A stretch of 64,000 bases of DNA from Pleurocapsa sp. PCC 7319 (GTDB taxonomy: Bacteria; Cyanobacteriota; Cyanobacteriia; Cyanobacteriales; Xenococcaceae), in assembly GCF_000332195.1 (NCBI RefSeq), contig NZ_KB235922.1, positions 3,259,322 through 3,323,321 of the forward strand, in the 5' to 3' direction. A model generated the notes under the pieces. That model did no database searches. It worked only from the letters and a program-made list of their open reading frames with translations, and was not told the origin of the DNA. Both the position numbers and the translations under genes were made by a program. Shown in pieces: positions 1 to 64,000 of the stretch (position 1 is the first letter of the stretch; each line of letters starts with the position of its first letter).

Positions 1-50
1 CTTCTACTAATGATGATAATCCTTTCAACTCAGACGATTTACCAGAGTAA
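1..50 (+). CDS. 3' end of a gene with an acidic C-terminal tail (partial)
   Basis: An open frame enters from the left edge and stops with TAA at 48-50. The last residues read STNDDNPFNSDDLPE. This acidic, proline-ending tail resembles the C-terminal tip of bacterial single-stranded DNA-binding proteins, but the final Phe is replaced by Glu. Too little is visible to name the protein. It precedes the small-gene cluster on the same strand. Confidence 0.45.
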   Translation, partial: STNDDNPFNSDDLPE

Positions 51-83
51 ATACAAGATGAAATTTATTTAATAGGGGGTGGT

Positions 84-743
84 ATGAAGTTGCCAGCCTC
101 TATTTGTTTGTCTATAAAACTTCAAAACTATTTAATCAATATGGTGAATATTATTATGGAACTCAACCAAGTTCAGAGAGAGTTAATTATTAGGGGCTAC
201 GATGCCCACTGTAGCGAGATAGAAAGATTAATTGAAACTAGGCTCAATACGGATATGATAGAGCTATATGAGGTCTTACTGTCTGGTAGAAAGGCTGATA
301 TCAAAAGGTACTGCAATAACAACGAGATTGATTTATTAGATATAGATGAAGCTACCAAGCAGTCTATAGGTCTTAATTTAATTGAGATTGAAATTAAAAC
401 TCTGCTCAGTGAAAAGGGTAGATATGATGCTGAGTTGAAAGAGTTGGGTATCAGGACAAAGAGAATTACCAATGGCATAGAACAATGTCCTTGGTTCTCT
501 ATGTTTAATAGTCCTGTTAGCCTCCAATGGTGGACGAAAAACACAGAGAAGATACTAAGTAACTGCGATATTAACCACAAATACTATGACTGGGTTGACA
601 GCAAGATAGAACATATCAAAGATGTCTGGACTGAGATTGAGCCTCAACAAGCTCTCCCTGACATAACTAAGTACTGGCAGGTTTATAACTTTGAAGTGCC
701 TGAAAGGGTACAAGAATACTTGGTAAAGGGTTGTGGCAATTAG
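84..743 (+). CDS. Hypothetical protein, accessory region
   Basis: This is a 219-residue frame with no domain I recognise. It is rich in Glu, Lys and Ile, probably largely helical and soluble. A G-rich stretch at 74-79 could serve as ribosome binding site for the ATG at 84. An in-frame ATG at 156 gives a more typical soluble N-terminus (MELNQVQREL) and may be the true start. The 3' end overlaps the next frame by 13 bases, which suggests a translationally coupled small-gene operon. I cannot assign a function. Confidence 0.6.
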   Translation: MKLPASICLSIKLQNYLINMVNIIMELNQVQRELIIRGYDAHCSEIERLIETRLNTDMIELYEVLLSGRKADIKRYCNNNEIDLLDIDEATKQSIGLNLIEIEIKTLLSEKGRYDAELKELGIRTKRITNGIEQCPWFSMFNSPVSLQWWTKNTEKILSNCDINHKYYDWVDSKIEHIKDVWTEIEPQQALPDITKYWQVYNFEVPERVQEYLVKGCGN

Positions 744-1117
744 TAATAGATAGTCCTCATCCTTCTGTTGTAGCACCCCTACAAGGTAACGATGTAGCAA
801 TGGAAGGAGATATTAATTGTCATATTGAAGAAGAGGATACAGCAGCCCAACCAATTAGTGTGTCTACACAAGTAACATTAGAAATATCACAGGATAAGGA
901 ATCTGAGTTTAACGAGAAGTTTAATATTATATTTCCTACTATTAAAGGACAGTGTTTGAATACAAAAGATTTTAAGTTAGTAAAAGATAGTTTGATAGCT
1001 GAAATAGAGAATAGTTTAAATCCTAATAAAGTAATTAACAGCTTTTTAGATAGCTACGCTAATATTATGAATAGCTCTCAAAAAAAGCAACTAGCAAAAA
1101 TAATTAATAGTGGCTGA
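731..1117 (+). CDS. Hypothetical protein, accessory region
   Basis: The 128-residue frame begins with TTG at 731. The first ATG, at 800, would give about 105 residues starting MEGDINCHIEEED and may be the real start. The N-terminal half is acidic; the C-terminal half is Asn/Lys-rich and helical. No family is recognised. It directly follows, and from the TTG overlaps, the preceding gene, so the two are probably co-transcribed. Confidence 0.5.
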   Translation: MWQLVIDSPHPSVVAPLQGNDVAMEGDINCHIEEEDTAAQPISVSTQVTLEISQDKESEFNEKFNIIFPTIKGQCLNTKDFKLVKDSLIAEIENSLNPNKVINSFLDSYANIMNSSQKKQLAKIINSG

Positions 1118-1204
1118 TTAATCCATTAGCTTCGGTAATTATTGAATAACATAGGTACTATTATTCTAGATAAAATAGTATTTATATACTTAGAAATATT
1201 AATT

Positions 1205-1363
1205 ATGAAAATTAAAAACAGAATTCACACCAGCCCTAAGCACGTTACCTTACAAAACTTTGTTATAGATTTTGTCGAGCAGCAAGCACAAAAAAATAAT
1301 AAATCATTTTTTAGCCAACTAAATAGCATAGTAAGAATATTCAAGAAACAGTATGACCTCTAA
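1205..1363 (+). CDS. Small hypothetical protein
   Basis: This is a basic protein of about 52 residues starting at ATG 1205 (MKIKNRIHTSPKHVTLQNF). The same frame is open upstream to a TTG at 1142, but that extension looks non-coding. The stop overlaps the start of the next gene by 11 bases, supporting a real, coupled small gene. No family is recognised. Confidence 0.4.
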   Translation: MKIKNRIHTSPKHVTLQNFVIDFVEQQAQKNNKSFFSQLNSIVRIFKKQYDL

Positions 1364-1556
1364 AGAGAAATTATTAATAGAAACACAAAGTAAATTTAGA
1401 AATAATATTAAGGGTTCTGGTCTAATTTATATGGGTCTATATAACTTGATAAACGAAAATAGACCTATGATACCAGAAGAGTTGGCAAAGGCTATATATG
1501 TCCCAATATCATTTGTCTTAGAGTACGAATATATCTGGAATATATATATCAATTAG
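1353..1556 (+). CDS. Small hypothetical protein
   Basis: This 67-residue frame begins at ATG 1353 inside the end of the previous gene. The central stretch (ENRPMIPEELAKAIYVPISF) could form a helix-turn-helix, so a small DNA-binding protein is possible but not shown. It is the last plus-strand gene before a 480-base gap. Confidence 0.45.
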   Translation: MTSKEKLLIETQSKFRNNIKGSGLIYMGLYNLINENRPMIPEELAKAIYVPISFVLEYEYIWNIYIN

Positions 1557-1695
1557 TCACAAGATAAAACCAGAAACTACGAGAAAAGTAGGCATCAAAT
1601 ATTAGTAGTATCTGTATACAGTATCGCTCTGAGCTTAATTGTATCTTTCTATGTGTGGTGGTAGAGAGTGACTGTACATGGCATAAATCTTAGAT

Positions 1696-1726
1696 AAAAA
1701 AATGACCTACTAAAGATTAGTAGGTC
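1696..1726 (-). terminator. Rho-independent terminator, minus strand
   Basis: A perfect 10-bp inverted repeat (1704-1713 with 1717-1726) has a 3-base loop and, on the minus strand, is followed by a run of seven T (plus-strand A-run at 1696-1702). No minus-strand gene lies upstream of it, so it may end an untranslated antisense transcript. Confidence 0.6.
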
Positions 1727-1891
1727 TATATGCTTTCAAAAGTATTATTTTAAATTGATAACAAATTAAAACTATGTCCGTGTAAACCCCATGTTAATTT
1801 ATCATCATCTTTAATGATAATAAATAACAGGCGTAGTAAGTAGGATTAAATATTACTAGGTTAGAATATAGATAGGAAACTAGATATTAAA

Positions 1892-1925
1892 AAACTTTCT
1901 AGTATTTGCTTTAGCTAGAAAGTTT
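1892..1925 (-). terminator. Hairpin, terminator-like on the minus strand
   Basis: An 11-bp perfect stem (1892-1902 with 1915-1925) encloses a 12-base loop. On the minus strand the stem runs into a T-rich stretch. It could be a second minus-strand terminator, or a structural element upstream of the polymerase-like gene. Confidence 0.45.
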
Positions 1926-2040
1926 CAGAAGATATTTATGGAAAATACAAATACAAAAAAGTATTACTAAAACAATAGAGTAAAGACTATTGAGCAATTC
2001 CAAATAAATGAAATAATTATAACTTTTTATATTATAACCT

Positions 2041-3528
2041 ATGAGGCAAACAGTATCAAAGAATTTTAGAGATGAAATAATCAAAATATATCCTAATTGC
2101 TTAAACAAAATTTCTTATTTAAGATTTTTGCAATATAGATTTTTTAGTAACAATTGGGAAGACAAAGAAAATTGTTTACTGAAAGTGCCACAGTTTGCTT
2201 TGGCATACTGTGAAAGTAAAACTAGAGCCTTGGCAGCTAATAATTACAAAGGATATTTATTTTTACAGAAGTTCAGTAAGGAAATACAACACATCACTTG
2301 GTCGGATTGGAGTTTTGCAGAAGGTAGATGTAGAGTCGTTGAATTTCCTATTGATGCGAGACTAGAATCTCTTATTACTTTAGAGACATATAAAGACTAT
2401 AAACAAGAAGGCGGAAGAATCTATTTAATCAGTGGGAATAAATTTACTACCAGAAATAGAAATCTAGAACTTAAAAAAGCGCAAGAAAAACTTCAAGACG
2501 AGTTAGACGATATCAGGAAGTGTAGAAAAGTCAGAACAGGAGCAGCTAAGATATTTTTCTACATGATGAAGGTAGATATTAAGCACTATAGAAAAATAAT
2601 TGATAACAATATTGATACCGTCGAACTGGCTATCAACAACAGAATTGATTTAGCAGAAACTAAAAAGAAAGTTTATTTAGAAATAATAGATTGTCTGAAG
2701 GAGATAAAAAAACCAATGTTGCATGGAGTAAAAAATAGTTGGAGATTATACGATGAAGGGGTTTCTATAACAGGCTTACCTCGTCAATATCGCAAAATGC
2801 TGTGTAAAGGCTGGACGGAGTTTGATATTAAATCTAGTCAGTTAGCAATAGTCAGCAGTAAATGGAATATACCTAGTATTCATAAATTCCTTAGCCAACG
2901 CAATAGCGTATGGGACTTATTCTTTGATGTCTTTTCTGTATCTGCTGATGAATACGAGTATGCCAAAAGGTTTTTTAAAGAAAGCTTATACAGTGTTGTG
3001 TTTGGCAAGCAAGAGACAAGTATAGCTAAAGAGTACGATAAGTTATTTGGTAAAGGGGCAGGTCAAAAGTTTAGTAATATCTGGTTGGTTAGAGATTTAT
3101 TTGATGCTCGTGAGGCTGAGATTAATAGATTAGCCAATGTTCCTCAAGGTCGCTACTACTCATTAGTTGCGGGGCTAACCTGTAATTCTAGTAATTTCTT
3201 TAAAACAGGAATAAGCAAAGGCGAACTTAAGAAGTTTGAAGAAACTGGAGTCATGCCTTATACCCAACGTAAGCGTATAACATCTGCTATGGCTCAAGAA
3301 GTACAGATGATTGAAATGGCTATACTAACTCCAATCATAGACCTAGCTAAAAAGAACAGTGAGTATTATGTCATTACCCTATGGCAACATGACGGCTTCT
3401 CAGTTAGGTTCTTGGATAATACCAAGAGGAATAAATATACCAAGACAATTGTAAATGCTTTTCAGTCAACTATAGATAGCCTTAAAACCTTTAACATCCC
3501 AACCTACCTTGAATACGAACATCTCTAA
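2041..3528 (+). CDS. Family A polymerase-like protein (possible replication protein of the element)
   Basis: This 495-residue protein shows the three palm/fingers motifs of family A nucleic acid polymerases in the right order. Motif A-like: Asp262 in FDIKSSQLAI. Motif B: Lys309-x3-Lys313-x3-Tyr317-x3-Phe321-Gly322, the same i+4 spacing as Arg754/Lys758/Phe762/Tyr766-Gly in E. coli Pol I. Motif C: His450-Asp451-Gly452. A helix near 415-430 (MAQEVQMIEMAIL) fits the conserved Q-containing helix before motif C. No 3'-5' exonuclease motifs are evident in the N-terminal 250 residues. The family gives the inference of a DNA polymerase or single-subunit RNA polymerase. Small size and context (AT-rich accessory DNA, RHH proteins, no helicase) suggest an element-borne replication enzyme. 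Product type is unproven. Confidence 0.6.
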   Translation: MRQTVSKNFRDEIIKIYPNCLNKISYLRFLQYRFFSNNWEDKENCLLKVPQFALAYCESKTRALAANNYKGYLFLQKFSKEIQHITWSDWSFAEGRCRVVEFPIDARLESLITLETYKDYKQEGGRIYLISGNKFTTRNRNLELKKAQEKLQDELDDIRKCRKVRTGAAKIFFYMMKVDIKHYRKIIDNNIDTVELAINNRIDLAETKKKVYLEIIDCLKEIKKPMLHGVKNSWRLYDEGVSITGLPRQYRKMLCKGWTEFDIKSSQLAIVSSKWNIPSIHKFLSQRNSVWDLFFDVFSVSADEYEYAKRFFKESLYSVVFGKQETSIAKEYDKLFGKGAGQKFSNIWLVRDLFDAREAEINRLANVPQGRYYSLVAGLTCNSSNFFKTGISKGELKKFEETGVMPYTQRKRITSAMAQEVQMIEMAILTPIIDLAKKNSEYYVITLWQHDGFSVRFLDNTKRNKYTKTIVNAFQSTIDSLKTFNIPTYLEYEHL

Positions 3529-3786
3529 CTTTCAACCTTCAATTTAGCCGTAAATCATGGGGGAAGGAGCATCATTAACAAGAGAAGTAGGTTTCAGCCC
3601 CCCTTATATTGAGAAATAGAATAGAGAGGCAGGTAAGGGCTACTATTTCAGCTTCTCCTCCTATAGATACGTATATATAGAGGTATAGAAATAGCTATAA
3701 CCTTTGTGTAGTAAGAAATACAACAACTGTGCATTGCTGCAAGTTTTTCCCCCAAGATATTGAGCAGTTAATGTAATCTACTCATT

Positions 3787-4149
3787 CTAAGGTGATTTAT
3801 CAGGATTATATAAGCCCTCACTAATAGCAAATGCTTTTAGTTCCCGATATGCAGCAAGCAGAGATGACCTGTTGCTCCAGTTGTCTCCTTTGCCACCTGT
3901 AAAGTGCTTTTCTGGAAAAGGGTCTAAGAAAGTTCCATTCTCTTTTATCAAGTATTCATCTCGAACAGATTCTTTCGTAAAATCCCAATCAATATCAAAG
4001 ACTAACTCGAAGGAATCAATAAACTCTTGCAGCCTTTCGTTTAAACTATCACTCATATTCAAGCCTCTATTAAGCCAAGTATAAGTATAGGGTTTATTTC
4101 TTCTATTTTCTATTTCTCTGATATTAAAAGCGATTAGTTTGTTAATCAA
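3787..4149 (-). CDS. Hypothetical protein
   Basis: This is a 120-residue frame; an in-frame ATG at 4056 would give an 89-residue protein starting MSDSLNERLQEF. It is acidic and aromatic-rich with no recognised family. It lies divergent to the RHH gene at 4221, with a short regulatory gap between. The overlapping plus frame at 3872-4084 has unnatural composition and is treated as its shadow. Confidence 0.5.
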   Translation of the reverse strand: MINKLIAFNIREIENRRNKPYTYTWLNRGLNMSDSLNERLQEFIDSFELVFDIDWDFTKESVRDEYLIKENGTFLDPFPEKHFTGGKGDNWSNRSSLLAAYRELKAFAISEGLYNPDKSP

Positions 4150-4170
4150 TAGTTTGACTATTATTTACTA

Positions 4171-4198
4171 CTACTATTTTTCAATAATAGAAAAGTAG
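4171..4198. promoter_or_regulatory. Imperfect inverted repeat between divergent genes (possible operator)
   Basis: CTACTATTTTTC at 4171-4182 is mirrored by GAAAAGTAG at 4190-4198 with a three-base gap. A TTGACT at 4153-4158 followed at 16 bases by TATTTT (4175-4180) makes a weak plus-strand promoter overlapping the repeat. The adjacent gene encodes a ribbon-helix-helix protein, so autorepression is plausible but inferred. Confidence 0.35.
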
Positions 4199-4220
4199 CC
4201 ATAGTGATTACTTTTTATAT

Positions 4221-4364
4221 ATGAAGAAAATAATGATAAGCAGAAATATAAGACTGCTTCCTAATGATTGGGACAGATTAAGTATCATAGCAGATAAATA
4301 TAATATGCGAATAAGTGAATTAGTTAGATTAGCAATTAAGGAATATTTGAAATATAGAGTTTAG
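4221..4364 (+). CDS. Ribbon-helix-helix (CopG/Arc-like) protein
   Basis: A 47-residue protein begins at ATG 4221. A short basic strand (ISRNIRLLPNDWDRLSIIAD) precedes two helices with the turn YNMRISELVRLAIKEYL. This is the layout of RHH DNA-binding proteins used as plasmid copy-number repressors, antitoxins or nickase accessory factors. No toxin partner is adjacent. It resembles the RHH protein encoded at 4740-4922, so the two are probably paralogues or functional relatives. Confidence 0.65.
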   Translation: MKKIMISRNIRLLPNDWDRLSIIADKYNMRISELVRLAIKEYLKYRV

Positions 4365-4381
4365 ATATAGAGTTTAGATTT

Positions 4382-4594
4382 ATGAAAGCAACAATTACTA
4401 AGAAAGATTTATTAACCATTAAAGAAACAAGAGAAGCCTTGCAAGTTAGCACTACAACCTTGCGAGGATATATTAAAAAAGGTCTACTCCGCAAAGTGCG
4501 CGATAGCCTGGAGAAGACCAAAGTGTATTATCTCAAATCTGAAGTTGATAAGCTTCTAGCTACTAGATTTTATATAGAAGAAGTTAATACTTAG
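4382..4594 (+). CDS. Excisionase-like / MerR-type HTH protein
   Basis: This 70-residue basic protein reads LLTIKETREALQVSTTTLRG followed by YIKKGLLRKVRDS and a C-terminal YYLKSEVDKLLA. That is the winged helix-turn-helix pattern of the excisionase/HTH_17 family: helix, recognition helix, wing with K-G-L/I, then an EVDxLL helix. Such proteins act as excisionases or repressors in mobile elements. It starts 17 bases after the RHH gene and is likely co-transcribed with it. Confidence 0.7.
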   Translation: MKATITKKDLLTIKETREALQVSTTTLRGYIKKGLLRKVRDSLEKTKVYYLKSEVDKLLATRFYIEEVNT

Positions 4595-4686
4595 TTTCTC
4601 TATATTATGAAACTGAATAAACAAATAAGACCACTATTCTTTAATTTGAACGGTAGTTTTTTGTTAATTATATTTTATGAGAATGA

Positions 4687-4715
4687 TTGTCATTTCTAAT
4701 ATTTATTGTTATAAT
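4687..4715 (+). promoter_or_regulatory. Sigma-70 type promoter
   Basis: TTGTCA at 4687-4692 and TATAAT at 4710-4715 are separated by exactly 17 bases. The predicted start of transcription is near 4722, so translation of the following gene should begin at the ATG at 4740 rather than at the upstream in-frame ATG at 4677. Confidence 0.6.
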
Positions 4716-4739
4716 ATATATGTAGTCGAAAGTAGTATA

Positions 4740-4922
4740 ATGAAATTAAATGTAGCTGACACTATTACGTCAGAAATAGCTAGTAGAAAACTCAAATCAA
4801 TAACAAGAAGTATAAGGTTTGAGAGAAAAGATTGGGAAGAATTGAGTAAATTATCTATCGAGCTTGATTTACCAACTAGTCATTTAGTAAGAAAAGCAGT
4901 AAAGCAATTGATTAAAAAATAA
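4740..4922 (+). CDS. Ribbon-helix-helix DNA-binding protein
   Basis: A 60-residue protein starts at ATG 4740, chosen because a near-consensus promoter lies at 4687-4715 inside the longer frame. Residues 20-60 (SITRSIRFERKDWEELSKLS, then a second helix TSHLVRKAVKQLIKK) show the strand-helix-helix order of RHH repressors. The stop codon is directly followed by another ATG, so the next gene may be translationally coupled. Confidence 0.6.
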   Translation: MKLNVADTITSEIASRKLKSITRSIRFERKDWEELSKLSIELDLPTSHLVRKAVKQLIKK

Positions 4923-4994
4923 ATGGCTATATCGCAGACTCTAATGCGATTAACAAATTGTCTCAAGGGAAAAATAATAAACAAAAAAAGAATT

Positions 4995-5450
4995 ATGAAA
5001 AATATTAAATACGGAACAGATTACAAAGTTTTAGATAGTGATATGCAAAATAGCAAAGAAGCTCTAGAAATGTTTGACAAAGCTATTTTCTGGGCAGACT
5101 CTTTGGCAAGAGGAGGTAACTTAGTAGATTGCTCTGATATTGATGATGGAAGTGATGAGGGTGATGTATATTTTGAAAGCTTTTGTAGAATGAAAAATAA
5201 AGAGCTTGAAAAAGAAATTTCTAATAATCACCAATATGCGGAAGAAATGAAAGTAGCTTTGTTTCTAAGGAGGAGATACCCTTATAGAACAAAGAAATTA
5301 TATGAAGGTCATATGAATATGCACGGTGCTATTTTAGCTGAAAAGTTGAAAGAACATAAAGCTAATATTTTACAGGTTTTAGAAAAACCAGTTCAACAAG
5401 AAACATTAGATTCAGAAGAGAATGAATTAGATGATGACCTACCATTTTAA
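4995..5450 (+). CDS. Hypothetical protein with SSB-like C-terminal tip
   Basis: The frame is open from 4923, but the ATG at 4995 (MKNIKYGTDYKVL) gives the more protein-like 151-residue product. The body is charged and helical with no recognised domain and no evident OB fold. The extreme C-terminus is SEENELDDDLPF, matching the acidic-hydrophobic tip of SSB proteins (DDDIPF type) that docks replication and repair enzymes. A bound terminator follows at 5597-5635. The role as a partner-recruiting protein is inference from the tail only. Confidence 0.5.
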   Translation: MKNIKYGTDYKVLDSDMQNSKEALEMFDKAIFWADSLARGGNLVDCSDIDDGSDEGDVYFESFCRMKNKELEKEISNNHQYAEEMKVALFLRRRYPYRTKKLYEGHMNMHGAILAEKLKEHKANILQVLEKPVQQETLDSEENELDDDLPF

Positions 5451-5596
5451 TTAATAATCATGTCAGTTACTTAAAATAGTTGTAGAAAAATTTATTAAAT
5501 AGTTTTTATAAATAAAATCGAATAAATAAGCTTTCTAAATAATATTTAAACAATTAAATAGGGATTATCTAATAACCCAGTGTTGGCAAATTATCA

Positions 5597-5635
5597 GACG
5601 GCTCTCAAGATTAATTTCTTGGGGGTCTTTTTTTA
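5597..5635 (+). terminator. Rho-independent terminator
   Basis: The arm CTCAAGA pairs with TCTTGGG, with GAC/GTC at the base of the stem, followed by a run of seven T. It lies about 150 bases after the stop of the SSB-tail gene and likely ends that transcript. Confidence 0.65.
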
Positions 5636-5665
5636 TTAACTATACATTTTCAGCAATTAAAACTA

Positions 5666-5983
5666 ATGACCATATCAAAATCAAGACCACCTCAAGGTAG
5701 CTACGATGAAAACTTTGACCCACGCCCAAAGATTGTAACTGTTGGTGTCTCACTAGTAACAGTTGAAGAACATACGTTTATACAAGACGGACGCGCTGTA
5801 ACTTGTCCTGTAGATGACGACATTACATACATTAGTTTGCCTAGAGAGATTGTTCATTTGCCTTGTGGGGGTGCGTCCTATGACATTATTGCTGACTTAC
5901 TGGAACAAGAAGGCTATTTGCGTAAGCATTGGCGGATTTCTTACGTCTGGGAATGTATACCTGAAGGTCAGCACCCGTTTTAG
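5666..5983 (+). CDS. Hypothetical protein
   Basis: A 105-residue protein starts at ATG 5666. The middle (VGVSLVTVEEHTFIQDGRAV) looks like a beta-rich segment; the C-terminal half contains a helix (SYDIIADLLEQEGYL) and ends WECIPEGQHPF. No family is recognised. It sits after a terminator and 55 bases before the next hypothetical gene on the same strand. Confidence 0.5.
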   Translation: MTISKSRPPQGSYDENFDPRPKIVTVGVSLVTVEEHTFIQDGRAVTCPVDDDITYISLPREIVHLPCGGASYDIIADLLEQEGYLRKHWRISYVWECIPEGQHPF

Positions 5984-6038
5984 CTACCTTCTTTTTATTT
6001 ACATAAACACTTGACTAATCAATCAAATATTTATCACC

Positions 6039-6596
6039 ATGAAAACTCATCAAGCAGAAGTAATCAACTGTGTAATCGCGAAGACTAAATATGGTCGTAA
6101 GCTTGTTCTCAACTGTAAGTTACTATCTGATAATTCCCAAGTCGCTTGTTGGAGTAATGAGCTTGGCAACAAAGTATATCGCTCAAAGCATAAAGGCGAC
6201 ATTGTTGAGCTTATCGAATCTGACAAGGGTAAATTTAGTGTTCTTGATAAAGAACCACCCCACAATATCAATGGCGCAGGACTAAAATCTGTCAAAGAGA
6301 TAATGCCAAACATACCTAAGTCTAACGGCTATGCCAACGGGACTAACGCTACTCAACAAGCCGTTAATTCTGCTGTAGAAGATTATTTAGATAATGATTT
6401 GGGACTCCCAGAATTATTAACTGACCGACAGAAACAAGACTTGAAAAAGCTTACAGTTGAACGCGCCCGTCTTTTAGTATTCTGTATTGAAACAATGAAG
6501 AATGAAATGGATGCCAAAGGATTTGAGTTCTATGAAAACTCAGTTAGAAGTTTAGGAGTAAGTTTGTTCATTCAAATTACTCGTTATCTACCATAG
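6039..6596 (+). CDS. Hypothetical protein, possible OB-like N-terminus
   Basis: This is a 185-residue protein. Residues 1-68 alternate short strands with basic residues (VINCVIAKTKYGRKLVLNCK, then a KHKGDIVELI turn) and could be an OB-like fold; this is only an impression. Residues 115-180 are helical and charged. It ends 15 bases before the 3' end of hsdR, with which it converges. It is the last small gene of the AT-rich block. Confidence 0.5.
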   Translation: MKTHQAEVINCVIAKTKYGRKLVLNCKLLSDNSQVACWSNELGNKVYRSKHKGDIVELIESDKGKFSVLDKEPPHNINGAGLKSVKEIMPNIPKSNGYANGTNATQQAVNSAVEDYLDNDLGLPELLTDRQKQDLKKLTVERARLLVFCIETMKNEMDAKGFEFYENSVRSLGVSLFIQITRYLP

Positions 6597-6611
6597 AAGT
6601 ATTTGAAATAC

Positions 6612-9600
6612 TTAACCTGCATAAGAATCATAAATATGTTGGTATACTTCATTACACTTCAGTTCGTACATCTCATCAGAATAAGACTGGGGTAATCTAT
6701 CCAATACATCCTTAATTGCCACTTCTACAGAGGCTCTAGTCTGCTGACGCTTACGCCAATCTATAACTAGCTTCTCTCGTTTCAGGGTTGCCAATAATTC
6801 CTGGGCTATTTCTTTAACTTCCTTCTCTTCCTGCTTACTCAAATTGATATTAGGTTTAGTTAACAGGTCAAAGATAGCTAACTCTTCTTCAGTTAACTTT
6901 TGGGCTATAGCTCTTTTCTCTTCTTCGTTTAACTGTTTGGCAAATCCTAGCAACTCAGTAAAGAACCAATCTACATTACGCGAACCAGAGTTATATTCTT
7001 CTATCATCTTCTGGTACTTCTCAAAGTAGTTGAGACGGGTTTTATTAAACTCAACCATTTGCTGTAGCTTGCGGTGGACTGTTCCTTTAAGTTTTTCGGC
7101 TTCTGTATGTTTGTAGCCAGTTTTAAATTTATCTTCTAGCTGTTCTAAATCTAGTTGGCTTAAATCTATTAGCTGTTTGGGACTATCGGGAATAATAAAC
7201 TCACCTGCTACTATTGATTCGTCTAGTAATTCTGCTACCTCTTCCATGACTTCTGAGATATCCGTCTCTGGTAGTTCTTGACGAATCTTTATTGCTAGTT
7301 TCTCTAGTAGCATCTGAGTCTTAGCAAACTCATTAGCAGTTGTATCTGGGAGGATAGCTTTGTACAGTCGGGTAACGTTAGCTGAGAGGGCGAAATAATG
7401 CTTTTTCACCTGTTCACTGACTAATACAGCTTCTACTGCTTCATCCCATACTTTTGCTCGTTCAAAAGCATCCTGGGTAGTATCTAGTTTGTGTAAGTCG
7501 ATTCCTTTTTGCTTACAGAAGTCCTTAGCTTCAGCTATTGCTTCTCTTAGTTCCTGTACTAATACCGTTTTAGGATTAACGGGTGTGTCGCCATCTTCTA
7601 CGCCACCACCTGAAGCAGAACCATAAATAGCTAGAGCATCCTGTAAGTTACGGAATACGCCGATATAGTCAACTATTAGCCCGTTTACTTTTTCCTTGAA
7701 GACTCGGTTAGCCCTAGCTATAGTCTGCATCAGGGTATGATTCTTCATCGGTTTGTCTAGGTACACTGTAGAGCAACTAGGGGCATCAAACCCAGTTATC
7801 CACATAGCACAAACAAATACTATTCTTAGTGGGTTATTAGTATCTTTGAACTTTTCATCTAGTCCTGGTGATTCGTTGACTAATCTATGACGGTGGGGAG
7901 TAATATCTAAACCTTTGTTCTGGAAGTCTTCTACTTCATTCTGGGAAGAAGAAATAATTACCGCCATGTCTGTATCTTCTACATACTGGATTTTCTTCTG
8001 TAGCTGCTTAAGTTCAAACTCACTAACGTTTGCTTGGGCTAGTTGGGCTTTGAGTTCGTTTAGATGTTCCTTCCAGTAGTGCTGTACTTTGTCATACATT
8101 TTGACTGCGGTAAACCTATCAATAGAAATAACCATCGCTTTACCTTGAAATCCTCTAGCTAAGAAATGGGTTACTATATCGGCTGCAATCTTGTCTAAAC
8201 GGTCATTGTTTACTATCAGGTTATATTCCCTGCTACATTGACGTTCTAGTAAGCTTTCTTGGTCTTCATCAAGAGTGGCATTCTCAATGATGTTCTGCAT
8301 ATTCTCGTTAAGCTCATCGTTGGTAAGCTGTAGTTCGGGAATGCGGTTTTCATAGTAGAGGGGTACGGTAGCTTTATCTTCTACTGACTGACGGAAGTTA
8401 TAGATACTGACATAATCGCCAAATACTTCTCTGGTTCTTTCTTCACCAGCCATCAAAGGAGTACCAGTAAAGCCGATAAAAGCAGCATTAGGTAAAGCAT
8501 TCCTCATGTTGAGGGCAAAAGTATCGTATTGGCTGCGGTGTGCTTCATCTACCACGACGATGATGTTAGAACGGTCTGAGAGTTTAGGATAGGTTTCTCC
8601 TTTGTCTACTCTAAATTTCTGAATTAGGGTGAATACGTAGCGATGGTCTTCTTTTAGTAGTTGCTTGAGGTGTACTGCACTATTAGCCCTGACGTTCTTT
8701 TCTGGTTCGGTAACAGCATCAGCATAGGCAAAGTTTTGATAGATTTGTTTGTCTAAGTCATCTCTATCGGTAATAACTAAAAACGTCCAGTTACCCTGTA
8801 ATTTACGGTGTATCTTTTGAGCAAAGAACACCATGCTATAGGATTTACCGCTACCTTGAGTATGCCAGAAGACCCCTAACTTACCTTGGTTGTCTTGTAT
8901 CTGTTTAACGGCATCAATAGCATTATTTACCCCTAAGTACTGGTGATTCTTGCCGACTATCTTTACTAACTTCCCTTTAGCCGTATAGAAGAAGGTGAAG
9001 TTTTCAATGATGTCTAGTAGCAGTTTTTTATTACAAGTTCCTCTAACTACAGTTTCCAGAGAAATAATCCCCTTCTCGCCTTCAGAGTTAATTTTCTTCC
9101 ACTCGCTGAAGTGTTCCCAGGATGAGGTTAGGCTACCAATTCTACTTTTACTACCGTTGGAGAGAATAATAAAAGCGTTGTACCAGAATAGCTGTGGGAT
9201 AGTTTGTTTATAGTCTCGGAGGTTATCATCATAGGCTGTTTTGAGTCTTCTGTGATGGCGTTTGAGTTCGATAAATACTAGGGGTAAACCATTAACAAAA
9301 CCTAGTAAATCTGTACGCCTGAGATACATTTCCCCTGTAATCCAGAATTGAGAGGCGAGGAAGAAATCATTGTTACTGGGGTCATTCCAATCAATTACTT
9401 TAACTGTTTCTATTGCTTCTTCATCGTTGGCATCTTGAAAAGTAACTTTAACCCCATCCTTGAGCAACCTATATATCTCGCGGTTAGCATTTTCTAAACT
9501 TAAGGTGCTGCGGTTTTTAGTTAATTCTTCTATCGCTAAATCAATTGCTGCTGTTGATAAGTCAGGGTTTAATCTAACTAACGCTTTCCTTAACTGGTGT

Positions 9601-9758
9601 ACTAAGACAACCTCTTTTCTACTGCTTCTGCCTAACGTACTTTTATCGTCTTGCCATTCGTGGTAACAATTAGCTGTTTTGTCCCACCCTATTTCTTTGA
9701 ATAGTTCAATTGTACGTAGTTCTAAGGCATCTTCAGAATCAGGATGAGGTTTTTTCAT
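6612..9758 (-). CDS. hsdR: Type I restriction enzyme, R (motor/nuclease) subunit
   Basis: HsdR translocates DNA with ATP and cleaves unmodified DNA as part of the HsdR2M2S complex. This 1048-residue protein has the usual order. The N-terminal PD-(D/E)xK nuclease region (about 120-170) contains GLPLVFIELK. A SF2 motor follows with Walker A GSGKS at 302-306, DEAH at 404-407 and a GFTGTPL motif III. The long helical C-terminal domain binds the methylase. Length is normal for the family. It is the last gene of the operon and starts 3 bases after the DUF5615 gene. Activity depends on HsdM, whose gene carries a stop codon. Confidence 0.95.
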   Translation of the reverse strand: MKKPHPDSEDALELRTIELFKEIGWDKTANCYHEWQDDKSTLGRSSRKEVVLVHQLRKALVRLNPDLSTAAIDLAIEELTKNRSTLSLENANREIYRLLKDGVKVTFQDANDEEAIETVKVIDWNDPSNNDFFLASQFWITGEMYLRRTDLLGFVNGLPLVFIELKRHHRRLKTAYDDNLRDYKQTIPQLFWYNAFIILSNGSKSRIGSLTSSWEHFSEWKKINSEGEKGIISLETVVRGTCNKKLLLDIIENFTFFYTAKGKLVKIVGKNHQYLGVNNAIDAVKQIQDNQGKLGVFWHTQGSGKSYSMVFFAQKIHRKLQGNWTFLVITDRDDLDKQIYQNFAYADAVTEPEKNVRANSAVHLKQLLKEDHRYVFTLIQKFRVDKGETYPKLSDRSNIIVVVDEAHRSQYDTFALNMRNALPNAAFIGFTGTPLMAGEERTREVFGDYVSIYNFRQSVEDKATVPLYYENRIPELQLTNDELNENMQNIIENATLDEDQESLLERQCSREYNLIVNNDRLDKIAADIVTHFLARGFQGKAMVISIDRFTAVKMYDKVQHYWKEHLNELKAQLAQANVSEFELKQLQKKIQYVEDTDMAVIISSSQNEVEDFQNKGLDITPHRHRLVNESPGLDEKFKDTNNPLRIVFVCAMWITGFDAPSCSTVYLDKPMKNHTLMQTIARANRVFKEKVNGLIVDYIGVFRNLQDALAIYGSASGGGVEDGDTPVNPKTVLVQELREAIAEAKDFCKQKGIDLHKLDTTQDAFERAKVWDEAVEAVLVSEQVKKHYFALSANVTRLYKAILPDTTANEFAKTQMLLEKLAIKIRQELPETDISEVMEEVAELLDESIVAGEFIIPDSPKQLIDLSQLDLEQLEDKFKTGYKHTEAEKLKGTVHRKLQQMVEFNKTRLNYFEKYQKMIEEYNSGSRNVDWFFTELLGFAKQLNEEEKRAIAQKLTEEELAIFDLLTKPNINLSKQEEKEVKEIAQELLATLKREKLVIDWRKRQQTRASVEVAIKDVLDRLPQSYSDEMYELKCNEVYQHIYDSYAG

Positions 9759-9761
9759 CGG

Positions 9762-10136
9762 TTAAGAATTTCGTTTGATAGGTAGTATCCTGGCTTTGGC
9801 TTGAGCTTCATTCACAGTAACTAAAGCACCCGCTTCTAGTTCAGACTGAAACTGTAGTAGCGCAGCTAATACTATCTTGCCCAATTTATCGGGGAAAACA
9901 TCTTGAGTCCTTACCTGAATTACGCTTGGTGTATCAGCTTCCGAGATTGCCAACAGCGTACCAAAGTCTAAATCATGGGTAAACACCGTGTAACCGTTAC
10001 TCACAGCCCAAGCCATGATAGTTGAGTCTTTAGCTTTTATATCACCTACAGAAGACCAGTGGACGGCTTCATAACCAGCAGCCTCAAATACAGATACCCA
10101 AGTAGGAGGTATGTTCATGTCGATAACAATTTTCAC
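9762..10136 (-). CDS. DUF5615 PIN-like protein, putative toxin
   Basis: This 124-residue protein has the signature of the DUF5615 (Mut7-C/PIN-like) family: an N-terminal KIVIDMNIPPTW with an early Asp, then AVHW and a DSTIMAWA helix, then VFTHDLDFG. Such proteins are predicted RNases with PIN-type acidic residues and are paired with DUF433 antitoxins. Its ATG overlaps the stop of the DUF433 gene by 4 bases (ATGA), indicating coupled translation. The pair lies between hsdS and hsdR. Confidence 0.85.
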   Translation of the reverse strand: MKIVIDMNIPPTWVSVFEAAGYEAVHWSSVGDIKAKDSTIMAWAVSNGYTVFTHDLDFGTLLAISEADTPSVIQVRTQDVFPDKLGKIVLAALLQFQSELEAGALVTVNEAQAKARILPIKRNS

Positions 10137-10360
10137 GGCATAGCGAGGGGTACTTCAATTTCTTCTGTACGCCATGCAGCATACGCTAAAGCCTGATAAA
10201 TGTCATCTTTTTCCAAGTAGGGATAGGCTTTGAGGATTTCCTCTGGAGTATGACCTGAAGCCATTAAACCTACTATTGTTCCTACAGTAACCCGCATCCC
10301 TCTGATACAAGGCTTACCACCCATTACTTCGGGATTGAAGGTAATTCTATCTAAGTTCAT
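10133..10360 (-). CDS. DUF433 protein, putative antitoxin
   Basis: This 75-residue protein is a textbook DUF433 sequence. It runs ITFNPEVMGGKPCIRGMRVT, a VGTIVGLMASGHTPEEIL helix, YPYLEKDDIYQALAYAA, then a short tail. The family forms a winged HTH-like fold and is the usual partner of DUF5615 PIN-like toxins. The start overlaps the hsdS stop by 4 bases, and the stop overlaps the DUF5615 start by 4 bases. The antitoxin is therefore translated in step with the restriction operon. Confidence 0.88.
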   Translation of the reverse strand: MNLDRITFNPEVMGGKPCIRGMRVTVGTIVGLMASGHTPEEILKAYPYLEKDDIYQALAYAAWRTEEIEVPLAMP

Positions 10361-11646
10361 GCTGCTAATTCTCCTGTGTCTATATTTAGGTTTTCTACAT
10401 CTATCTGCCCTGAAATGAGTTTGGGTAATAGTAAGTCACGAGTTTTATGGAGGTTAATGTTTTTCTCTGAAAGAACATATATTTGTCTGAATAGTGGAGA
10501 AACAATTTCAGAAAACTTTTGAATAGTATTACTGTCAGGATGAGCTATTAAAAAAGTTTCAAAGCAACCTACTTGTACTCTTTGTCTACCGCTAGAGCCA
10601 GTCATGCTCTTAATTGCATTTTCTCTAAAGTCATCTGAACGTGCCAAAAGATAAACATATTCAGAACAAAGAGTTTTAGACCTAAGAACAATAAACTCAG
10701 TCGAACCACAAGCTACAGAATCATTAGAAGGTAAAAATTGAACATAGCCTGTTTTGCCATTTTCAAGACTAGGAGTAATTCTTGCTAAAAGAGTATCGTG
10801 ATTTTTGAACTTTGCACCACTGTTACTAGTACGAGATTCAATATCATTTATTAGCATTGAATCAGTAGATAGACTCCCCATAGGAACAAAAGGTTTTTGT
10901 CCTTGTTTGGGAACTTGAGTTTTGGGATTAACTAAAACTGCGTCCGTTACTTTTGTGACTTCCCAACCTTCAGGAATTAAACCTAATTCAGACTCAACCA
11001 TATTTACCTGTTCGTGACCAGGGAAACGGAATTTAACAAACCACTCTTGATAGATAGTTTGTGCCATTGATTCTAATATTTTGATGCGTCTGGTATTATT
11101 TTCGATGAGGTCATCATAGGCTGAAAGTATAGAAGCAATTTTGTTTTGTATGGGTAGAGGTGGTAGATACAAAGGCTCGTTTTCCGAGAAAACAGTATAT
11201 TGAAATCTCGCTACTCCAGTATGCTGAGTATGATATTGCAACAAATAACCAGCGTGATAAAGATACTGTAGTTGCCAAAATAAGTAATTGCTGTTTGCCC
11301 GTTTAGGATTGATTCTTATAAATCTACTAAAACTAGCACAAATTAATGGTAATTCTGACTTGTAAACTATTGAAGGATTGATAAATAGGGAACGTCCTGT
11401 AGGTCTATTTTTTGAACCACCAGCCGTTTCTAACAAAATATCATTGGGTTTGAGAATTTTTCTATCTGCAATACGCTTTGGAATATAGCGAATGGGTAAA
11501 TCCTCAATTTCTCCTTTTCTGACTTTTTCAAAATCTGTTCCTCTAATGACAGCCATTTTCACTGATTTATCAAACTGTTCTCCTTTACCCCATTCTCCAT
11601 CTTTAGATATATCAATAAGAGATTTTAGAATTACTGAGTTTATCAT
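10357..11646 (-). CDS. hsdS: Type I restriction-modification specificity subunit
   Basis: HsdS gives the complex its bipartite recognition sequence. This 429-residue protein has two target recognition domains (about 1-165 and 225-385). Each is followed by a conserved helical spacer: residues 166-215 with LPPLPIQNKIASILSAYDDL, and the end with HKTRDLLLPKLISGQIDV. Length is normal. It starts 3 bases after the end of the hsdM frame and overlaps the DUF433 start. The specificity cannot be read from sequence. Confidence 0.93.
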   Translation of the reverse strand: MINSVILKSLIDISKDGEWGKGEQFDKSVKMAVIRGTDFEKVRKGEIEDLPIRYIPKRIADRKILKPNDILLETAGGSKNRPTGRSLFINPSIVYKSELPLICASFSRFIRINPKRANSNYLFWQLQYLYHAGYLLQYHTQHTGVARFQYTVFSENEPLYLPPLPIQNKIASILSAYDDLIENNTRRIKILESMAQTIYQEWFVKFRFPGHEQVNMVESELGLIPEGWEVTKVTDAVLVNPKTQVPKQGQKPFVPMGSLSTDSMLINDIESRTSNSGAKFKNHDTLLARITPSLENGKTGYVQFLPSNDSVACGSTEFIVLRSKTLCSEYVYLLARSDDFRENAIKSMTGSSGRQRVQVGCFETFLIAHPDSNTIQKFSEIVSPLFRQIYVLSEKNINLHKTRDLLLPKLISGQIDVENLNIDTGELAA

Positions 11647-11649
11647 TTT

Positions 11650-12018
11650 TTAAATTTCCTCCAGTAGCTTAACTACATTCTCAGCAATTTTTCCCTCTAA
11701 GCCCTTTGCCTCACTATTCAAAATCTCCAACTCTTCATTCAATTCTGACAACCTTTCAGCAAAATCAAATTCTTCCTCTTCCTTTTCCGCAACCCCTACA
11801 TATCTTCCAGGGTTCAAACTCCATCCTTGCTCTTTAATTTTATCGATGGTAGCCATACAGCATAAACCAGCTACATCAATATATTGACCTTCTGGAAAAT
11901 TCTCTTTCAGCAAAGGAGAATCATAAACAGTTTCTATTTGCTCCCCTCGATAAAGCCTGACAATATTAGAAATAAACTCAATCTGTTCTGGGGTAAACTC
12001 CCGATGCGCTCTATCTAT
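11650..12018 (-). pseudogene. hsdM: C-terminal part of HsdM, cut off by an in-frame stop
   Basis: Immediately after the TAG at 12019-12021 the same reading frame continues with [20 protein letters not shown] to a normal HsdM ending with a coiled-coil tail ([18 protein letters not shown]) and stops at 11650. Without the TAG the gene would encode 518 residues, a normal HsdM length. An internal ATG at 11913 could start an 87-residue fragment. The residue expected at the stop in related proteins is Gln (CAG), so a single C-to-T change explains it. Confidence 0.85.
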
Positions 12019-13206
12019 CTACCGATAAATATGTCTGGCATCAATAAATAAAACTTTGTTCTTCCGTGTGGTGTCGGTTTTACCTTTATCTAAAAACCAA
12101 AGAGTACAAGGTACACCCACTGTATAGAAAAAATTAGATTTTACAGCTATCATTACATCGACTACACTAGCTTCGATGAGCTTTTGTCTGATTTCTAACT
12201 CTGAACTTCTAGCATCGCTAGCAGAGTTAGCCATGACAAATCCTGCCCTACCTTTATCACTTAAAGCACTGTAGAAGAAATGAATCCAGAGATAATTAGC
12301 ACTATCAGCTTTAGGCATTCCAAAGTCTTGTACCCGTAAATCCCCCTTCATCTTTTCCTTATCCACCTTATCCACATTGAAGGGTGGATTAGCCATTACG
12401 AAGTCAAACTTACTAATACTCTTGTGGATATCCTCGTAATAAGTATTGCCTTCTTTAATATCTCCAGATAAACCATGTACAGCTAGGTTCATCTTGCATA
12501 GCCGTACTGTCTCAGTTACCCTTTCCTGTCCGTAGATACTTATCTCAGCATTAGGGTTTTTCTGATGCTTACTGACAAAGGAAGCACTTTGTACGAACAT
12601 ACCACCCGAACCACAGGCAGGGTCATAAATACGTCCGTGATAGGGTTCTAGAATTTCGACAATTAATTTAACGATAGAAGTAGGGGTGAAAAATTCCCCT
12701 CCCTTTTGTCCTTCACTCATGGCAAACTTACCGAGGAAGTATTCGTATATCTTCCCGAAAGCATCACCTTCTAAATCTGTATCGATATCTATCTTGTTAA
12801 AGCTTTTGAGTAGTTCGACTAACAAGCTATTTTCAAAGCGGTTATAAGTCTGAGGCAAAATGTTACTCAATTCCTCATTCTCAGCCTCAATAGCTTTCAT
12901 AGCTTCATTTATCGCCTTCCCTGTATCCTCGCTCTCTGGGAGATTAACTAGATAGGAAAAACGAGCTATATCGGGTAAATACATTACCCCTTTGGCTTGA
13001 TAGTCTGCTTTAGATACACCACGTCTTCTACTGCCTTTGTTCTTTAACTCCTGTTCTGCTTTGGTAAACCTGTAATCAGCGTAGCGCAGGAAGATTAACC
13101 CCAGTACAGGTACAGAATACTCTGAAGCTTTGAGCTTAGAGTTTGCCCTCAACTCATCGGCAGCATCCCATAAACGTTTCTCTAAATCAGTGGTGTTGGC
13201 TGGCAT
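12019..13206 (-). CDS. hsdM: Type I DNA methyltransferase subunit, truncated by an amber stop
   Basis: HsdM transfers methyl groups from SAM to the N6 of adenine at the HsdS target. The 395-residue frame contains the N-terminal HsdM helical domain (1-130) and the methylase fold with [10 protein letters not shown] (195-204) and catalytic NPPF (273-276). It stops right after FIDARHIYR. The missing 122 residues follow in the same frame, so this is a nonsense mutation, readthrough or a sequencing error rather than a frameshift. The C-terminal region normally contacts HsdS, so the truncated protein would probably be defective. It is the first gene of the operon. Confidence 0.9.
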
Positions 13207-13350
13207 AAGGTGTTTACTACAATCATCAAGCTTTTTGATTGTATGTCCTATTTATGGCGATGACACCAGATATTTCAACGAACTTTAGAAACGCTAATGA
13301 GAAATGGGCATTCTAATGATGAAGCAACTACATATAAAATATCCCTATTC

Positions 13351-15147
13351 ATGTCCATCCAAAAATATTCAGTTAACCAACATCCCGTTCAAACTTTACT
13401 TTCTTGGATTAGTTCAGGTGAAATTGCTATACCTGAAATTCAGCGACCTTTTGTATGGAATGCTAGTAAAGTACGTGACCTAATTGACTCTTTATATCAA
13501 GGTTATCCAGTAGGTTATCTGATTGCATGGCGTAACCCTACAGTTAAGTTAAAAGATGGAACTTCATCTAGTGGGAAAAGAATACTTATAGATGGACAAC
13601 AGCGTGTTACTGCTTTAATGGCTGCCGTTTTAGGAAGATACGTAATCAACAAAGACTATAGAAAAGTACGTATAACAATTGCTTTCCATCCTCAAGAAAG
13701 GAAGTTTGAAGTTTCTAATACTGCAATAAGTAAAGATAAATCTTGGATTGTAGATATAGCCCAAGTGTTTACTGCTGACTTCAAAACTATCAAATTTGTC
13801 AACGATTATTGTCAAAAGAACGAGGATGCAGACCAAGACGACATTTTTGAAAGCATTGATTTATTAAAAGGGATAGCTAATAATCATATCGGTTTAATCG
13901 AACTAAATTCTGATTTAGATATTGAAACCATTACAGAAATTTTCATCCGTATCAACTCACAAGGAGCAAGATTAAGCCAAGCAGATTTTGCTATGTCCAA
14001 GATTGCTGCCAATGAAACTTATGGCGGTAATTTGCTGAGAAAATGTATTGATTACTTTTGTCATCTTGCAGTTGCACCAGAGTTTTATCAACAACTAGCA
14101 GAGATAGACTTAGACTTTTCGGCTACAGAATACTTTCAGAAAATGTCATGGTTAAAATCCGTGAATGATGATTTGTATGCTCCCTCTTATACTGATATGT
14201 TGCGTGTAGCTTTTACTTCAGAGTTCAAGCGAGGAAGGTTAGAAGATTTGGTAGCTTTACTTTCAGGTAGAAATTTTGAAACTAGAAGTTATGAAGAACA
14301 AATAGCAGAATCATCTTTCAAGATGCTTGAGAAAGGTATTTTCAATTTCATGAATGAAACCAACTTTAAGCGTTTTATGATGATTGTTCGCTCATCTGGT
14401 TTTATAAACTCGTCAATGATTCGCTCTCAAAACGCGATTAATTTTTCTTACATCGTTTATCTAGTCCTTAAAGAACAGAAAATCGATTCAAACAAAATAG
14501 AGTCTTATGTCCGCAAATGGTTTGTAATGTCTATACTGACTGGAAGATATTCTGGCTCTCCAGAATCTACATTTGATACAGACATCAAAAGAATTAATCA
14601 GTTTGGATTTCCAGAATACTTATCAAAAATAGAATCTGCTGATTTGTCAGAGGCATTTTGGAACTCGTCATTACCACAACAAATGAATACCTCTGTAGCT
14701 AGCAGTCCTTATTTTAAAGTGTTCCTTGCATCTCAAGTCAAAGCAAATAATAAAGGATTCTTATCAAAAGATATTACTGTAAATGACCTTCTACTTCACA
14801 GAGGAGACATACATCATATCTTCCCTAAAAAGTATCTTCAAAAACACGGCTTAACTCGCGGTAGATATAACCAGATTGCTAATTATGTAATGATGCAGAG
14901 TGAAATCAATATCTCCATTAGAGATAATCCTCCATCTGAATATTTTTCACTTCTTCTAAAACAAGCAAATGATGGCGAAGCTAAATTTGGAGGAATAAAT
15001 AAGATAGAACAAATGTACGATAATTTTGCCATGCACTGTCTTCCTGATGCTATGGAAACTAAAACCATTGATGATTATGATGATTTTCTAGCCGAACGCC
15101 GAAGATTGATGGCGAACAAGATTAAAAATTATTACTTCGAGCTATAG
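13351..15147 (+). CDS. DUF262 / HNH (DUF1524-like) protein, GmrSD-family restriction factor
   Basis: I place the start at ATG 13351 ([10 protein letters not shown]), giving 598 residues; an upstream ATG at 13297 adds 18. The N-terminal DUF262 domain shows [20 protein letters not shown] and the nucleotide-binding/hydrolysis motif DGQQR. The C-terminal domain has HHIFPKKYL and later Asn residues, as in His-Me finger (DUF1524-like) nucleases. GmrSD proteins of this layout restrict modified phage DNA, and DUF262 proteins often accompany type I systems. The gene is divergent from hsdM across about 140 bases. Substrate is unknown. Confidence 0.82.
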
Positions 15148-15253
15148 CGGTTGATGTAACCCAATCTCTTTCCAACTAAATAACCTGTCCTGAGTTATGA
15201 CGTAAAACTGGCTCTATTTTTTTACTTATCTACATGACTAAAAAATCAATGTT

Positions 15254-15742
15254 ATGACTAGAACAATAAAAGAACTAATAGAGACTGAAGTAATTTATTT
15301 CATCAGTCCCCTTATTGATGAACTACTACAACAAGAAAAATATTGTGAAGAGTTTTATCACTTAACCACTTCAACTGATTGGGATGAAGCAGAGAAGGCT
15401 ATTAACCAAAATGTCTGTACTGTTCAAGTAGATGCTGATAATCTATGGGGTGTATATGATAAAGACAATGAATATTACACAGTAGAGCCAATACACGAAC
15501 ACAAAAAAGAAGCCATCAAAAAATACTTTGATGACCTCAATTGGGATTTATTTAGTTATAACTGCGAAGTTTGTGAATACTGGCTTATCAGCGAATGGCT
15601 AGCCAACAAACTTGAAGATAAAGGCGAAACCGTAGAGAAAGATTTTATGGGTTTGATAGTTTGGGGTCGTACTACAACGGGTCAGGCTATCTGGTGTGAC
15701 TGGATTATCCAAGAAATACATTACGAACTCAAATGCAAATAA
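15254..15742 (+). CDS. Hypothetical protein of a plasmid/phage-type family
   Basis: This 162-residue acidic protein ends with a segment EYWLISEWLANKLEDKGE, then GLIVWGRTTTGQAI and a final IIQEIHYEL. From memory, this W-x-x-x-x-WLA-x-KL ... WGRTxTGQAI pattern recurs in hypothetical proteins of plasmids and phages; its function is not known to me. It follows the DUF262 gene after 106 bases on the same strand. Its presence supports the view that this block is mobile. Confidence 0.6.
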   Translation: MTRTIKELIETEVIYFISPLIDELLQQEKYCEEFYHLTTSTDWDEAEKAINQNVCTVQVDADNLWGVYDKDNEYYTVEPIHEHKKEAIKKYFDDLNWDLFSYNCEVCEYWLISEWLANKLEDKGETVEKDFMGLIVWGRTTTGQAIWCDWIIQEIHYELKCK

Positions 15743-15981
15743 GCCCATACTCCAGTTATCTATGGGGTAAGCCATCTAGCAGCATCACAGGATACTCCCA
15801 CTTATAGACTTAATGGTGAGTGCCGTTGTAGCTAATCCTGGTGCTACTAGATGACTTTTAGCGAGTTTTCAGAATTCGATTTTCAAGTTTGTCAACTTGA
15901 ACCAACAATTGTTATTTTCAAGATATCTTGGATTGTCTTAGGAACACCCCCAACTTTTGCAGAAGAGAGTGTTCGGGTTAG

Positions 15982-16725
15982 TTATCCACCAACGCCTACA
16001 GTTTGTTTCTCGAATTCTTCTACTGCTTCTATCAACTGTCCCCCTTGTTCGGAGGTCGCAACGACCAAGCTGTCAGCCTTAGCATTTAGTTCCCCCCTTT
16101 CCGTGTGAAGACTTGTTACAAGATTGTTAACACCAGGACTTACATTCTTCATCACTGTCTTAACATCTTTTATTGATTTATTTTTTAAGTTTTGTTCACT
16201 CGTAATCCTAGAAGCTTCTACAGCTATATAGTTGCCCGCAGCAATCACTTGTTTTTGTTTGCCAATGATATGACCTGCTACAATTGCCTTGCCATATCCT
16301 TTCAAACCATTTTCAATCAGTTTGCAGCATTTTTGCTGACCCTTTATTTCTTGTTGAAGCTCGCGAGTGTCATCTTTAATTTCAAAATCGAGACTCAATT
16401 TAGCTACTTTAGATTCAAGACCAGCTTTGTAGCTATCCATTGTCTCTTTATATAATCTTTTTGCTTCGGCTATATCCTCCGCACTTCCCAAAACGTAGTC
16501 GTGAAAGTCTTTCACAGTGTCAAATTTGTCAAAATCTTCATTTTGAAGAATCAATCTGTAGATTTCTTCTCTTTTCTTTTTGGTACTGTGTGCGTATTGG
16601 TATTTTTCAAGACCATCCATATCATTGAAAGTCAAAACCAGCTCATCAAGAAATTCTCTACTGCAACGACCTAGATATCTCATGAGGTCTTTCTCATTCA
16701 TTTGAACGTTACTTGCATCAGTCAT
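15982..16725 (-). CDS. Hypothetical coiled-coil-rich protein
   Basis: This 247-residue, Lys/Glu-rich, mostly helical protein has no recognised domain. A GHIIGKQKQVIAAGNYIAVE stretch near 155-175 is the only hydrophobic part, too short and polar for a membrane span. A GGAG sequence about 8 bases before the ATG at 16725 supports the start. The plus frame at 15851-16108 overlapping its end looks like a shadow. It is the last protein gene before the tRNA-Asp. Confidence 0.55.
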   Translation of the reverse strand: MTDASNVQMNEKDLMRYLGRCSREFLDELVLTFNDMDGLEKYQYAHSTKKKREEIYRLILQNEDFDKFDTVKDFHDYVLGSAEDIAEAKRLYKETMDSYKAGLESKVAKLSLDFEIKDDTRELQQEIKGQQKCCKLIENGLKGYGKAIVAGHIIGKQKQVIAAGNYIAVEASRITSEQNLKNKSIKDVKTVMKNVSPGVNNLVTSLHTERGELNAKADSLVVATSEQGGQLIEAVEEFEKQTVGVGG

Positions 16726-17124
16726 ACTGTTATTCTCCAGTTTATTTATTTACTTTCTGCTCACAAATGAGTGAGCAATAACTTGGCTATTCCTTTCGCT
16801 GTTTATGTCCTGTTTATTTGAAATGTTTCTCTAGTTGAGAAAGAACAGTAGCTAGGGAAATACCAATAAAGATGGAGAACTGTTTTTGAATCATTCAGTT
16901 TCTGGTAGAAATTTGTTTTTCTTATGTAACTAATCTAACTACAGAAAAGTGAGATGGCAATAGGCTTCACACACACTATACAATTAGGCTACAAAAAAAA
17001 TGACAAAATTTTCAAATTGTCTTCTTAAAGCTTTATTGCTCAGGCAATCTATGAATATGAAGCAACTTTATATTTGGCTGTGTTCATTTAGAAGCTAGTC
17101 GCATCGTGTCTGAAATAGACACAT

Positions 17125-17161
17125 CAAAAAAGCTAAGTCCGATGTTTAGTCAGACTTAGCT
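17125..17161 (-). terminator. Rho-independent terminator downstream of tRNA-Asp
   Basis: A 9-bp perfect stem (17131-17139 with 17153-17161) is followed on the minus strand by a run of six T. It is 135 bases past the tRNA 3' end and probably ends the tRNA transcript. Confidence 0.65.
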
Positions 17162-17191
17162 CATGTATCTTAATAATTTCTCTGTAGCGAA

Positions 17192-17229
17192 AACCAAATG
17201 AACCAACTAGTTTTGGTTCTTATTTGGTT
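17192..17229. repeat. Imperfect inverted repeat next to tRNA-Asp
   Basis: AACCAAAT pairs with ATTTGGTT and GAACCAA with TTGGTTC, leaving a two-base bulge and a small loop. There is no clear T-run. It could be an arm site or a transcript structure; position near the tRNA 3' end is the only hint. Confidence 0.35.
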
Positions 17230-17296
17230 CTATACTGGAAATTAGTTGTAAATTCCGAATAAGACCAATTGCTTCAAACTACTGGTATAACTTATA

Positions 17297-17370
17297 CGGG
17301 ACTGACGGGACTCGAACCCGCGACCTCCTGCGTGACAGGCAGGCATTCTAACCAGCTGAACTACAGTCCC
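17297..17370 (-). tRNA. tRNA-Asp (anticodon GTC)
   Basis: The minus strand folds as a standard cloverleaf. It has a 7-bp acceptor stem GGGACTG/CAGTCCC, a D-arm with AGCTGGTTAGA, an anticodon stem CCTGC/GCAGG with loop CTGTCAC (anticodon GTC), and a T-arm with GGGTTCGAGTCCC. The discriminator base is G, as expected for tRNA-Asp. CCA is not encoded. Its 3' end faces the accessory block on the left. Confidence 0.97.
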
Positions 17371-17512
17371 TTATAGTTAACTCTTGAAATACAAGAATCA
17401 TTTTTTCCACGAGTTTAATATTAGCACATTGAACGCAAAAATCCACCATAATTAAGTTTTTGATAGAAAAACTCTAGAAAATTCTTCAATAACTCAGCCA
17501 AACAAGAACAAA

Positions 17513-18547
17513 TTAATGGGATTTAATTGCTGGCAATAGAATTTCTCCACCAAAACGGACTACATCGCTACAGGGTAATCCAGTTAACTCAGAAGTAGAC
17601 TTGATCGCTTGATTGGCTGTGGTTGTATCCATCCCAAAAGTATTAAGAGCGATCGCTTTAACTTTGACATTTCCAAAGATACCTCCTGCGCAGGCTATGG
17701 TTTCATAGAGTTTAATTACTTCGGGCAATGGTGGAATCAAAATATCGGGTAAGTCATATAAATGTTTTGCTCCTGCACGGTGGACTAAAATTAATCCTGT
17801 TGGTTGGCTACCTCGAATTAGAGGTAAAGTAGCAGTGGAGCCGGGATGTAAGAGCGAACCTTGCCCTTCAATAAAGATTAAGTCTTGATCTCGTCCTAAA
17901 TCCAAAACAGTTTTTTCTACTGCACCAGCTGCAAAATCTACCCGCACTGCATCTAAAGGTATTCCCTGTCCTGCGATCGCAATACCTGCTTGTCCTGTGC
18001 CAATAAATTGAGCTTTGATACCCTGACGCAATGCTGCATTATATAGTTCTAAGCTGGTAGACATTTTGCCGATTGCCATATCTGTGCCTACCGTTAAGAC
18101 TCTTTGAGCATTCAGCGATCGCGCTTGAGCAGTACCGATAGTCAACCCAGGAGGTTCTTGGCGAATATCCCAAATCCATTGTCCGGGTTGTAGATTAGGA
18201 AACTGAGGTTTAAGCAAAGTATGTAAGCCATTAACTATAGAAATACCTGCTTCAATCGCGATCGTTATCTCTACGTGAAGATTGGGTGGTAGTTGTCCCC
18301 CTGAAGGCGCAATCCCTATGAGTAGAGCATCTGGTTTATATGCCAAGGCGGCTTGAATATTGACGACAATAGGAATATCTTTCTGAATACCGGTTAATTT
18401 AGTTAGAGATTTGCCAGCACAAGTGCGATCAATTACCGCAACTATATCTGTATTGCTATAGCGTAAAAAAGCTAATCCTGTTTTGCCATGATGACCTGTA
18501 ATGCCACCTTCTAACAAAATTACTACACGATTATTAGCCTTCAGCAC
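17513..18547 (-). CDS. DUF1611 family protein, probable N-acyltransferase acting with the enolase-superfamily partner (DgcN-like)
   Basis: This 344-residue protein has the DUF1611 layout: an N-terminal Rossmann-like domain (1-140) and a C-terminal P-loop domain with VGTDMAIGKMSTSLEL and IEGQGSLLHPGS. Members paired with an enolase-superfamily racemase were described as DgcN, a D-glutamate N-acetyltransferase. That role is assigned here by family and neighbour only. Its start overlaps the end of the upstream epimerase gene by 14 bases, so the two are one operon. Confidence 0.75.
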   Translation of the reverse strand: MLKANNRVVILLEGGITGHHGKTGLAFLRYSNTDIVAVIDRTCAGKSLTKLTGIQKDIPIVVNIQAALAYKPDALLIGIAPSGGQLPPNLHVEITIAIEAGISIVNGLHTLLKPQFPNLQPGQWIWDIRQEPPGLTIGTAQARSLNAQRVLTVGTDMAIGKMSTSLELYNAALRQGIKAQFIGTGQAGIAIAGQGIPLDAVRVDFAAGAVEKTVLDLGRDQDLIFIEGQGSLLHPGSTATLPLIRGSQPTGLILVHRAGAKHLYDLPDILIPPLPEVIKLYETIACAGGIFGNVKVKAIALNTFGMDTTTANQAIKSTSELTGLPCSDVVRFGGEILLPAIKSH

Positions 18548-19586
18548 TGTAGTTTACTCCCAATCCTGGTAAATTATTTGGTACTAAACGTCCTTCTTTG
18601 ATTGTTGCTCCTTGAAAGGGATCGTCAATTAGATTTAAATGACTGTCTAAATCTAAATAATCGGCCCAAGGTGCTAGATGGGACATGGCGGTGTTAGCCA
18701 AGCTACTATCAGAATAACAACCAAACATAATTTTTAGTCCACAGACTTTGGCAATTTGGATTGCTTTGATCGCTTCAGTTAATCCACCTGTTTTCATGAT
18801 CTTCAGATTAACTCCTGCTACTGAATCTGCTAGTCGAAGTATGTCTGAGCTAGTAAAACAACTTTCATCGACAAATATAGGTAACGGTGAATTAGCAGAC
18901 AAGGTTACAAGTTTACTATCTTCTGCTACTGGTAGAGGTTGCTCGATATATTCCACCCCATGCTCAGCTAACCAATGGGACATATATACAGCATCATTAA
19001 AACGCCAACCACCGTTAGCATCTACAGTGAGCTTTGTTTTAGGGTCTACTTGCCTAATTGCCTGCACCATAGCTTTATCTGCTGGAATCCCTTCTGGACT
19101 ACCTAGCTTGAGCTTAATCATTTTTACTTCCAGGCTATCTTGCCAGTCTTTTAACCTGGCGACAGCTTGCTCTGGAGAACTGATGCCAATAGTGACTGAA
19201 ATAGGAACAATGCGATCTCGATTTAAGCCCCAGATTTGCCATAGGGGTAGACCAGCTTTTTTGCCTAGCCAATCATGAAGAGCCATATCTACTGATGCCT
19301 GAATAGCAGAAGATACTTTGATGGCTTGCAATTTTGTCGAAATTTCTTGTCTTTGAAGAGGATGAAAAGATTCTAATTGGGGAATAAGCTGCTCAAATTC
19401 AGCTAACAATTGGGAAGAGTCTTTAATTTCAGTTTGATCAATAGAAAACGGTGATGCTTCTCCCCATCCTTCGATGTTATCCTGCTGAATACGTAACCAG
19501 ATATTAATAGTTTGAGCCGTTGTACCGCGACTAATTTGGAGCGCGAATTTCTTATGAACCGTAAAAGTTTGAACTGTTAATTTCAT
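18534..19586 (-). CDS. Enolase-superfamily dipeptide epimerase / N-acyl amino acid racemase
   Basis: This 350-residue member of the muconate-lactonizing subgroup has an N-terminal capping domain and then a TIM barrel. The barrel carries IKLKLGS (KxK base), TVDANGGW, IEQPLP and DES metal ligands, and the second catalytic Lys in LKIMKTGG. Family members epimerise L-Ala-D/L-Glu dipeptides or racemise N-acyl amino acids such as N-acetyl-D-glutamate (DgcA). Co-occurrence with the overlapping DUF1611 gene favours a D-glutamate or peptidoglycan-derived amino acid salvage role. The exact substrate is undetermined. Confidence 0.8.
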   Translation of the reverse strand: MKLTVQTFTVHKKFALQISRGTTAQTINIWLRIQQDNIEGWGEASPFSIDQTEIKDSSQLLAEFEQLIPQLESFHPLQRQEISTKLQAIKVSSAIQASVDMALHDWLGKKAGLPLWQIWGLNRDRIVPISVTIGISSPEQAVARLKDWQDSLEVKMIKLKLGSPEGIPADKAMVQAIRQVDPKTKLTVDANGGWRFNDAVYMSHWLAEHGVEYIEQPLPVAEDSKLVTLSANSPLPIFVDESCFTSSDILRLADSVAGVNLKIMKTGGLTEAIKAIQIAKVCGLKIMFGCYSDSSLANTAMSHLAPWADYLDLDSHLNLIDDPFQGATIKEGRLVPNNLPGLGVNYSAEG

Positions 19587-19731
19587 AACTTTGGTGAGGC
19601 AAGGATAAATCAGTAAGTATAAGGATTAAATTTCTCTTAATCCACCCCTTACTTTGCTCTTGCAAAATTGATACCAGACATCATCTTAATAACTAGCCCT
19701 CACACCTACTAGATTGTTAATTATTAATTTA

Positions 19732-19757
19732 AGCCGAGAGTTACCTCGGCTTTTTTT
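19732..19757 (+). terminator. Rho-independent terminator between convergent transcripts
   Basis: AGCCGAG (19732-19738) pairs with CTCGGCT (19745-19751) and is followed by a T-run on the plus strand. No plus-strand gene lies upstream, so it may act for an antisense transcript or also stop the ndh mRNA on the minus strand, where the tail is only A/T-rich. Confidence 0.6.
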
Positions 19758-19836
19758 AGTAAATAAACCCACTAGTTAAAATGCTTGAAAACTAATATTT
19801 CTTGCCTTTTTACTTCCGCGAAGCGGTACTAAGCAA

Positions 19837-20142
19837 TTACCATTTAAGTAAATTAAATTGCTCCATATCAATGGTGTTGCGGTTACGGTAAATAGCGAGC
19901 ACAATTGCTAAACCCACTGCTGCCTCTGCTGCTGCCACTGTAATGACAAATACAGTAAATACTTGACCTCTGATATTGCTGGGGTCTAAATAATTAGAAA
20001 ATCCTACTAAGTTTAAATTAACTGCATTTAGCATTAATTCAATCGACATCAATACTCGGACAGCGTTACGGCTAGTGATCAGACCATAAATGCCAATACA
20101 AAATAAAGCTGCTGCTAACAACAAAAAATATTCGAGATGCAC
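19837..20142 (-). CDS. ndhE: NAD(P)H-quinone oxidoreductase (NDH-1) subunit 4L
   Basis: This 101-residue, three-helix membrane subunit is homologous to NuoK. The second helix carries the conserved Glu in [13 protein letters not shown], part of the proton path. NDH-1 in thylakoids supports respiration, cyclic electron flow and CO2 uptake. It is the last gene of ndhA-I-G-E, 89 bases after ndhG, the normal cyanobacterial order. Confidence 0.96.
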
Positions 20143-20231
20143 TTAATTCCGACTCCTTTAATTGTTTGTAATTTTTAATCTAGTTAACTGTGATGAATAT
20201 CAAAGTTACAATTTAATATTCATAATTTTGA

Positions 20232-20852
20232 TTACTTATCTTGCGGCTCATTACCACTTAGAGTAGCTAATTCACGAGGACGCTCTGGCAAAGTCAAATT
20301 TGCTGTAACAGCCTCTTTTTTGGTTACCGAGTCGGGAATAAAATCACGACGAGCGAGGATGATGGCTCCTACCATTGCCATCAAAAGTAGAACTGATGCC
20401 AACTCAAAAGGTAGTAAATAATCACTAAAGAAATGTTCGCCCAGAGCCACTACTGTATTCTCAATTACGGCAGGGGAAGTGGTGTCTAGGGACCAGGGTG
20501 TAACTAAAACCATTGTTCCCAAAAGGGCAAATAGACCGAAACAAACTACACCCGTTGCAGCTTTGCGGAAAAAACGACCTGGAAGCTCGGAATAATCTTC
20601 TTGCTTGTTAACCAGCATAATGGCAAACAAGATCAGGACATTGACTGCACCAACGTAGACTAAAATTTGAGCCGCAGCCACAAAATCAGCATTGAGTAAG
20701 ATATATAAACCGGAAATACTCACAAATACTGCTGCTAACAGAAAAGCCGAATGAACGATTCTCGGTAACAAGACAACCCCTAAAGCTGTCCCAATCATCA
20801 TTACTGCCAAAATGCCAAAAGAAACTATCTGCACTCCTTCAGCTAAATTCAC
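20232..20852 (-). CDS. ndhG: NAD(P)H-quinone oxidoreductase (NDH-1) subunit 6
   Basis: This 206-residue polytopic protein is homologous to NuoJ. It has five membrane helices, including LLNADFVAAAQILVYVGAVN, the characteristic NdhG/NuoJ segment with the pi-bulge helix. A soluble C-terminal tail of about 35 residues follows the last span. It lies between ndhI and ndhE in the operon. Confidence 0.96.
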   Translation of the reverse strand: MNLAEGVQIVSFGILAVMMIGTALGVVLLPRIVHSAFLLAAVFVSISGLYILLNADFVAAAQILVYVGAVNVLILFAIMLVNKQEDYSELPGRFFRKAATGVVCFGLFALLGTMVLVTPWSLDTTSPAVIENTVVALGEHFFSDYLLPFELASVLLLMAMVGAIILARRDFIPDSVTKKEAVTANLTLPERPRELATLSGNEPQDK

Positions 20853-20971
20853 CTTGTTCTCCTCTTTCTAAATTATTTAATCAATGGAATTACTTGCAAT
20901 TTTGAAGATTTTAAGTTTTTAGGTATTAGGTTACTGGTAATTAATTTTTCTAGTACCTAACACCTAAAGAC

Positions 20972-21586
20972 CTATTTACTTGCTTCTTCCGTTTTAGGTT
21001 TAGCAGCTTCTATTTCCGCTAAAATCTCTTCGGGACGTTTACCCGCACGTTGGGAACCAACAGGTAAATCGTGAGGATCGTTCACGCCCTTGGGTAAGTA
21101 GGCAAACTCTTTTAGAGGATTCACCATGGGATCTTGAGTGACTTTGTAAGGCAAGCGACCTAGAGCAACGTTATCGTAATTCAGCTCATGACGGTCATAA
21201 GAAGCTAATTCATATTCTTCCGTCATCGAAAGACAATTTGTCGGGCAGTATTCTACACAATTACCGCAGAAGATACAGACTCCAAAGTCAATACTGTAAT
21301 GATTGAGTTTTTTCTTTTTAGCTTTTTTGTCAAATTCCCAATCCACTACAGGTAGGTTAATCGGACAAACTCGAACACAAACTTCACAGGCAATGCATTT
21401 ATCAAATTCGTAATGAATTCTACCGCGATAGCGTTCAGAAGGGACTAATTTTTCGTAAGGATACTGAACGGTTACGGGACGACGCTGCATATGATCGAAG
21501 GTAACAGAAAGCCCTTGACCAATATATTTAGCAGCTTGCCAACTTTCCTTGGCATAGTCTTGGACTTGTTTGAGAATCTTAAACAT
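20972..21586 (-). CDS. ndhI: NAD(P)H-quinone oxidoreductase (NDH-1) subunit I
   Basis: This 204-residue peripheral-arm subunit has two [4Fe-4S] motifs: [12 protein letters not shown] and [12 protein letters not shown]. An amphipathic N-terminal helix and a charged C-terminal tail rich in Pro, Glu and Lys surround the clusters. It passes electrons toward plastoquinone. The gap from ndhA is about 100 bases. Confidence 0.97.
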
Positions 21587-21685
21587 GATTTGTAGTTGAT
21601 TTAGATACTGTATGATTGGCGATTAATTTAGATAGTTAAATCAATTAGGATTGAGAATCATATATCTTATTTCCAGTTGTTGCTA

Positions 21686-22804
21686 CTAACCGCCAAATGC
21701 TATCGGAAATGACAGTTTTAGTGCAGCAGTAATCAAAAGATTAGCAAGAGAAACTGGTAATAAAAATTTCCAACCTAAATCTAACAGTTGGTCAATGCGG
21801 ACTCTGGGTACTGTCCAACGCAACAAAATAGCAATAAAGACTAAGAAGTAAGCTTTAATCAGGGTCATGATAATGCCTAAAGATGCGGTTAACACTTGTA
21901 ACCAGGGAGTAGTCTCAGCAACACCGAGCCAATCTGCCAGACGATCTAAAGGAATAAAAAATTCCCAACCACCTAAATATAGGATGGCAAAAACTAGTGC
22001 AGATAACACTAAGTTAACGTAAGACCCTAAATAGAAGAGGGCAAATTTCATGCCTGCATATTCAGTTTGATAACCAGCAACTAATTCTTCTTCTGCTTCT
22101 GGTAAATCAAAAGGTAGTCGTTCGCACTCAGCCAAGGCGGCGATCCAAAAAATAATAAAACCTACGGGTTGTCTCCAGATATTCCAACCTAAGATACCGT
22201 AACCAGACTGTTGTTCCACAATATCAATTGTGCTGAGGCTGTTGGACATCATCACGATCGCCAGTACTGCCAATGCCAAGGGAACTTCATAACTAATAGA
22301 CTGGGCGGCAGCTCTCAATCCCCCTAATAAAGAGTACTTATTGTTAGATGCGTAACCAGCCATCAACAAGCCTATGGGAGCGATGCTAGATAGGGAAATC
22401 CAGATAAAAATACCAACGTTTAGGTCTGTAATCACCAAGTTTTGTCCAAAAGGAACGATGAGATAGGACAAAAATACAGGAACAACAACTAACACAGGAC
22501 CCATGGTAAACAGCCAAGGATCTGCTTTGGCTGGGATTACATCTTCTTTAAAAACCAACTTGATGCCATCGGCAACTGGTTGTAATACGCCCAATGGACC
22601 TGCATATTCGGGTCCGATACGCTGTTGGGCGGCGGCAGAGATTTTTCTTTCTAGCCAAACAACTACCAAAACTCCCACCGTTGCACCAATAATCATCAAC
22701 AGCATGGGCAACGGTAGCCAAATAGCTTTGGCCAGACCAATGGAAAGTCCAAAGTCTTGAAGAGTTTGGATAAAACTTCCTTGTAAATCGATTCCTGAGT
22801 TCAT
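21686..22804 (-). CDS. ndhA: NAD(P)H-quinone oxidoreductase (NDH-1) subunit 1
   Basis: This 372-residue, eight-helix subunit is homologous to NuoH and forms the quinone site at the membrane junction. It contains the family signatures [19 protein letters not shown] and [19 protein letters not shown]. It is the first gene of the ndh operon. The divergent 191-bp repeat begins at its start codon, so its 5' leader lies inside that repeat. Confidence 0.97.
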
Positions 22805-22992
22805 TTGTGTTTATAGTATTGGATTTAGCTCATCTCATCACTAGATCAAGAGCTTGTACAATTTTTATCGTTTATCTTTGCTTAGTATATCGTTGTCCGT
22901 TAATCTATCAATTTTGAATTAATTTTCAAAACTTAAAAGGAGCTAAATGATAACAATATCTCAACTTAAAACTTGGTCTCAGGCGATCGCCA
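22802..22992 (+). repeat. 191-bp direct repeat, copy A (leader plus gene start)
   Basis: This segment matches 28402-28592 with a constant offset of 5601 and no gaps. The part before the ATG differs at about 11 of 137 positions by my count. It includes the same ribosome binding site (AAAAGGAGC) and start codon as the carotenoid oxygenase gene. Between the copies lie HPPD, the NRPS gene and a transposase remnant. Confidence 0.85.
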
Positions 22993-23012
22993 ATAATATC
23001 AAGTTCAGTTGA
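22947..23012 (+). pseudogene. Truncated start of a carotenoid oxygenase paralogue
   Basis: ATG 22947 opens a 21-residue frame, MITISQLKTWSQAIA..., closely similar to the first 15 residues of the intact oxygenase (MITASKFKSWSKAIA). After a few unrelated residues it meets TGA at 23010-23012. It is the 5' stump of a duplicated gene whose remainder was lost, probably when the HPPD/NRPS segment arrived. It keeps an intact leader and ribosome binding site, so a short peptide could still be made. Confidence 0.7.
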
Positions 23013-23203
23013 ATACTTAAATTAAGAATGAGGTCAAGTAACAAGTAACAAGTAATAAGTTTTTCAGGTCTGCAATAAGCCTGTTTATTTCAATTAATTA
23101 TCCGTACTTGATATAAGAATAGGCTGATATCAACAATATGAATTTGGATTAAGCCTCTAAATACAGAAAAATAACATCACTGATTTTTGGATAAGAAAGC
23201 AAT

Positions 23204-23231
23204 CTCTTCCACTGCGATCGCAGTGGAAGAG
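23204..23231. terminator. 28-bp perfect palindrome centred on HIP1
   Basis: CTCTTCCACTGCGA is mirrored exactly by TCGCAGTGGAAGAG. The centre is the cyanobacterial HIP1 octamer. It sits 8 bases after the HPPD stop and can form a strong stem in the mRNA. There is no T-run, so it may protect the 3' end or terminate weakly. Confidence 0.5.
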
Positions 23232-23239
23232 CGATGGGC

Positions 23240-24325
23240 TCAGAAATTTCCGCGTAATTTTTGTTCTTTTTCTAGGGCGACAAACAAGGATTTAAAATTA
23301 CCCGCTCCAAATCCCTGAGAACCTCGCCGCTCAATGATCTCAAAAAACAAGGTGGGGCGATCGCTAATCGGTTTCGTGAAAAGCTGCAATAGATAGCCGT
23401 TATCATCCCGATCCACTAAAATACCTAATTTGGCTAGATCTTCAACTGAGACATTAATATCCTTCACCCAATCTTCCAAGTTTTCGTAGTAGGTTTGCGG
23501 AATCGGGAGAAATTCAACCCCTGCCTCCCTGAGTCGAACGACCGTCTGCACAATATTATTGGTTGCTAGACCAAGATGCTGAATACCAGGACCATAGTGG
23601 AAGTCGAGATATTCTTGAATTTGAGATTTTCGTAAACCATTTGCGGGTTCGTTGATATTGATGATGGTCTTGCCACCGTTCTCCAGCACTTTTGACATCA
23701 AGGCTGAATACTCAGTGGAGACGGTTTGCTCGTCAAAGTACATCCGCACATCAAATCCCATCGTCTTGACGAAAAACTTAACCCACTGATTCATAGTACC
23801 CCGTTCAACATTGCCTACTACGTGGTCGACCGAGGTTAAGCCAGCTGAATTGACTGATTTGGTAACGCGGTCTATATAACCAGGAGCAAAGTTGCTGGGA
23901 TAGTCACTGCGATCGATAAACTTAATCAGCGTATCGCCAAAGCTGTGGATCGCTGCAAACCGAAATACACCACTCTCGTCTTTTTGGGTGGTTGGGGGAA
24001 TTGCTCCAACTGCGCCTCGTGCCACGGCATATTGGTAAGCAGTATTTACATTTGAAACTGCCAAAGCAATAATAGCGATTGTGTCTCCGTGCTCTAAAAC
24101 ACTGCGAGCAATGGGATGATTGGGACTGAGAGCAGAACTGATAACAAAGCGAATATCCCCTTGTTTTAAAACATAGGAGGTCTTTTTTCGTTCGCCAGTT
24201 TCTAATCCACAATAAGCTACGGGATTAAATCCAAAATATGTGGAATAAAATACTGATGCTTGCTTGGCATTACCAACATAAAATTCCAGATGGTCGAATC
24301 CTTCGATTGGGCAAATAGTAGTCAT
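23240..24325 (-). CDS. hppD: 4-hydroxyphenylpyruvate dioxygenase
   Basis: The enzyme converts 4-hydroxyphenylpyruvate to homogentisate (tyrosine breakdown, tocopherol/plastoquinone route in some cyanobacteria). This 361-residue protein has two vicinal-oxygen-chelate domains. Fe(II) ligands are His168, His250 and Glu329. The substrate-site segment ININEPANGLRKSQIQEYL and the C-terminal GFGAGNFKSLF are of HPPD type rather than hydroxymandelate synthase type. It lies 87 bases downstream of the NRPS gene on the same strand, an unusual partner. Hydroxymandelate synthase remains a less likely alternative. Confidence 0.85.
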   Translation of the reverse strand: MTTICPIEGFDHLEFYVGNAKQASVFYSTYFGFNPVAYCGLETGERKKTSYVLKQGDIRFVISSALSPNHPIARSVLEHGDTIAIIALAVSNVNTAYQYAVARGAVGAIPPTTQKDESGVFRFAAIHSFGDTLIKFIDRSDYPSNFAPGYIDRVTKSVNSAGLTSVDHVVGNVERGTMNQWVKFFVKTMGFDVRMYFDEQTVSTEYSALMSKVLENGGKTIININEPANGLRKSQIQEYLDFHYGPGIQHLGLATNNIVQTVVRLREAGVEFLPIPQTYYENLEDWVKDINVSVEDLAKLGILVDRDDNGYLLQLFTKPISDRPTLFFEIIERRGSQGFGAGNFKSLFVALEKEQKLRGNF

Positions 24326-24412
24326 TATTTAAAAGAGAGATTTGATATTAAATGGATTTTAAAAAAACTGGCGATTGAATCTAAAAAATCTTGATTGAGT
24401 ATCGATCTTAAA

Positions 24413-27400
24413 TCAGTCTTTCAACTCGTGGTTGAAAATTTCGAGGTGAGAACGTCTCGCTGCCTCGCACTGCATACTTACTATCCGATCCAAAAACTCA
24501 GCACATAAGGCGACAATGCTTTCCCGCTTATGGATGTTTGCGCTGTACACGCATCGGACTTCTAGTTGGCGATCGATAATATCAATAACGATCGCCAGCG
24601 GATACTGTCTGAGGCCTTCGGGATTGTGATCTAAACCGGCGATTGCGCGCGTCCCATCGAAAACACTACTTCTTTCTAGAATATCGTCAACCTTACCGCG
24701 ATAGTTGAAGAGAACTTCTGCCTGTGGTAGTTCTTTCAAGCTCTTAACAAGGGCGGGATTTGACCCTAGATATCTGTACAAGTCGATACTTGTTCCTGAG
24801 TCTCTTAGTTGTTCCATCTGTTGGGCAACGTCAAGTAAAATATTACCTGCAGATGCCCGCGTATCGATTCTCAAAAGTGTAGGCGAGTAGCTGATAATGC
24901 AACCTATAGTTCTGCTTAAGTTAGATTCCGACAGACCAACATTTCGTCCGTGTACTAAGCGATCAAAATATATAAAACCGCTTTCTTGCCACTGATTGAG
25001 TGCTGTTGCAAGACTACTAATCAAGATATGTTCGACATCAAGTTCGTAAGTTCCACTCCGCATTAGAGTTTCGGTCTGCCATTCCGACAGCGCGAAGCGT
25101 ACAACCTCCGCAGAACTATTGGTATTCACACTGCGTTCGTCGCTGAGATCCTTTGGTAAGGTCGGCACTTCCGACCAAGGTTGTCGAATCCATTTTTGAA
25201 CATCCGTCTCTACTGTCGGTGAATTAGCATATTGCCGCAAAACCTGCGTCCAAGTTTTAAAGGATACTGGCAAGGTAGACAAAGTAATTTCACTTGTTGC
25301 TTCAAGCCGTTGGTACGCTAACTCAAATTCAAGCCAAAAAATCTTCCAGGAGATAACATCCATCGCGAAATGATGCACCACAAAAAATAATTCTTGTGGC
25401 TGCTTTTTTCCTAGGTCAAACAAAACCATATAGGCAATAGGCCCATTGGTTAGGTTGATCTCTCTCTGATAAACTTTGGCGACTTCGGCTATTGCTTCGA
25501 CCTGTTTTTCTGGCGATAGATTAGATAAATCGACTGTTTTACAAGCGAGGGTGTCTTTAGATGTTTTTAAGACCCTAGCCTGCCAACGATCACCATCAAG
25601 ATCGAAGCGAAGCCTCAAAGCATCATGGCGATCGCCGAGATAACGAAACGTCTTTTCCAGCAACTCGAAAGCAAGACGTCTTTTGGCAACCAATATCCTG
25701 GAGATATTCCAATGATGGGGTGTCTGGCAGCCTCGTTCGTATAAGAACCGCAAGATAAATGGTGGCAGTTCGGGTAAAGAGCCAAAAGAGAGATTGTTTG
25801 GCACACAGCCATCTAACTCAGAGTATTGCCCCAAGCCTGCTTCAACCAGTCCAGCAATAGTTGGCGTATGTGCCATCTGCAACGGGGAGACTTCTAGCCC
25901 CTTCTCTGCTGCTATCATGCTTATATTCATGGCGATCAGGGAATTACCACCGATATTGAAAAAATTATCGTTTATGCCCACTTGCGGAATATCTAGTACA
26001 TTCTGCCAAATTGTTGTGAGGATTCGCTCTATTTCATTACGTGGTGCGACATAGGTATCTGTAATAATTAAATTTTCTAGGGTTGCTGGTGGCAGTGCAT
26101 TGCGCGCAATTTTGAAATTTTCATTGAGCGGTATACTTTCTAAAATAATCCAACCAGACGGCTGCATATAATCGGGTAAGCGATCGTGTAAGTAAGCACG
26201 AATTGCGTCCAGGGAAAAATTATTTGGGTCTTCAAGAGTAATATAGGCAATCAGGCGTTTGTCGCCAACTCCAATTTTATTAGCTGTAACAACTGCATCG
26301 CGCACTCCCGGTGCTTGCCTCAAGTGACTTTCGAGTTCGACCAGTTCAAGGCGCTGACCTCTAAGCTTTATTTGGAAATCCCGTCGACCAAGATACTCCA
26401 AATTCCCAGAAGAATGTATTCGACCAAGATCGCCCGTCCTGAAATAAGTTGAACCACCAATTTTTACGAACGTATTGCTAGTCAATTTCTCTCTATTCAA
26501 GTAACCCTTCATTACACCGGGTCCTTGAAAACAAATTTCTCCTATCTCACCATTGGTTACTTGTTTCCCGTCGTCACCCAACAGGATCACTTTCGTTCCT
26601 CTAAAGGGTTTGCCAATGTATGATCTTTCGACCAAGGTATCCCGAGGGATCAAATAGCAGCAACCCATACAGGCAATTTCCGTACATCCATAAATCACAT
26701 AGATTTCCGCCCGAGGGAAAATAATCTTAAGTTCTTCTAATAACTCCGCAGGTACGATATCTCCACCCGACGAAACGTGTCGCAGCCCAGCAAACCGCTG
26801 ATAGGTCGGGTAATTCTTTTTGATGTAAAAAACCAACCCTCTTAATAGATTTGGACCAATGTGGACAACGGTTGCTCTCTCTAAGGCGGTTGTTAAGCTA
26901 TCATAGTCCATAATTTCATCCCTCGGTAGAACTATTAACCGTCCACCAGAGATAATACTTGTCATCAGGTCAAACAAGCTGATGCTAAACGAAAACTTGG
27001 CAATGGTTAGTGTCGTATCCTTCGGAGTCATTCCAAATTGACTTATTGCCGAAAGTACGTAGTAGGCTAAACTTTTGTAGTTGATAGCAATTCCTTTCGG
27101 TTGACCAGTAGTGCCAGAAGTATAAAAAATGTATGCAGTATTCTGTTCGTCAATGTCAACTCGCGGATTATCGCGTCTAGCAACATCCGATATAGACTTC
27201 GTCTGTTGGAGGGTATAGGGACGGACAAGAACGTCACCGAGATTCTTAATGACATCATCTTGAGCTATGGTTAAATCAACCCCTGCATCTTCAACAATAC
27301 TTTGAATTCTCACCTTAGGATAATCTGGATCTATGGGCAGATAAACTCCACCTGCTTTCTGAATGGCGAGCAAAGCGACGATAATTTCCCAACCAGGTCT

Positions 27401-27631
27401 AAGGCATACCGCAACGCAACGTTCAGCTTTAATTCCTTTAAATATCAACCAATGAGCTAGTTCATTGGCTTTTTCATTCAGTTCCCCATATGTCAAATGT
27501 TCCTCAACAAAAGACACTGCATTCTTGTTTGGCTGCTCTCGTGCGATCCGCTCAAAAATGGTGTGAAGCGGAGCTTGAAAATGAGATTGGTGCGGAAATA
27601 TCTTGGGATTTAAATATTCTTGTATTGTCAT
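24413..27631 (-). CDS. Stand-alone A-T-E nonribosomal peptide synthetase module
   Basis: This 1072-residue protein has the GrsA/TycA layout. The adenylation domain (about 15-520) has A3 YTSGTTGQPKG at 170-180, A7 YFRTGDL and A10 Lys507. The carrier protein (about 530-600) has phosphopantetheine site GGNSL, Ser564. The epimerization-type condensation domain (about 620-1065) has HHFAMDVISW with His753/His754 and Asp758, and later LFNYRGKVD. There is no condensation domain before A and no thioesterase. The residue equivalent to the amino-group-binding Asp235 is Ser216 (KFSFSISLF), so the substrate may not be an ordinary alpha-amino acid. No phosphopantetheinyl transferase or exporter is nearby. 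Confidence 0.88.
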   Translation of the reverse strand: MTIQEYLNPKIFPHQSHFQAPLHTIFERIAREQPNKNAVSFVEEHLTYGELNEKANELAHWLIFKGIKAERCVAVCLRPGWEIIVALLAIQKAGGVYLPIDPDYPKVRIQSIVEDAGVDLTIAQDDVIKNLGDVLVRPYTLQQTKSISDVARRDNPRVDIDEQNTAYIFYTSGTTGQPKGIAINYKSLAYYVLSAISQFGMTPKDTTLTIAKFSFSISLFDLMTSIISGGRLIVLPRDEIMDYDSLTTALERATVVHIGPNLLRGLVFYIKKNYPTYQRFAGLRHVSSGGDIVPAELLEELKIIFPRAEIYVIYGCTEIACMGCCYLIPRDTLVERSYIGKPFRGTKVILLGDDGKQVTNGEIGEICFQGPGVMKGYLNREKLTSNTFVKIGGSTYFRTGDLGRIHSSGNLEYLGRRDFQIKLRGQRLELVELESHLRQAPGVRDAVVTANKIGVGDKRLIAYITLEDPNNFSLDAIRAYLHDRLPDYMQPSGWIILESIPLNENFKIARNALPPATLENLIITDTYVAPRNEIERILTTIWQNVLDIPQVGINDNFFNIGGNSLIAMNISMIAAEKGLEVSPLQMAHTPTIAGLVEAGLGQYSELDGCVPNNLSFGSLPELPPFILRFLYERGCQTPHHWNISRILVAKRRLAFELLEKTFRYLGDRHDALRLRFDLDGDRWQARVLKTSKDTLACKTVDLSNLSPEKQVEAIAEVAKVYQREINLTNGPIAYMVLFDLGKKQPQELFFVVHHFAMDVISWKIFWLEFELAYQRLEATSEITLSTLPVSFKTWTQVLRQYANSPTVETDVQKWIRQPWSEVPTLPKDLSDERSVNTNSSAEVVRFALSEWQTETLMRSGTYELDVEHILISSLATALNQWQESGFIYFDRLVHGRNVGLSESNLSRTIGCIISYSPTLLRIDTRASAGNILLDVAQQMEQLRDSGTSIDLYRYLGSNPALVKSLKELPQAEVLFNYRGKVDDILERSSVFDGTRAIAGLDHNPEGLRQYPLAIVIDIIDRQLEVRCVYSANIHKRESIVALCAEFLDRIVSMQCEAARRSHLEIFNHELKD

Positions 27632-27744
27632 TCAACCATATTTCGTTAATTGAGTTGCAAATTCATTTAAAATTGCCGGTGTCAGTTCGACAGAAATCTG
27701 AGGACGTTATTCGACTCAGGAGGACTTTGAGGGAAAATTACTGA

Positions 27745-28250
27745 CTCTAACAGAACACTAGTTGTGATGACTTCTACACCGATTCTTCACATAAGAATGT
27801 AGGCTAGATGCGGCGAACTATGCGCCTTTCTCCAAACCCTGGAAAAGAGCAGAGAGAAACTTCCATCACGACACTCATATTCTTTCTCGCTACGGCGTAT
27901 TAACGTCTGGTATAAATCCAGCTTGATCTGATGAGATTTCAAGAACAGACATAGAATAAACTGGGGTTTTCCCAGTATTTCCGTCTGATAAAGCTTGCCA
28001 CCCATTCAAACCTATAACCAAAGTTCCTTAAAGATTTTACCCACAGGAGACAGCAACTTTGAGTTAGTCACACTTCCCTGTAGAACCCTATATCTTAAGT
28101 TGTCGAGGTACCTTGTGTGATGAACTTTTAGTCTTCTTTCGAAACACAAGTAATATACAACGCTTGAAACCCTTGCCATATAAAGATTTGATGAATAGCA
28201 ATTTAACTATTTACATCAAAATGTTGATCCGCGTTATAACTGGAGTTTAG
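27745..28250. other. Gene-free stretch upstream of the NRPS gene
   Basis: Only short frames without convincing composition occur, including a minus frame at 27787-28005. The stretch must hold the minus-strand NRPS promoter, but I cannot point to a good -35/-10 pair. Its composition resembles decayed mobile DNA leading into the transposase remnant at 28251. Confidence 0.3.
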
Positions 28251-28382
28251 AGACATCATTGGAAATATAGTGTGAGCTCTTTCGCGGAGAAGCTAAGAGA
28301 TTTGTTTGATTATTCTCTGAGTATTGGCAAGATTCATAGTCAGGCAAATCAAGCGGTTCAAAAGGGAGAACCCACTTCTTGA
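28251..28382 (+). pseudogene. Transposase fragment (degraded)
   Basis: A short frame encodes YSVSSFAEKLRDLFDYSLSI followed by GKIHSQANQAVQKG. This is the look of the N-terminal helix-turn-helix segment of cyanobacterial DDE transposases (L-x-LFDYSxSIGxIH). It is closed by stops on both sides and lacks a start. It lies at the right edge of the HPPD/NRPS insert, 20 bases before direct-repeat copy B. Confidence 0.4.
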
Positions 28383-28401
28383 CCAAGCAAAAATATCTAA
28401 A

Positions 28402-28592
28402 TCAATTGTATTTATAGCCTTGGATTTAGCTCATTCCACCATTAGATCAAGAGCTTGTACAATTTTTATCGCTTATCATTACCTAGTATATCGTTGTCCG
28501 TTAATCTATTAATTTTGAATTAATTTTCAAAACTTAAAAGGAGCTAAATGATAACAGCATCTAAATTTAAATCTTGGTCTAAAGCGATTGCC
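28402..28592 (+). repeat. 191-bp direct repeat, copy B (leader plus gene start)
   Basis: This copy contains the leader, ribosome binding site and first 15 codons of the intact carotenoid oxygenase. It matches 22802-22992 without gaps. The first bases still resemble the ndhA start-codon region, suggesting that the ancestral ndhA/oxygenase intergenic region was duplicated as a unit. Confidence 0.85.
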
Positions 28593-29978
28593 CAACCAGC
28601 CAGAGAATTCGATTCTACTCCCCTATCAATTATTGCTGGAGAAATACCCGCTGATTTAAGAGGAACACTATACCGCAATGGTCCTGCCAGATTATCACGA
28701 GGAGGTCAAAAGGTAGGACATTGGTTTGATGGTGATGGAGCAGTATTGGGAATTCACTTCACTGATTCTGGAGCAACAGGAATATATCGTTATGTCCAAA
28801 CCCAAGGATATTTGGACGAGCAAGAAGCAGATGCTTTTATTTATCCTAACTATGGCATGACTGCCACTGGGGCATTTTGGAATAACTGGTTTAAACCGGT
28901 AAAAAATGCGGCTAATACTTCGGTTTTGGCATTATCAGACCGTTTACTAGCTCTTTGGGAAGGTGGAAAACCTCATGCTTTAGATTTAGAAACTTTAGCT
29001 ACTTTGGGAATCGACCAACTTGCTGGTTTTGCTGACAAGCAATCTTTCTCCGCTCATCCTAAAGTCGATCCGATTACAGGAGAAATATTTAATTATGGAA
29101 TGAGCGCAGGATTAAATGCTACTCTCAACCTTTATTGCTGCGACTCTAGTGGCAAACTAAAACAACAAAATTCTTTGACTTTGTCAGGAGTGCCTCTAAT
29201 TCACGATTTTTGTCTAGCAGGAGAGTATTTAGTTTTTCTAGTCTCTCCAGTAAGAATAAATTTGACTCAAGTTTTGCTAGGACAAAAAAGTTATAGTGAA
29301 GCGATGGAGTGGAAACCCAATCTAGCTACAGAGATTTTGATTTTTGAACGGAATAATTTATCTTTAGTCAGTCGTAGTCAGACCGATCCTTGGTTTCAAT
29401 GGCATTTTGCTAACGGATATCTCAACGAAGAAGGCAATATTGTCACCGAATTTATCCGCTATGCCAACTTTGACACTAACCAATATCTCAAAGAAGTGGC
29501 ATCTGGCTATACCCAAACTCCCGCCAAAGGAACTTTGTGGTCACTGACTATTGATCCCAAAACTGCCGCAGTAATCAGTAATCAGCAATTATCTGATGCT
29601 GCAAGTGAATTTGCCGTAGTTTCGCCCCAAAAGGTTGGACAACCCTGGCGTTATACTTATCTAAATGTGCATCGTTATGGAGCAACTATTGGAGAAGAAC
29701 TATTTAATGCGATCGCCTGTTTTGATCGTCAAACCAAAAATATGGCGATCGCTGATATGGGATCTAACTGCTATCCATCCGAACCGATTTTAGTCCCCAG
29801 TAAAAATAATCCAGAACAAGGTTGGCTACTAACAGTAGTCTATGACGGCAATAACGATAGGAGTGAAGTTAGAATTTATCAAAGCGATTGCTTATTTGAA
29901 ACTCCTGTATGTCGTTTAGCTTTACCCTTTGTTATCCCTCATAGTTTTCATGGCACTTGGAAGCAACATCAAGATTAG
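28548..29978 (+). CDS. Carotenoid oxygenase (RPE65 / CCD family)
   Basis: The family cleaves or isomerises carotenoids and apocarotenoids with a His4-bound Fe(II). This 476-residue seven-bladed propeller protein has the four expected His residues: His170 (SAHPK), His219 (LIHDF), His286 (WHFANG) and His468 (HSFHGTW). It also has an N-terminal GTLYRNGPAR motif. AAGGAGC before ATG 28548 supports the start. The apocarotenoid-15,15'-oxygenase subgroup is likely, but cleavage position cannot be read off. Copy B of the 191-bp repeat supplies its leader. Confidence 0.9.
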   Translation: MITASKFKSWSKAIAQPAREFDSTPLSIIAGEIPADLRGTLYRNGPARLSRGGQKVGHWFDGDGAVLGIHFTDSGATGIYRYVQTQGYLDEQEADAFIYPNYGMTATGAFWNNWFKPVKNAANTSVLALSDRLLALWEGGKPHALDLETLATLGIDQLAGFADKQSFSAHPKVDPITGEIFNYGMSAGLNATLNLYCCDSSGKLKQQNSLTLSGVPLIHDFCLAGEYLVFLVSPVRINLTQVLLGQKSYSEAMEWKPNLATEILIFERNNLSLVSRSQTDPWFQWHFANGYLNEEGNIVTEFIRYANFDTNQYLKEVASGYTQTPAKGTLWSLTIDPKTAAVISNQQLSDAASEFAVVSPQKVGQPWRYTYLNVHRYGATIGEELFNAIACFDRQTKNMAIADMGSNCYPSEPILVPSKNNPEQGWLLTVVYDGNNDRSEVRIYQSDCLFETPVCRLALPFVIPHSFHGTWKQHQD

Positions 29979-30020
29979 CTTTTGATAAACTGGGTATTTT
30001 GCGGCTAAGTACAGAAAAAA

Positions 30021-31106
30021 TCATAATATATCGTTGTTAAATACTTCTTGGACTGCGGGATGTATTATGTGTCCCCTTTTAATATTCAAACCTTTTGCCA
30101 GAGCTTCGTCCATTTCCAAGGCTGATAAACCATGATTAGCTAACTGCAAAATATAAGGCAAAGTGCTGTTGTTTAAAGCTTGAGTTGCTGTCCAAGGCAC
30201 TGCCCCAGGTATATTAGGCACACCAAAATGAACTACTCCCTCGGCTATGTAAGTAGGTTGACTATGGGAAGTAGGACGTAAAGTTTCGATACAACCACCC
30301 TGATCTACTGCTACATCTACAATTACGGAACCGGGTCGCATCTGAGCTACTAAAGAACGAGATACTAATGTAGGAGCCTTTTTGCCGACTACTAGCACTG
30401 CTCCAATCAGTAAATCGGCATTGGAGACAACAGCTTCTATATGTCCAGGGCTACTATAGAGTAACTCTACCCTTGAGCCAAATAAATTTTCTAGGTAGCT
30501 AAGACGATCAACATTGATATCCACAATTTGAACTCTGGCACCCATGCCGACAGCAATTTTAGCTGCTTCTGTGCCGACGACCCCACCCCCCAAAATTACT
30601 ACATTACCAGGGGGAACTCCTGGCACACCACCTAGCAATACTCCTCTTCCTCCTTGCTGTTTTTCTAAGTATCTTGCTCCAAACTGAACCGATAAACGAC
30701 CCGCAATAACACTCATCGGTGTAAGTAAAGGCAACTTACCATTACTTAATTCAACAGTTTCATAGGCGATCGCAATTGTCCCCGCTTCGATTAAAGCCTT
30801 CGTTAAGTCACGCTCAGCAGCTAAATGAAGATAGGTGAACAGTAATTGTTCTGATTGAAGATATTGATATTCTGTTGCCAAAGGTTCTTTAACCTTAACA
30901 ACTAGTTCTTTATTCCAAGCATCGACGGCATTAGTAACAATTTTTGCCCCAGCCTTTTGATATGCTTCATCAGTAAAACCAGAACCGATACCCGCATTAG
31001 TTTCCACAAATACAGCATGATTTTTTGATAATGCCTGAACACTATGAGGAGTTAAGCCGACACGAAATTCTTGATCTTTGGTTTCTTTAGGAACGCCTAT
31101 TTCCAT
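30021..31106 (-). CDS. ald: Alanine dehydrogenase
   Basis: Catalyses L-alanine + NAD+ to pyruvate + NH3 + NADH. This 361-residue protein has the family N-terminus [20 protein letters not shown], the catalytic region with TYLHLAAER, and a Rossmann motif [18 protein letters not shown] around 170-185. Length matches bacterial Ald. Its 3' end converges with the carotenoid oxygenase, separated by about 40 bases. Confidence 0.95.
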
Positions 31107-31554
31107 TTCCTTCCTTTGGTTTAGTCCTGGTTAAATACTGTTCTATTGCCAAAAGGTAAAAAGAACAGTTGATAAATTGTAGTTTGCTCTATTGATACTC
31201 TTTTTTTATCATTATTGCTGATAAATTTGTCTGATTTAAACCTTAGCAAACATATTCAAAGTCACAGAGTAAGTCAAATCATCCCTAGTTCTTCACGATC
31301 GCGATCTAATTTTAGTGTTATCAACAAAAAAACTTCACAGGAGGAAAATGATGTTACGCCAAAAAACAATAAAAATTTGTCGACGTGCTGCATATCTCTT
31401 GCTGAAAAATTCTCATAAATCTTGTAAGGTAATCAGCAATCGGGAATTTATCGCTCGCTGTTATCAAATCAGTTAACAAGATTTTCACTTTTATACGGAA
31501 AGTGAGCTATGGATTAAAAAACTTTTAATGGTGCTTAAAAAAGAGGAGAATAAT
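31107..31554. other. Intergenic stretch, no convincing gene
   Basis: The stretch carries the minus-strand ald leader. A 67-residue plus frame at 31215-31418 is Ser/Lys/Asn-rich with no recognisable features and is not called. The GAGGAG ribosome binding site at 31543-31548 belongs to the following small reading frame. Confidence 0.3.
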
Positions 31555-31780
31555 ATGAAACATTGGCAAATTTTTATTACTAGTCTATTTTTGACCTTTA
31601 GCTTGAGTCTATTTAATTCAGCATCAAGTAAAGAAGTCCAACCAATACAAGTCTATTTATACAACGCTATTTAATGGAGACGTAGAACAATACTGAAGTG
31701 ATTCACCAGATAGTCCTCAAGCCGATCGTCAATGCTTCAACAGTAATCACCATATCCGTAGTATAATTGCCAGGATTTAG
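31555..31780 (+). pseudogene. Small secreted protein gene with a frameshift and a stop
   Basis: ATG 31555 follows a good GAGGAG site and encodes a signal peptide (MKHWQIFITSLFLTFSLSLF, then NSASSKE) and VQPIQVYLYNA before TAA at 31672. Another frame continues with FNGDVEQY, a TGA, then SDSPDSPQADRQCFNSNHHI to TAG at 31778. The two pieces together look like one exported protein of about 75 residues that has decayed. The 39-residue first piece could still be secreted. Confidence 0.45.
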
Positions 31781-31797
31781 CATCGATATCAACCTGC

Positions 31798-33354
31798 ATG
31801 GCAATGAAACTACATTATTTTTTTAAGCATCAAAGGTTAGTATCCGTTACCAAGTTTTTATTGATTTCGCTTATTTTTGGTCTTGCATATACTCAAGATC
31901 CTATCTACAATTCCCCAGAAAATCAAAATACAAAATTTCTCCACGGGTTAGCAAATGCTGGTTATGGATTTTTGAATGAAGATTGGGTTGCTAATACTAT
32001 TGACCCGCTTCCTGCTTTTAGTTGGCTAGTGGAAATAACTTGTAAATATATTCATCCAGAATATATGTTTTATGTATATTATTTTCTTATTTTTGGAACT
32101 TATGTATATAGTATATTAGCAATAGTAAACTATATCTATGATTTTAAAAAAAATAAGTTAAAAACTATTGTTTATTTTACGATTTTAATTATTATTCATA
32201 CAGTTCATTTGAAGATATTTCAATTTGACTTAGGTAGAGATTTACATTACGGAGTGGCAGGACAATACGTATTAGGAAAAGTATTTCAACCATCAACATT
32301 TGGTGTATTCATAATTTTATCGATCTGTTGTTCGCTTTATAAAAGATATTATTTAGCAGTATTTTTATTAGCTTTGGCTGCTACTTTTCATCCAACCTAT
32401 CTCGTTAGTGCTGGAATTCTAACTTTTGCATATTTGATAGTTGTTTATATTCGGGAAAAAAATTTATTTAAGATTTTTTTCATGGGCTTGTTATCTTTAA
32501 TTCTTGTTTTGCCAGTATATAGCTATATGTCTGGGACTTTTACGCCAACAAATCCTCAGCTTTGGCATCAAGCTCAAGAATTTATTGTCCAACTAAGAAT
32601 TCCTCATCACTCCCTACCTCAAGTTTGGTTAAGGGAAGATGGTTATAAGGCTTACATACAAGCTTGTATAGTCATTTTTGCCCTGTGGTTAGTGAGAAAA
32701 AGTGAACTATTTTTAATCTTACTAATACCTTTTTTAGCGACAGTATTATCCACTATTATTCAGTTATTGGTAAATAGTAATACTATCGCTTTTATTGCTC
32801 CCTGGCGCCTGTCAATTTTTCTAGTACCAATTGCTACAAGTATTGTCTTGGCTCAGATTGTAACTTTTATTTTTAATCGATATCGAGTTTTTATCTCTAA
32901 ATATCAGCAAGTAATTGTTCGCTTATGTATCACTATTATCTCTATCATAGTCATAGTTGGAACTATTAATCAGGTTTTATCCTTTGGCTATGGCAAGACA
33001 TCAAATATGATGATGGATTTTGTGCGAGAAAATCGGCAATCTGGAGAAACCTATTTGATCCCACCAGATATGTCAGATATGAGAAAATTTCGCCTGTCTA
33101 CTGGTTCACCTATTTTTATTAACGATAAAACACATCCCTATAAAGACATTGAAGTACTAGAGTGGGTTGAGCGCTTAAAAAAAGCTAGAGACTTTTACCA
33201 AATGAGCGATCGCAGTTGTCAAATTTTGTCCGAACTGGTAGCCAACTACTCCATAACTCATGTCGTGCTTTACAAAGAACAACGTAATTTAGAGTGCGAT
33301 CACTTAAAAAGAATTTATCGCAACAAAAAATATCAAGTGGCAAAAATTGAATAA
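31798..33354 (+). CDS. Polytopic membrane protein, function unknown
   Basis: This 518-residue protein has about ten hydrophobic spans between residues 15 and 400 and a C-terminal soluble domain (about 405-518: SGETYLIPPDMSDMRKFRLS and following). An N-terminal loop with several Asp/Asn residues follows the first span, and a HPTYLVSAG motif occurs near 200. The layout resembles GT-C-type glycosyltransferases and related uncharacterised cyanobacterial membrane proteins, but I see no clear catalytic DxD/ExD signature. Monocistronic, with remnants on both sides. Confidence 0.65.
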   Translation: MAMKLHYFFKHQRLVSVTKFLLISLIFGLAYTQDPIYNSPENQNTKFLHGLANAGYGFLNEDWVANTIDPLPAFSWLVEITCKYIHPEYMFYVYYFLIFGTYVYSILAIVNYIYDFKKNKLKTIVYFTILIIIHTVHLKIFQFDLGRDLHYGVAGQYVLGKVFQPSTFGVFIILSICCSLYKRYYLAVFLLALAATFHPTYLVSAGILTFAYLIVVYIREKNLFKIFFMGLLSLILVLPVYSYMSGTFTPTNPQLWHQAQEFIVQLRIPHHSLPQVWLREDGYKAYIQACIVIFALWLVRKSELFLILLIPFLATVLSTIIQLLVNSNTIAFIAPWRLSIFLVPIATSIVLAQIVTFIFNRYRVFISKYQQVIVRLCITIISIIVIVGTINQVLSFGYGKTSNMMMDFVRENRQSGETYLIPPDMSDMRKFRLSTGSPIFINDKTHPYKDIEVLEWVERLKKARDFYQMSDRSCQILSELVANYSITHVVLYKEQRNLECDHLKRIYRNKKYQVAKIE

Positions 33355-33844
33355 TATGCAGACAAATTCTTCGTGATTGATAATACTAAATTGAAATGCT
33401 AGGTTGAAAAGTTAATTTGAACACCGCTAATTGAAACAAAAGAGTATCACAATGAGCTATGTAAAAGCTTCATAAATTATCTTCACAGGCTATAAACTTG
33501 TTTAAGTCGATGCTCCAGTTAGCTGTAAGCTAAAAATAAGGAGAAAACAACTATAATTCAAGATTTACTCCTGATTTTTACCTTCTGATACTATAATAAA
33601 TATTGAAATAGTTAACTTGGTATACAGAATCATGGTTAAACTTTACGTCGAGCGTTGTTTCTTGTCCATTTGCCGTCGTAACGCCTTTTTGAGGATCAGG
33701 ATCAAGAATTATATTTAACTATTTAGTTCCATTGTTTGGACAAACTAAATAGCAATTACCATTTTTTAACTAACTTACATCGAAGTTAGTTAAGCTCTTT
33801 AGAAAAGTCTTATTCTAAACTCATATTAATTTATCAATAGTCCC
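33355..33844. other. Gene-free stretch beside an IS1-family remnant
   Basis: No open frame of plausible composition is present. Its right side passes into the decayed IS1-family transposase starting near 33845, so part may be further IS sequence too degraded to recognise. Confidence 0.3.
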
Positions 33845-34140
33845 ATGTCTGGCTCGTGAATTACTTCACGATTTGGAGAAGCAATTTGTTTTTCCTTTAT
33901 AGTCGTTTAAATTTGCTTTGTAAGCGAATATGTTTTTGCTCAAGGTGCTAATTCCTAAAGCAGTCTGTTGCGTAGTTTCCTTAAGTTGTAGAACTAGCGT
34001 TTGCACCTGACGGTTACGTAGGGTCGCACTTCAATTCTGGACATTTTTTTATAGCCAATTTCATGTTGGTCTTCAGGTTAATATCGTCGATAAGCACCAG
34101 CTTAATCCGAACAATCATGCTTAATTTCAAAAGATTCTAA
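33845..34140 (-). pseudogene. IS1-family transposase remnant (InsB C-terminal part)
   Basis: On the minus strand, pieces of an InsB-type DDE transposase can be read across several stops and frameshifts. In order they are SD*AGAYRRY*PEDQHEIGYK, then a segment like KHIRLQSKFKRL, then RKTNCFSKS. These correspond to the conserved DGW-AY..., EQHEIGK, KH-LR-RxKRL and RKTxCFSKS blocks of IS1 transposases. The N-terminal half and the terminal repeats are not recognised, so the copy is dead. Confidence 0.75.
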
Positions 34141-34185
34141 CAGCTTTTTTAGTTTGAGAAGTACTTCATCAATTATTTTCAATTT

Positions 34186-35631
34186 ATGACTCGTAACCAA
34201 GATTCTTTAGAAATTGCCAATAATTCATCAGAAACCCGTAATTTATTCAATAAAAGCCGGTTATACTCTTTAACCAATGTAATTCAAACGATACGCGGAA
34301 AAACTACAGAGAGAGAAATACTTCAACTGTGCGTGGCTCAAGTCTATGAAGTTCTAAAATGTGATCGAGTTGTAGTCTATAGTTTGCTATCCGAATCTCA
34401 AGGTAAAATCATCGCCGAAGCCTTAACACCTGGTTTTTCACCAACTATTGATTCGATTATTAAAGACCCTTGTTTTGAAGCTAGATATGTCGACCTGTAT
34501 CAAAAAGGTAGAGTCAGGGTGATCGATAATATTTACGAAGCGGGGATGAGTCCTTGTTATGTGGAAAATTTAGAGAAAATAGAGGTCAAAGCCAATTTGG
34601 TTGTTCCTCTAAATTATACGGATAATTCGTTATTTGGTTTATTGGTCACACATCAATGTTCTGCATTTCGTCAATGGGAGCTAGCAGAAGTCAATTTTGC
34701 AATTCAAATTGCTGGTTGGGCTATGGAACAGATTTCGTACTTGAAAAAATATGCTCGACTTCAAACTCAATTAGATCAAACCGTAGAATGGCAAAATTCA
34801 TTACAAAAAATTACTCATGATATTCATAGAGTCAATAATTGTGATGATGTTTTGCAAGTTACAGTAGATCGAGTTCGAGAAATTTTGCAATGTGATCGTA
34901 CAGTTATATATGGATTGTATGACAAAATTGTGGGGAAAATTGTAGCCGAATCAACACTCCCCAGTTTAAAGCCTATTAAAGAGCGCATTATTAAAGACCC
35001 TTGTTTTGAATATCGATTTATAGATAAATATCGACAAGGTAGAACCAGAGCGATCAATAATATTTACCAAGCAGATCTGACTACTTGTTATGTAGAAAAT
35101 CTCGAAAAAATATCTGTTAAATCTAATTTAGTAGTTCCTATTAATTGGCAAAATGGAGAACTTTTTGGCTTATTAGTAGCTCATGAATGTTTTGAATTTA
35201 GAAAATGGCAAGACCAAGAATCAAATTGGCTTCAAAAAGTAGGAGTTCAGACAGGATTAGCCTTGTCTAGATCAAGATTAGAAGCAGAATTAAGTAACCT
35301 AAAATCCAGTAAAAATAGTTTGAAAGCTGCTAGAGAGATTATAAAATTTACTAAAATCAAAACTCAAAAAATAGGAGAGTCACTTCAGAATTTTAATCAA
35401 GTTTTATCAGAAGTAAACAACTTAAATAGAATCTTAAATAAAGAAGTTGCTTTAATTGCTCAATCTGATTTTAAGCCAGAAAAAAAAGAAATTAAAGTCA
35501 TGCAAATATTAGCCAAGAAAATGACTGTTAATGTTGTAAAACTCAAAAAGTATCTGGACTTATATCAAACACATGTTAATCACATGAAAGATATTTTAGA
35601 TGAAGCTGTAATTAGAAAGTTATCTAACTAG
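34186..35631 (+). CDS. Double-GAF protein, cyanobacteriochrome/phytochrome-like, no output domain
   Basis: This 481-residue protein has two homologous GAF domains (about 30-185 and 205-365). Each contains IIKDPCFE, an NIY motif, CYVENLEKI, SNLVVP/ANLVVP and LFGLLV. They resemble PixJ/TaxD1-type GAF domains. A Cys occupies the position of the canonical bilin-binding Cys in both (Cys124, Cys301), but the usual following His is Tyr. A helical tail of about 115 residues ends the protein, without kinase, GGDEF or MCP domain. It may be a sensor partner or adaptor; bilin binding is uncertain. Confidence 0.75.
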   Translation: MTRNQDSLEIANNSSETRNLFNKSRLYSLTNVIQTIRGKTTEREILQLCVAQVYEVLKCDRVVVYSLLSESQGKIIAEALTPGFSPTIDSIIKDPCFEARYVDLYQKGRVRVIDNIYEAGMSPCYVENLEKIEVKANLVVPLNYTDNSLFGLLVTHQCSAFRQWELAEVNFAIQIAGWAMEQISYLKKYARLQTQLDQTVEWQNSLQKITHDIHRVNNCDDVLQVTVDRVREILQCDRTVIYGLYDKIVGKIVAESTLPSLKPIKERIIKDPCFEYRFIDKYRQGRTRAINNIYQADLTTCYVENLEKISVKSNLVVPINWQNGELFGLLVAHECFEFRKWQDQESNWLQKVGVQTGLALSRSRLEAELSNLKSSKNSLKAAREIIKFTKIKTQKIGESLQNFNQVLSEVNNLNRILNKEVALIAQSDFKPEKKEIKVMQILAKKMTVNVVKLKKYLDLYQTHVNHMKDILDEAVIRKLSN

Positions 35632-36392
35632 CTGATTATGTAGAGTATACAACCTAAAAGTTTAGCTCAAACTCAGCTCAGAACCAGATCTCAAAAAAAG
35701 TACATAGATGCATTAGAAACGAAATAATTCTTTCGAGTTATTTGCCGGTAGCATCAAGTAAGTTAAAACTGTTGAAAAATTAACAACAATAGATAGAGTT
35801 ACCACAATTATACTAACTCTACTAAATTCAGTAGGGGATTAGACACAACCTCAACAAAAATTTCTGGTGACTTTGTTTTAAACTCTGTTGAACAGTTGCG
35901 GTCGAGCAAGTTTTACTTTCTCATTCGATATAGCTATCTTAATGAGCAAGCTTATCGCCAACAGTATCAACGTTCGTTTAATTTCTTGAAATTCAACCAA
36001 AAACTAATTAAATCTCATCCTAATTACTCAAGCTTTTGTGATTATGGAGCTATCGCTGCTTCATTTTCCCGAATCATTGTTATTTATTGACTAACCTCAA
36101 CAAGTTTTAGATACTTTGCTAAGACTAGTGGTGAGCTTGTGTCAATTAGGAGAAGATGACTTTTTGATTACTCAAATTGCTATTTATATTAAGTGGTAAT
36201 TACAGATTAGTTTACAAATCGAATTGGAAGCTTACATAAAATATATTAATACTTATAATAATAATCAGTTATTATAGCGATCAGCTCTGGAAACAACTAT
36301 TCTAAAATTATAGTTAATTAGTAAATTTAGGCACTATCACGGCTAAACAGTTTAAGTAAAACTTAGGTAGCAGTTAAGGAAGGATTGCCATA
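35632..36392. other. Gene-free stretch with a possible decayed reading frame
   Basis: A 64-residue frame at 35896-36090 (with NFLKFNQKLIKSHPNYSSF, then CDYGAIAASFS) looks like a fragment of a real protein but has no credible start or ribosome binding site. Nothing else is recognised. It may be the remnant of a lost gene. Confidence 0.3.
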
Positions 36393-37322
36393 GTGATTCA
36401 AAACCTAGAACAACACTATAAGGTCTTGGGATTAGAACCAGGCGCATCTCTCGAAGAAGTTAATCAAGCTTATAAAGACTTGGTGTTTATTTGGCATCCT
36501 GACCGTGTTCCGCAAGAAAATGAGAGATTAGTTAAAAAATCTGTTGCCAAGATTCAACAGATCAATGAGGCGCGGGATTCTTTGCGTTCTTACCATCGTA
36601 CCCATAAGAAAACTAAGATTAATCGCCCAACTACTCCTAAGCCCTATTCTACTAGATCGTATTACAGCGATGGCAATAGTGCAGGTAATCGAGAAACATA
36701 CTCCAAGAGAAATACAACTCAGCGTACCAGCGAAACCTATCGTCAAAGGAGTAAAAAGACTTATTCCCGACCTAACTATCAGCAAACCCCAAGTCGCGAA
36801 CAAGCTAAACCTTGGGACTATCGAGCATACTACTCCACATCAAGTAATTCCAGAAATAGTAACTCTAGTGGGACGGATGGATATCAAGATTTTCGCGAAT
36901 CAAGCAAAAATTATGGTTCAAATCGTCAAGTTGAAAGTAACTATAAAAGACCATACTATAAAGATTTAAGAGGAGCAAATTTAAGTAGATCTAATTTTAA
37001 GGAAAGAGATTTTTCGGGTAGAGATTTATCCCAAGCAGATTTATCCTATGCCGACTTGAGCGATACTTTCTTGCACAAAATTGTTTTAGAAGAAGCAAAT
37101 CTCCAAGGGGCTAACCTCAAAGGGGCGAATTTACTTCAGGCCAACCTAAAAAAAGCTAATCTTAAGGAAGCTAATTTAATTGGCGCAGATTTAAGTGGGG
37201 CCGACTTAAGTGAGGCAGATTTAAGTGGGGCTAAAGTTGGCTTTCAAAATAAAATAATGGTTAAACTTACTGCGGTTAAATTAACCGGTGCAACTCTACC
37301 TGATGGCTCTATTCATCCTTAA
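36393..37322 (+). CDS. J-domain protein with C-terminal pentapeptide repeats
   Basis: The start is GTG 36393. Residues 5-70 form a J domain with the HPD tripeptide at 35-37, which stimulates the ATPase of Hsp70 (DnaK). Residues 75-190 are a disordered Ser/Tyr/Arg/Thr-rich linker. Residues about 190-300 are A(D/N)Lxx pentapeptide repeats (ANLQGANLKGANLLQANLKK) that build a right-handed beta-helix. The family suggests a client-specific DnaJ co-chaperone. It converges with the ABC permease gene. Confidence 0.85.
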   Translation: MIQNLEQHYKVLGLEPGASLEEVNQAYKDLVFIWHPDRVPQENERLVKKSVAKIQQINEARDSLRSYHRTHKKTKINRPTTPKPYSTRSYYSDGNSAGNRETYSKRNTTQRTSETYRQRSKKTYSRPNYQQTPSREQAKPWDYRAYYSTSSNSRNSNSSGTDGYQDFRESSKNYGSNRQVESNYKRPYYKDLRGANLSRSNFKERDFSGRDLSQADLSYADLSDTFLHKIVLEEANLQGANLKGANLLQANLKKANLKEANLIGADLSGADLSEADLSGAKVGFQNKIMVKLTAVKLTGATLPDGSIHP

Positions 37323-37381
37323 AATTTAACTTATTACTGAAACTAGGAAGTGTCTTTATTGGGGTGGAAAGAGGACATACC

Positions 37382-38239
37382 CTAATTACTTAGTGTTTTA
37401 ATCTCTTTGATGGGTAAACTAAATTGATAAGTTCCAGCAGCGGAAAGGGCGATCGCCAAGATTAATAAGATCGCGATACAATACCAGGGAAAATCTGATA
37501 AAGGCAAATAAGCTGCAGAACGCAGCCCAATACTAGTGTAAGTTAAAGGTAAACAGTGAACTACTACTTTTAAAGTAGCCGGTAAATTAGATGGGTCAAA
37601 AAAAGTTCCCCCTAAAAAGGACATGGGAACAATTAGAAAGTTGTTATATAAGCTAACGTTTTCCAGGGATTTAACTCTTAAACCAATAATTACTCCTAAT
37701 CCGGCAAAGACAGCACAATTCAGGATTAGTATAATCAAGAATAAGGGATTGAGAAAGCTACTGATTTTCCCCGTGAACAAGATCGCTACTAAGATGACCG
37801 AAATAGCAGTCATTACTCCCCGCAGAATTCCCGCCAGCATTTTACCCAGATGCAAAGCTAAGGGATGTACTGGTAATAATAGTTCTTCAAACTTTTTAAT
37901 CAAAAGGCGATTCCCACAAATAGAAAAGGTTGTACCACCAAAGCTAATGGTCATCGAGGAGAGAGCTACCATTCCAGGCAAGATGAATTGCAAGTAATTT
38001 ACCCCTGCAGTGGGTTTGATGAAATTATCAATCGTACTACCTAAACCCAAGCCAAAAGTATAAATATATATCAAGGGAGAAAATAACCCTATAGCAGCGA
38101 TTTGAACTCCTCTAGCCCGCAAATCTAGCCATTCCCCATCAAATACAGTTAAGGTGTCTTCTAAAATAGTTTTAAACTTTGGTACAGCATATTTAGCACT
38201 TTTTTTCGTGTTGATGTCGTTCTGAGATTTTAATTTCAC
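37382..38239 (-). CDS. ABC-2 type transporter permease
   Basis: This 285-residue inner-membrane protein has six spans and an N-terminal cytoplasmic segment of about 40 residues. The stretch YLQFILPGMVALSSMTISF and the late SFLGGTFFDPSNLP are typical of ABC-2/NodJ/DrrB-like permeases exporting lipids, polysaccharide or drugs. No ATP-binding subunit gene is adjacent, so its partner must lie elsewhere. It is divergent from the DUF3172 gene. Confidence 0.88.
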   Translation of the reverse strand: MKLKSQNDINTKKSAKYAVPKFKTILEDTLTVFDGEWLDLRARGVQIAAIGLFSPLIYIYTFGLGLGSTIDNFIKPTAGVNYLQFILPGMVALSSMTISFGGTTFSICGNRLLIKKFEELLLPVHPLALHLGKMLAGILRGVMTAISVILVAILFTGKISSFLNPLFLIILILNCAVFAGLGVIIGLRVKSLENVSLYNNFLIVPMSFLGGTFFDPSNLPATLKVVVHCLPLTYTSIGLRSAAYLPLSDFPWYCIAILLILAIALSAAGTYQFSLPIKEIKTLSN

Positions 38240-38320
38240 GAATCAAAACTTTTAAGATGTATGTAGACATTTGATTTTACTTGACAATATTATCAATAAT
38301 CAGTAATCTGTAATACTTTT

Positions 38321-38905
38321 ATGACCCGCAGAAATAGAGACAGTAGAAATAGAGACAGTAGAAATAGAGATAATTACAATCGTTATGATCCTCCGAGTTA
38401 TCGTCAAAGTAATCCTATTCCACCCAAGGATAGTCCGATAAATGTCGCTAAAGCAGCGATTTTAGCCAGTGTTTTTGTAGTAGGTGTAGTGGTCGGGTTG
38501 GCTTTGAATTTAACTACTAGTTCTAATCCCACCACAATCGATTCTAGCCTGCAAATTGACCGCAAAGCCCCCAATCCTGAAATTTGTCAACAGTTTGGAG
38601 CCAGTGCGATCGTTACCGATATGCGGGTATTTTTAACTTTGACTCCTTTCAGCGTCTATTTGACCCAACCCCGTATGCAGCCAGGATGCGTGCTACGCCG
38701 TACCAATTGGGCTGTTCTGGAACAAAAAAAACTAGTTAATTCTGAACAGGTGCGAGATTGTAAGAGAAGAATGAACACCTTTGGCTTTATTGGTACTTTA
38801 GAGGGCAATCCCAAAATTGACTGCGTTTATCAAAATGATGCTGCTGGTAACTTATTTTTGGCTCAGCCAGGATCTGGAGTAAGACCAGAAACAGATAATT
38901 TCTAA
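38321..38905 (+). CDS. DUF3172 family protein
   Basis: This 194-residue protein is found in cyanobacteria. A disordered Arg/Asn/Asp-rich N-terminus (1-40) is followed by one membrane span (about 45-67, AILASVFVVGVVVGLAL) and a conserved periplasmic/lumenal domain with ICQQFGASAIVTDMRVFLT and Cys pairs. Function is unknown. The first codons contain a 15-bp tandem repeat (38330-38371) encoding RNRDS units. It precedes glmS by 62 bases and may be co-transcribed. Confidence 0.8.
   Translation: MTRRNRDSRNRDSRNRDNYNRYDPPSYRQSNPIPPKDSPINVAKAAILASVFVVGVVVGLALNLTTSSNPTTIDSSLQIDRKAPNPEICQQFGASAIVTDMRVFLTLTPFSVYLTQPRMQPGCVLRRTNWAVLEQKKLVNSEQVRDCKRRMNTFGFIGTLEGNPKIDCVYQNDAAGNLFLAQPGSGVRPETDNF
38330..38371 (+). 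repeat. 15-bp tandem repeat in the DUF3172 start region
   Basis: AGAAATAGAGACAGT occurs twice in full and a third time nearly complete, encoding Arg-Asn-Arg-Asp-Ser units. Copy number could vary by slippage without shifting frame. Confidence 0.7.
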
Positions 38906-38967
38906 ACTCATTTTGATTAATCTGATCTAAACTGGAGTCGATTAATAACTTTATAAAAACTTTTAAT

Positions 38968-40851
38968 ATGTGTGGAATTGTCGGATACATCGGTACTCAA
39001 GCAGCTACAGATATTTTAATTGCTGGTTTAGAAAGATTAGAGTATCGTGGTTACGACTCTGCGGGAGTAGCCACGGTCGAAGCAGACAAAATTAACTGTG
39101 TTAAGGCCAAAGGAAAACTATTCAACTTAAGAGAAAAACTAGAACAAACAGAAAATAAATCTCAAATTGGGATTGGACATACCCGCTGGGCAACTCATGG
39201 CAAACCTGAAGAGCATAATGCCCATCCCCATTTAAATGCAGATATGAGTCTTGCCGTAGTGCAAAACGGCATCATTGAAAATTATTTAGAATTAAAATCA
39301 GAATTAATCAGCAAAGGAATTGAATTTCGCTCTGAAACCGATACTGAAGTTATTCCTCATATAATTTCTATATTTCTGGCAAATTCTAGTTCTTTGTTAG
39401 AAGCTGTTCAAAAAGCGATCGCCAGATTAGAAGGAGCATTTGCGATCGCCATTGTCGATGCCAATAATCCTTTTGAGTTGATTGTGGCACGTCAACAAGC
39501 ACCATTGATTTTAGGTTTCGGACAGGGAGAATTTTTCTGTGCCTCGGACATTACAGCAGTTTTGCCTTACACCCGGACCATTCTCAATCTAGAAAATGGT
39601 GAGATAGCCAGACTTACCCCACTGGGAGTAGAAATTTATAACTTTGCTGGCGAGCGTATTTCTCGCTTCCCCCGCACCCTAGATTGGAATCCCGTACAAA
39701 CAGAAAAACAGGGTTTCCGTCACTATATGCTCAAAGAAATTTACGAGCAACCTGCGGTAGTTAGAACGTGTTTAGATACTTACATCAATCCCAACTGGCA
39801 CGCAGATGAAAATCCTGATTATAGTCCTGTAAATATTGGTTTAACTCCCAATCTAACTGATGATTTAAAACATATTCAAATATTAGCTTGTGGTACAAGT
39901 TGGCACGCTGCATTAGTTGGTAAATACCTCTTAGAACAAGTCTCAGGTATTCCCACTACCGTCGATTATGCCTCTGAGTTTCGTTACTCCCCTAAACCCA
40001 TAATTCCCAACACTCTTACTATTGGTGTGACCCAATCTGGAGAAACTGCAGATACCATTGCCGCCTTAGAATCAGAAAGAGCTAGACGAGCAGATTTAGA
40101 ACCTAAATTCCAGGCAAAATTACTAGCTGTAACTAATCGAGCAGAAAGTTCTATTGCTCAAATATGCGATCGCATTATTGATACTCAAGCAGGTATCGAA
40201 ATTGGTGTTGCAGCTACTAAAACTTTTGTAGCTCAGGTGATGGGTTTTTATTTCCTCTCTTTAGATTTAGCCTTTCGTCAAAAAACAATATCCAATAGCA
40301 GAATTGGCGAAATAATTGAAGGCTTGCGTCATATCCCCAGTCAGATTGAAACTATTCTCGATACCCAAGCAGAATATATTGAAGAATTAGCTCATGATTT
40401 TACAGCCGAAACCGAAGACTTTATTTTTATTGGCAGAGGCATCAACTTTCCCATTGCCCTTGAAGGTGCGTTAAAACTCAAAGAAATCTCTTATATCCAT
40501 GCAGAAGCCTATCCCGCAGGTGAAATGAAACACGGACCGATTGCATTACTAGATAATAAAGTACCAGTAGTCGCTGTCGCTATGCCTGGGAGTGTATATG
40601 ACAAAGTGATTTCTAACGCTCAAGAAGCCAAAGCTAGAGATGCTCGTTTAATTGGTGTCACTACCGCCATGAATGCTACTGAAGCAGCCCATACTTTTGA
40701 TGATATGTTGACTGTACCAGAGGTAGATGAATTGATTTCTCCTGTACTCTCAGTTATTCCCTTACAAATGTTGTCTTATCATATTGCAGCGATTAAAGGG
40801 CTAGATGTAGACCAGCCTCGTAATTTAGCGAAAAGTGTGACTGTTGAGTAG
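38968..40851 (+). CDS. glmS: Glutamine--fructose-6-phosphate aminotransferase (isomerizing)
   Basis: Makes glucosamine-6-phosphate from fructose-6-phosphate and glutamine, the first step to UDP-GlcNAc. This 627-residue protein has an N-terminal Ntn glutaminase domain with nucleophile Cys2 (MCGIVGYIG), HTRWATHG and a DTEVIPH segment. Two SIS domains follow (about 300-620, with CGTSWHAA and SQSGETADT), ending PRNLAKSVTVE as in all GlmS. Length is normal. A strong bidirectional terminator follows at 40921. Confidence 0.97.
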   Translation: MCGIVGYIGTQAATDILIAGLERLEYRGYDSAGVATVEADKINCVKAKGKLFNLREKLEQTENKSQIGIGHTRWATHGKPEEHNAHPHLNADMSLAVVQNGIIENYLELKSELISKGIEFRSETDTEVIPHIISIFLANSSSLLEAVQKAIARLEGAFAIAIVDANNPFELIVARQQAPLILGFGQGEFFCASDITAVLPYTRTILNLENGEIARLTPLGVEIYNFAGERISRFPRTLDWNPVQTEKQGFRHYMLKEIYEQPAVVRTCLDTYINPNWHADENPDYSPVNIGLTPNLTDDLKHIQILACGTSWHAALVGKYLLEQVSGIPTTVDYASEFRYSPKPIIPNTLTIGVTQSGETADTIAALESERARRADLEPKFQAKLLAVTNRAESSIAQICDRIIDTQAGIEIGVAATKTFVAQVMGFYFLSLDLAFRQKTISNSRIGEIIEGLRHIPSQIETILDTQAEYIEELAHDFTAETEDFIFIGRGINFPIALEGALKLKEISYIHAEAYPAGEMKHGPIALLDNKVPVVAVAMPGSVYDKVISNAQEAKARDARLIGVTTAMNATEAAHTFDDMLTVPEVDELISPVLSVIPLQMLSYHIAAIKGLDVDQPRNLAKSVTVE

Positions 40852-40920
40852 AATAAATGCTATTTGCTTGCTTTTAATCTATTTATCTTAGCATTGCGCT
40901 TGAAATCATATGAATATAAT

Positions 40921-40970
40921 AAGCCATACTCAATTACCTTGCAAAATAATTGAGTATGGCTTTATTTCTT
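40921..40970. terminator. Strong bidirectional terminator after glmS
   Basis: A perfect 16-bp stem (40921-40936 with 40947-40962) with a 10-base loop is followed by TTTATTTCTT on the plus strand. It sits between glmS and the convergent LysM-gene remnant and can serve both. Confidence 0.8.
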
Positions 40971-41003
40971 GTTGGATTAAATTCGAATTATTTGGCGATC
41001 GCT

Positions 41004-41330
41004 TTAAGCATTAACAACCATGTCAACCGAACCATTATAGTCCACATCTGCATACATTGTATCTACATAACCATCGCCATTTGAATCGACATAGGCGGTG
41101 TCTACGTAACCATCACCATTAGAGTCTACATAATATTCATCTGTGTAACCGTCGCAGTTATAATCTACTTCCATTGCACTAGGTTCATCTTCATGAATAG
41201 AAGGAGTTATAGCTGTATGTTGTGAGGAAGAAGGAATATCTAATTGTTGACCTGGATAGATTTTGTGAGGACTATTAAGTATGTCGCGATTGGCATTATA
41301 AATATCTTGATAGCTAACGCCAGGATAATT
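41004..41330 (-). pseudogene. LysM / EF-hand-like repeat protein, interrupted by an IS
   Basis: The minus strand encodes the C-terminal half of a LysM domain (YQDIYNANRDIL, then KIYPGQQLDIP). A linker and tandem calcium-binding-like loops (DYNCDGYTD, DSNGDGYVD twice, DVDYNGSVD) follow, then a stop at 41004. The frame runs straight into the left inverted repeat of the ISAs1-family element. On the other side of the element, a minus frame from ATG 42535 (MTTANFNEPKTPPRQPKDS) may be the N-terminus. The first half of the LysM domain is missing, so a deletion probably accompanied the insertion. Confidence 0.7.
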
Positions 41331-42483
41331 TTCAGGGCTATTTCATTCTAAATGGTAGGATAACCATGTTAAGTTAGAATCGAATTGAATAAATGAATCA
41401 AATCGCACTTCTAGATGTCTTTGAGGGAATGCCAGACTGTAGAAGAAAACAAGGAAAAAGACATTCACTAAAATTGTGTTTAGCTTTGTTTATCTTGGCG
41501 GTGGCTGCGGGAAATCAAGGGTTTCTGGCGATAGGAGATTGGCTCTCGTCTTATAGCAGACAGTTAAAGGAACTGTTTGGCGTAGAGCGGTTGCCATCCT
41601 ACAGTACCATTAGAAGAGCCTTGCTGGGTCTAGATTATGAAGAGTATTCATCTAGATTAGCTCGTTTTTTGGAGATTACTCCCAGAGAAGGGGAAACTTT
41701 AGCTGTCGATGGCAAAGTCTTGAGAGGCTCATACTTGTTATCGGAAGACAATCCTAACTGTGAGCCACATCAAGCGATAACGTTGGTTAGTGCTTACTTG
41801 GTCGAAAGAGGATTAATTTTAAGACCGCAGGAAGTCGAGAATAAGAGTAACGAAATTAAGGCGGTACCGCAGTTAATCGAAGCTTTAGCACTAAAAGGTG
41901 TCGTAGTGGCATTTGATGCCATGAACACCCAAAAAAACAGTAAAAACAATTGTCAAGAGTGGGAATCATTACTTAGCAGCAGTCAAAGGTAATCAGCCTC
42001 AGCTTTTTCCAACTATTCAATGGCATTTTATCCCAGAAGACAGTTTTGAACAGATCAATTCAGGACATGGACGGATTGAAAAACGAAGAGTAAGTATCGC
42101 TCGAATCAGTCTTCATCTGACGGATTGGTTAGCAGTCAAAACAATTATTAAGGTTGAATCTGAACGTAAAACGAAATCTAAAATAGAATTTAATAACAGA
42201 TATTATATTTCTGACTTAAAAGAAACAGCATTTCAGTTTTACCAAAGAATTCGTAGTTATTGGGGAGTTGAGAACAAAGTTCACTATGTAAGAGATGTAA
42301 CTCAAGGTGAAGATAAATCGAGAATTCGTACCACTCCATTACCTCAAATCATGGCGATCGCGAGAAATTTAGCCCTAAATTTATATCGAGATGCTGGATT
42401 TTCTAATATGGCTCAAGCAGAACGAAAATGTAAGTATGGTCTTGAGCGCATTTTGGAAATTTTTAGAATGAAATAGCCCTGAA
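41331..42483 (+). mobile_element. ISAs1-family insertion sequence
   Basis: The element of about 1.15 kb is bounded by perfect 22-bp inverted repeats (41331-41352 and 42462-42483) whose core begins CAGGGCTATTTCATTC. It carries one transposase gene split by a frameshift. I see no exact target-site duplication. It interrupts the LysM/EF-hand-like gene. Confidence 0.85.
41393..42476 (+). pseudogene. ISAs1-family transposase, split by a frameshift at an A7 run
   Basis: The first frame (41393-41992) encodes the N-terminal DDE_Tnp_1-associated domain (MNQIALLDVFEGMPDCRRKQ) and the first catalytic Asp region LAVDGKVLRGS, then FDAMNTQ. At the run of seven A near 41930-41936 the coding continues in the +1 frame with VKTIVKSGNHYLAAVKGNQP. 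That frame runs through SYWGVENKVHYVRDV to RNLALNLYRDAGF and stops at 42474 inside the right inverted repeat. The A7 run may be a mutation or a slippage site. Confidence 0.82.
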
Positions 42484-42750
42484 TCTTTGGGTTGTCGTGG
42501 TGGTGTTTTTGGCTCGTTGAAGTTGGCAGTGGTCATTTTTTGGGGTATTTGGGGTTTGATTGGCTTAAATATAGTTAATTGCGTGGAATTAAGAGATTTA
42601 ATCTCTTTTAATTCTTGAATGCTGGAGTAATCTGGCTTATGATTCTGCTAGAAAAGAGTTCATCTTGTTCATCAAATCTTTGATCTTTTTCTCCTCCCAA
42701 TCTGAACCGAGAAAACCCGCAATTCCGAATACACCTAGAAACTTTTTGCT

Positions 42751-42853
42751 CTACTGAACTTTTCTGCCAAAACAGCTGAACTTTCCTGAACAAAACGGGA
42801 TTTTTTCTGCCGAGTATTTTCGCGATAGTGGAATCAATAAAGGAAAAAGAACA
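42751..42853 (+). repeat. Leader repeat, copy 1 (upstream of the 94-aa gene)
   Basis: About 100 bases immediately before ATG 42854 match 52430-52532 without gaps, with about 7 differences in 97 positions by my count. Each copy carries three (A/G/C)CTGAAC heptamers with spacings of 22 and 10 bases. Both copies precede a small gene. Confidence 0.8.
42753..42791 (+). promoter_or_regulatory. Candidate regulator-binding direct repeats (CTGAAC)
   Basis: CTGAAC-containing heptamers start at 42753, 42775 and 42785. Tandem sites about one helical turn apart are typical of OmpR-type response-regulator operators. The responsible regulator is unknown. Confidence 0.35.
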
Positions 42854-43138
42854 ATGGCATTAGAGCAAATTTATACTTCAAAAAGCGATTATTATTTTCT
42901 CAAAGGTTATGGTGAGATAGTCATTCACAAAGAGACCGAATCCTACTATATGAATGGCTCATATTATCAGAATGGAAACTCTAGTGATTTTTGGACAAGT
43001 TCTAGAGCGAATTCCAGCAGTGATCCAACCAGAGTTTATCAAGGTAACTGGAAAGTTTATGAAAATGTCATTGGCACGAATGGTTCTGATCTTATTAAAC
43101 GTGAGTTCGACAAAGCTAAAACTTTAGGAATTCATTAA
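42854..43138 (+). CDS. Small hypothetical protein with a shared leader
   Basis: This 94-residue protein has no signal peptide, is rich in Tyr, Ser and Asn in the middle (YMNGSYYQNGNSSDFW) and ends in a short charged helix (DLIKREFDKAKTLGIH). No family is recognised. The AAAGGAAA stretch before ATG 42854 is part of the leader repeat shared with the gene at 52555. A short hairpin at 43143-43172 follows the stop and may terminate the transcript. Confidence 0.6.
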   Translation: MALEQIYTSKSDYYFLKGYGEIVIHKETESYYMNGSYYQNGNSSDFWTSSRANSSSDPTRVYQGNWKVYENVIGTNGSDLIKREFDKAKTLGIH

Positions 43139-43788
43139 CATTAATCAGTTTTAGGATCGCTGAAATCCTGATTATTTCGTGCCTAATCGCTCATAATTTG
43201 AGACAAAAATTATAACTCCGAATATGCCCTAAAGGATATGCCCTAAAGGATTCCCTTCGGTCTCGAAGCGGTATACCACAAGGGTACAATGTGCTTTAGC
43301 ATTCCCTGTCGGTTATCCGCAGGTGTATCCTTTAGGACTCCGAACTCCGAACTCACGTTACCTGAAAAAATACCTGAATTTTTCCCCTAGTAAAACTCTC
43401 TTTTGACCCACTCTGAGAAAAGAGAGTTATTAATCGAAAACTCTCTGCATAATACTAACAAATGCTGTTTATCTTAAAGCTTTTAGCCTTTAGCCTTTAG
43501 CTTTTAGCCTTGGTTTGACTGCTAAAAGCGTAATTGAGTTTAAGACTCCGACCTCTTAGGTCGTCGACAATCAGGTAGAGTTTAAGACTCTATTTGATTG
43601 AAGCTAAGAGCTAAGAGCTAATAGCTACGGCGTAGCCGTTTCTTTATTATTCAAAATAATTACAAGCAAATGTTTGAAGTTTTATGCAGTACTCAAGTCC
43701 TCTTTGATAGTCGCTACCGAAGTCAAAGCGATCGCGCATAAACTCATCAATTGAAATCAAGTCATCTTCTATAGGATATTTAAACAAC
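43139..43788. other. Repeat-rich gene-free stretch
   Basis: The stretch contains tandem TATGCCCTAAAGGA units (43222-43250), inverted GGCGTAGCC-type and TCGAAGCGG motifs, and tandem CTTTAGC/TTAGCCT and AGAGCTA units (about 43475-43510 and 43600-43625). These are interspersed repeats of the kind scattered in cyanobacterial intergenic DNA. No gene is seen. Confidence 0.5.
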
Positions 43789-45771
43789 ATGGCATCTTTA
43801 TCTTTTTCCCCTACTGGTTCACAATTAGATAACGACTCTATTGCTGACCTACAAGTTAATCCTGACGAAAAGTTTAGTGTGAGCTTCGAGTTAGATACTT
43901 CTGGTCTGGATAATAATTTACTATTCTTAGAACTTCAAGGAGATATCGACATCACCGAACTCCTGCCCATAGCAATTGCTAGAACTGATGATGGGATAGC
44001 TCTTTTACCCGATGTCAACATCGTGGAAGAGTCCATGGGGGACAATTTTGCTTCCCAAATTTTTACCCTCAGCGGTCTTCCTGGGGCAGCACCCGATACC
44101 ATCGAAATTATCATTGAGGGAGAGTATGCTGCTGTTGCCGATCTAAAAAATGATGGTCAGCCAGACTTAGGCATTACTGTACTCAGAGCTATTGACGTTA
44201 ATGGTAAAGATGTTACTAACCTATTTCAGCCTTTGAACCAAGCCATTGATATACAACCATTTCCTGTCGTCAGCATCGATCTCGAACCTACTCTAATAAT
44301 AGAGGGTGGAGATGCTCAAACTGTCATTTTTAATTTGAGTGAACCCGCACCTCCTGGCGGATTGATAGTTGACACTCTAATTATCGATTCTGACACCGAA
44401 ACAGATACCATACCCGTTTTCGAGCAAGCGCAAAATTTAATTGATGCGGAAGAAGTGGTAGAAAATGGTCAGGCGATCGCTCGATTTATTATAGAAGAGG
44501 GAGCAACTCAAGCTAGTCTAGATTTTGCTGCGATCAAAGATGGTGTTGTTGAGGGAACGGAAGGTTTTTCTCTTGAGCTTCTGCCAAGAGATGGTTATAC
44601 GATCGACCCAGATAATAATACTGTCACTTCCACTATTATTGATGCGGATACTGTTCCTGTCGTTAGTATCGACCTGGAACCTAATTTTTTAATTGAAGGA
44701 GGAGAATTTCAAAGCCTTAGTTTTAACTTGAGTGAACCTGCACCTCCTGGCGGATTAGTAGTTGATGCTCTCTTGATCGATCCAGACAATGACACAGGAG
44801 ATGTTACGGGTGTTCCTGACCTAGTTCAAAATATTGATAATGCTGAACTAGTTGTAGAAAATGGACAATTAATCACTCGATTTACTATTACAGAAGGCGC
44901 GACTCAAGCTAACTTTGGTTTTGCTGCTGTTGAAGACAATCGAGTTGAGGGCAATGAAATTTTTTCTCTAACGCTTTTGCCAAGAGATGGCTACACCATA
45001 GACTCAGACAATAGTATTGCCACTTCAGTTATTGTTGATGCTGATACTGTTATCAATGGTACTGTCAATGATGATTTACTTAATGGTACCGATCGGGTAA
45101 ACTCTATCTTTGGCAATACAGGTGATGATGCTATTTTCGGCAATGGGGGAGAAGATGCTCTGTTTGGTGAAGAAGGTAACGATTTACTCATTAGTGCTGA
45201 GAGCAATGATTTTTTAGATGGCGGGAAGGGCAACGATCGACTTGTTGCTAATGGTGGAGATGATATTCTCTTAGGTAATGATGGCAGGGATAGGCTAATA
45301 GGAGGAGATGGATTAGATACTCTAACTGGAGGTAACGATAACGATACTCTAGTTGGTGATAAGGGCAACGATATTCTTAATGGCGATCGCGGAGATGACA
45401 GACTAATTGGTATAGATATCAATAGCAATGAGTTAGGTAGTAATGAAAATGATACTTTAACTGGTGGCTCAGGTGTCGATACTTTTGTTTTAGGTATTGA
45501 AACTGGTGTTTTTTATGATGATGGAGATATCAATTCCTTTGGAGATAGTGATTTTGCCCTTATTACCGATTTTAATGCTCCAGAAGATAGTATTCAATTA
45601 TTTGGTTTTGCAGAGCAATATAGTTTAGATTTCCTTCCTAATAGTGCAGGTAGTTTGGATGCCCAATTAATCTACGATTCAGGGATTGCTTCGGGTTCGG
45701 AATTAATTGCTGTGATCAAAAATGTTACTGCCGATTTAAGCCTTGACGATCCTGCTTTTACCTTTGTTTAA
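43789..45771 (+). CDS. Calx-beta / RTX calcium-binding exoprotein
   Basis: This 660-residue acidic protein lacks an N-terminal signal peptide, as expected for type I secretion. An N-terminal beta domain (1-160) is followed by two Calx-beta-like repeats (about 165-285 and 290-410). These share PVVSIDLEP and SEPAPPGGLIVD/VVD blocks and are clearly duplicated. A hemolysin-type nonapeptide block (about 425-540) follows, with GGDGLDTLTGGNDNDTL and similar loops binding Ca2+. The C-terminal region (DTFVLG... to the end) is typical of secreted RTX proteins. No transporter gene is adjacent. Confidence 0.88.
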   Translation: MASLSFSPTGSQLDNDSIADLQVNPDEKFSVSFELDTSGLDNNLLFLELQGDIDITELLPIAIARTDDGIALLPDVNIVEESMGDNFASQIFTLSGLPGAAPDTIEIIIEGEYAAVADLKNDGQPDLGITVLRAIDVNGKDVTNLFQPLNQAIDIQPFPVVSIDLEPTLIIEGGDAQTVIFNLSEPAPPGGLIVDTLIIDSDTETDTIPVFEQAQNLIDAEEVVENGQAIARFIIEEGATQASLDFAAIKDGVVEGTEGFSLELLPRDGYTIDPDNNTVTSTIIDADTVPVVSIDLEPNFLIEGGEFQSLSFNLSEPAPPGGLVVDALLIDPDNDTGDVTGVPDLVQNIDNAELVVENGQLITRFTITEGATQANFGFAAVEDNRVEGNEIFSLTLLPRDGYTIDSDNSIATSVIVDADTVINGTVNDDLLNGTDRVNSIFGNTGDDAIFGNGGEDALFGEEGNDLLISAESNDFLDGGKGNDRLVANGGDDILLGNDGRDRLIGGDGLDTLTGGNDNDTLVGDKGNDILNGDRGDDRLIGIDINSNELGSNENDTLTGGSGVDTFVLGIETGVFYDDGDINSFGDSDFALITDFNAPEDSIQLFGFAEQYSLDFLPNSAGSLDAQLIYDSGIASGSELIAVIKNVTADLSLDDPAFTFV

Positions 45772-45862
45772 TCTCTATACGAACAATAGAAAACCTGAGA
45801 AAAAAGAAAAAGCCCAATTACTCACAAAAACTTCGACTCAAATCTAATCGGAGAGCAATTTT

Positions 45863-46237
45863 ATGTTGATGAACAACCATACAGTTCTTTACCAACTCAC
45901 TTTTGCTAGGCAGAAACTTTTGGCTCCAGATATTCCTCTTTACCTAAAAGCTATTTCCTATGTACGAATCTGCTGTTCGGCAATGAAAAAGCTTGACTAC
46001 TTCCCCTCAAATGATCGAGGTAGCAATCATCACAAGACACCTTACCTCAGTTTATTGAAATCACTCTCTCAAACCGATTTACAATGGTGGAACAAATGTC
46101 AAGTTACTAACGAGGGAAGACTCAGGTCTGATGACCCCATTATCGATCGACTTTTGCAACCTTTAAACGACTTCGTTGATTATCAATTGACACTCTCGGC
46201 TACTGAAAACATCTCGTGGTATGGCGACGACCCCTAA
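45863..46237 (+). CDS. Hypothetical protein
   Basis: This 124-residue mostly helical protein has paired aromatic residues (LQWWNKCQ) and a C-terminal ENISWYGDDP. No family is recognised. It sits between the RTX exoprotein and the FAD monooxygenase on the same strand, about 100 bases from each, with no evident promoter. Confidence 0.5.
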   Translation: MLMNNHTVLYQLTFARQKLLAPDIPLYLKAISYVRICCSAMKKLDYFPSNDRGSNHHKTPYLSLLKSLSQTDLQWWNKCQVTNEGRLRSDDPIIDRLLQPLNDFVDYQLTLSATENISWYGDDP

Positions 46238-46341
46238 CATTCAAGTGTTGTATCGACCTCAAAACCATTTCTAGAACTAAGGTAATATTTCTAGAATAAT
46301 GCCTCTTTTCAAAGAATCAGACATGATGACTCCGCTTTTCA

Positions 46342-47607
46342 ATGACAGAACTAATGAACCTCAATACACCATCTGAGAGTGAACAAATAGATACCAACTT
46401 TAAGAACTCCCAAACCTGCCTCAAAAAAGTCGGCATCATCGGGGCGGGACCTGCTGGATTAGCCACAGCTATCGCCCTCAAAAAACAAGGTATTGAAGTC
46501 CACATTTACGATCAAGCCAGAGAATTTAAACCCATTGGTGCAGGACTTACCCTGTCTCCTAACGGATTAAGAAGTTTAGCAGCGATCGCTCCAGATGTGG
46601 TTGAGCAACTCAAACGGCAAGGTTCTCAAATTAAACAATTCAAAGTCAGAACCTCCAAAAGAGGATGGACTCTCATTACCCAAAGCATGACGGGCGACGA
46701 ATACGATCAACCGTTTATGGCGGTTCGCTGGTTCTGCCTACAGGAAATTCTGAGATCCCAACTGCCCCCCGACAACCTTCATCTCAATCATCGACTAATT
46801 GCCTTTGAACAAAACCACCAGAGCGTCACGCTTCGCTTTGAAAATGACGAAGCTACAACCGTCGATCTACTTATTGGTGCAGACGGTATTCGCTCTGCTG
46901 TTCGCAAACAGTTGTTTGGGGTTGAAAAACCGACCTATAGTGGTTGGATGACCTGGCGCGGGGTGCTGAAATATCAGCATCGTTTGTTGCCCCCTCATCA
47001 AGCAACCGTTTTTGCCAATAGAGGAAAGATCTTTTTGCTTCTGGATAATGGGGATGGACATATTTCCTGGTCATTGGAGATGCTTTCTGAAACAAGTCAT
47101 CGATCTAAGAATGCCAAGGAAGTAAAAGAACGAGCTATTCAAGAACTGGCAAAATGGCATCCTGTAGTACAAGAAATTATTGACCTAACGGATGCTAATA
47201 TCGTCGTTGAAAGACCAGTTGGCAATCCCCTGATCTTGCCCAAATGGAGTAACAACAGGATAACTCTAGTGGGAGATGCTGCCCATTATATGGGTCCACA
47301 TCTTGGACAAGGCACTAACACCACGTTTGAAGATGCGTGGGTATTGTCGGCTTGTTTATCTAATTATGGCAATCTGGAAGAGGCTTTAGGATATTACGAA
47401 AAAAATCGCATTGAGCGTACAACTATTGTGCAATATCGTACGCTGTTTTCTGCTGCTCAAATGTTCAATCCTTTCATAAGACCAAAACGGTTTTTTAATA
47501 GATCATTTGGAATAGTACCAGAACAAGCCAAAATTGGTCAAAAAGCTTTTTCAGACTGGCTTTATCAATATAATCTATCATTACCAATTAATCATCATGA
47601 AAAATAA
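46342..47607 (+). CDS. FAD-dependent monooxygenase (aromatic hydroxylase / epoxidase type)
   Basis: This 421-residue flavoprotein has GAGPAGLATAIALKKQG near residue 35 (FAD Rossmann motif), a VDLLIGADGIRSAVR motif (DG fingerprint), and VGDAAHYMGPHLGQGTNTTFEDA (GD motif). This is the PHBH/UbiH superfamily, including salicylate hydroxylase, zeaxanthin epoxidase and FAD-dependent urate hydroxylase. The substrate cannot be told. About 30 residues precede the Rossmann fold, so a later start is possible. Confidence 0.9.
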   Translation: MTELMNLNTPSESEQIDTNFKNSQTCLKKVGIIGAGPAGLATAIALKKQGIEVHIYDQAREFKPIGAGLTLSPNGLRSLAAIAPDVVEQLKRQGSQIKQFKVRTSKRGWTLITQSMTGDEYDQPFMAVRWFCLQEILRSQLPPDNLHLNHRLIAFEQNHQSVTLRFENDEATTVDLLIGADGIRSAVRKQLFGVEKPTYSGWMTWRGVLKYQHRLLPPHQATVFANRGKIFLLLDNGDGHISWSLEMLSETSHRSKNAKEVKERAIQELAKWHPVVQEIIDLTDANIVVERPVGNPLILPKWSNNRITLVGDAAHYMGPHLGQGTNTTFEDAWVLSACLSNYGNLEEALGYYEKNRIERTTIVQYRTLFSAAQMFNPFIRPKRFFNRSFGIVPEQAKIGQKAFSDWLYQYNLSLPINHHEK

Positions 47608-47876
47608 AACTTTAAAAGCTTTTACGAGCAAATTACTTAACCATAGCTCAATTAGCTTCATTTATTACTTTAAGAACATTTGTTACCTTGCCAGTTTGCG
47701 CTCTTACATTGGTTCAAGAAAGGAATGCTTTACAAAGTAACGCTCAAATCTCTTTGTCATCTGATTTTGGCTTATTGATTATTGGCAGTTTAGGTTTAGC
47801 CTTTAAAGGCTATAAAAAATTGGCTCTATCGAACTCGTCTTTTACCAATCTAATACCAATTCTCGAAAGTAGCTAG
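47597..47876 (+). pseudogene. Possible small gene broken by a frameshift
   Basis: ATG 47597 opens MKNKTLKAFTSKLLN; shifting frame near 47643 continues as IAQLASFITLRTFVTLPVCA, then SLSSDFGLLIIGSLGLAFKG YKK to a stop at 47874. The combined product would have a signal-like N-terminus and a C-terminal hydrophobic segment followed by basic residues, vaguely like an exported, sorted protein. The case is weak. Confidence 0.3.
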
Positions 47877-48093
47877 AGAGATAAGGCATCTAAAATATAT
47901 TCCCAACCAGTCAAAGAACGAATAATATCTTTAGCAACATCTGGGAACGGTAAATCCTTGTTATCGTGAGGGGTTTGAGTTTTTTGGTAGTTTCTGGATT
48001 TGACTCCAGCTAAAGCAAGTGCCACAAAATTATGAATCTGAATATCAAGATAATTGGTGAGCCTACCCGCTGTGGGGTTAGGTCGATGAAAAT
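47877..48093. other. Short intergenic stretch
   Basis: No gene is seen. It lies between the possible broken gene and the 3' end of the response regulator on the opposite strand. Confidence 0.3.
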
Positions 48094-48894
48094 TTAGGGT
48101 GTCGTTCCCGTAATTTTTTCTAATTTGTGGAGAGCTTGCTGTAACTGACGGTTTTTCTCTTGTAGCTGAAGTTGCAGACGTCGAACTTTTAATTGATTTT
48201 CCACCCTAGCTAATACCTCAACTGTTTTAAAGGGCTTGGTAATGTAGTCACTGCCTCCGACAGAAAAAGCTTTAACTTTATCCCAGGCTTGATCGAAGGC
48301 ACTGATAAAAATCACTGGAATATCTTGGGTTGGGGGATTAGCTTTGAGTTTTTGACAGACAGTATAGCCGTCTAATTCTGGCATATTAATATCTAATAAT
48401 ATTACATCAGGACAAGCAATCGCGATCGCTTGTAGTGCAACTACACCATTAATTGCCTGTTGCACTTCATATCCTTGTTCTTCCAGTAAATCCGACAACA
48501 GTTTCAGATTTTCTGGTTGGTCGTCCACTAAAAGAATATTCCCTTTCTCATAAATCTTTGGGGCAGCGGAGGAAACTGGGGATAAAGTAACAGGGTCAGG
48601 GGATTCAACCATAGGAGGCTGATGGCGCATTTGATGCTCTAGTATTGCTTTAACATTAGATTTAGTAATTTTTTGCTCTAAAATTTGAGAAAAGAGTTGC
48701 CAGAGTTTAGGAGCAATGTCTTGTTTAACATATTTAGGAGAGTAGCCACATTCCTTGGCAATTTGCTCATAAGTCTTTCTACTCCCCTTTAGAGTAGTAA
48801 ATAAGATAGTACGTTGCAAATCACTCAAATAATTACCGCTCTTGCCATATATTAATTCTTCAGCAAATGCTACAAGCTCTTCAAAGTTGCTCAT
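48094..48894 (-). CDS. Response regulator with N-terminal vWA-MoxR-type HTH
   Basis: This 266-residue protein has an unusual order. Residues 1-90 form the small HTH domain known from vWA-MoxR associated proteins of cyanobacteria (LSDLQRTILFTTLKGSRKTY, then EQIAKECGYSPKYVKQ). Residues 118-235 form a receiver domain with VDDQ, phospho-accepting Asp168 (LLDINMPELDGY) and the later conserved Lys (ITKPF). A C-terminal coiled coil follows (235-262). It is divergent from the hybrid kinase at 49185 across 290 bases and probably works with it. DNA binding is inferred from the HTH. Confidence 0.85.
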   Translation of the reverse strand: MSNFEELVAFAEELIYGKSGNYLSDLQRTILFTTLKGSRKTYEQIAKECGYSPKYVKQDIAPKLWQLFSQILEQKITKSNVKAILEHQMRHQPPMVESPDPVTLSPVSSAAPKIYEKGNILLVDDQPENLKLLSDLLEEQGYEVQQAINGVVALQAIAIACPDVILLDINMPELDGYTVCQKLKANPPTQDIPVIFISAFDQAWDKVKAFSVGGSDYITKPFKTVEVLARVENQLKVRRLQLQLQEKNRQLQQALHKLEKITGTTP

Positions 48895-49184
48895 GTTAAC
48901 AAGACACTCTCAAAGTGAATATAAAGTGAACTACAGCTCGTGATTGCTCTGGCAATACAAGAGGAACTTGCTTCCCCATCGAAAAAAGTCACTGAGAATC
49001 TAGATTTCTATATATCTTTCTTTATAACTGCTAAAATCAACTTTGTTCCACGAATATCCTCAAAACCTTGTCCCGAAAAATTTCCTCTTAACGAGTCTTG
49101 TTAAGAAACCCTTGATTTACAAGGCTTCTGACTTATTTATATAACAAAGCCACTAAAATCTAAAATACTAGATGGTCAACCCTG
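48895..49184. other. Divergent regulatory gap
   Basis: This 290-base gap separates the divergently transcribed response regulator and hybrid kinase. It must carry both promoters. I see no CTGAAC triple repeat here and no clear -35/-10 pair. Confidence 0.3.
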
Positions 49185-52100
49185 ATGCTATCTAACTCTC
49201 TATTCAAAAAGTTTATTATTAAACCCTTGAGCCAACTGCCGTTACAGATAGTTTTGACAGCTCCTTTTGTTTTACAGATCTTTATCATAGTTAGTTTAGT
49301 TGGATATTTTTCCTTACGTAATGGACAGAAAGCAGTTAATAATGTGACTGCTCAATTGCTCCATGAGCTAATTCAGCGGATCCAACAGCAGATCCATTCC
49401 TATCTGGCAATTCCCCATTCTATTAATACCATCAATGCTAATTCTTTGCTCAGAGGAGATTTAGATGCTACTACTGTCAAAGGAGAACATCAGCTTTGGC
49501 TTCAAGCTCACACCCATTCCCGAACTAACCTAGTTTATTGTGGTACTGAGGCTTTAGGAGAACTCATTGGAGTTGGTCCCGAAGGAAAAAATCGCTCTCT
49601 AGAACTGTTAATTTATAACCAAAGTACAGATTTCCGTGGACATTACTATCGCTTGGATAATCAGGGCGATAAACAGAAGCTATTGCGGGTTGACAGTCAA
49701 CCCTATGACTCTAGAACCAGACCTTGGTATCAAGCAGCTAAAAAAGCTGGTAAATTTACCTGGAGTCCTCTTTATTTAGATTTTGAGGCTAAAGTCCCTA
49801 CAATTACCGCAAGTTTGCCAGTGTATGACCAGAACGGGACATTTGTGGGAGTTTGTGCCACTGACTTGTTTTTACCTGTAGAACTAAGTCAGTTCCTGCA
49901 AAGTCTGAAAGTAGGAGAGACAGGAAAGGTATTTATCATGGAGCGAACTGGTACCTTGGTTTCAAGTTCTCTCCTTGAGTCTGAGTTCATTAGTAATAGT
50001 GAACAGCTACAAATTAAGCAAGCCATCGATAGTAATAATCCTCTAATTAGAAAAACTACCAACTATCTAATTACACAATGGGGAAACTTAAATCAAATCA
50101 ACTCCTCCTCTGTGGAGCAGTTGACTATAGAGGGAAAAAGGCAATTTTTGCAGGTAACACCTTTTCAGCCAGAAAATGGTATAGATTGGCTAATTGTGGT
50201 GTTAATACCGGAATCTGACTTTATGACTGAGATTAATGCCAATACTCGCACCACTATTTTCCTTTGTATTTTGGCATTAATTGTGAGTATTGCTATTAGT
50301 ATATTAACTTCACGCTGGGTAATTAAACCAATTCGACATCTCAATCAGGCAGCCAAGGCAATTGCCCAAGGAGAATTAGATAATAGCGTTGAAATTATTC
50401 GCAATGATGAACTAGGAGAACTGGCTAACTCTTTCAATTACATGGGTGAGCAAATCAATACCTATGTGCTTGCCTTACAACAAGCTAATCAAGAATTAGA
50501 GCAAAAAGTAGCAGAACGAACAGCTTCTCTAGCAGAAAGCCAAAGAACTCTGGCTACTCTAATGAGTAATCTACCAGGAATGGCTTATTGCTGTCTCAAT
50601 GACCGAGATTGGACGATGATTTTTGTCAGTGAAGGATGCCAGAGTTTAACGGGTTATTTACCTGAAGATTTAACCAAAAACCAATCAGTTAAATACAATC
50701 AATTAATTCATCCAGAAGAACGAAACATGGTTGGACAAGAGATCCAAAATGCGATCGCCCAAAAACGCTCATTTCAGGTTACTTATCGTATTTTAACTCA
50801 ACAGATGACTGAAAAATGGGTTTGGGAACAAGGACAAGGGATTTTTAACCAATCTGGGGGAGTAGAATTTCTTGAAGGTTTTATCGCTGATATTAGCGAT
50901 TTGATTAAAGCTGAAAAAGCTCTAGAACAAAGCAACCAAGAATTACGTTCAACTCTAGGTAAGCTAGAAGCAACCCAAATAGAACTTCAAAGAGCCAAAG
51001 AAAAGGCAGAAAGTGCTAATTTAGCCAAGTCAGAATTTTTAGCCAATATGAGCCATGAGCTACGAACTCCTCTCAATAGTATCCTGGGCTTTGCTCAAAT
51101 TCTCAATAAAGATAGCTCCTTAAAACCAGAACAACAGCAACGCTTAAGTATTATTAATCGCAGTGGCGAACATTTGCTATCTTTGATTAACAATATTTTG
51201 TCAATGTCCAAAATTGAAGCTGGTCAAATCCCTCTCAATGAAATAGATTTTGACCTCCACGCTTTGCTGATGAACCTGCAACAAATGTTTGCTCTGAAAG
51301 TCCAAAACAAAGGACTGCAATTTTTCTTAGAATCTGATGCCCATTTACCCCAATACATCTCTACTGATGAGGGAAAACTGCGACAAGTCTTAATTAATTT
51401 AATTGGCAATGCCGTTAAATTTACCCAACAGGGTGAAGTAATCCTAAGAGCTAAAGTCGATTCTAACCAACCTCTACTCAAATTAGAAGTAGAAGATACA
51501 GGTCTAGGGATTTCCCCAGAAGAAATAGATCGGTTATTTGTGCCGTTTGAACAAACCACAGCGGGGCGTAAAATCAAACAGGGGACTGGATTGGGGCTAG
51601 CCATCACTCACAAGTTTATTGAACTGATGGGAGGAGAGATTACTGCTAGCAGCACCGTAGGTGTAGGTAGTTGTTTTCAATGCTCCATTCCGATTCACCT
51701 CAGTTCCAGTGAAGGGAATCCTCTCAAAAAAGCTAGGGGTAAAGTGATTGGTTTAGCTCCAAAACAACCTGAATATCGGATTTTAGTAGTGGATGATGAG
51801 GCGGACAATCGTCTCTTATTATTAGATTTACTCACTTCAGTGGGGTTTTCGGTGCAGCAAGCCAGCAATGGAAAAGAAGCTATAGATATCTGGCAAGCTT
51901 GGCAGCCCCATCTGATTTGGATGGATTTGTGGATGCCCCAGATGAATGGATACGAAGCAACCAAAAGCATTAGAAAGACAGAATCGGAGTTAGACAAACA
52001 GGGTATTTCGACTAAGATTATTGCTCTGACAGCTAGTGCCTTTAAGGAGGAGCGAGACATCACACTAGCATCAGGTTTTGATGATTTTGTGATCAAACCT

Positions 52101-52436
52101 TTTGAAGAGTTGCTGATTTGGTCGAACATGAAGCAACATCTGGGGATTGAGTTAATTTACCAACTGTCCCCTGAGAACAATGGTCAAGGAATGCCCAAGA
52201 CTATTTCTCAAGACCAAGTTACTTCCGCCGATTTATCGAAGGACTTACAGTCTATGCACTCTGAATGGTTAGGGGAGCTGCACCAAGCTTCTAGTCAACT
52301 CAGGGGTAAAAAAGTGATGCAGTTAATTAAAGATATTCCGCCAGAAAAAGCAGCTCTTGCTAGCCAACTGCGAACTTTAGCAGATAACTATCAATTTGAT
52401 GAGATTGTTAAATTAATGAATTTTTCTGTTTCCTGA
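49185..52436 (+). CDS. Hybrid sensor histidine kinase (Cache-HAMP-PAS-HisKA-HATPase-REC)
   Basis: This 1083-residue membrane kinase has a first span at about 22-44, an extracytoplasmic Cache-like sensor domain (about 45-350, with [18 protein letters not shown]), and a second span at about 355-375. HAMP follows (375-430), then coiled coil and PAS (about 460-580). HisKA has His624 ([11 protein letters not shown]), and HATPase_c has the N, G1 ([12 protein letters not shown]) and G2 (GTGLGLA) boxes. The receiver has Asp914 ([14 protein letters not shown]). A tail of about 100 residues ends it. Small-molecule sensing is inferred from the Cache fold. The likely partner is the divergent HTH-REC protein. 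Confidence 0.93.
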
Positions 52437-52532
52437 ACTTGTCTGCCAAAACACCTGAACTTTCCTGAACAAAACAGGATTTTTTCTGCCGAGTATTTCC
52501 GCCATAGTGGAATCAACAAAGGAAAGAGAACA
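52430..52532 (+). repeat. Leader repeat, copy 2 (upstream of the 101-aa gene)
   Basis: This copy begins at the kinase stop codon and ends 22 bases before ATG 52555. It matches 42751-42853 without gaps, offset 9679, including a conserved TTTTTTCTGCCGAGTATTT block and three CTGAAC heptamers. The next 22 bases, with an AGGAG site, are unique to this copy. Confidence 0.8.
52432..52470 (+). promoter_or_regulatory. Candidate regulator-binding direct repeats (CCTGAAC)
   Basis: CCTGAAC starts at 52432, 52454 and 52464, giving the same 22/10 spacing as at 42753-42791. All three copies are perfect here. The first overlaps the stop codon of the hybrid kinase gene. Confidence 0.38.
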
Positions 52533-52554
52533 ACGTCTCAGGAGATAATTACCA

Positions 52555-52860
52555 ATGCACAATCTTGATCCTAAAGTTCAATATCCAGGTCGGGAATCTC
52601 ATCTTAACTTAAACTACCTGTCTGCATTCGAGCCAGCTATTAGTAATCAGCAACCAGATAAGCTATCAGAGCCAACCAGAACTGAAAAAACCGCTAATTT
52701 AGCCGAAAAAAAACCTTGTCTACTAGGTACTGCGATTTTAGTTATTGCAACTATAACTCTGTATGGTTTAGGAATTCATCAGTTAAGCAACACTGTTACT
52801 AATATCCTACAAACAGCAGTTGAAGAAGTTGATCAAGATTATAGATTTAGGGTTTTTTGA
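52555..52860 (+). CDS. Small single-span membrane protein with a shared leader
   Basis: This 101-residue protein has a polar N-terminal segment of about 57 residues, one membrane helix (about 58-80, LLGTAILVIATITLYGLGIH) and a short C-terminal tail. AGGAG about 10 bases before ATG 52555 supports the start. It follows the hybrid kinase by 118 bases on the same strand. It shares a near-identical leader with the 94-aa gene at 42854, although the proteins are not similar, so both may answer to the same regulator. Confidence 0.6.
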   Translation: MHNLDPKVQYPGRESHLNLNYLSAFEPAISNQQPDKLSEPTRTEKTANLAEKKPCLLGTAILVIATITLYGLGIHQLSNTVTNILQTAVEEVDQDYRFRVF

Positions 52861-53218
52861 TTTCGTTCGACAGTCATAACACCTGAAAAAGTACCTTAAC
52901 AAATCCTCCTTCAATAGTTAAGAGCTTCAGCAGTTTAGGAATAGCAGTGATTTCATTCGACTTACTTTATTGTCAACAAAATACCTTATTTTCACAGTTT
53001 AACGAAGTAAAGTTTCCATCTTTATTTTTTTGAATTACTGTTTTGTCAACGACAGAATAAGTTTTACAGCCTCTCTAAGTTACCAACTTTATTGTTACTT
53101 TACAGTGATTGTGGAGTAATAATAAAGTTAAAAACTTTATAAAAAAGATAGCCCATCAAAGATTTAGCCTCTTGACCAAGAGTCTGTATCTAGATTCGAG
53201 TAGCTTTAGGATGTTTGA
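52861..53218. other. Gene-free stretch between convergent genes
   Basis: AT-rich DNA without a convincing frame. CCTGAA followed 11 bases later by CCTTAA at 52882-52898 loosely recalls the CTGAAC repeats upstream of the 101-aa gene. Confidence 0.3.
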
Positions 53219-53773
53219 TTAACTATTAACATTCTTTGCCATTCTATTAATTCTCTGCTGCCAAAGATTAAATGGGTAATAAAAAGCAGGACTCCAGAGA
53301 CTAGTAATCATCGCTGTAGTTATAACGATTTGTTGATATTGTTGCCAAACTTCTGATATCGAAAGAAATCTCTGCATTGTATATTGCAACGCAAAAATTG
53401 TTTCCGCCAAAACTGTCATAAAAAAAACAATCAAAGCAACAGAAATAAAATCCTCTCCAATATATTTTTGCTTTTGTAATGCAGAAGTAAATACCCCAAC
53501 TAAAACTAAACTGAGAACATGAGAAGGTGAACTGATGGTCATACCATCATATATCCACCCTATACTTAAGCCGGCGATCGCTGCCTGCCATACTGACCTT
53601 TGAAGACTCCAGGAGACAACCCAAATTAGAAGCCAATTGGGATTAGTTTGGAGTAGCTCCATACCAGGAATATGTAACAGCATCAAAAGTGAACACAAAA
53701 CTACGGAAGCACAAATAAATAACGTGTTAATTATGTTCAAAATATTATTAGATGTCTGAATCTTAGTAGGCAT
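53219..53773 (-). CDS. mreD: Rod shape-determining protein MreD
   Basis: This 184-residue inner-membrane protein has five predicted spans (around 18-35, 45-60, 65-95, 108-130, 140-165). The NPNWLLIWVVSWSLQRSVWQ region resembles the conserved MreD segment with an aromatic motif. It works with MreB and MreC in the elongation machinery. It follows mreC on the same strand after a 220-base gap, longer than usual. Confidence 0.85.
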   Translation of the reverse strand: MPTKIQTSNNILNIINTLFICASVVLCSLLMLLHIPGMELLQTNPNWLLIWVVSWSLQRSVWQAAIAGLSIGWIYDGMTISSPSHVLSLVLVGVFTSALQKQKYIGEDFISVALIVFFMTVLAETIFALQYTMQRFLSISEVWQQYQQIVITTAMITSLWSPAFYYPFNLWQQRINRMAKNVNS

Positions 53774-53993
53774 TACCTAAATAGTAAATATTGTTGTATT
53801 AGCACTCAATTTGTAATTAGTTTTTGATTGAGACTATTAATAATATCCGAAGTATTTTTAATTGACTAATTGCGATTAGTTTAATTGCTTCATCGATTAA
53901 AGTCTTTTGTATATTTCAAGATTTACTCAGTAGCGATCGCTCTCTCTTCGGGTTCAGAACTTTGCTGAACACAATTTCAGACTTAAACTATGA

Positions 53994-54743
53994 CTAGATT
54001 CCTATTTTAGGTTCAAAAGGCTGCACAATGACCCATTCTAAAATATCAATTGGAGCAGCTAACTCTATCTCTATTTCGGATGTCGAATCTTCGTGACGCT
54101 GATGAGATTTAACCTTCCCAATCGGCATACCAGGAGGAAATAACTTACTGAGGGTAGAAGTAGCAATTTCATCTCCAGACTTGATATCAGCAACCTGATT
54201 AAAGAACTTCATTACTATCTTGGATGAACCTTTTCCCTGAATGTAGCCTAATTGACGATTGCGGCTGAGAGTTGCCCCAACTCTGCTGGTTGCATCAGTA
54301 ACTAACAATACTTTGCTGGTATGAGGGGTAACGTGGGTGACACGACCAACTAAGCCTCCAATACCCATAACTACAAAACCTGGTTTAATGCCATTTTGGC
54401 TTCCTTTACCCAAGGTAACGTGATCCCACCAACGATCGCCACTACGACCAATTATTGGAGCGGCTATAGTTTTAGCCGTTTGGGTCTCAGTAAAATTTAA
54501 CAACTGCTTTAGCTGCTGATTTTGCTGTTCTAATTCAGTTACCTGTTGCTCTAGCTCTAATATACGAGCATTAGTTAGTCTATCTTCTATGACTAGCTGT
54601 TTTTGGGATTGAAAGGGACTAACTATAAAATAATATATCTCTGACAAGACTGATGCTTGAGTTTGTTTAATGAACAAAGCCATTGCCAAAGCTACAAACA
54701 TTAGTATTGTCCCCAAACCATATTTATCCCACCAGCGACTCAT
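53994..54743 (-). CDS. mreC: Rod shape-determining protein MreC
   Basis: This 249-residue bitopic protein has an N-terminal span (about 10-27), a coiled coil (about 55-90, LELEQQVTELEQQNQQLKQL) and the periplasmic MreC beta domain with DHVTLGKGSQNGIKPGFVV and TDATSRVGATLSRN. It links cytoskeletal MreB to cell-wall synthases. It starts 19 bases after mreB, so mreB-mreC are clearly co-transcribed. Confidence 0.95.
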   Translation of the reverse strand: MSRWWDKYGLGTILMFVALAMALFIKQTQASVLSEIYYFIVSPFQSQKQLVIEDRLTNARILELEQQVTELEQQNQQLKQLLNFTETQTAKTIAAPIIGRSGDRWWDHVTLGKGSQNGIKPGFVVMGIGGLVGRVTHVTPHTSKVLLVTDATSRVGATLSRNRQLGYIQGKGSSKIVMKFFNQVADIKSGDEIATSTLSKLFPPGMPIGKVKSHQRHEDSTSEIEIELAAPIDILEWVIVQPFEPKIGI

Positions 54744-54761
54744 ACTGTTTATCTTGACAAT

Positions 54762-55799
54762 CTAATTGAGTGTAGAGCGATCGCTAAAAACACGATCTAA
54801 GCTTTTATCTTCAAGTACCCTTCCTGTACCCAAAACTACGCATTTTAATGGTTCAGGTGCAATATGAGTGACAATACCTGTTTCGTGACTAATAAAAACA
54901 TCTAATCCCCGTAACATTGCCCCTCCACCTGCTAACATAATTCCGCGATCAATAATATCGGCAGCTAAATCTGGAGGAGTTTGCTCTAAAGTTCTCTTAA
55001 TCGCTTCAATAATACTGTTTACTGGATCTTGTAGGCATTCACGAATCTCAGACGCCTTAACATCAACGCTACGAGGTAATCCCGATAGCATATGTAAGCC
55101 TCGTACTTCCATTGTAGAATCATCATCCTTAACGGGATAAGCCGAACCGAGTTGTAGTTTAATAGTTTCGGCAGTGTTCTCACCAATCGCGAGTTTATGT
55201 TCCTTTTTCATTTGATTAACAATTGCTTCGGTTAGTTCATCCCCAGCGATGCGAATTGATTCGCTAATTACTTTGCCCTGAGAGCTAAGCACTGCTACCT
55301 CTGTAGTACCACCACCAATATCCACAATCATATTTCCCGTAGGTTCAGCTACGGGTAGTCCTGCGCCTATAGCTGCTGCCAACGGTTCTTCAATCAAATC
55401 AACTTCCCTTGCTCCTGCATTTGAAGCCGCTTCGATTACAGCGCGACGTTCCAATTTAGTCACACCACTGGGAATCCCAATCACCATACGGGGATGAACC
55501 AACGGATTGCCCTCAAAAACCCGTCGGACAAATTCATGGATCATTGCTTCTGTGGCATCAAAATCAGCAATCACACCATCTTTGAGAGGACGTAAAGCTT
55601 CAATGTTTTCTGGCGCACGCCCTAATAATAATTTTGCCTCTTTACCAAATGCTCTTGGGGTTTCTGTTTTGCGTTCGATCGCTACTACAGAAGGCTCCTC
55701 CAAGACGATACCCTTACCAGATACATAGATCAAAGTGTTAGCAGTACCTAGATCTATGCCCATGTCCCTCGAAAGATTAAAACGATTAAGAAAGCCCAC
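54762..55799 (-). CDS. mreB: Rod shape-determining protein MreB
   Basis: This 345-residue bacterial actin organises lateral wall synthesis. It has the phosphate-1 motif MGIDLGTANTLIY, the phosphate-2 motif MIVDIGGGTTEVAVLS, the connecting EEPLAAAIGAG and the adenosine motif GIMLAGGGAMLRGLD. An amphipathic N-terminus (MGFLNRFNLS) would bind the membrane. Length is standard. First gene of mreBCD. Confidence 0.97.
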   Translation of the reverse strand: MGFLNRFNLSRDMGIDLGTANTLIYVSGKGIVLEEPSVVAIERKTETPRAFGKEAKLLLGRAPENIEALRPLKDGVIADFDATEAMIHEFVRRVFEGNPLVHPRMVIGIPSGVTKLERRAVIEAASNAGAREVDLIEEPLAAAIGAGLPVAEPTGNMIVDIGGGTTEVAVLSSQGKVISESIRIAGDELTEAIVNQMKKEHKLAIGENTAETIKLQLGSAYPVKDDDSTMEVRGLHMLSGLPRSVDVKASEIRECLQDPVNSIIEAIKRTLEQTPPDLAADIIDRGIMLAGGGAMLRGLDVFISHETGIVTHIAPEPLKCVVLGTGRVLEDKSLDRVFSDRSTLN

Positions 55800-56128
55800 G
55801 TTAATTTACTGCTCCCAAAAAACTAGTGCTGCTTTGCCAGAGCCGAGTCTAATTTACTCTCAATATTGTAATTAGTCTAATAGAAAATATACTTAAATCT
55901 CCAAAAGTATCAAGGATAGGGGAGGAAGAATGAAAAGTGGACTCATTTATTTAAAATTATTTTTATTACCAAGAAAATATTTGTTCTTATTAAGAAGGAT
56001 ATGCAATTATTTAATTAGGTGGGAAATATTATTTTTATCAATGCCTAAATAAACTAATTAGAGACTAGGAACCAGTAATTTAAAACGTCAAACTATCTAA
56101 AACCTAATCCCTAAATCATTTATTTTTC
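55800..56128. other. Divergent intergenic region mreB / multicopper oxidase
   Basis: This 330-base AT-rich stretch has no gene. It carries the mreB promoter on the minus strand and the oxidase promoter on the plus strand; I cannot fix either. Confidence 0.3.
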
Positions 56129-57133
56129 ATGTCAAATTTATTTCAATTAGATCGAAAACTTAAGACTCGTCGCCAATTTATTCAATGGGGTTTACTAGCA
56201 GGTGGGCTCTCTATCGCTGCACTAAAGTTAAATCCTCGTCAGGCTCAGGCGGCTAACCCAGTGAGAATTCCTCCCATACCAAAAATAGACAATACTTGGG
56301 ATTTGAGCTTCGATCCGATGTCAATTTTAAGAGATTTTAACTATGGCACCCTCAAAGAGGAAGATGGAAGGACTGTTCGAGAATTTGAAGTGGTTGCCCA
56401 TAGTACTCCTTTACAGCTTAATCTTGCTATTACTTTTATTAGCTGGAATTTAAACGATCGCGTTCCAGGTCCAACTCTAAGAGCCACCGAAGGCGATCGC
56501 GTTCGGATTATTTTTCATAATGAAGAGGGACATTCTCACAGTATGCATTTTCACGGCACTCATCCTGTAGAAATGGATGGAGTTAAATCGGTACGTAGGG
56601 GCAAAACAACTATCTATGAATTTGATGCCGAGCCTTATGGTGTTCATCCATATCATTGTCATGTTGCTCCCGTTACTCGTCATGTTGGCAAGGGACTATA
56701 TGGCTTATTTATTGTCGATCCCCCTGAAGGTCGTCCTGAAGCTGATGAAATGGTAATGGTGATGGGTGCTTATGATTTAGATAGTGATGGTAAAAACGAA
56801 CTGTATGCTTTTAATGGCATTCCTAACTATTATCGCGATCGCCCAATCCCGATCTATCAAAATCAATTGGTCCGCCTCTATATCCTCAACATGATTGAGT
56901 TTGACCCTGCCATCACTTTTCATATTCATGCCAATATGTTTCAGGTTTATCGTACTGGTCGTAGCTTAGATCCTAGTGAAGAAAGTGATGTCATTACGAT
57001 GGGAACTGCGGAACGACATATCTTAGAATTTGCCTATAAATATCCTGGTAAATATATGTTTCATCCTCACCAAGACTATATTGCCGAACATGGTTGTATA
57101 GGGTTTTTTGATGTAATTCCTGAAGAAGAATAA
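56129..57133 (+). CDS. Two-domain multicopper oxidase (laccase-like), Tat-exported
   Basis: This 334-residue protein has a twin-arginine signal (KTRRQFIQWGLLAGG ... AQAA). Two cupredoxin domains follow. Domain 1 has HSMHFHGTH (His140, His142) and HPYHCHVAPVTRHVGKGLYG (His173, His176, Cys177, His178, His185), giving the type 1 copper site and trinuclear ligands. Domain 2 gives HIH near 265 and HPHQDY near 312 without a type 1 Cys. The pattern fits two-domain laccase/copper oxidase proteins rather than nitrite reductase (HCH present). Likely periplasmic copper or metal oxidation. Confidence 0.85.
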   Translation: MSNLFQLDRKLKTRRQFIQWGLLAGGLSIAALKLNPRQAQAANPVRIPPIPKIDNTWDLSFDPMSILRDFNYGTLKEEDGRTVREFEVVAHSTPLQLNLAITFISWNLNDRVPGPTLRATEGDRVRIIFHNEEGHSHSMHFHGTHPVEMDGVKSVRRGKTTIYEFDAEPYGVHPYHCHVAPVTRHVGKGLYGLFIVDPPEGRPEADEMVMVMGAYDLDSDGKNELYAFNGIPNYYRDRPIPIYQNQLVRLYILNMIEFDPAITFHIHANMFQVYRTGRSLDPSEESDVITMGTAERHILEFAYKYPGKYMFHPHQDYIAEHGCIGFFDVIPEEE

Positions 57134-57306
57134 TTTTACCCGCACCAAAATCAAAATCATCAACAAGCTTAGATCTTATGGCTTATGGCTTAGAGCTTTG
57201 CTCGTTAATCTCAAAATTAATAATTAATAAATTATTGACTTTTTTTTTCAGTAATAGTAGAGTACATCTTCAGAACAATTAAGAATTTATTTAAATAAGA
57301 ATTTGT

Positions 57307-58224
57307 ATGTCTAATAAAATTAAAACTATAGAATTATTTGTAGCTCTTAGTTTCGCAACTGCCGTGGGAACTCAAACTTTACCCTCCCAAGCTTATGAAA
57401 CTGATGAAATATTAGATGAATCTGCTTCTGAAATGTCTCTATTGCTTGCCCAGGGGGCTGAAGGTGGCGAAGGCGGCGAAGGTGGTGAAGGTGGTGAAGG
57501 CGGCGAAGGTGGCGAAGGTGGCGAAGGTGGCGAAGGTGGTGAAGGTGGCGAAGGTGGCGAAGGTGGCGAGGCTGCCGGAGCTGCTGTTGATACTGGAGAT
57601 CCTGACGTAGACTATATGACTGTTCTGGGTTTAATGAAAGGTCATTTAATTGCTGCTCAAGAACTAATTGCCGTCGAAAACTATGAAGAAGCAGAACCTC
57701 ATATCGGTCATCCTGTCGAGGAACTCTACAGCGATATTGAAACTGTTTTACCTGAAAAGGGAGTAAACGACTTCAAGCCCACTCTTAATCAGCTACATGA
57801 TTTGGCACAATCCGCGCCCGATTCTCCCGAAATGCAAACCCTATTCGATCAGACTTTAGCTTCTATCGATGAAGCGATCGCAGCAGTACCCGACGAACAA
57901 CGCAACTCTCCAGAATTTGTCCTAGATGTAATTGTGGAGATGCTCAAAAATGCTGCTACAGAATATGAAGCGGCGATCGTCAACAATCAATTTGTCGAGG
58001 TCGTTGAATATCAGGATTCGAGAGGATTTGTCTTGTATTCTGATGAACTATACCAAACTGTTGCTGACCAAAAAAGCCAAGCAGATCCAGATGGTCATCA
58101 AATTATCACTGATAGCTTGACTGAATTAAAAACAGCTTGGCCCTCGATTGAACCACCTGAAGCTCCCATATTAGATCCTTCGGAAGTTTATAGTTTAGTT
58201 TCTCAGATTGAGTTTAATAAGTAA
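57307..58224 (+). CDS. Exported protein with a Glu-Gly-Gly repeat, imelysin-like C-terminal domain possible
   Basis: This 305-residue protein has a signal peptide (1-30), then 12 EGG triplets (about residues 52-87) and a helical domain (100-305) with LMKGHLIAAQELIAVENYEE, then AEPHIGHPVEELY. GEGGEGG-type exported proteins next to copper or iron oxidases have been seen elsewhere, and the helical domain recalls the imelysin/EfeO class, but this is from memory. It lies 170 bases after the multicopper oxidase on the same strand, suggesting a joint periplasmic metal role. Confidence 0.7.
   Translation: MSNKIKTIELFVALSFATAVGTQTLPSQAYETDEILDESASEMSLLLAQGAEGGEGGEGGEGGEGGEGGEGGEGGEGGEGGEGGEGGEAAGAAVDTGDPDVDYMTVLGLMKGHLIAAQELIAVENYEEAEPHIGHPVEELYSDIETVLPEKGVNDFKPTLNQLHDLAQSAPDSPEMQTLFDQTLASIDEAIAAVPDEQRNSPEFVLDVIVEMLKNAATEYEAAIVNNQFVEVVEYQDSRGFVLYSDELYQTVADQKSQADPDGHQIITDSLTELKTAWPSIEPPEAPILDPSEVYSLVSQIEFNK
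57460..57567 (+). repeat. 9-bp tandem repeat, 12 units (GAAGGYGGY)
   Basis: Twelve in-frame copies of GAAGGTGGC or third-position variants encode Glu-Gly-Gly. Slippage would change length in steps of three residues without a frameshift. Confidence 0.9.
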
Positions 58225-58359
58225 GTCAATCTCAAGGAAAATAATCTTAAAGAAGCTTGGTTTTTCACCTTTTATAAGTATTGTATAGAACTAATTCACA
58301 GTACAACAATATCTGTAGAATACTCTCAATGAGATTATCGATGGTTGAGGAGTATTTAG

Positions 58360-59436
58360 GTGAAGCCAAGTTTTGCTCTACTTTTGTCTTTGGCTTTTTG
58401 GTTAGTTGAAAGTTCGTTTCCATTTAATTCCACTTCAGCGCAAGTAACTCCTCCAGAATTACAAGTAATTCCACCATCTACTGAGCATCCTGAGGGGATG
58501 AAAGAGATTGTCAGTGAAGATACAGTTATTTACCTTCCTAATGTCGAATATGCTAAGTATGGCGATCGCCGCTTAAAACTGAATATTTTGATGCCAGTCA
58601 ATCAAGGTGAAGCTCCACCAAGACCATTAATCCTGTATATCAAGGGAGGAGGATGGCGACGACGGAATTGGAATAAACTTATCCCTCCACAGCTAGCTTA
58701 TTTTGCCCATAGAGATAACAGGTATGTAGTAGCCATGGTTGAACATCGCCATTCTATGGAAGCTAAGGCTCCTGCTCAAGTGCAAGATGTTAAAGCGGCA
58801 ATACGCTTTATGAGGGCCAATGCTGAGGAATATAATATCGATCCCGAAAGGATCGGGATCTGGGGTGGTTCTTCGGGAGGACATCTTGCTTCTATGATAG
58901 GTACCAGTGATGGCGTAGCGGAATTTTTGACGGAAGATAATCAATCCCAGCCTAGTTCTGTCAAAGCTGTAGTTAATTTTTATGGTCCTACTGATTTTAC
59001 TCAGATGAATAAATATCCGACTCAAATGGACCATGACGCTGAAGACTCACCAGAGTCGCAAGTAATTGGTGGACCGATTCAAGATCCTAAATATAGAGAA
59101 CTTGTGCAGATGTATAATCCAATTACGTACATCTCTAAAGATAAGGAACTCCCCCCTTTTCTGATCGTACATGGAGACCAGGATGGAAAGGTTCCTTTTA
59201 ACCAAAGTGTACTACTGTATACAGCGTTACGTGACGCAGGACAAGATGTGACCTTTTACAAAATAAAAGGTGCCGATCACGGCAAGGGAGTCTGGACACC
59301 TCGCGTGCTGAATCTTGTTTATGACTTTTTTGAGCAACACTTAAACAACGGCTCTGATAGTAGACGGTTAGAAAACAACGCTGCACGTATCAGGATGCTG
59401 AAACGCAATAATAAAGGGGCGAAGCCCCAGCTATAA
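58360..59436 (+). CDS. Exported alpha/beta hydrolase (acetyl-esterase / BD-FAE-like)
   Basis: The start is GTG 58360, giving a signal peptide of about 27 residues. This 358-residue protein has the oxyanion-hole motif YIKGGGWRRRN, the nucleophile motif GIWGGSSGGHLAS, and the acid/His pair HGDQDGKVPF and GADHGKG. This is the lipase/esterase group with HGG-like motif (GGG here), often xylan or carbohydrate esterases. It follows the EGG-repeat protein by 135 bases. The nearby GH9 cellulase on the other strand fits a polysaccharide-related role, but substrate is unknown. Confidence 0.85.
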   Translation: MKPSFALLLSLAFWLVESSFPFNSTSAQVTPPELQVIPPSTEHPEGMKEIVSEDTVIYLPNVEYAKYGDRRLKLNILMPVNQGEAPPRPLILYIKGGGWRRRNWNKLIPPQLAYFAHRDNRYVVAMVEHRHSMEAKAPAQVQDVKAAIRFMRANAEEYNIDPERIGIWGGSSGGHLASMIGTSDGVAEFLTEDNQSQPSSVKAVVNFYGPTDFTQMNKYPTQMDHDAEDSPESQVIGGPIQDPKYRELVQMYNPITYISKDKELPPFLIVHGDQDGKVPFNQSVLLYTALRDAGQDVTFYKIKGADHGKGVWTPRVLNLVYDFFEQHLNNGSDSRRLENNAARIRMLKRNNKGAKPQL

Positions 59437-59527
59437 GCTACTACGCAGGTTGCCAACTAAAAAGCTTAGAGCTATTGGCTTAGAGCTTACAGCTTTTTAA
59501 AGTTCTTTTCAAAGCAATCGTTTAAGT

Positions 59528-59563
59528 GGAAATATTCTAAGGCGATCGCCTTAGAATATTTCC
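59528..59563. terminator. 36-bp perfect palindrome centred on HIP1
   Basis: GGAAATATTCTAAGGCGA is mirrored exactly by TCGCCTTAGAATATTTCC, with GGCGATCGCC at the centre. It overlaps the last codons of the GH9 gene at the convergent junction with the esterase gene. It probably forms the 3' end structure of both transcripts. Confidence 0.55.
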
Positions 59564-61533
59564 GTTGAGGAATCAGACTCCCAAAGCAGTTCATTTTCCT
59601 CATACAAACAAATTTTGGCAATTGCTAGTGGTTTGCCAAATATTCCATTGAAACTATTAAATAAGCTATTATTGCCACTTGCCGATTTATTCTGTTCTAG
59701 CTTCAGTTTGATTCGCTTTTTATAGTCTCTATTTCCCCCTGGATAAATAACTGTTCCCCCACAGCCAACTTCGGTGTAGTAAACACCATCTTCAACTTTG
59801 ACTATTTGTGCTGGAGTATAGGGACAATCACGGGACATCACAGATACAGATATATTATCAGCTTGCTTAGGGTCAGCATCATAAGATATTCGTACTAGTG
59901 CATTTTCCAGTCCCCGCGCTGGCGTAGCCGATTTATTAATAATGGTCAGAATAATCTCAGTAACTTTCCTACTTGATATATTAGTCTGCGTCTCGACATA
60001 GATTTCAGGTTCATCAGCTTGGGGAAAAGATATCTCCGTTAAAGGTTCACCACCAAACTCAGCGTACATTTTTGCTAAAGCTCCTGCAAAACCGGCGTTA
60101 TAGCTAACCCCTACTTCATTACGTACCCAATCATTGCGATCGTCTTGCCAATTATCTTGATTGTCAGGTCCACCAACCAATGCTCCCATCAAAAGATTGC
60201 GATTGTTCGAGGGCTTGTGAGCATTATTTAGCCAACTGCCATGAGCAGTACGATGATGAGGATTTTGAGGATAATTGTTGCCATAACCAATCATATAGCT
60301 GCGTTTAGAGGGATTATGACCTAGAATATAGTTAATCTGATCGACACCAAAATCAAAATAGCGTTCAGCTTTTTCTATTTCTCCCTGAGTTTTTAACCAA
60401 TCACTGTAGACAAAACTTAAAAAGCTCGTGTTAGCTGCTAGAGGTAAAGAACCCCATTTAGCCAAAAATGCTAAACCACCAGGAGTATAGGTGATTTTCT
60501 TACCCTGATAACCCACAGTCCAGAAATCTAACCAAGCTTCGGTACGCTTTTGATATTCTGTTTTTCCTGTTTCCTGCGCCAACAAGACATAAATCCCATA
60601 GGACTTATCATCAAACTGATAAGTATAGTTAAAAGGTTTAGACATTTTGAGATATTCAGCCTCAGCAAGATCTAAATACTCTCCTGAATAATCTCTATTC
60701 TGGGCTGTTTTAGCCTTATGCAACCAAATTGCTGCCCATACTAGCTCATCCTGTTCTCCACTAACTGAAGTATAAAATGGAACTGCTGCTTTCAAGCAAT
60801 CAGAATATTTACCACGATAATTATTGGCAAAATCAAACAACCGTTCTGCTTTTTCTACCAGCAAATCAGCATATTCTAGATCACCATTTTGACGAAATAG
60901 AATAGAACTGGAAGCCATCGCCGCGGAGGTTTCTCCTGCCAGATCTGTACCAGGACAACTAGTATCGATTTTATAAGCTGGTCGTTCCATTTCATAATGG
61001 ACTACTTCTGCTGCTCCCCACCACTTGTGGTCCTTCTTTCCATTGCCAACTTGTCCGTAAAGAACATAATTACCAGGAGTATCATTGACAAAGGAATTAA
61101 GTAGATAATCTGTCGCCCACTTGATGTTTTGCCCAAGATGAACTAATTGACCTGATTGTTGATAAGCATCATAATATTCAATTCCTCCCCATGCCAAAGT
61201 AGTGACACTATAGGCCATCGGAAAATTGAACTTGACATTATCTCCCGCATCTATCCAGCCTCCACTGAGGTCAATGCCTACATCTGCACCATCTTCTGGA
61301 GTTGAATCTCCCCGCCAAGGAAATCGATTCCATTCTGGCAGTTTTCCTGCTTGCTGCGCTTCAAAAAATAATATCGATTTTTGTAATGCTTCACCATAAT
61401 TTTCTGTAGCTTGGCTGATTGTATGTGCTGAGGTAAGAACAATGAAGATCAATGTCATTACGCCAGCTAGGATTTTTGGGGATTCAAAAAATTGTTTAAA
61501 GATTATGTGACTATATTTAGCTATTAAATACAT
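59551..61533 (-). CDS. Glycoside hydrolase family 9 endoglucanase
   Basis: This 660-residue protein has an N-terminal signal/anchor segment (about 18-42) and a GH9 (alpha/alpha)6 domain (about 45-505). The nucleophile-activating Asp pair lies in GWIDAGDNVKFNFPMAYS. HHRTAHGSW and the proton-donor Glu in RNEVGVSYNAGFAGALAK are present. A beta-rich C-terminal module (about 515-655, with ISSRKVTEIILTIINKSATP) resembles a CBM3-like cellulose-binding domain. It hydrolyses beta-1,4-glucan; in cyanobacteria GH9 may tailor the cell's own cellulose. Confidence 0.9.
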   Translation of the reverse strand: MYLIAKYSHIIFKQFFESPKILAGVMTLIFIVLTSAHTISQATENYGEALQKSILFFEAQQAGKLPEWNRFPWRGDSTPEDGADVGIDLSGGWIDAGDNVKFNFPMAYSVTTLAWGGIEYYDAYQQSGQLVHLGQNIKWATDYLLNSFVNDTPGNYVLYGQVGNGKKDHKWWGAAEVVHYEMERPAYKIDTSCPGTDLAGETSAAMASSSILFRQNGDLEYADLLVEKAERLFDFANNYRGKYSDCLKAAVPFYTSVSGEQDELVWAAIWLHKAKTAQNRDYSGEYLDLAEAEYLKMSKPFNYTYQFDDKSYGIYVLLAQETGKTEYQKRTEAWLDFWTVGYQGKKITYTPGGLAFLAKWGSLPLAANTSFLSFVYSDWLKTQGEIEKAERYFDFGVDQINYILGHNPSKRSYMIGYGNNYPQNPHHRTAHGSWLNNAHKPSNNRNLLMGALVGGPDNQDNWQDDRNDWVRNEVGVSYNAGFAGALAKMYAEFGGEPLTEISFPQADEPEIYVETQTNISSRKVTEIILTIINKSATPARGLENALVRISYDADPKQADNISVSVMSRDCPYTPAQIVKVEDGVYYTEVGCGGTVIYPGGNRDYKKRIKLKLEQNKSASGNNSLFNSFNGIFGKPLAIAKICLYEENELLWESDSSTEIF

Positions 61534-61777
61534 CGCCAGCTGTAATAATAGGAATAAATCACTAGGCTAACGTGTGGTTAGTAATTTATTCGATAATTTT
61601 AAAGCGTATAGAAACGTGAGTTCGACGAAGAAATATTAGATAAGTTTGGACTGGGTTAAAGGGAAAAGGGAAAAGGAACAATCTGCTACATGCGTAGACC
61701 CTTCCCCCTTAACCTTTAACCCTTCCCCAGAGTAAGACCCTTCCCCTTTAAGTTTTACCCAAATTATTAATTATTAA

Positions 61778-63268
61778 TTACCCTTGCAGTTTTTTCCCTA
61801 GTAATTGATTAGTTAATTTAGGATCGGCACGTCCACTAGTTTTTTTCATTACTTGCCCGACAAAGAAGCCTTTAAGCTTAGTTTTACCATTGCGGAACTG
61901 TTCTAACTCTTTGGGATGCGCTGCAATTACTTCATCAATAATTTTTTCAATCTCTCCCGTATCAGAGATTTGAATTAAGCCTTTTTTCTCAACCAAAGCT
62001 TTGGCTGAGCCGCCTTTTTCCAAGAGTTCAGGCAAGATTTCTTTGCCAATTTTGCCACTAATTGTGCCTTTATCGATTAAACCAATTAATTCGGCTAAAA
62101 TTTCAGGTTTCAGTTCTGTTTCTGTGATCTTGAGGTTATTACTATTGATATAAGCAGCAATATCCCCCATCACCCAGTTAGCTACTTGCTTAGTATCGGC
62201 ACCAGCAGCGATCGCCGCTTCAAAATATTCGGCAACATTGCGATCGTCAGTTAATACACGGGTATCGTAAGCCGATAAACCCAATTCCGTCTCGTAACGA
62301 TGGCGTTTTGCCACCGGAAGTTCAGGTAATTCCGCTTTCCAAGTTTCTAATTGTTCTGGGGATACTTCAATCGGAGGCAGATCGGGTTCAGGAAAATAAC
62401 GATAATCGCTGCTTCCTTCTTTAAGACGCATACTCTTGGTACGTTGAGAACCTTCTTGCCACAGACGAGTTTCTTGATAGATGGGTTCGCCGTTTTCTAT
62501 GGCTGCAATTTGTCTTTCAATTTCATAATCGATCGCTTTTTGGATGGCACTAAAGGAATTCATATTCTTGATTTCTACTTTAGTTCCAAATTCTTTTTGT
62601 CCTACTGGACGGACAGAGATGTTCACATCACAACGCAAAGATCCTTCCTGCATCTTGCCATCACTGATACCTAGGTACAGCATAATGCGACGCAATTCTT
62701 GGGCATATTCAGCAGCTTCTTTACCTGAACGAAGGTCAGGTTCGGAAACAATCTCTACTAGCGGAATTCCTGCGCGGTTAAAGTCAACCAAGGAATAAGT
62801 CGAACCATCAAGGCGATCGCTACCACCATGAGTTAATTTTCCTGCATCTTCTTCCATGTGCAAGCGGGTAATGCCAATTTTTTTCCTGATTGGTTCGGTG
62901 TTGGGTTTCTCGACAATTTCGATTTCGAGCCAACCATGTTCAGCAATGGGTAGATCGTATTGGGAAATTTGGTAATTCTTGGGTAAGTCAGGATAAAAAT
63001 ACTGCTTGCGATCAAATTTACTATAGGGCGCAATCTGACAGTTAATTGCTAAGCCTGCTTTCACAGCATATTCCAGTACTTTTTCATTTAAGACGGGAAG
63101 CACCCCAGGATATCCCAAGCAAATTGGCGAAATATTAGTGTTAGGGTTATCACCATCGAATTTAGTTGATTCTCGACTAAATATTTTAGTTTCGGTACTT
63201 AGTTGACAGTGGGTTTCTAATCCAATTATTGCTTCGTACTCTATCTTAGCTGGTGCAGCACTAGTCAT
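61778..63268 (-). CDS. gatB: Aspartyl/glutamyl-tRNA(Asn/Gln) amidotransferase subunit B
   Basis: GatB binds mischarged Glu-tRNA(Gln) or Asp-tRNA(Asn) and activates it for amidation with GatA and GatC. This 496-residue protein has the family start [20 protein letters not shown], the metal/ATP region with [17 protein letters not shown] and [16 protein letters not shown], and the C-terminal YqeY helical domain ending [13 protein letters not shown]. Length is standard. gatA and gatC are not adjacent, as is usual in cyanobacteria. Confidence 0.97.
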
Positions 63269-63398
63269 AAATCTTTAGCTTATGGTAGGAAATGATTTTT
63301 TTATTTTATCTGTTTTGTTTGCTTTCTAGTAGTCTGCCAATTTTGAAATGATGGATGCTAAAAAAGTTCGGAGTTATAGGTTATAGGTTAGTTCAAAG

Positions 63399-64000
63399 TT
63401 AATTGGCGATCGCACCTAAAGCGCACAATGTTAATTGTTGTGCTTCCGTTAACCCTGTGACCCCTGTGATGTTCATCCCTTCATAGGGTCGGTCAGCTTT
63501 TAGAGTTCTCAAACAACTATCCGTATGCAGATCCCAAAGTTTGATCGTTTCATCTGAGCTACTGCTAGCTAGGGTTTGTCCATCGGGGCTAAAGGCTACT
63601 GACCAAACCTGACTAATGTGTCCCTTGAGAGTTTTCAGGCATTTACCCTGTTGAGGCTCCCAGAGTTTGATCGTTTGGTCATAAGAGCCACTGGCAAGAA
63701 TTTGCCCATCGGGACTCCACGCTACTGAGCAGACTTGACCAGTATGACCTAATAAAGTTTTCAGGCATTTACCCTGTTGAGGTTCCCAGAGTTTGATCGT
63801 TTGGTCATAAGAGCCACTGGCAAGAATTTGCCCATCGGGACTCCATGCTACTGACCTAACCCAATTTTCATGTCCTTCCAACGAAAGTAAGCATTGACCT
63901 GTATTTGGATTCCATAACTTCACGGTTTGATCGTAAGAGCCACTAGCGAGGGTTTTACCATCGGGACTCCAGGCTACAGAGTGAACTGAATCACTATGCC
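63399..64000 (-). CDS. WD40-repeat protein, C-terminal part (5' end beyond the window)
   Basis: The frame is open to the right edge. Four WD40 blades are visible, each with [13 protein letters not shown](Y)DQTIKLW motifs. The first begins before the window end ([20 protein letters not shown]), so the GTG at 63923 is not the start. The tail ends with [26 protein letters not shown] after the last blade, typical of large cyanobacterial WD40 proteins with upstream NB-ARC or HTH domains. The second and third visible blades are almost identical at DNA level. Confidence 0.85.

Follow-up and report, generated by a model that had tools for sequence, protein, structure and literature searches.

The open reading frame at positions 2041-3528 (+ strand, 495 codons) of the window, the 64,000-nucleotide stretch of Pleurocapsa sp. 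PCC 7319 DNA analysed here, probably encodes a family A DNA polymerase of the TV-Pol branch that belongs to the replication module of an integrative element of about 25.4 kb at a tRNA-Asp gene, a reading to which we assign a probability of roughly 0.7. Homology, fold, conserved active-site residues, purifying selection, the repeat and integrase at the element ends and the gene order form its basis.

Polymerase domain and active-site motifs

An earlier note on this DNA described an open reading frame of fewer than 500 residues with three family A motifs, a motif B spaced as in Pol I and no visible exonuclease, and each of these points has held. The protein has 495 residues, motif A reads F-D262-I-K-S-S-Q267, motif B K309-x3-K313-x3-Y317-x3-F321-G322 and motif C H450-D451-G452, all at the places given before, and searches of Pfam, PHROG and NCBIfam with a limit of E 1 found no exonuclease or nuclease domain. 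R235, R251, D262, Q267, K309, K313, Y317, G322, Q422, E425, H450, D451 and G452 are invariant in all seven aligned sequences (the window protein and six homologues). Since these include a Deinococcus plasmid protein with 25% identity, the motif residues are not due to chance. The superfamily A signature (motif A Asp, motif B Lys and motif C His-Asp) is present and equally invariant, and position 321 is Phe in the window protein and Tyr in three of the seven members. The gene is under purifying selection: comparison with an 80%-identical Hyellaceae homologue gives a dN/dS of 0.105-0.127, with 77/40/180 differences by codon position over 495 codons.

Because Pfam, PHROG and NCBIfam contain no family matching the window protein up to E 1, annotation misses it, and a PDB sequence search with the single protein gave nothing useful. 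When four members were searched singly in Pfam up to E 10, one reached DUF2716 at 0.017. Seven members searched singly in PHROG gave 11 families with one member each, the best being phrog_10892 (unknown function) at 5.4e-4, with a 'DNA polymerase' family at E 0.1; the member at L014 has a sub-threshold Rh5 match (0.0026).

Structure prediction and a structural search, proposed in the earlier note as a check, gave the fold of family A polymerases and not one without a palm. The 50 matches listed in each of two structure listings are all family A DNA polymerases, and the model indicates that the window protein has a family A polymerase domain, with a predicted right-hand fold of family A topology. 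In the model, D262 ends strand 259-262 and D451 lies between strands 443-448 and 452-457, and the hairpin of residues 226-240, which holds R235, has a pLDDT below 50. The window-family profile matches Pol I at E 1.2e-4 (hhalign, local mode; reversed control 0.34), and a 7-row version of it finds Pol I (7r0k) in the PDB, in register, at E 0.079. The PDB matches of a 4-row profile were rejected as chance.

Position beside the TV-Pols

TV-Pols are described in the 2008 paper as family A proteins of mobile elements and viruses, including cyanophage Ma-LMM01, and a primase-polymerase role has been proposed for them there (Iyer, Abhiman and Aravind 2008, PMC2579912). We took gene 30 of Ma-LMM01 (506 aa, adjoining a transposase gene) as its TV-Pol from position and motifs, the available text of PMC2579912 giving no gene number. 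The TV-Pol-type set, gathered with gene 30 and the relatives it brought in, comprises six proteins, namely gene 30, those of genomes G058 and G042, one of a Calothrix plasmid and two of Polaromonas plasmids. The joint alignment holds seven TV-Pol-type proteins, including that of genome G314; the Calothrix sequence ends at the end of its record and has no data for Q-x2-E and motif C. A resolvase or recombinase gene lies near the TV-Pol-type gene in the Calothrix record and in one Polaromonas record. On Polaromonas plasmid pW9NP1, the TV-Pol-type gene (L056:37-1653) immediately precedes a gene whose annotation is replication protein RepA.

The window-family profile matches the six TV-Pol-type proteins at E 1.5e-17 over 437 columns (hhalign; reversed control 0.087) and other TV subsets at E 8.7e-16 to 1.1e-14, while it matches gene 30 alone at E 0.015 and T7-type DNA polymerases at E 0.012 (reversed control 0.79). 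For scale, Pol I and the T7-type DNA polymerases match at E 1.1e-24, and the TV set matches Pol I weakly (E 0.012-0.016). In the joint alignment, Gln or His occupies the Pol I Glu710 position in 7/7 members of the window family and 7/7 of the TV set, and Gln-x2-Glu stands where Pol I has Gln-Gly-Ser-Ser in 7/7 and in 6/6 with data. Motif C is HDG in 7/7 and in 5/6 with data, the exception being the G314 protein (L059:8131-9687), in which the usual His is replaced to give Met-Asp-Gly. Since the variants of motifs A and C recur in TV-Pol-type proteins in the joint alignment, they belong to a known branch. The earlier note had read them as marks of an undescribed system, but they recur in Ma-LMM01, two Polaromonas plasmids and cyanobacterial chromosomes, and the profile match of E 1.5e-17 also speaks against that view.

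A tree of 17 sequences rooted on three Pol I sequences places the window family and the TV set as two sister clades (supports 0.977 and 0.982). Of the features by which TV-Pols are recognized, the Arg before motif A and the two palm Asp residues are present in the window protein (R235, D262 and D451), and the tyrosine integrase gene at the element end fits their usual neighbourhood of a D5 helicase, resolvase, integrase or transposase gene. Where RxxxK is expected in the fingers, the window protein has KxxxK (K309 and K313), and the first basic residue is unaligned in the seven TV-Pol-type proteins. Judged by these sequence comparisons, the window protein forms its own clade beside the sampled TV-Pols and is no new enzyme class. 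Of the suggestion that it may be a small element replicase of a new class, the family A polymerase-like protein in a mobile block is retained and the new class is not, the protein being of a TV-Pol sister clade. A search of the published literature, with most subscription papers outside its reach, found no description of the clade. In passages of a 2026 survey, bacterial family A is divided into PolA1, PolA2, PolA3 and a PolA1-like group, and those passages mention neither TV-Pols nor the window clade (PMC12926913).

The integrative element and its relatives

A 49-bp repeat with one mismatch occurs at 17294-17342 of the window, where it includes the 3' part of the tRNA-Asp gene, and at 3251274-3251322 of G000:C7, which is 25.3 kb leftward and outside the window; the left copy adjoins a tyrosine integrase gene. 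From these sequences, the polymerase gene is placed in a putative integrative element of about 25.4 kb between copies of the tRNA-Asp 3' end. The features of its right part are as follows.

84-743, +: ORF without assigned function; counterparts in the same order in a Hyellaceae MAG (L002) and in G446 (L027), by inspection of translations
731-1117, +: ORF without assigned function; counterpart in L002, by inspection
1142-1363, +: small RHH-like ORF upstream of the polymerase; G446 counterpart L027 5096-5314, by inspection; no credible Pfam match for 1202-1360
1353-1556, +: 67-aa ORF; G446 counterpart L027 4900-5103, by inspection
2041-3528, +: TV-Pol-type family A polymerase; N-terminal part about 1-140, polymerase domain about 141-495
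4382-4594, +: HTH_17/MerR-type excisionase-like protein; Pfam HTH_17 E 1.9e-8, phrog_66 'excisionase and transcriptional regulator' 2.6e-8
4677-4922, +: ribbon-helix-helix protein; 4737-4919 matches RHH_3 at E 4.4e-4, 20.6 bits against a curated cut-off of 21.6
4923-5450, +: 175-aa ORF without assigned function
5666-5983, +: 105-aa ORF; by inspection, L002, L003, G446 and G314 have counterparts close to their polymerase
6039-6596, +: 185-aa ORF; first 75 or so residues OB-fold-like by eye; candidate single-strand binding partner
6612-9758, -: cargo, HsdR of type I restriction
9762-10136, -: cargo, DUF5615 PIN-like protein
10357-11646, -: cargo, HsdS
12019-13206, -: cargo, HsdM
13297-15147, +: cargo, GmrSD_N-type protein
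17294-17342, no strand: right attachment repeat, 49 bp, one mismatch to its left partner
17297-17370, -: tRNA-Asp (GTC), integration site; 3' part within the repeat

The AT-rich setting with RHH and excisionase-like genes, also described earlier, is confirmed. The 185-aa ORF is not adjacent to the polymerase gene, and a PDB search with its profile gave no significant match (one chance match, E 0.91). By inspection, a transposase-like gene occupies, at L003:1806-3305, the place after the 105-aa gene where the window has its 185-aa gene. Pfam was run on the larger ORFs of the element, leaving out the 124-aa ORF beside the integrase, the 67-aa ORF and smaller ones; among the ORFs scanned, a D5/COG3378 helicase was not found and only the cargo HsdR has a helicase-type domain.

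The repeat and the integrase end recur in genome G446 (80.5% over 1.76 kb) on another contig; a further G446 contig shows, by inspection, a matching order of genes, and its polymerase has about 21% identity. Of 12 further genomes searched in the genus, 10 show a full-length match (74-77 bp) to the tRNA-Asp gene. None of five genomes compared has an empty site with shared flanks, the left flank having in common the repeat only, save in G446 (about 27 bp more); in G366, one of the five, this flank also shows distant transposase-like similarity.

Searched as a single sequence (E limit 0.01), the window protein had no match among 50,697 phage records, and 72,556 plasmid records yielded a single one, encoded on a plasmid of Deinococcus peraridilitoris (22.5% identity). 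In a sample of 292 cyanobacterial genomes, a protein search recovered two, the window's own and G068, and a profile search covering 388 sampled genomes of the order recovered six, of which five are counted real (G000, G471, G475, G446 and G068); G471 and G475 hold contigs of Hyellaceae and Pleurocapsa MAGs carrying homologues. The sixth, in G235 (E 6.5e-4), was rejected as chance because its locus has, on inspection, a different kind of gene in repeated copies. The family gene is also present on two viral contigs, 190.9 and 38.7 kb long. The gene is rare and patchy in these samples, as expected of mobile genes. In G068, it has a tRNA-Met/integrase end on one side and a gene for a major head protein (PHROG E 1.5e-24) on the other, and it adjoins an antirepressor with a KilAC domain; the locus is a prophage. 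In the 190-kb viral contig, the gene (L009:7998-9473) is on the strand opposite most of its neighbours; by inspection, two aminoacyl-tRNA-synthetase-like genes and one for a Pol I-type exonuclease protein are on the contig as well.

Upstream of the window and inside the element lies the gene of a 1124-aa protein (L008:10511-13885; G000:C7:3253510-3256881) with one DNDGD motif. It has homologues of 1230 aa in G446 and 1183 aa in G314, and phages of the Ma-LMM01 group have a further one of 1673-1677 aa (tblastn best 8e-20; profile 2.9e-26); these phages also encode gene 30 homologues. R-x-P stands about 40 residues ahead of DxDGD, an arrangement that resembles the active-site region of double-psi-barrel RNA polymerases, and the motif is the one lead to the possibility that the 1124-aa protein is such an enzyme; a comparison with YonO is not significant (E 0.6, reversed 0.69), and the structure model has a pLDDT of 33.8. 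In the G314 element, the TV-Pol is of the other clade and has the large protein on one side and, beyond two more ORFs, a gene of the 105-aa type (by inspection) on the other; the window-family profile found nothing in G314. This swap of one TV-Pol clade for the other suggests the same job for both. A single-protein search, which missed G446, found the large protein in 2 of 195 genomes, its own included, and the protein is linked to a polymerase of either clade in three elements only. A two-polymerase replicon, in which the TV-Pol would copy DNA and the 1124-aa protein, as a single-chain double-psi beta-barrel RNA polymerase, would prime or transcribe in place of a helicase-primase, in a module common to Ma-LMM01 and its relatives, is a tentative idea and an unlikely one.

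Several observations stand against the main reading. The usual D5/COG3378 partner of TV-Pols and CCPol was not found among the element ORFs scanned, the contexts of the homologues vary (the G068 prophage, the 190-kb viral contig and the Deinococcus plasmid), and the Ma-LMM01 protein was chosen as a TV-Pol by position and motifs, its single-protein match being just E 0.015. The Pol I-type exonuclease protein that the 190-kb viral contig encodes, by inspection, in addition to the homologue would fit a repair or bypass polymerase, or an enzyme filling gaps after integration or transfer, rather than an element replicase. However, the conserved place of the gene in the core of related elements and its exchange in the G314 element for a TV-Pol of another clade make such a role distinctly unlikely.

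Nucleotide selection and proposed role

In the alignment to Pol I, Tyr317, Gln422, Phe321 and Gln267 of the window protein fall at the F762, Q849, Y766 and Glu710 positions, respectively. T7 DNA polymerase also has Tyr at the F762 position; in RNA polymerases this residue is Met, and the one at the Q849 position is His. Glu710 is the steric gate, and Glu710 and Tyr766 bear on sugar selection. The residues of the window protein favour DNA synthesis, with uncertain sugar discrimination because the Glu710 position is Gln and the Tyr766 position is Phe.

A single-subunit RNA polymerase, which the earlier note had left as an option and which would act like T7 RNA polymerase in transcribing the element's genes, is consistent with the small size, the failure to find an exonuclease, Gln in place of the Glu710 steric gate and a motif B in register with that of T7 RNA polymerase. 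The window-family profile gives E 0.14 (reversed 0.17) against T7-type RNA polymerases, although this comparison has low power, Pol I giving just 0.53 against the same enzymes. The Tyr and Gln at the F762 and Q849 positions are nevertheless of the DNA-polymerase type, and RNA polymerases are absent from the 50 matches listed in either structure listing, which is weak evidence. The closest relatives are TV-Pol-type, and CCPol-MP, a relative that has been tested, is described as priming with dNTPs only (PMC7581432), so that we consider transcription of this kind highly unlikely. An anti-phage defence protein with polymerase chemistry, like the RT-associated PolA of DRT systems, is a very remote prospect: restriction cargo adjoins and one of the seven members (L014) matches PADLOC RTasPolA at E 2.9e-7, but that match was rejected as evidence since the model also matches in 59/60 genomes of the relatives search and 10/14 control genomes, as ordinary Pol I would, the other six members have no RTasPolA match, and the Pfam scan of element ORFs found no reverse transcriptase family.

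In the main reading, the product of synthesis (DNA and not RNA), the roles of individual residues, the priming, the excision and copying of the element and the partner are inferred. D262 and D451 would hold two catalytic metal ions, K309 and K313 would bind the incoming triphosphate, Y317 and F321 would contact its sugar and base, and R235 would contact the template. The integrase, aided by the HTH protein, would excise the element, and the polymerase would then copy it. The polymerase would probably start DNA chains itself on a single-stranded template with a small partner protein, as the related CCPol does with MP. By this analogy, copying of the excised element is the most likely task of the window polymerase, and priming a possible one. 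With the clade come cyanobacterial and Deinococcus members whose nucleotide-selection site is different; it occurs in elements carrying a large DxDGD protein that cyanophages also have, and it offers a defined element for testing whether a Pol I-like core primes its own synthesis.

Compared with Pol I, the window protein has the same thumb, palm and fingers, motif A Asp, motif B Lys, Q849-type Gln and motif C His-Asp; it differs in that no 5'-3' or 3'-5' exonuclease was found, in HDG instead of HDE, and in Gln, Lys and Phe instead of Glu710, Arg754 and Tyr766. The divPolA1 and divPolA2 proteins of tailed phages are likewise described as extra divergent family A polymerases beside a regular one (PMC11348598), and one divPolA2 sequence (AUR84708) gives E 0.16 to the window-family profile against 0.14 to Pol I.

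CCPol-MP, according to passages of PMC7581432, makes DNA primers de novo with dNTPs only, needs its catalytic Asp and receives single-strand binding from MP. Such polymerases were predicted by Rice (2023) to pair with OB-fold proteins; the known activity tests are those of CCPol-MP and, as the 2023 paper states, of an SCCmer-like pair (PMC10061031). These CCPol-MP or PolA-SSB primases of SCC-like elements share with the window protein a family A core without exonuclease function and a place on integrative elements (PMC7581432, PMC10061031). Many PolA-SSB elements are described as carrying restriction-modification genes, as the window element does, and the latter has a possible OB-fold-like small protein. 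In contrast, CCPol has Glu and Phe at the E710 and F762 positions, where the window family has Gln and Tyr (PMC7581432, PMC10061031), and the CCPol operon as described has MP and a helicase, with a large serine recombinase, whereas the window element has a tyrosine integrase. Because the helicase of those modules was not found in the window element, its module is not CCPol-MP itself.

The TV-Pol family is the closest in kind: the size of 400-600 aa, the polymerase core without a nuclease, the conserved Arg before motif A, the two palm Asp residues and the mobile-element setting with an integrase, resolvase or transposase are common to both (PMC2579912). The window family differs in its motif B, K-x3-K-x3-Y-x3-[FY]-G, of which the seven TV-Pol-type proteins have no aligned first Lys, and in its element, where a large DxDGD protein lies near by instead of a D5 helicase, which was not found there. 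What is new here is the clade and its setting, within an already described kind of polymerase.
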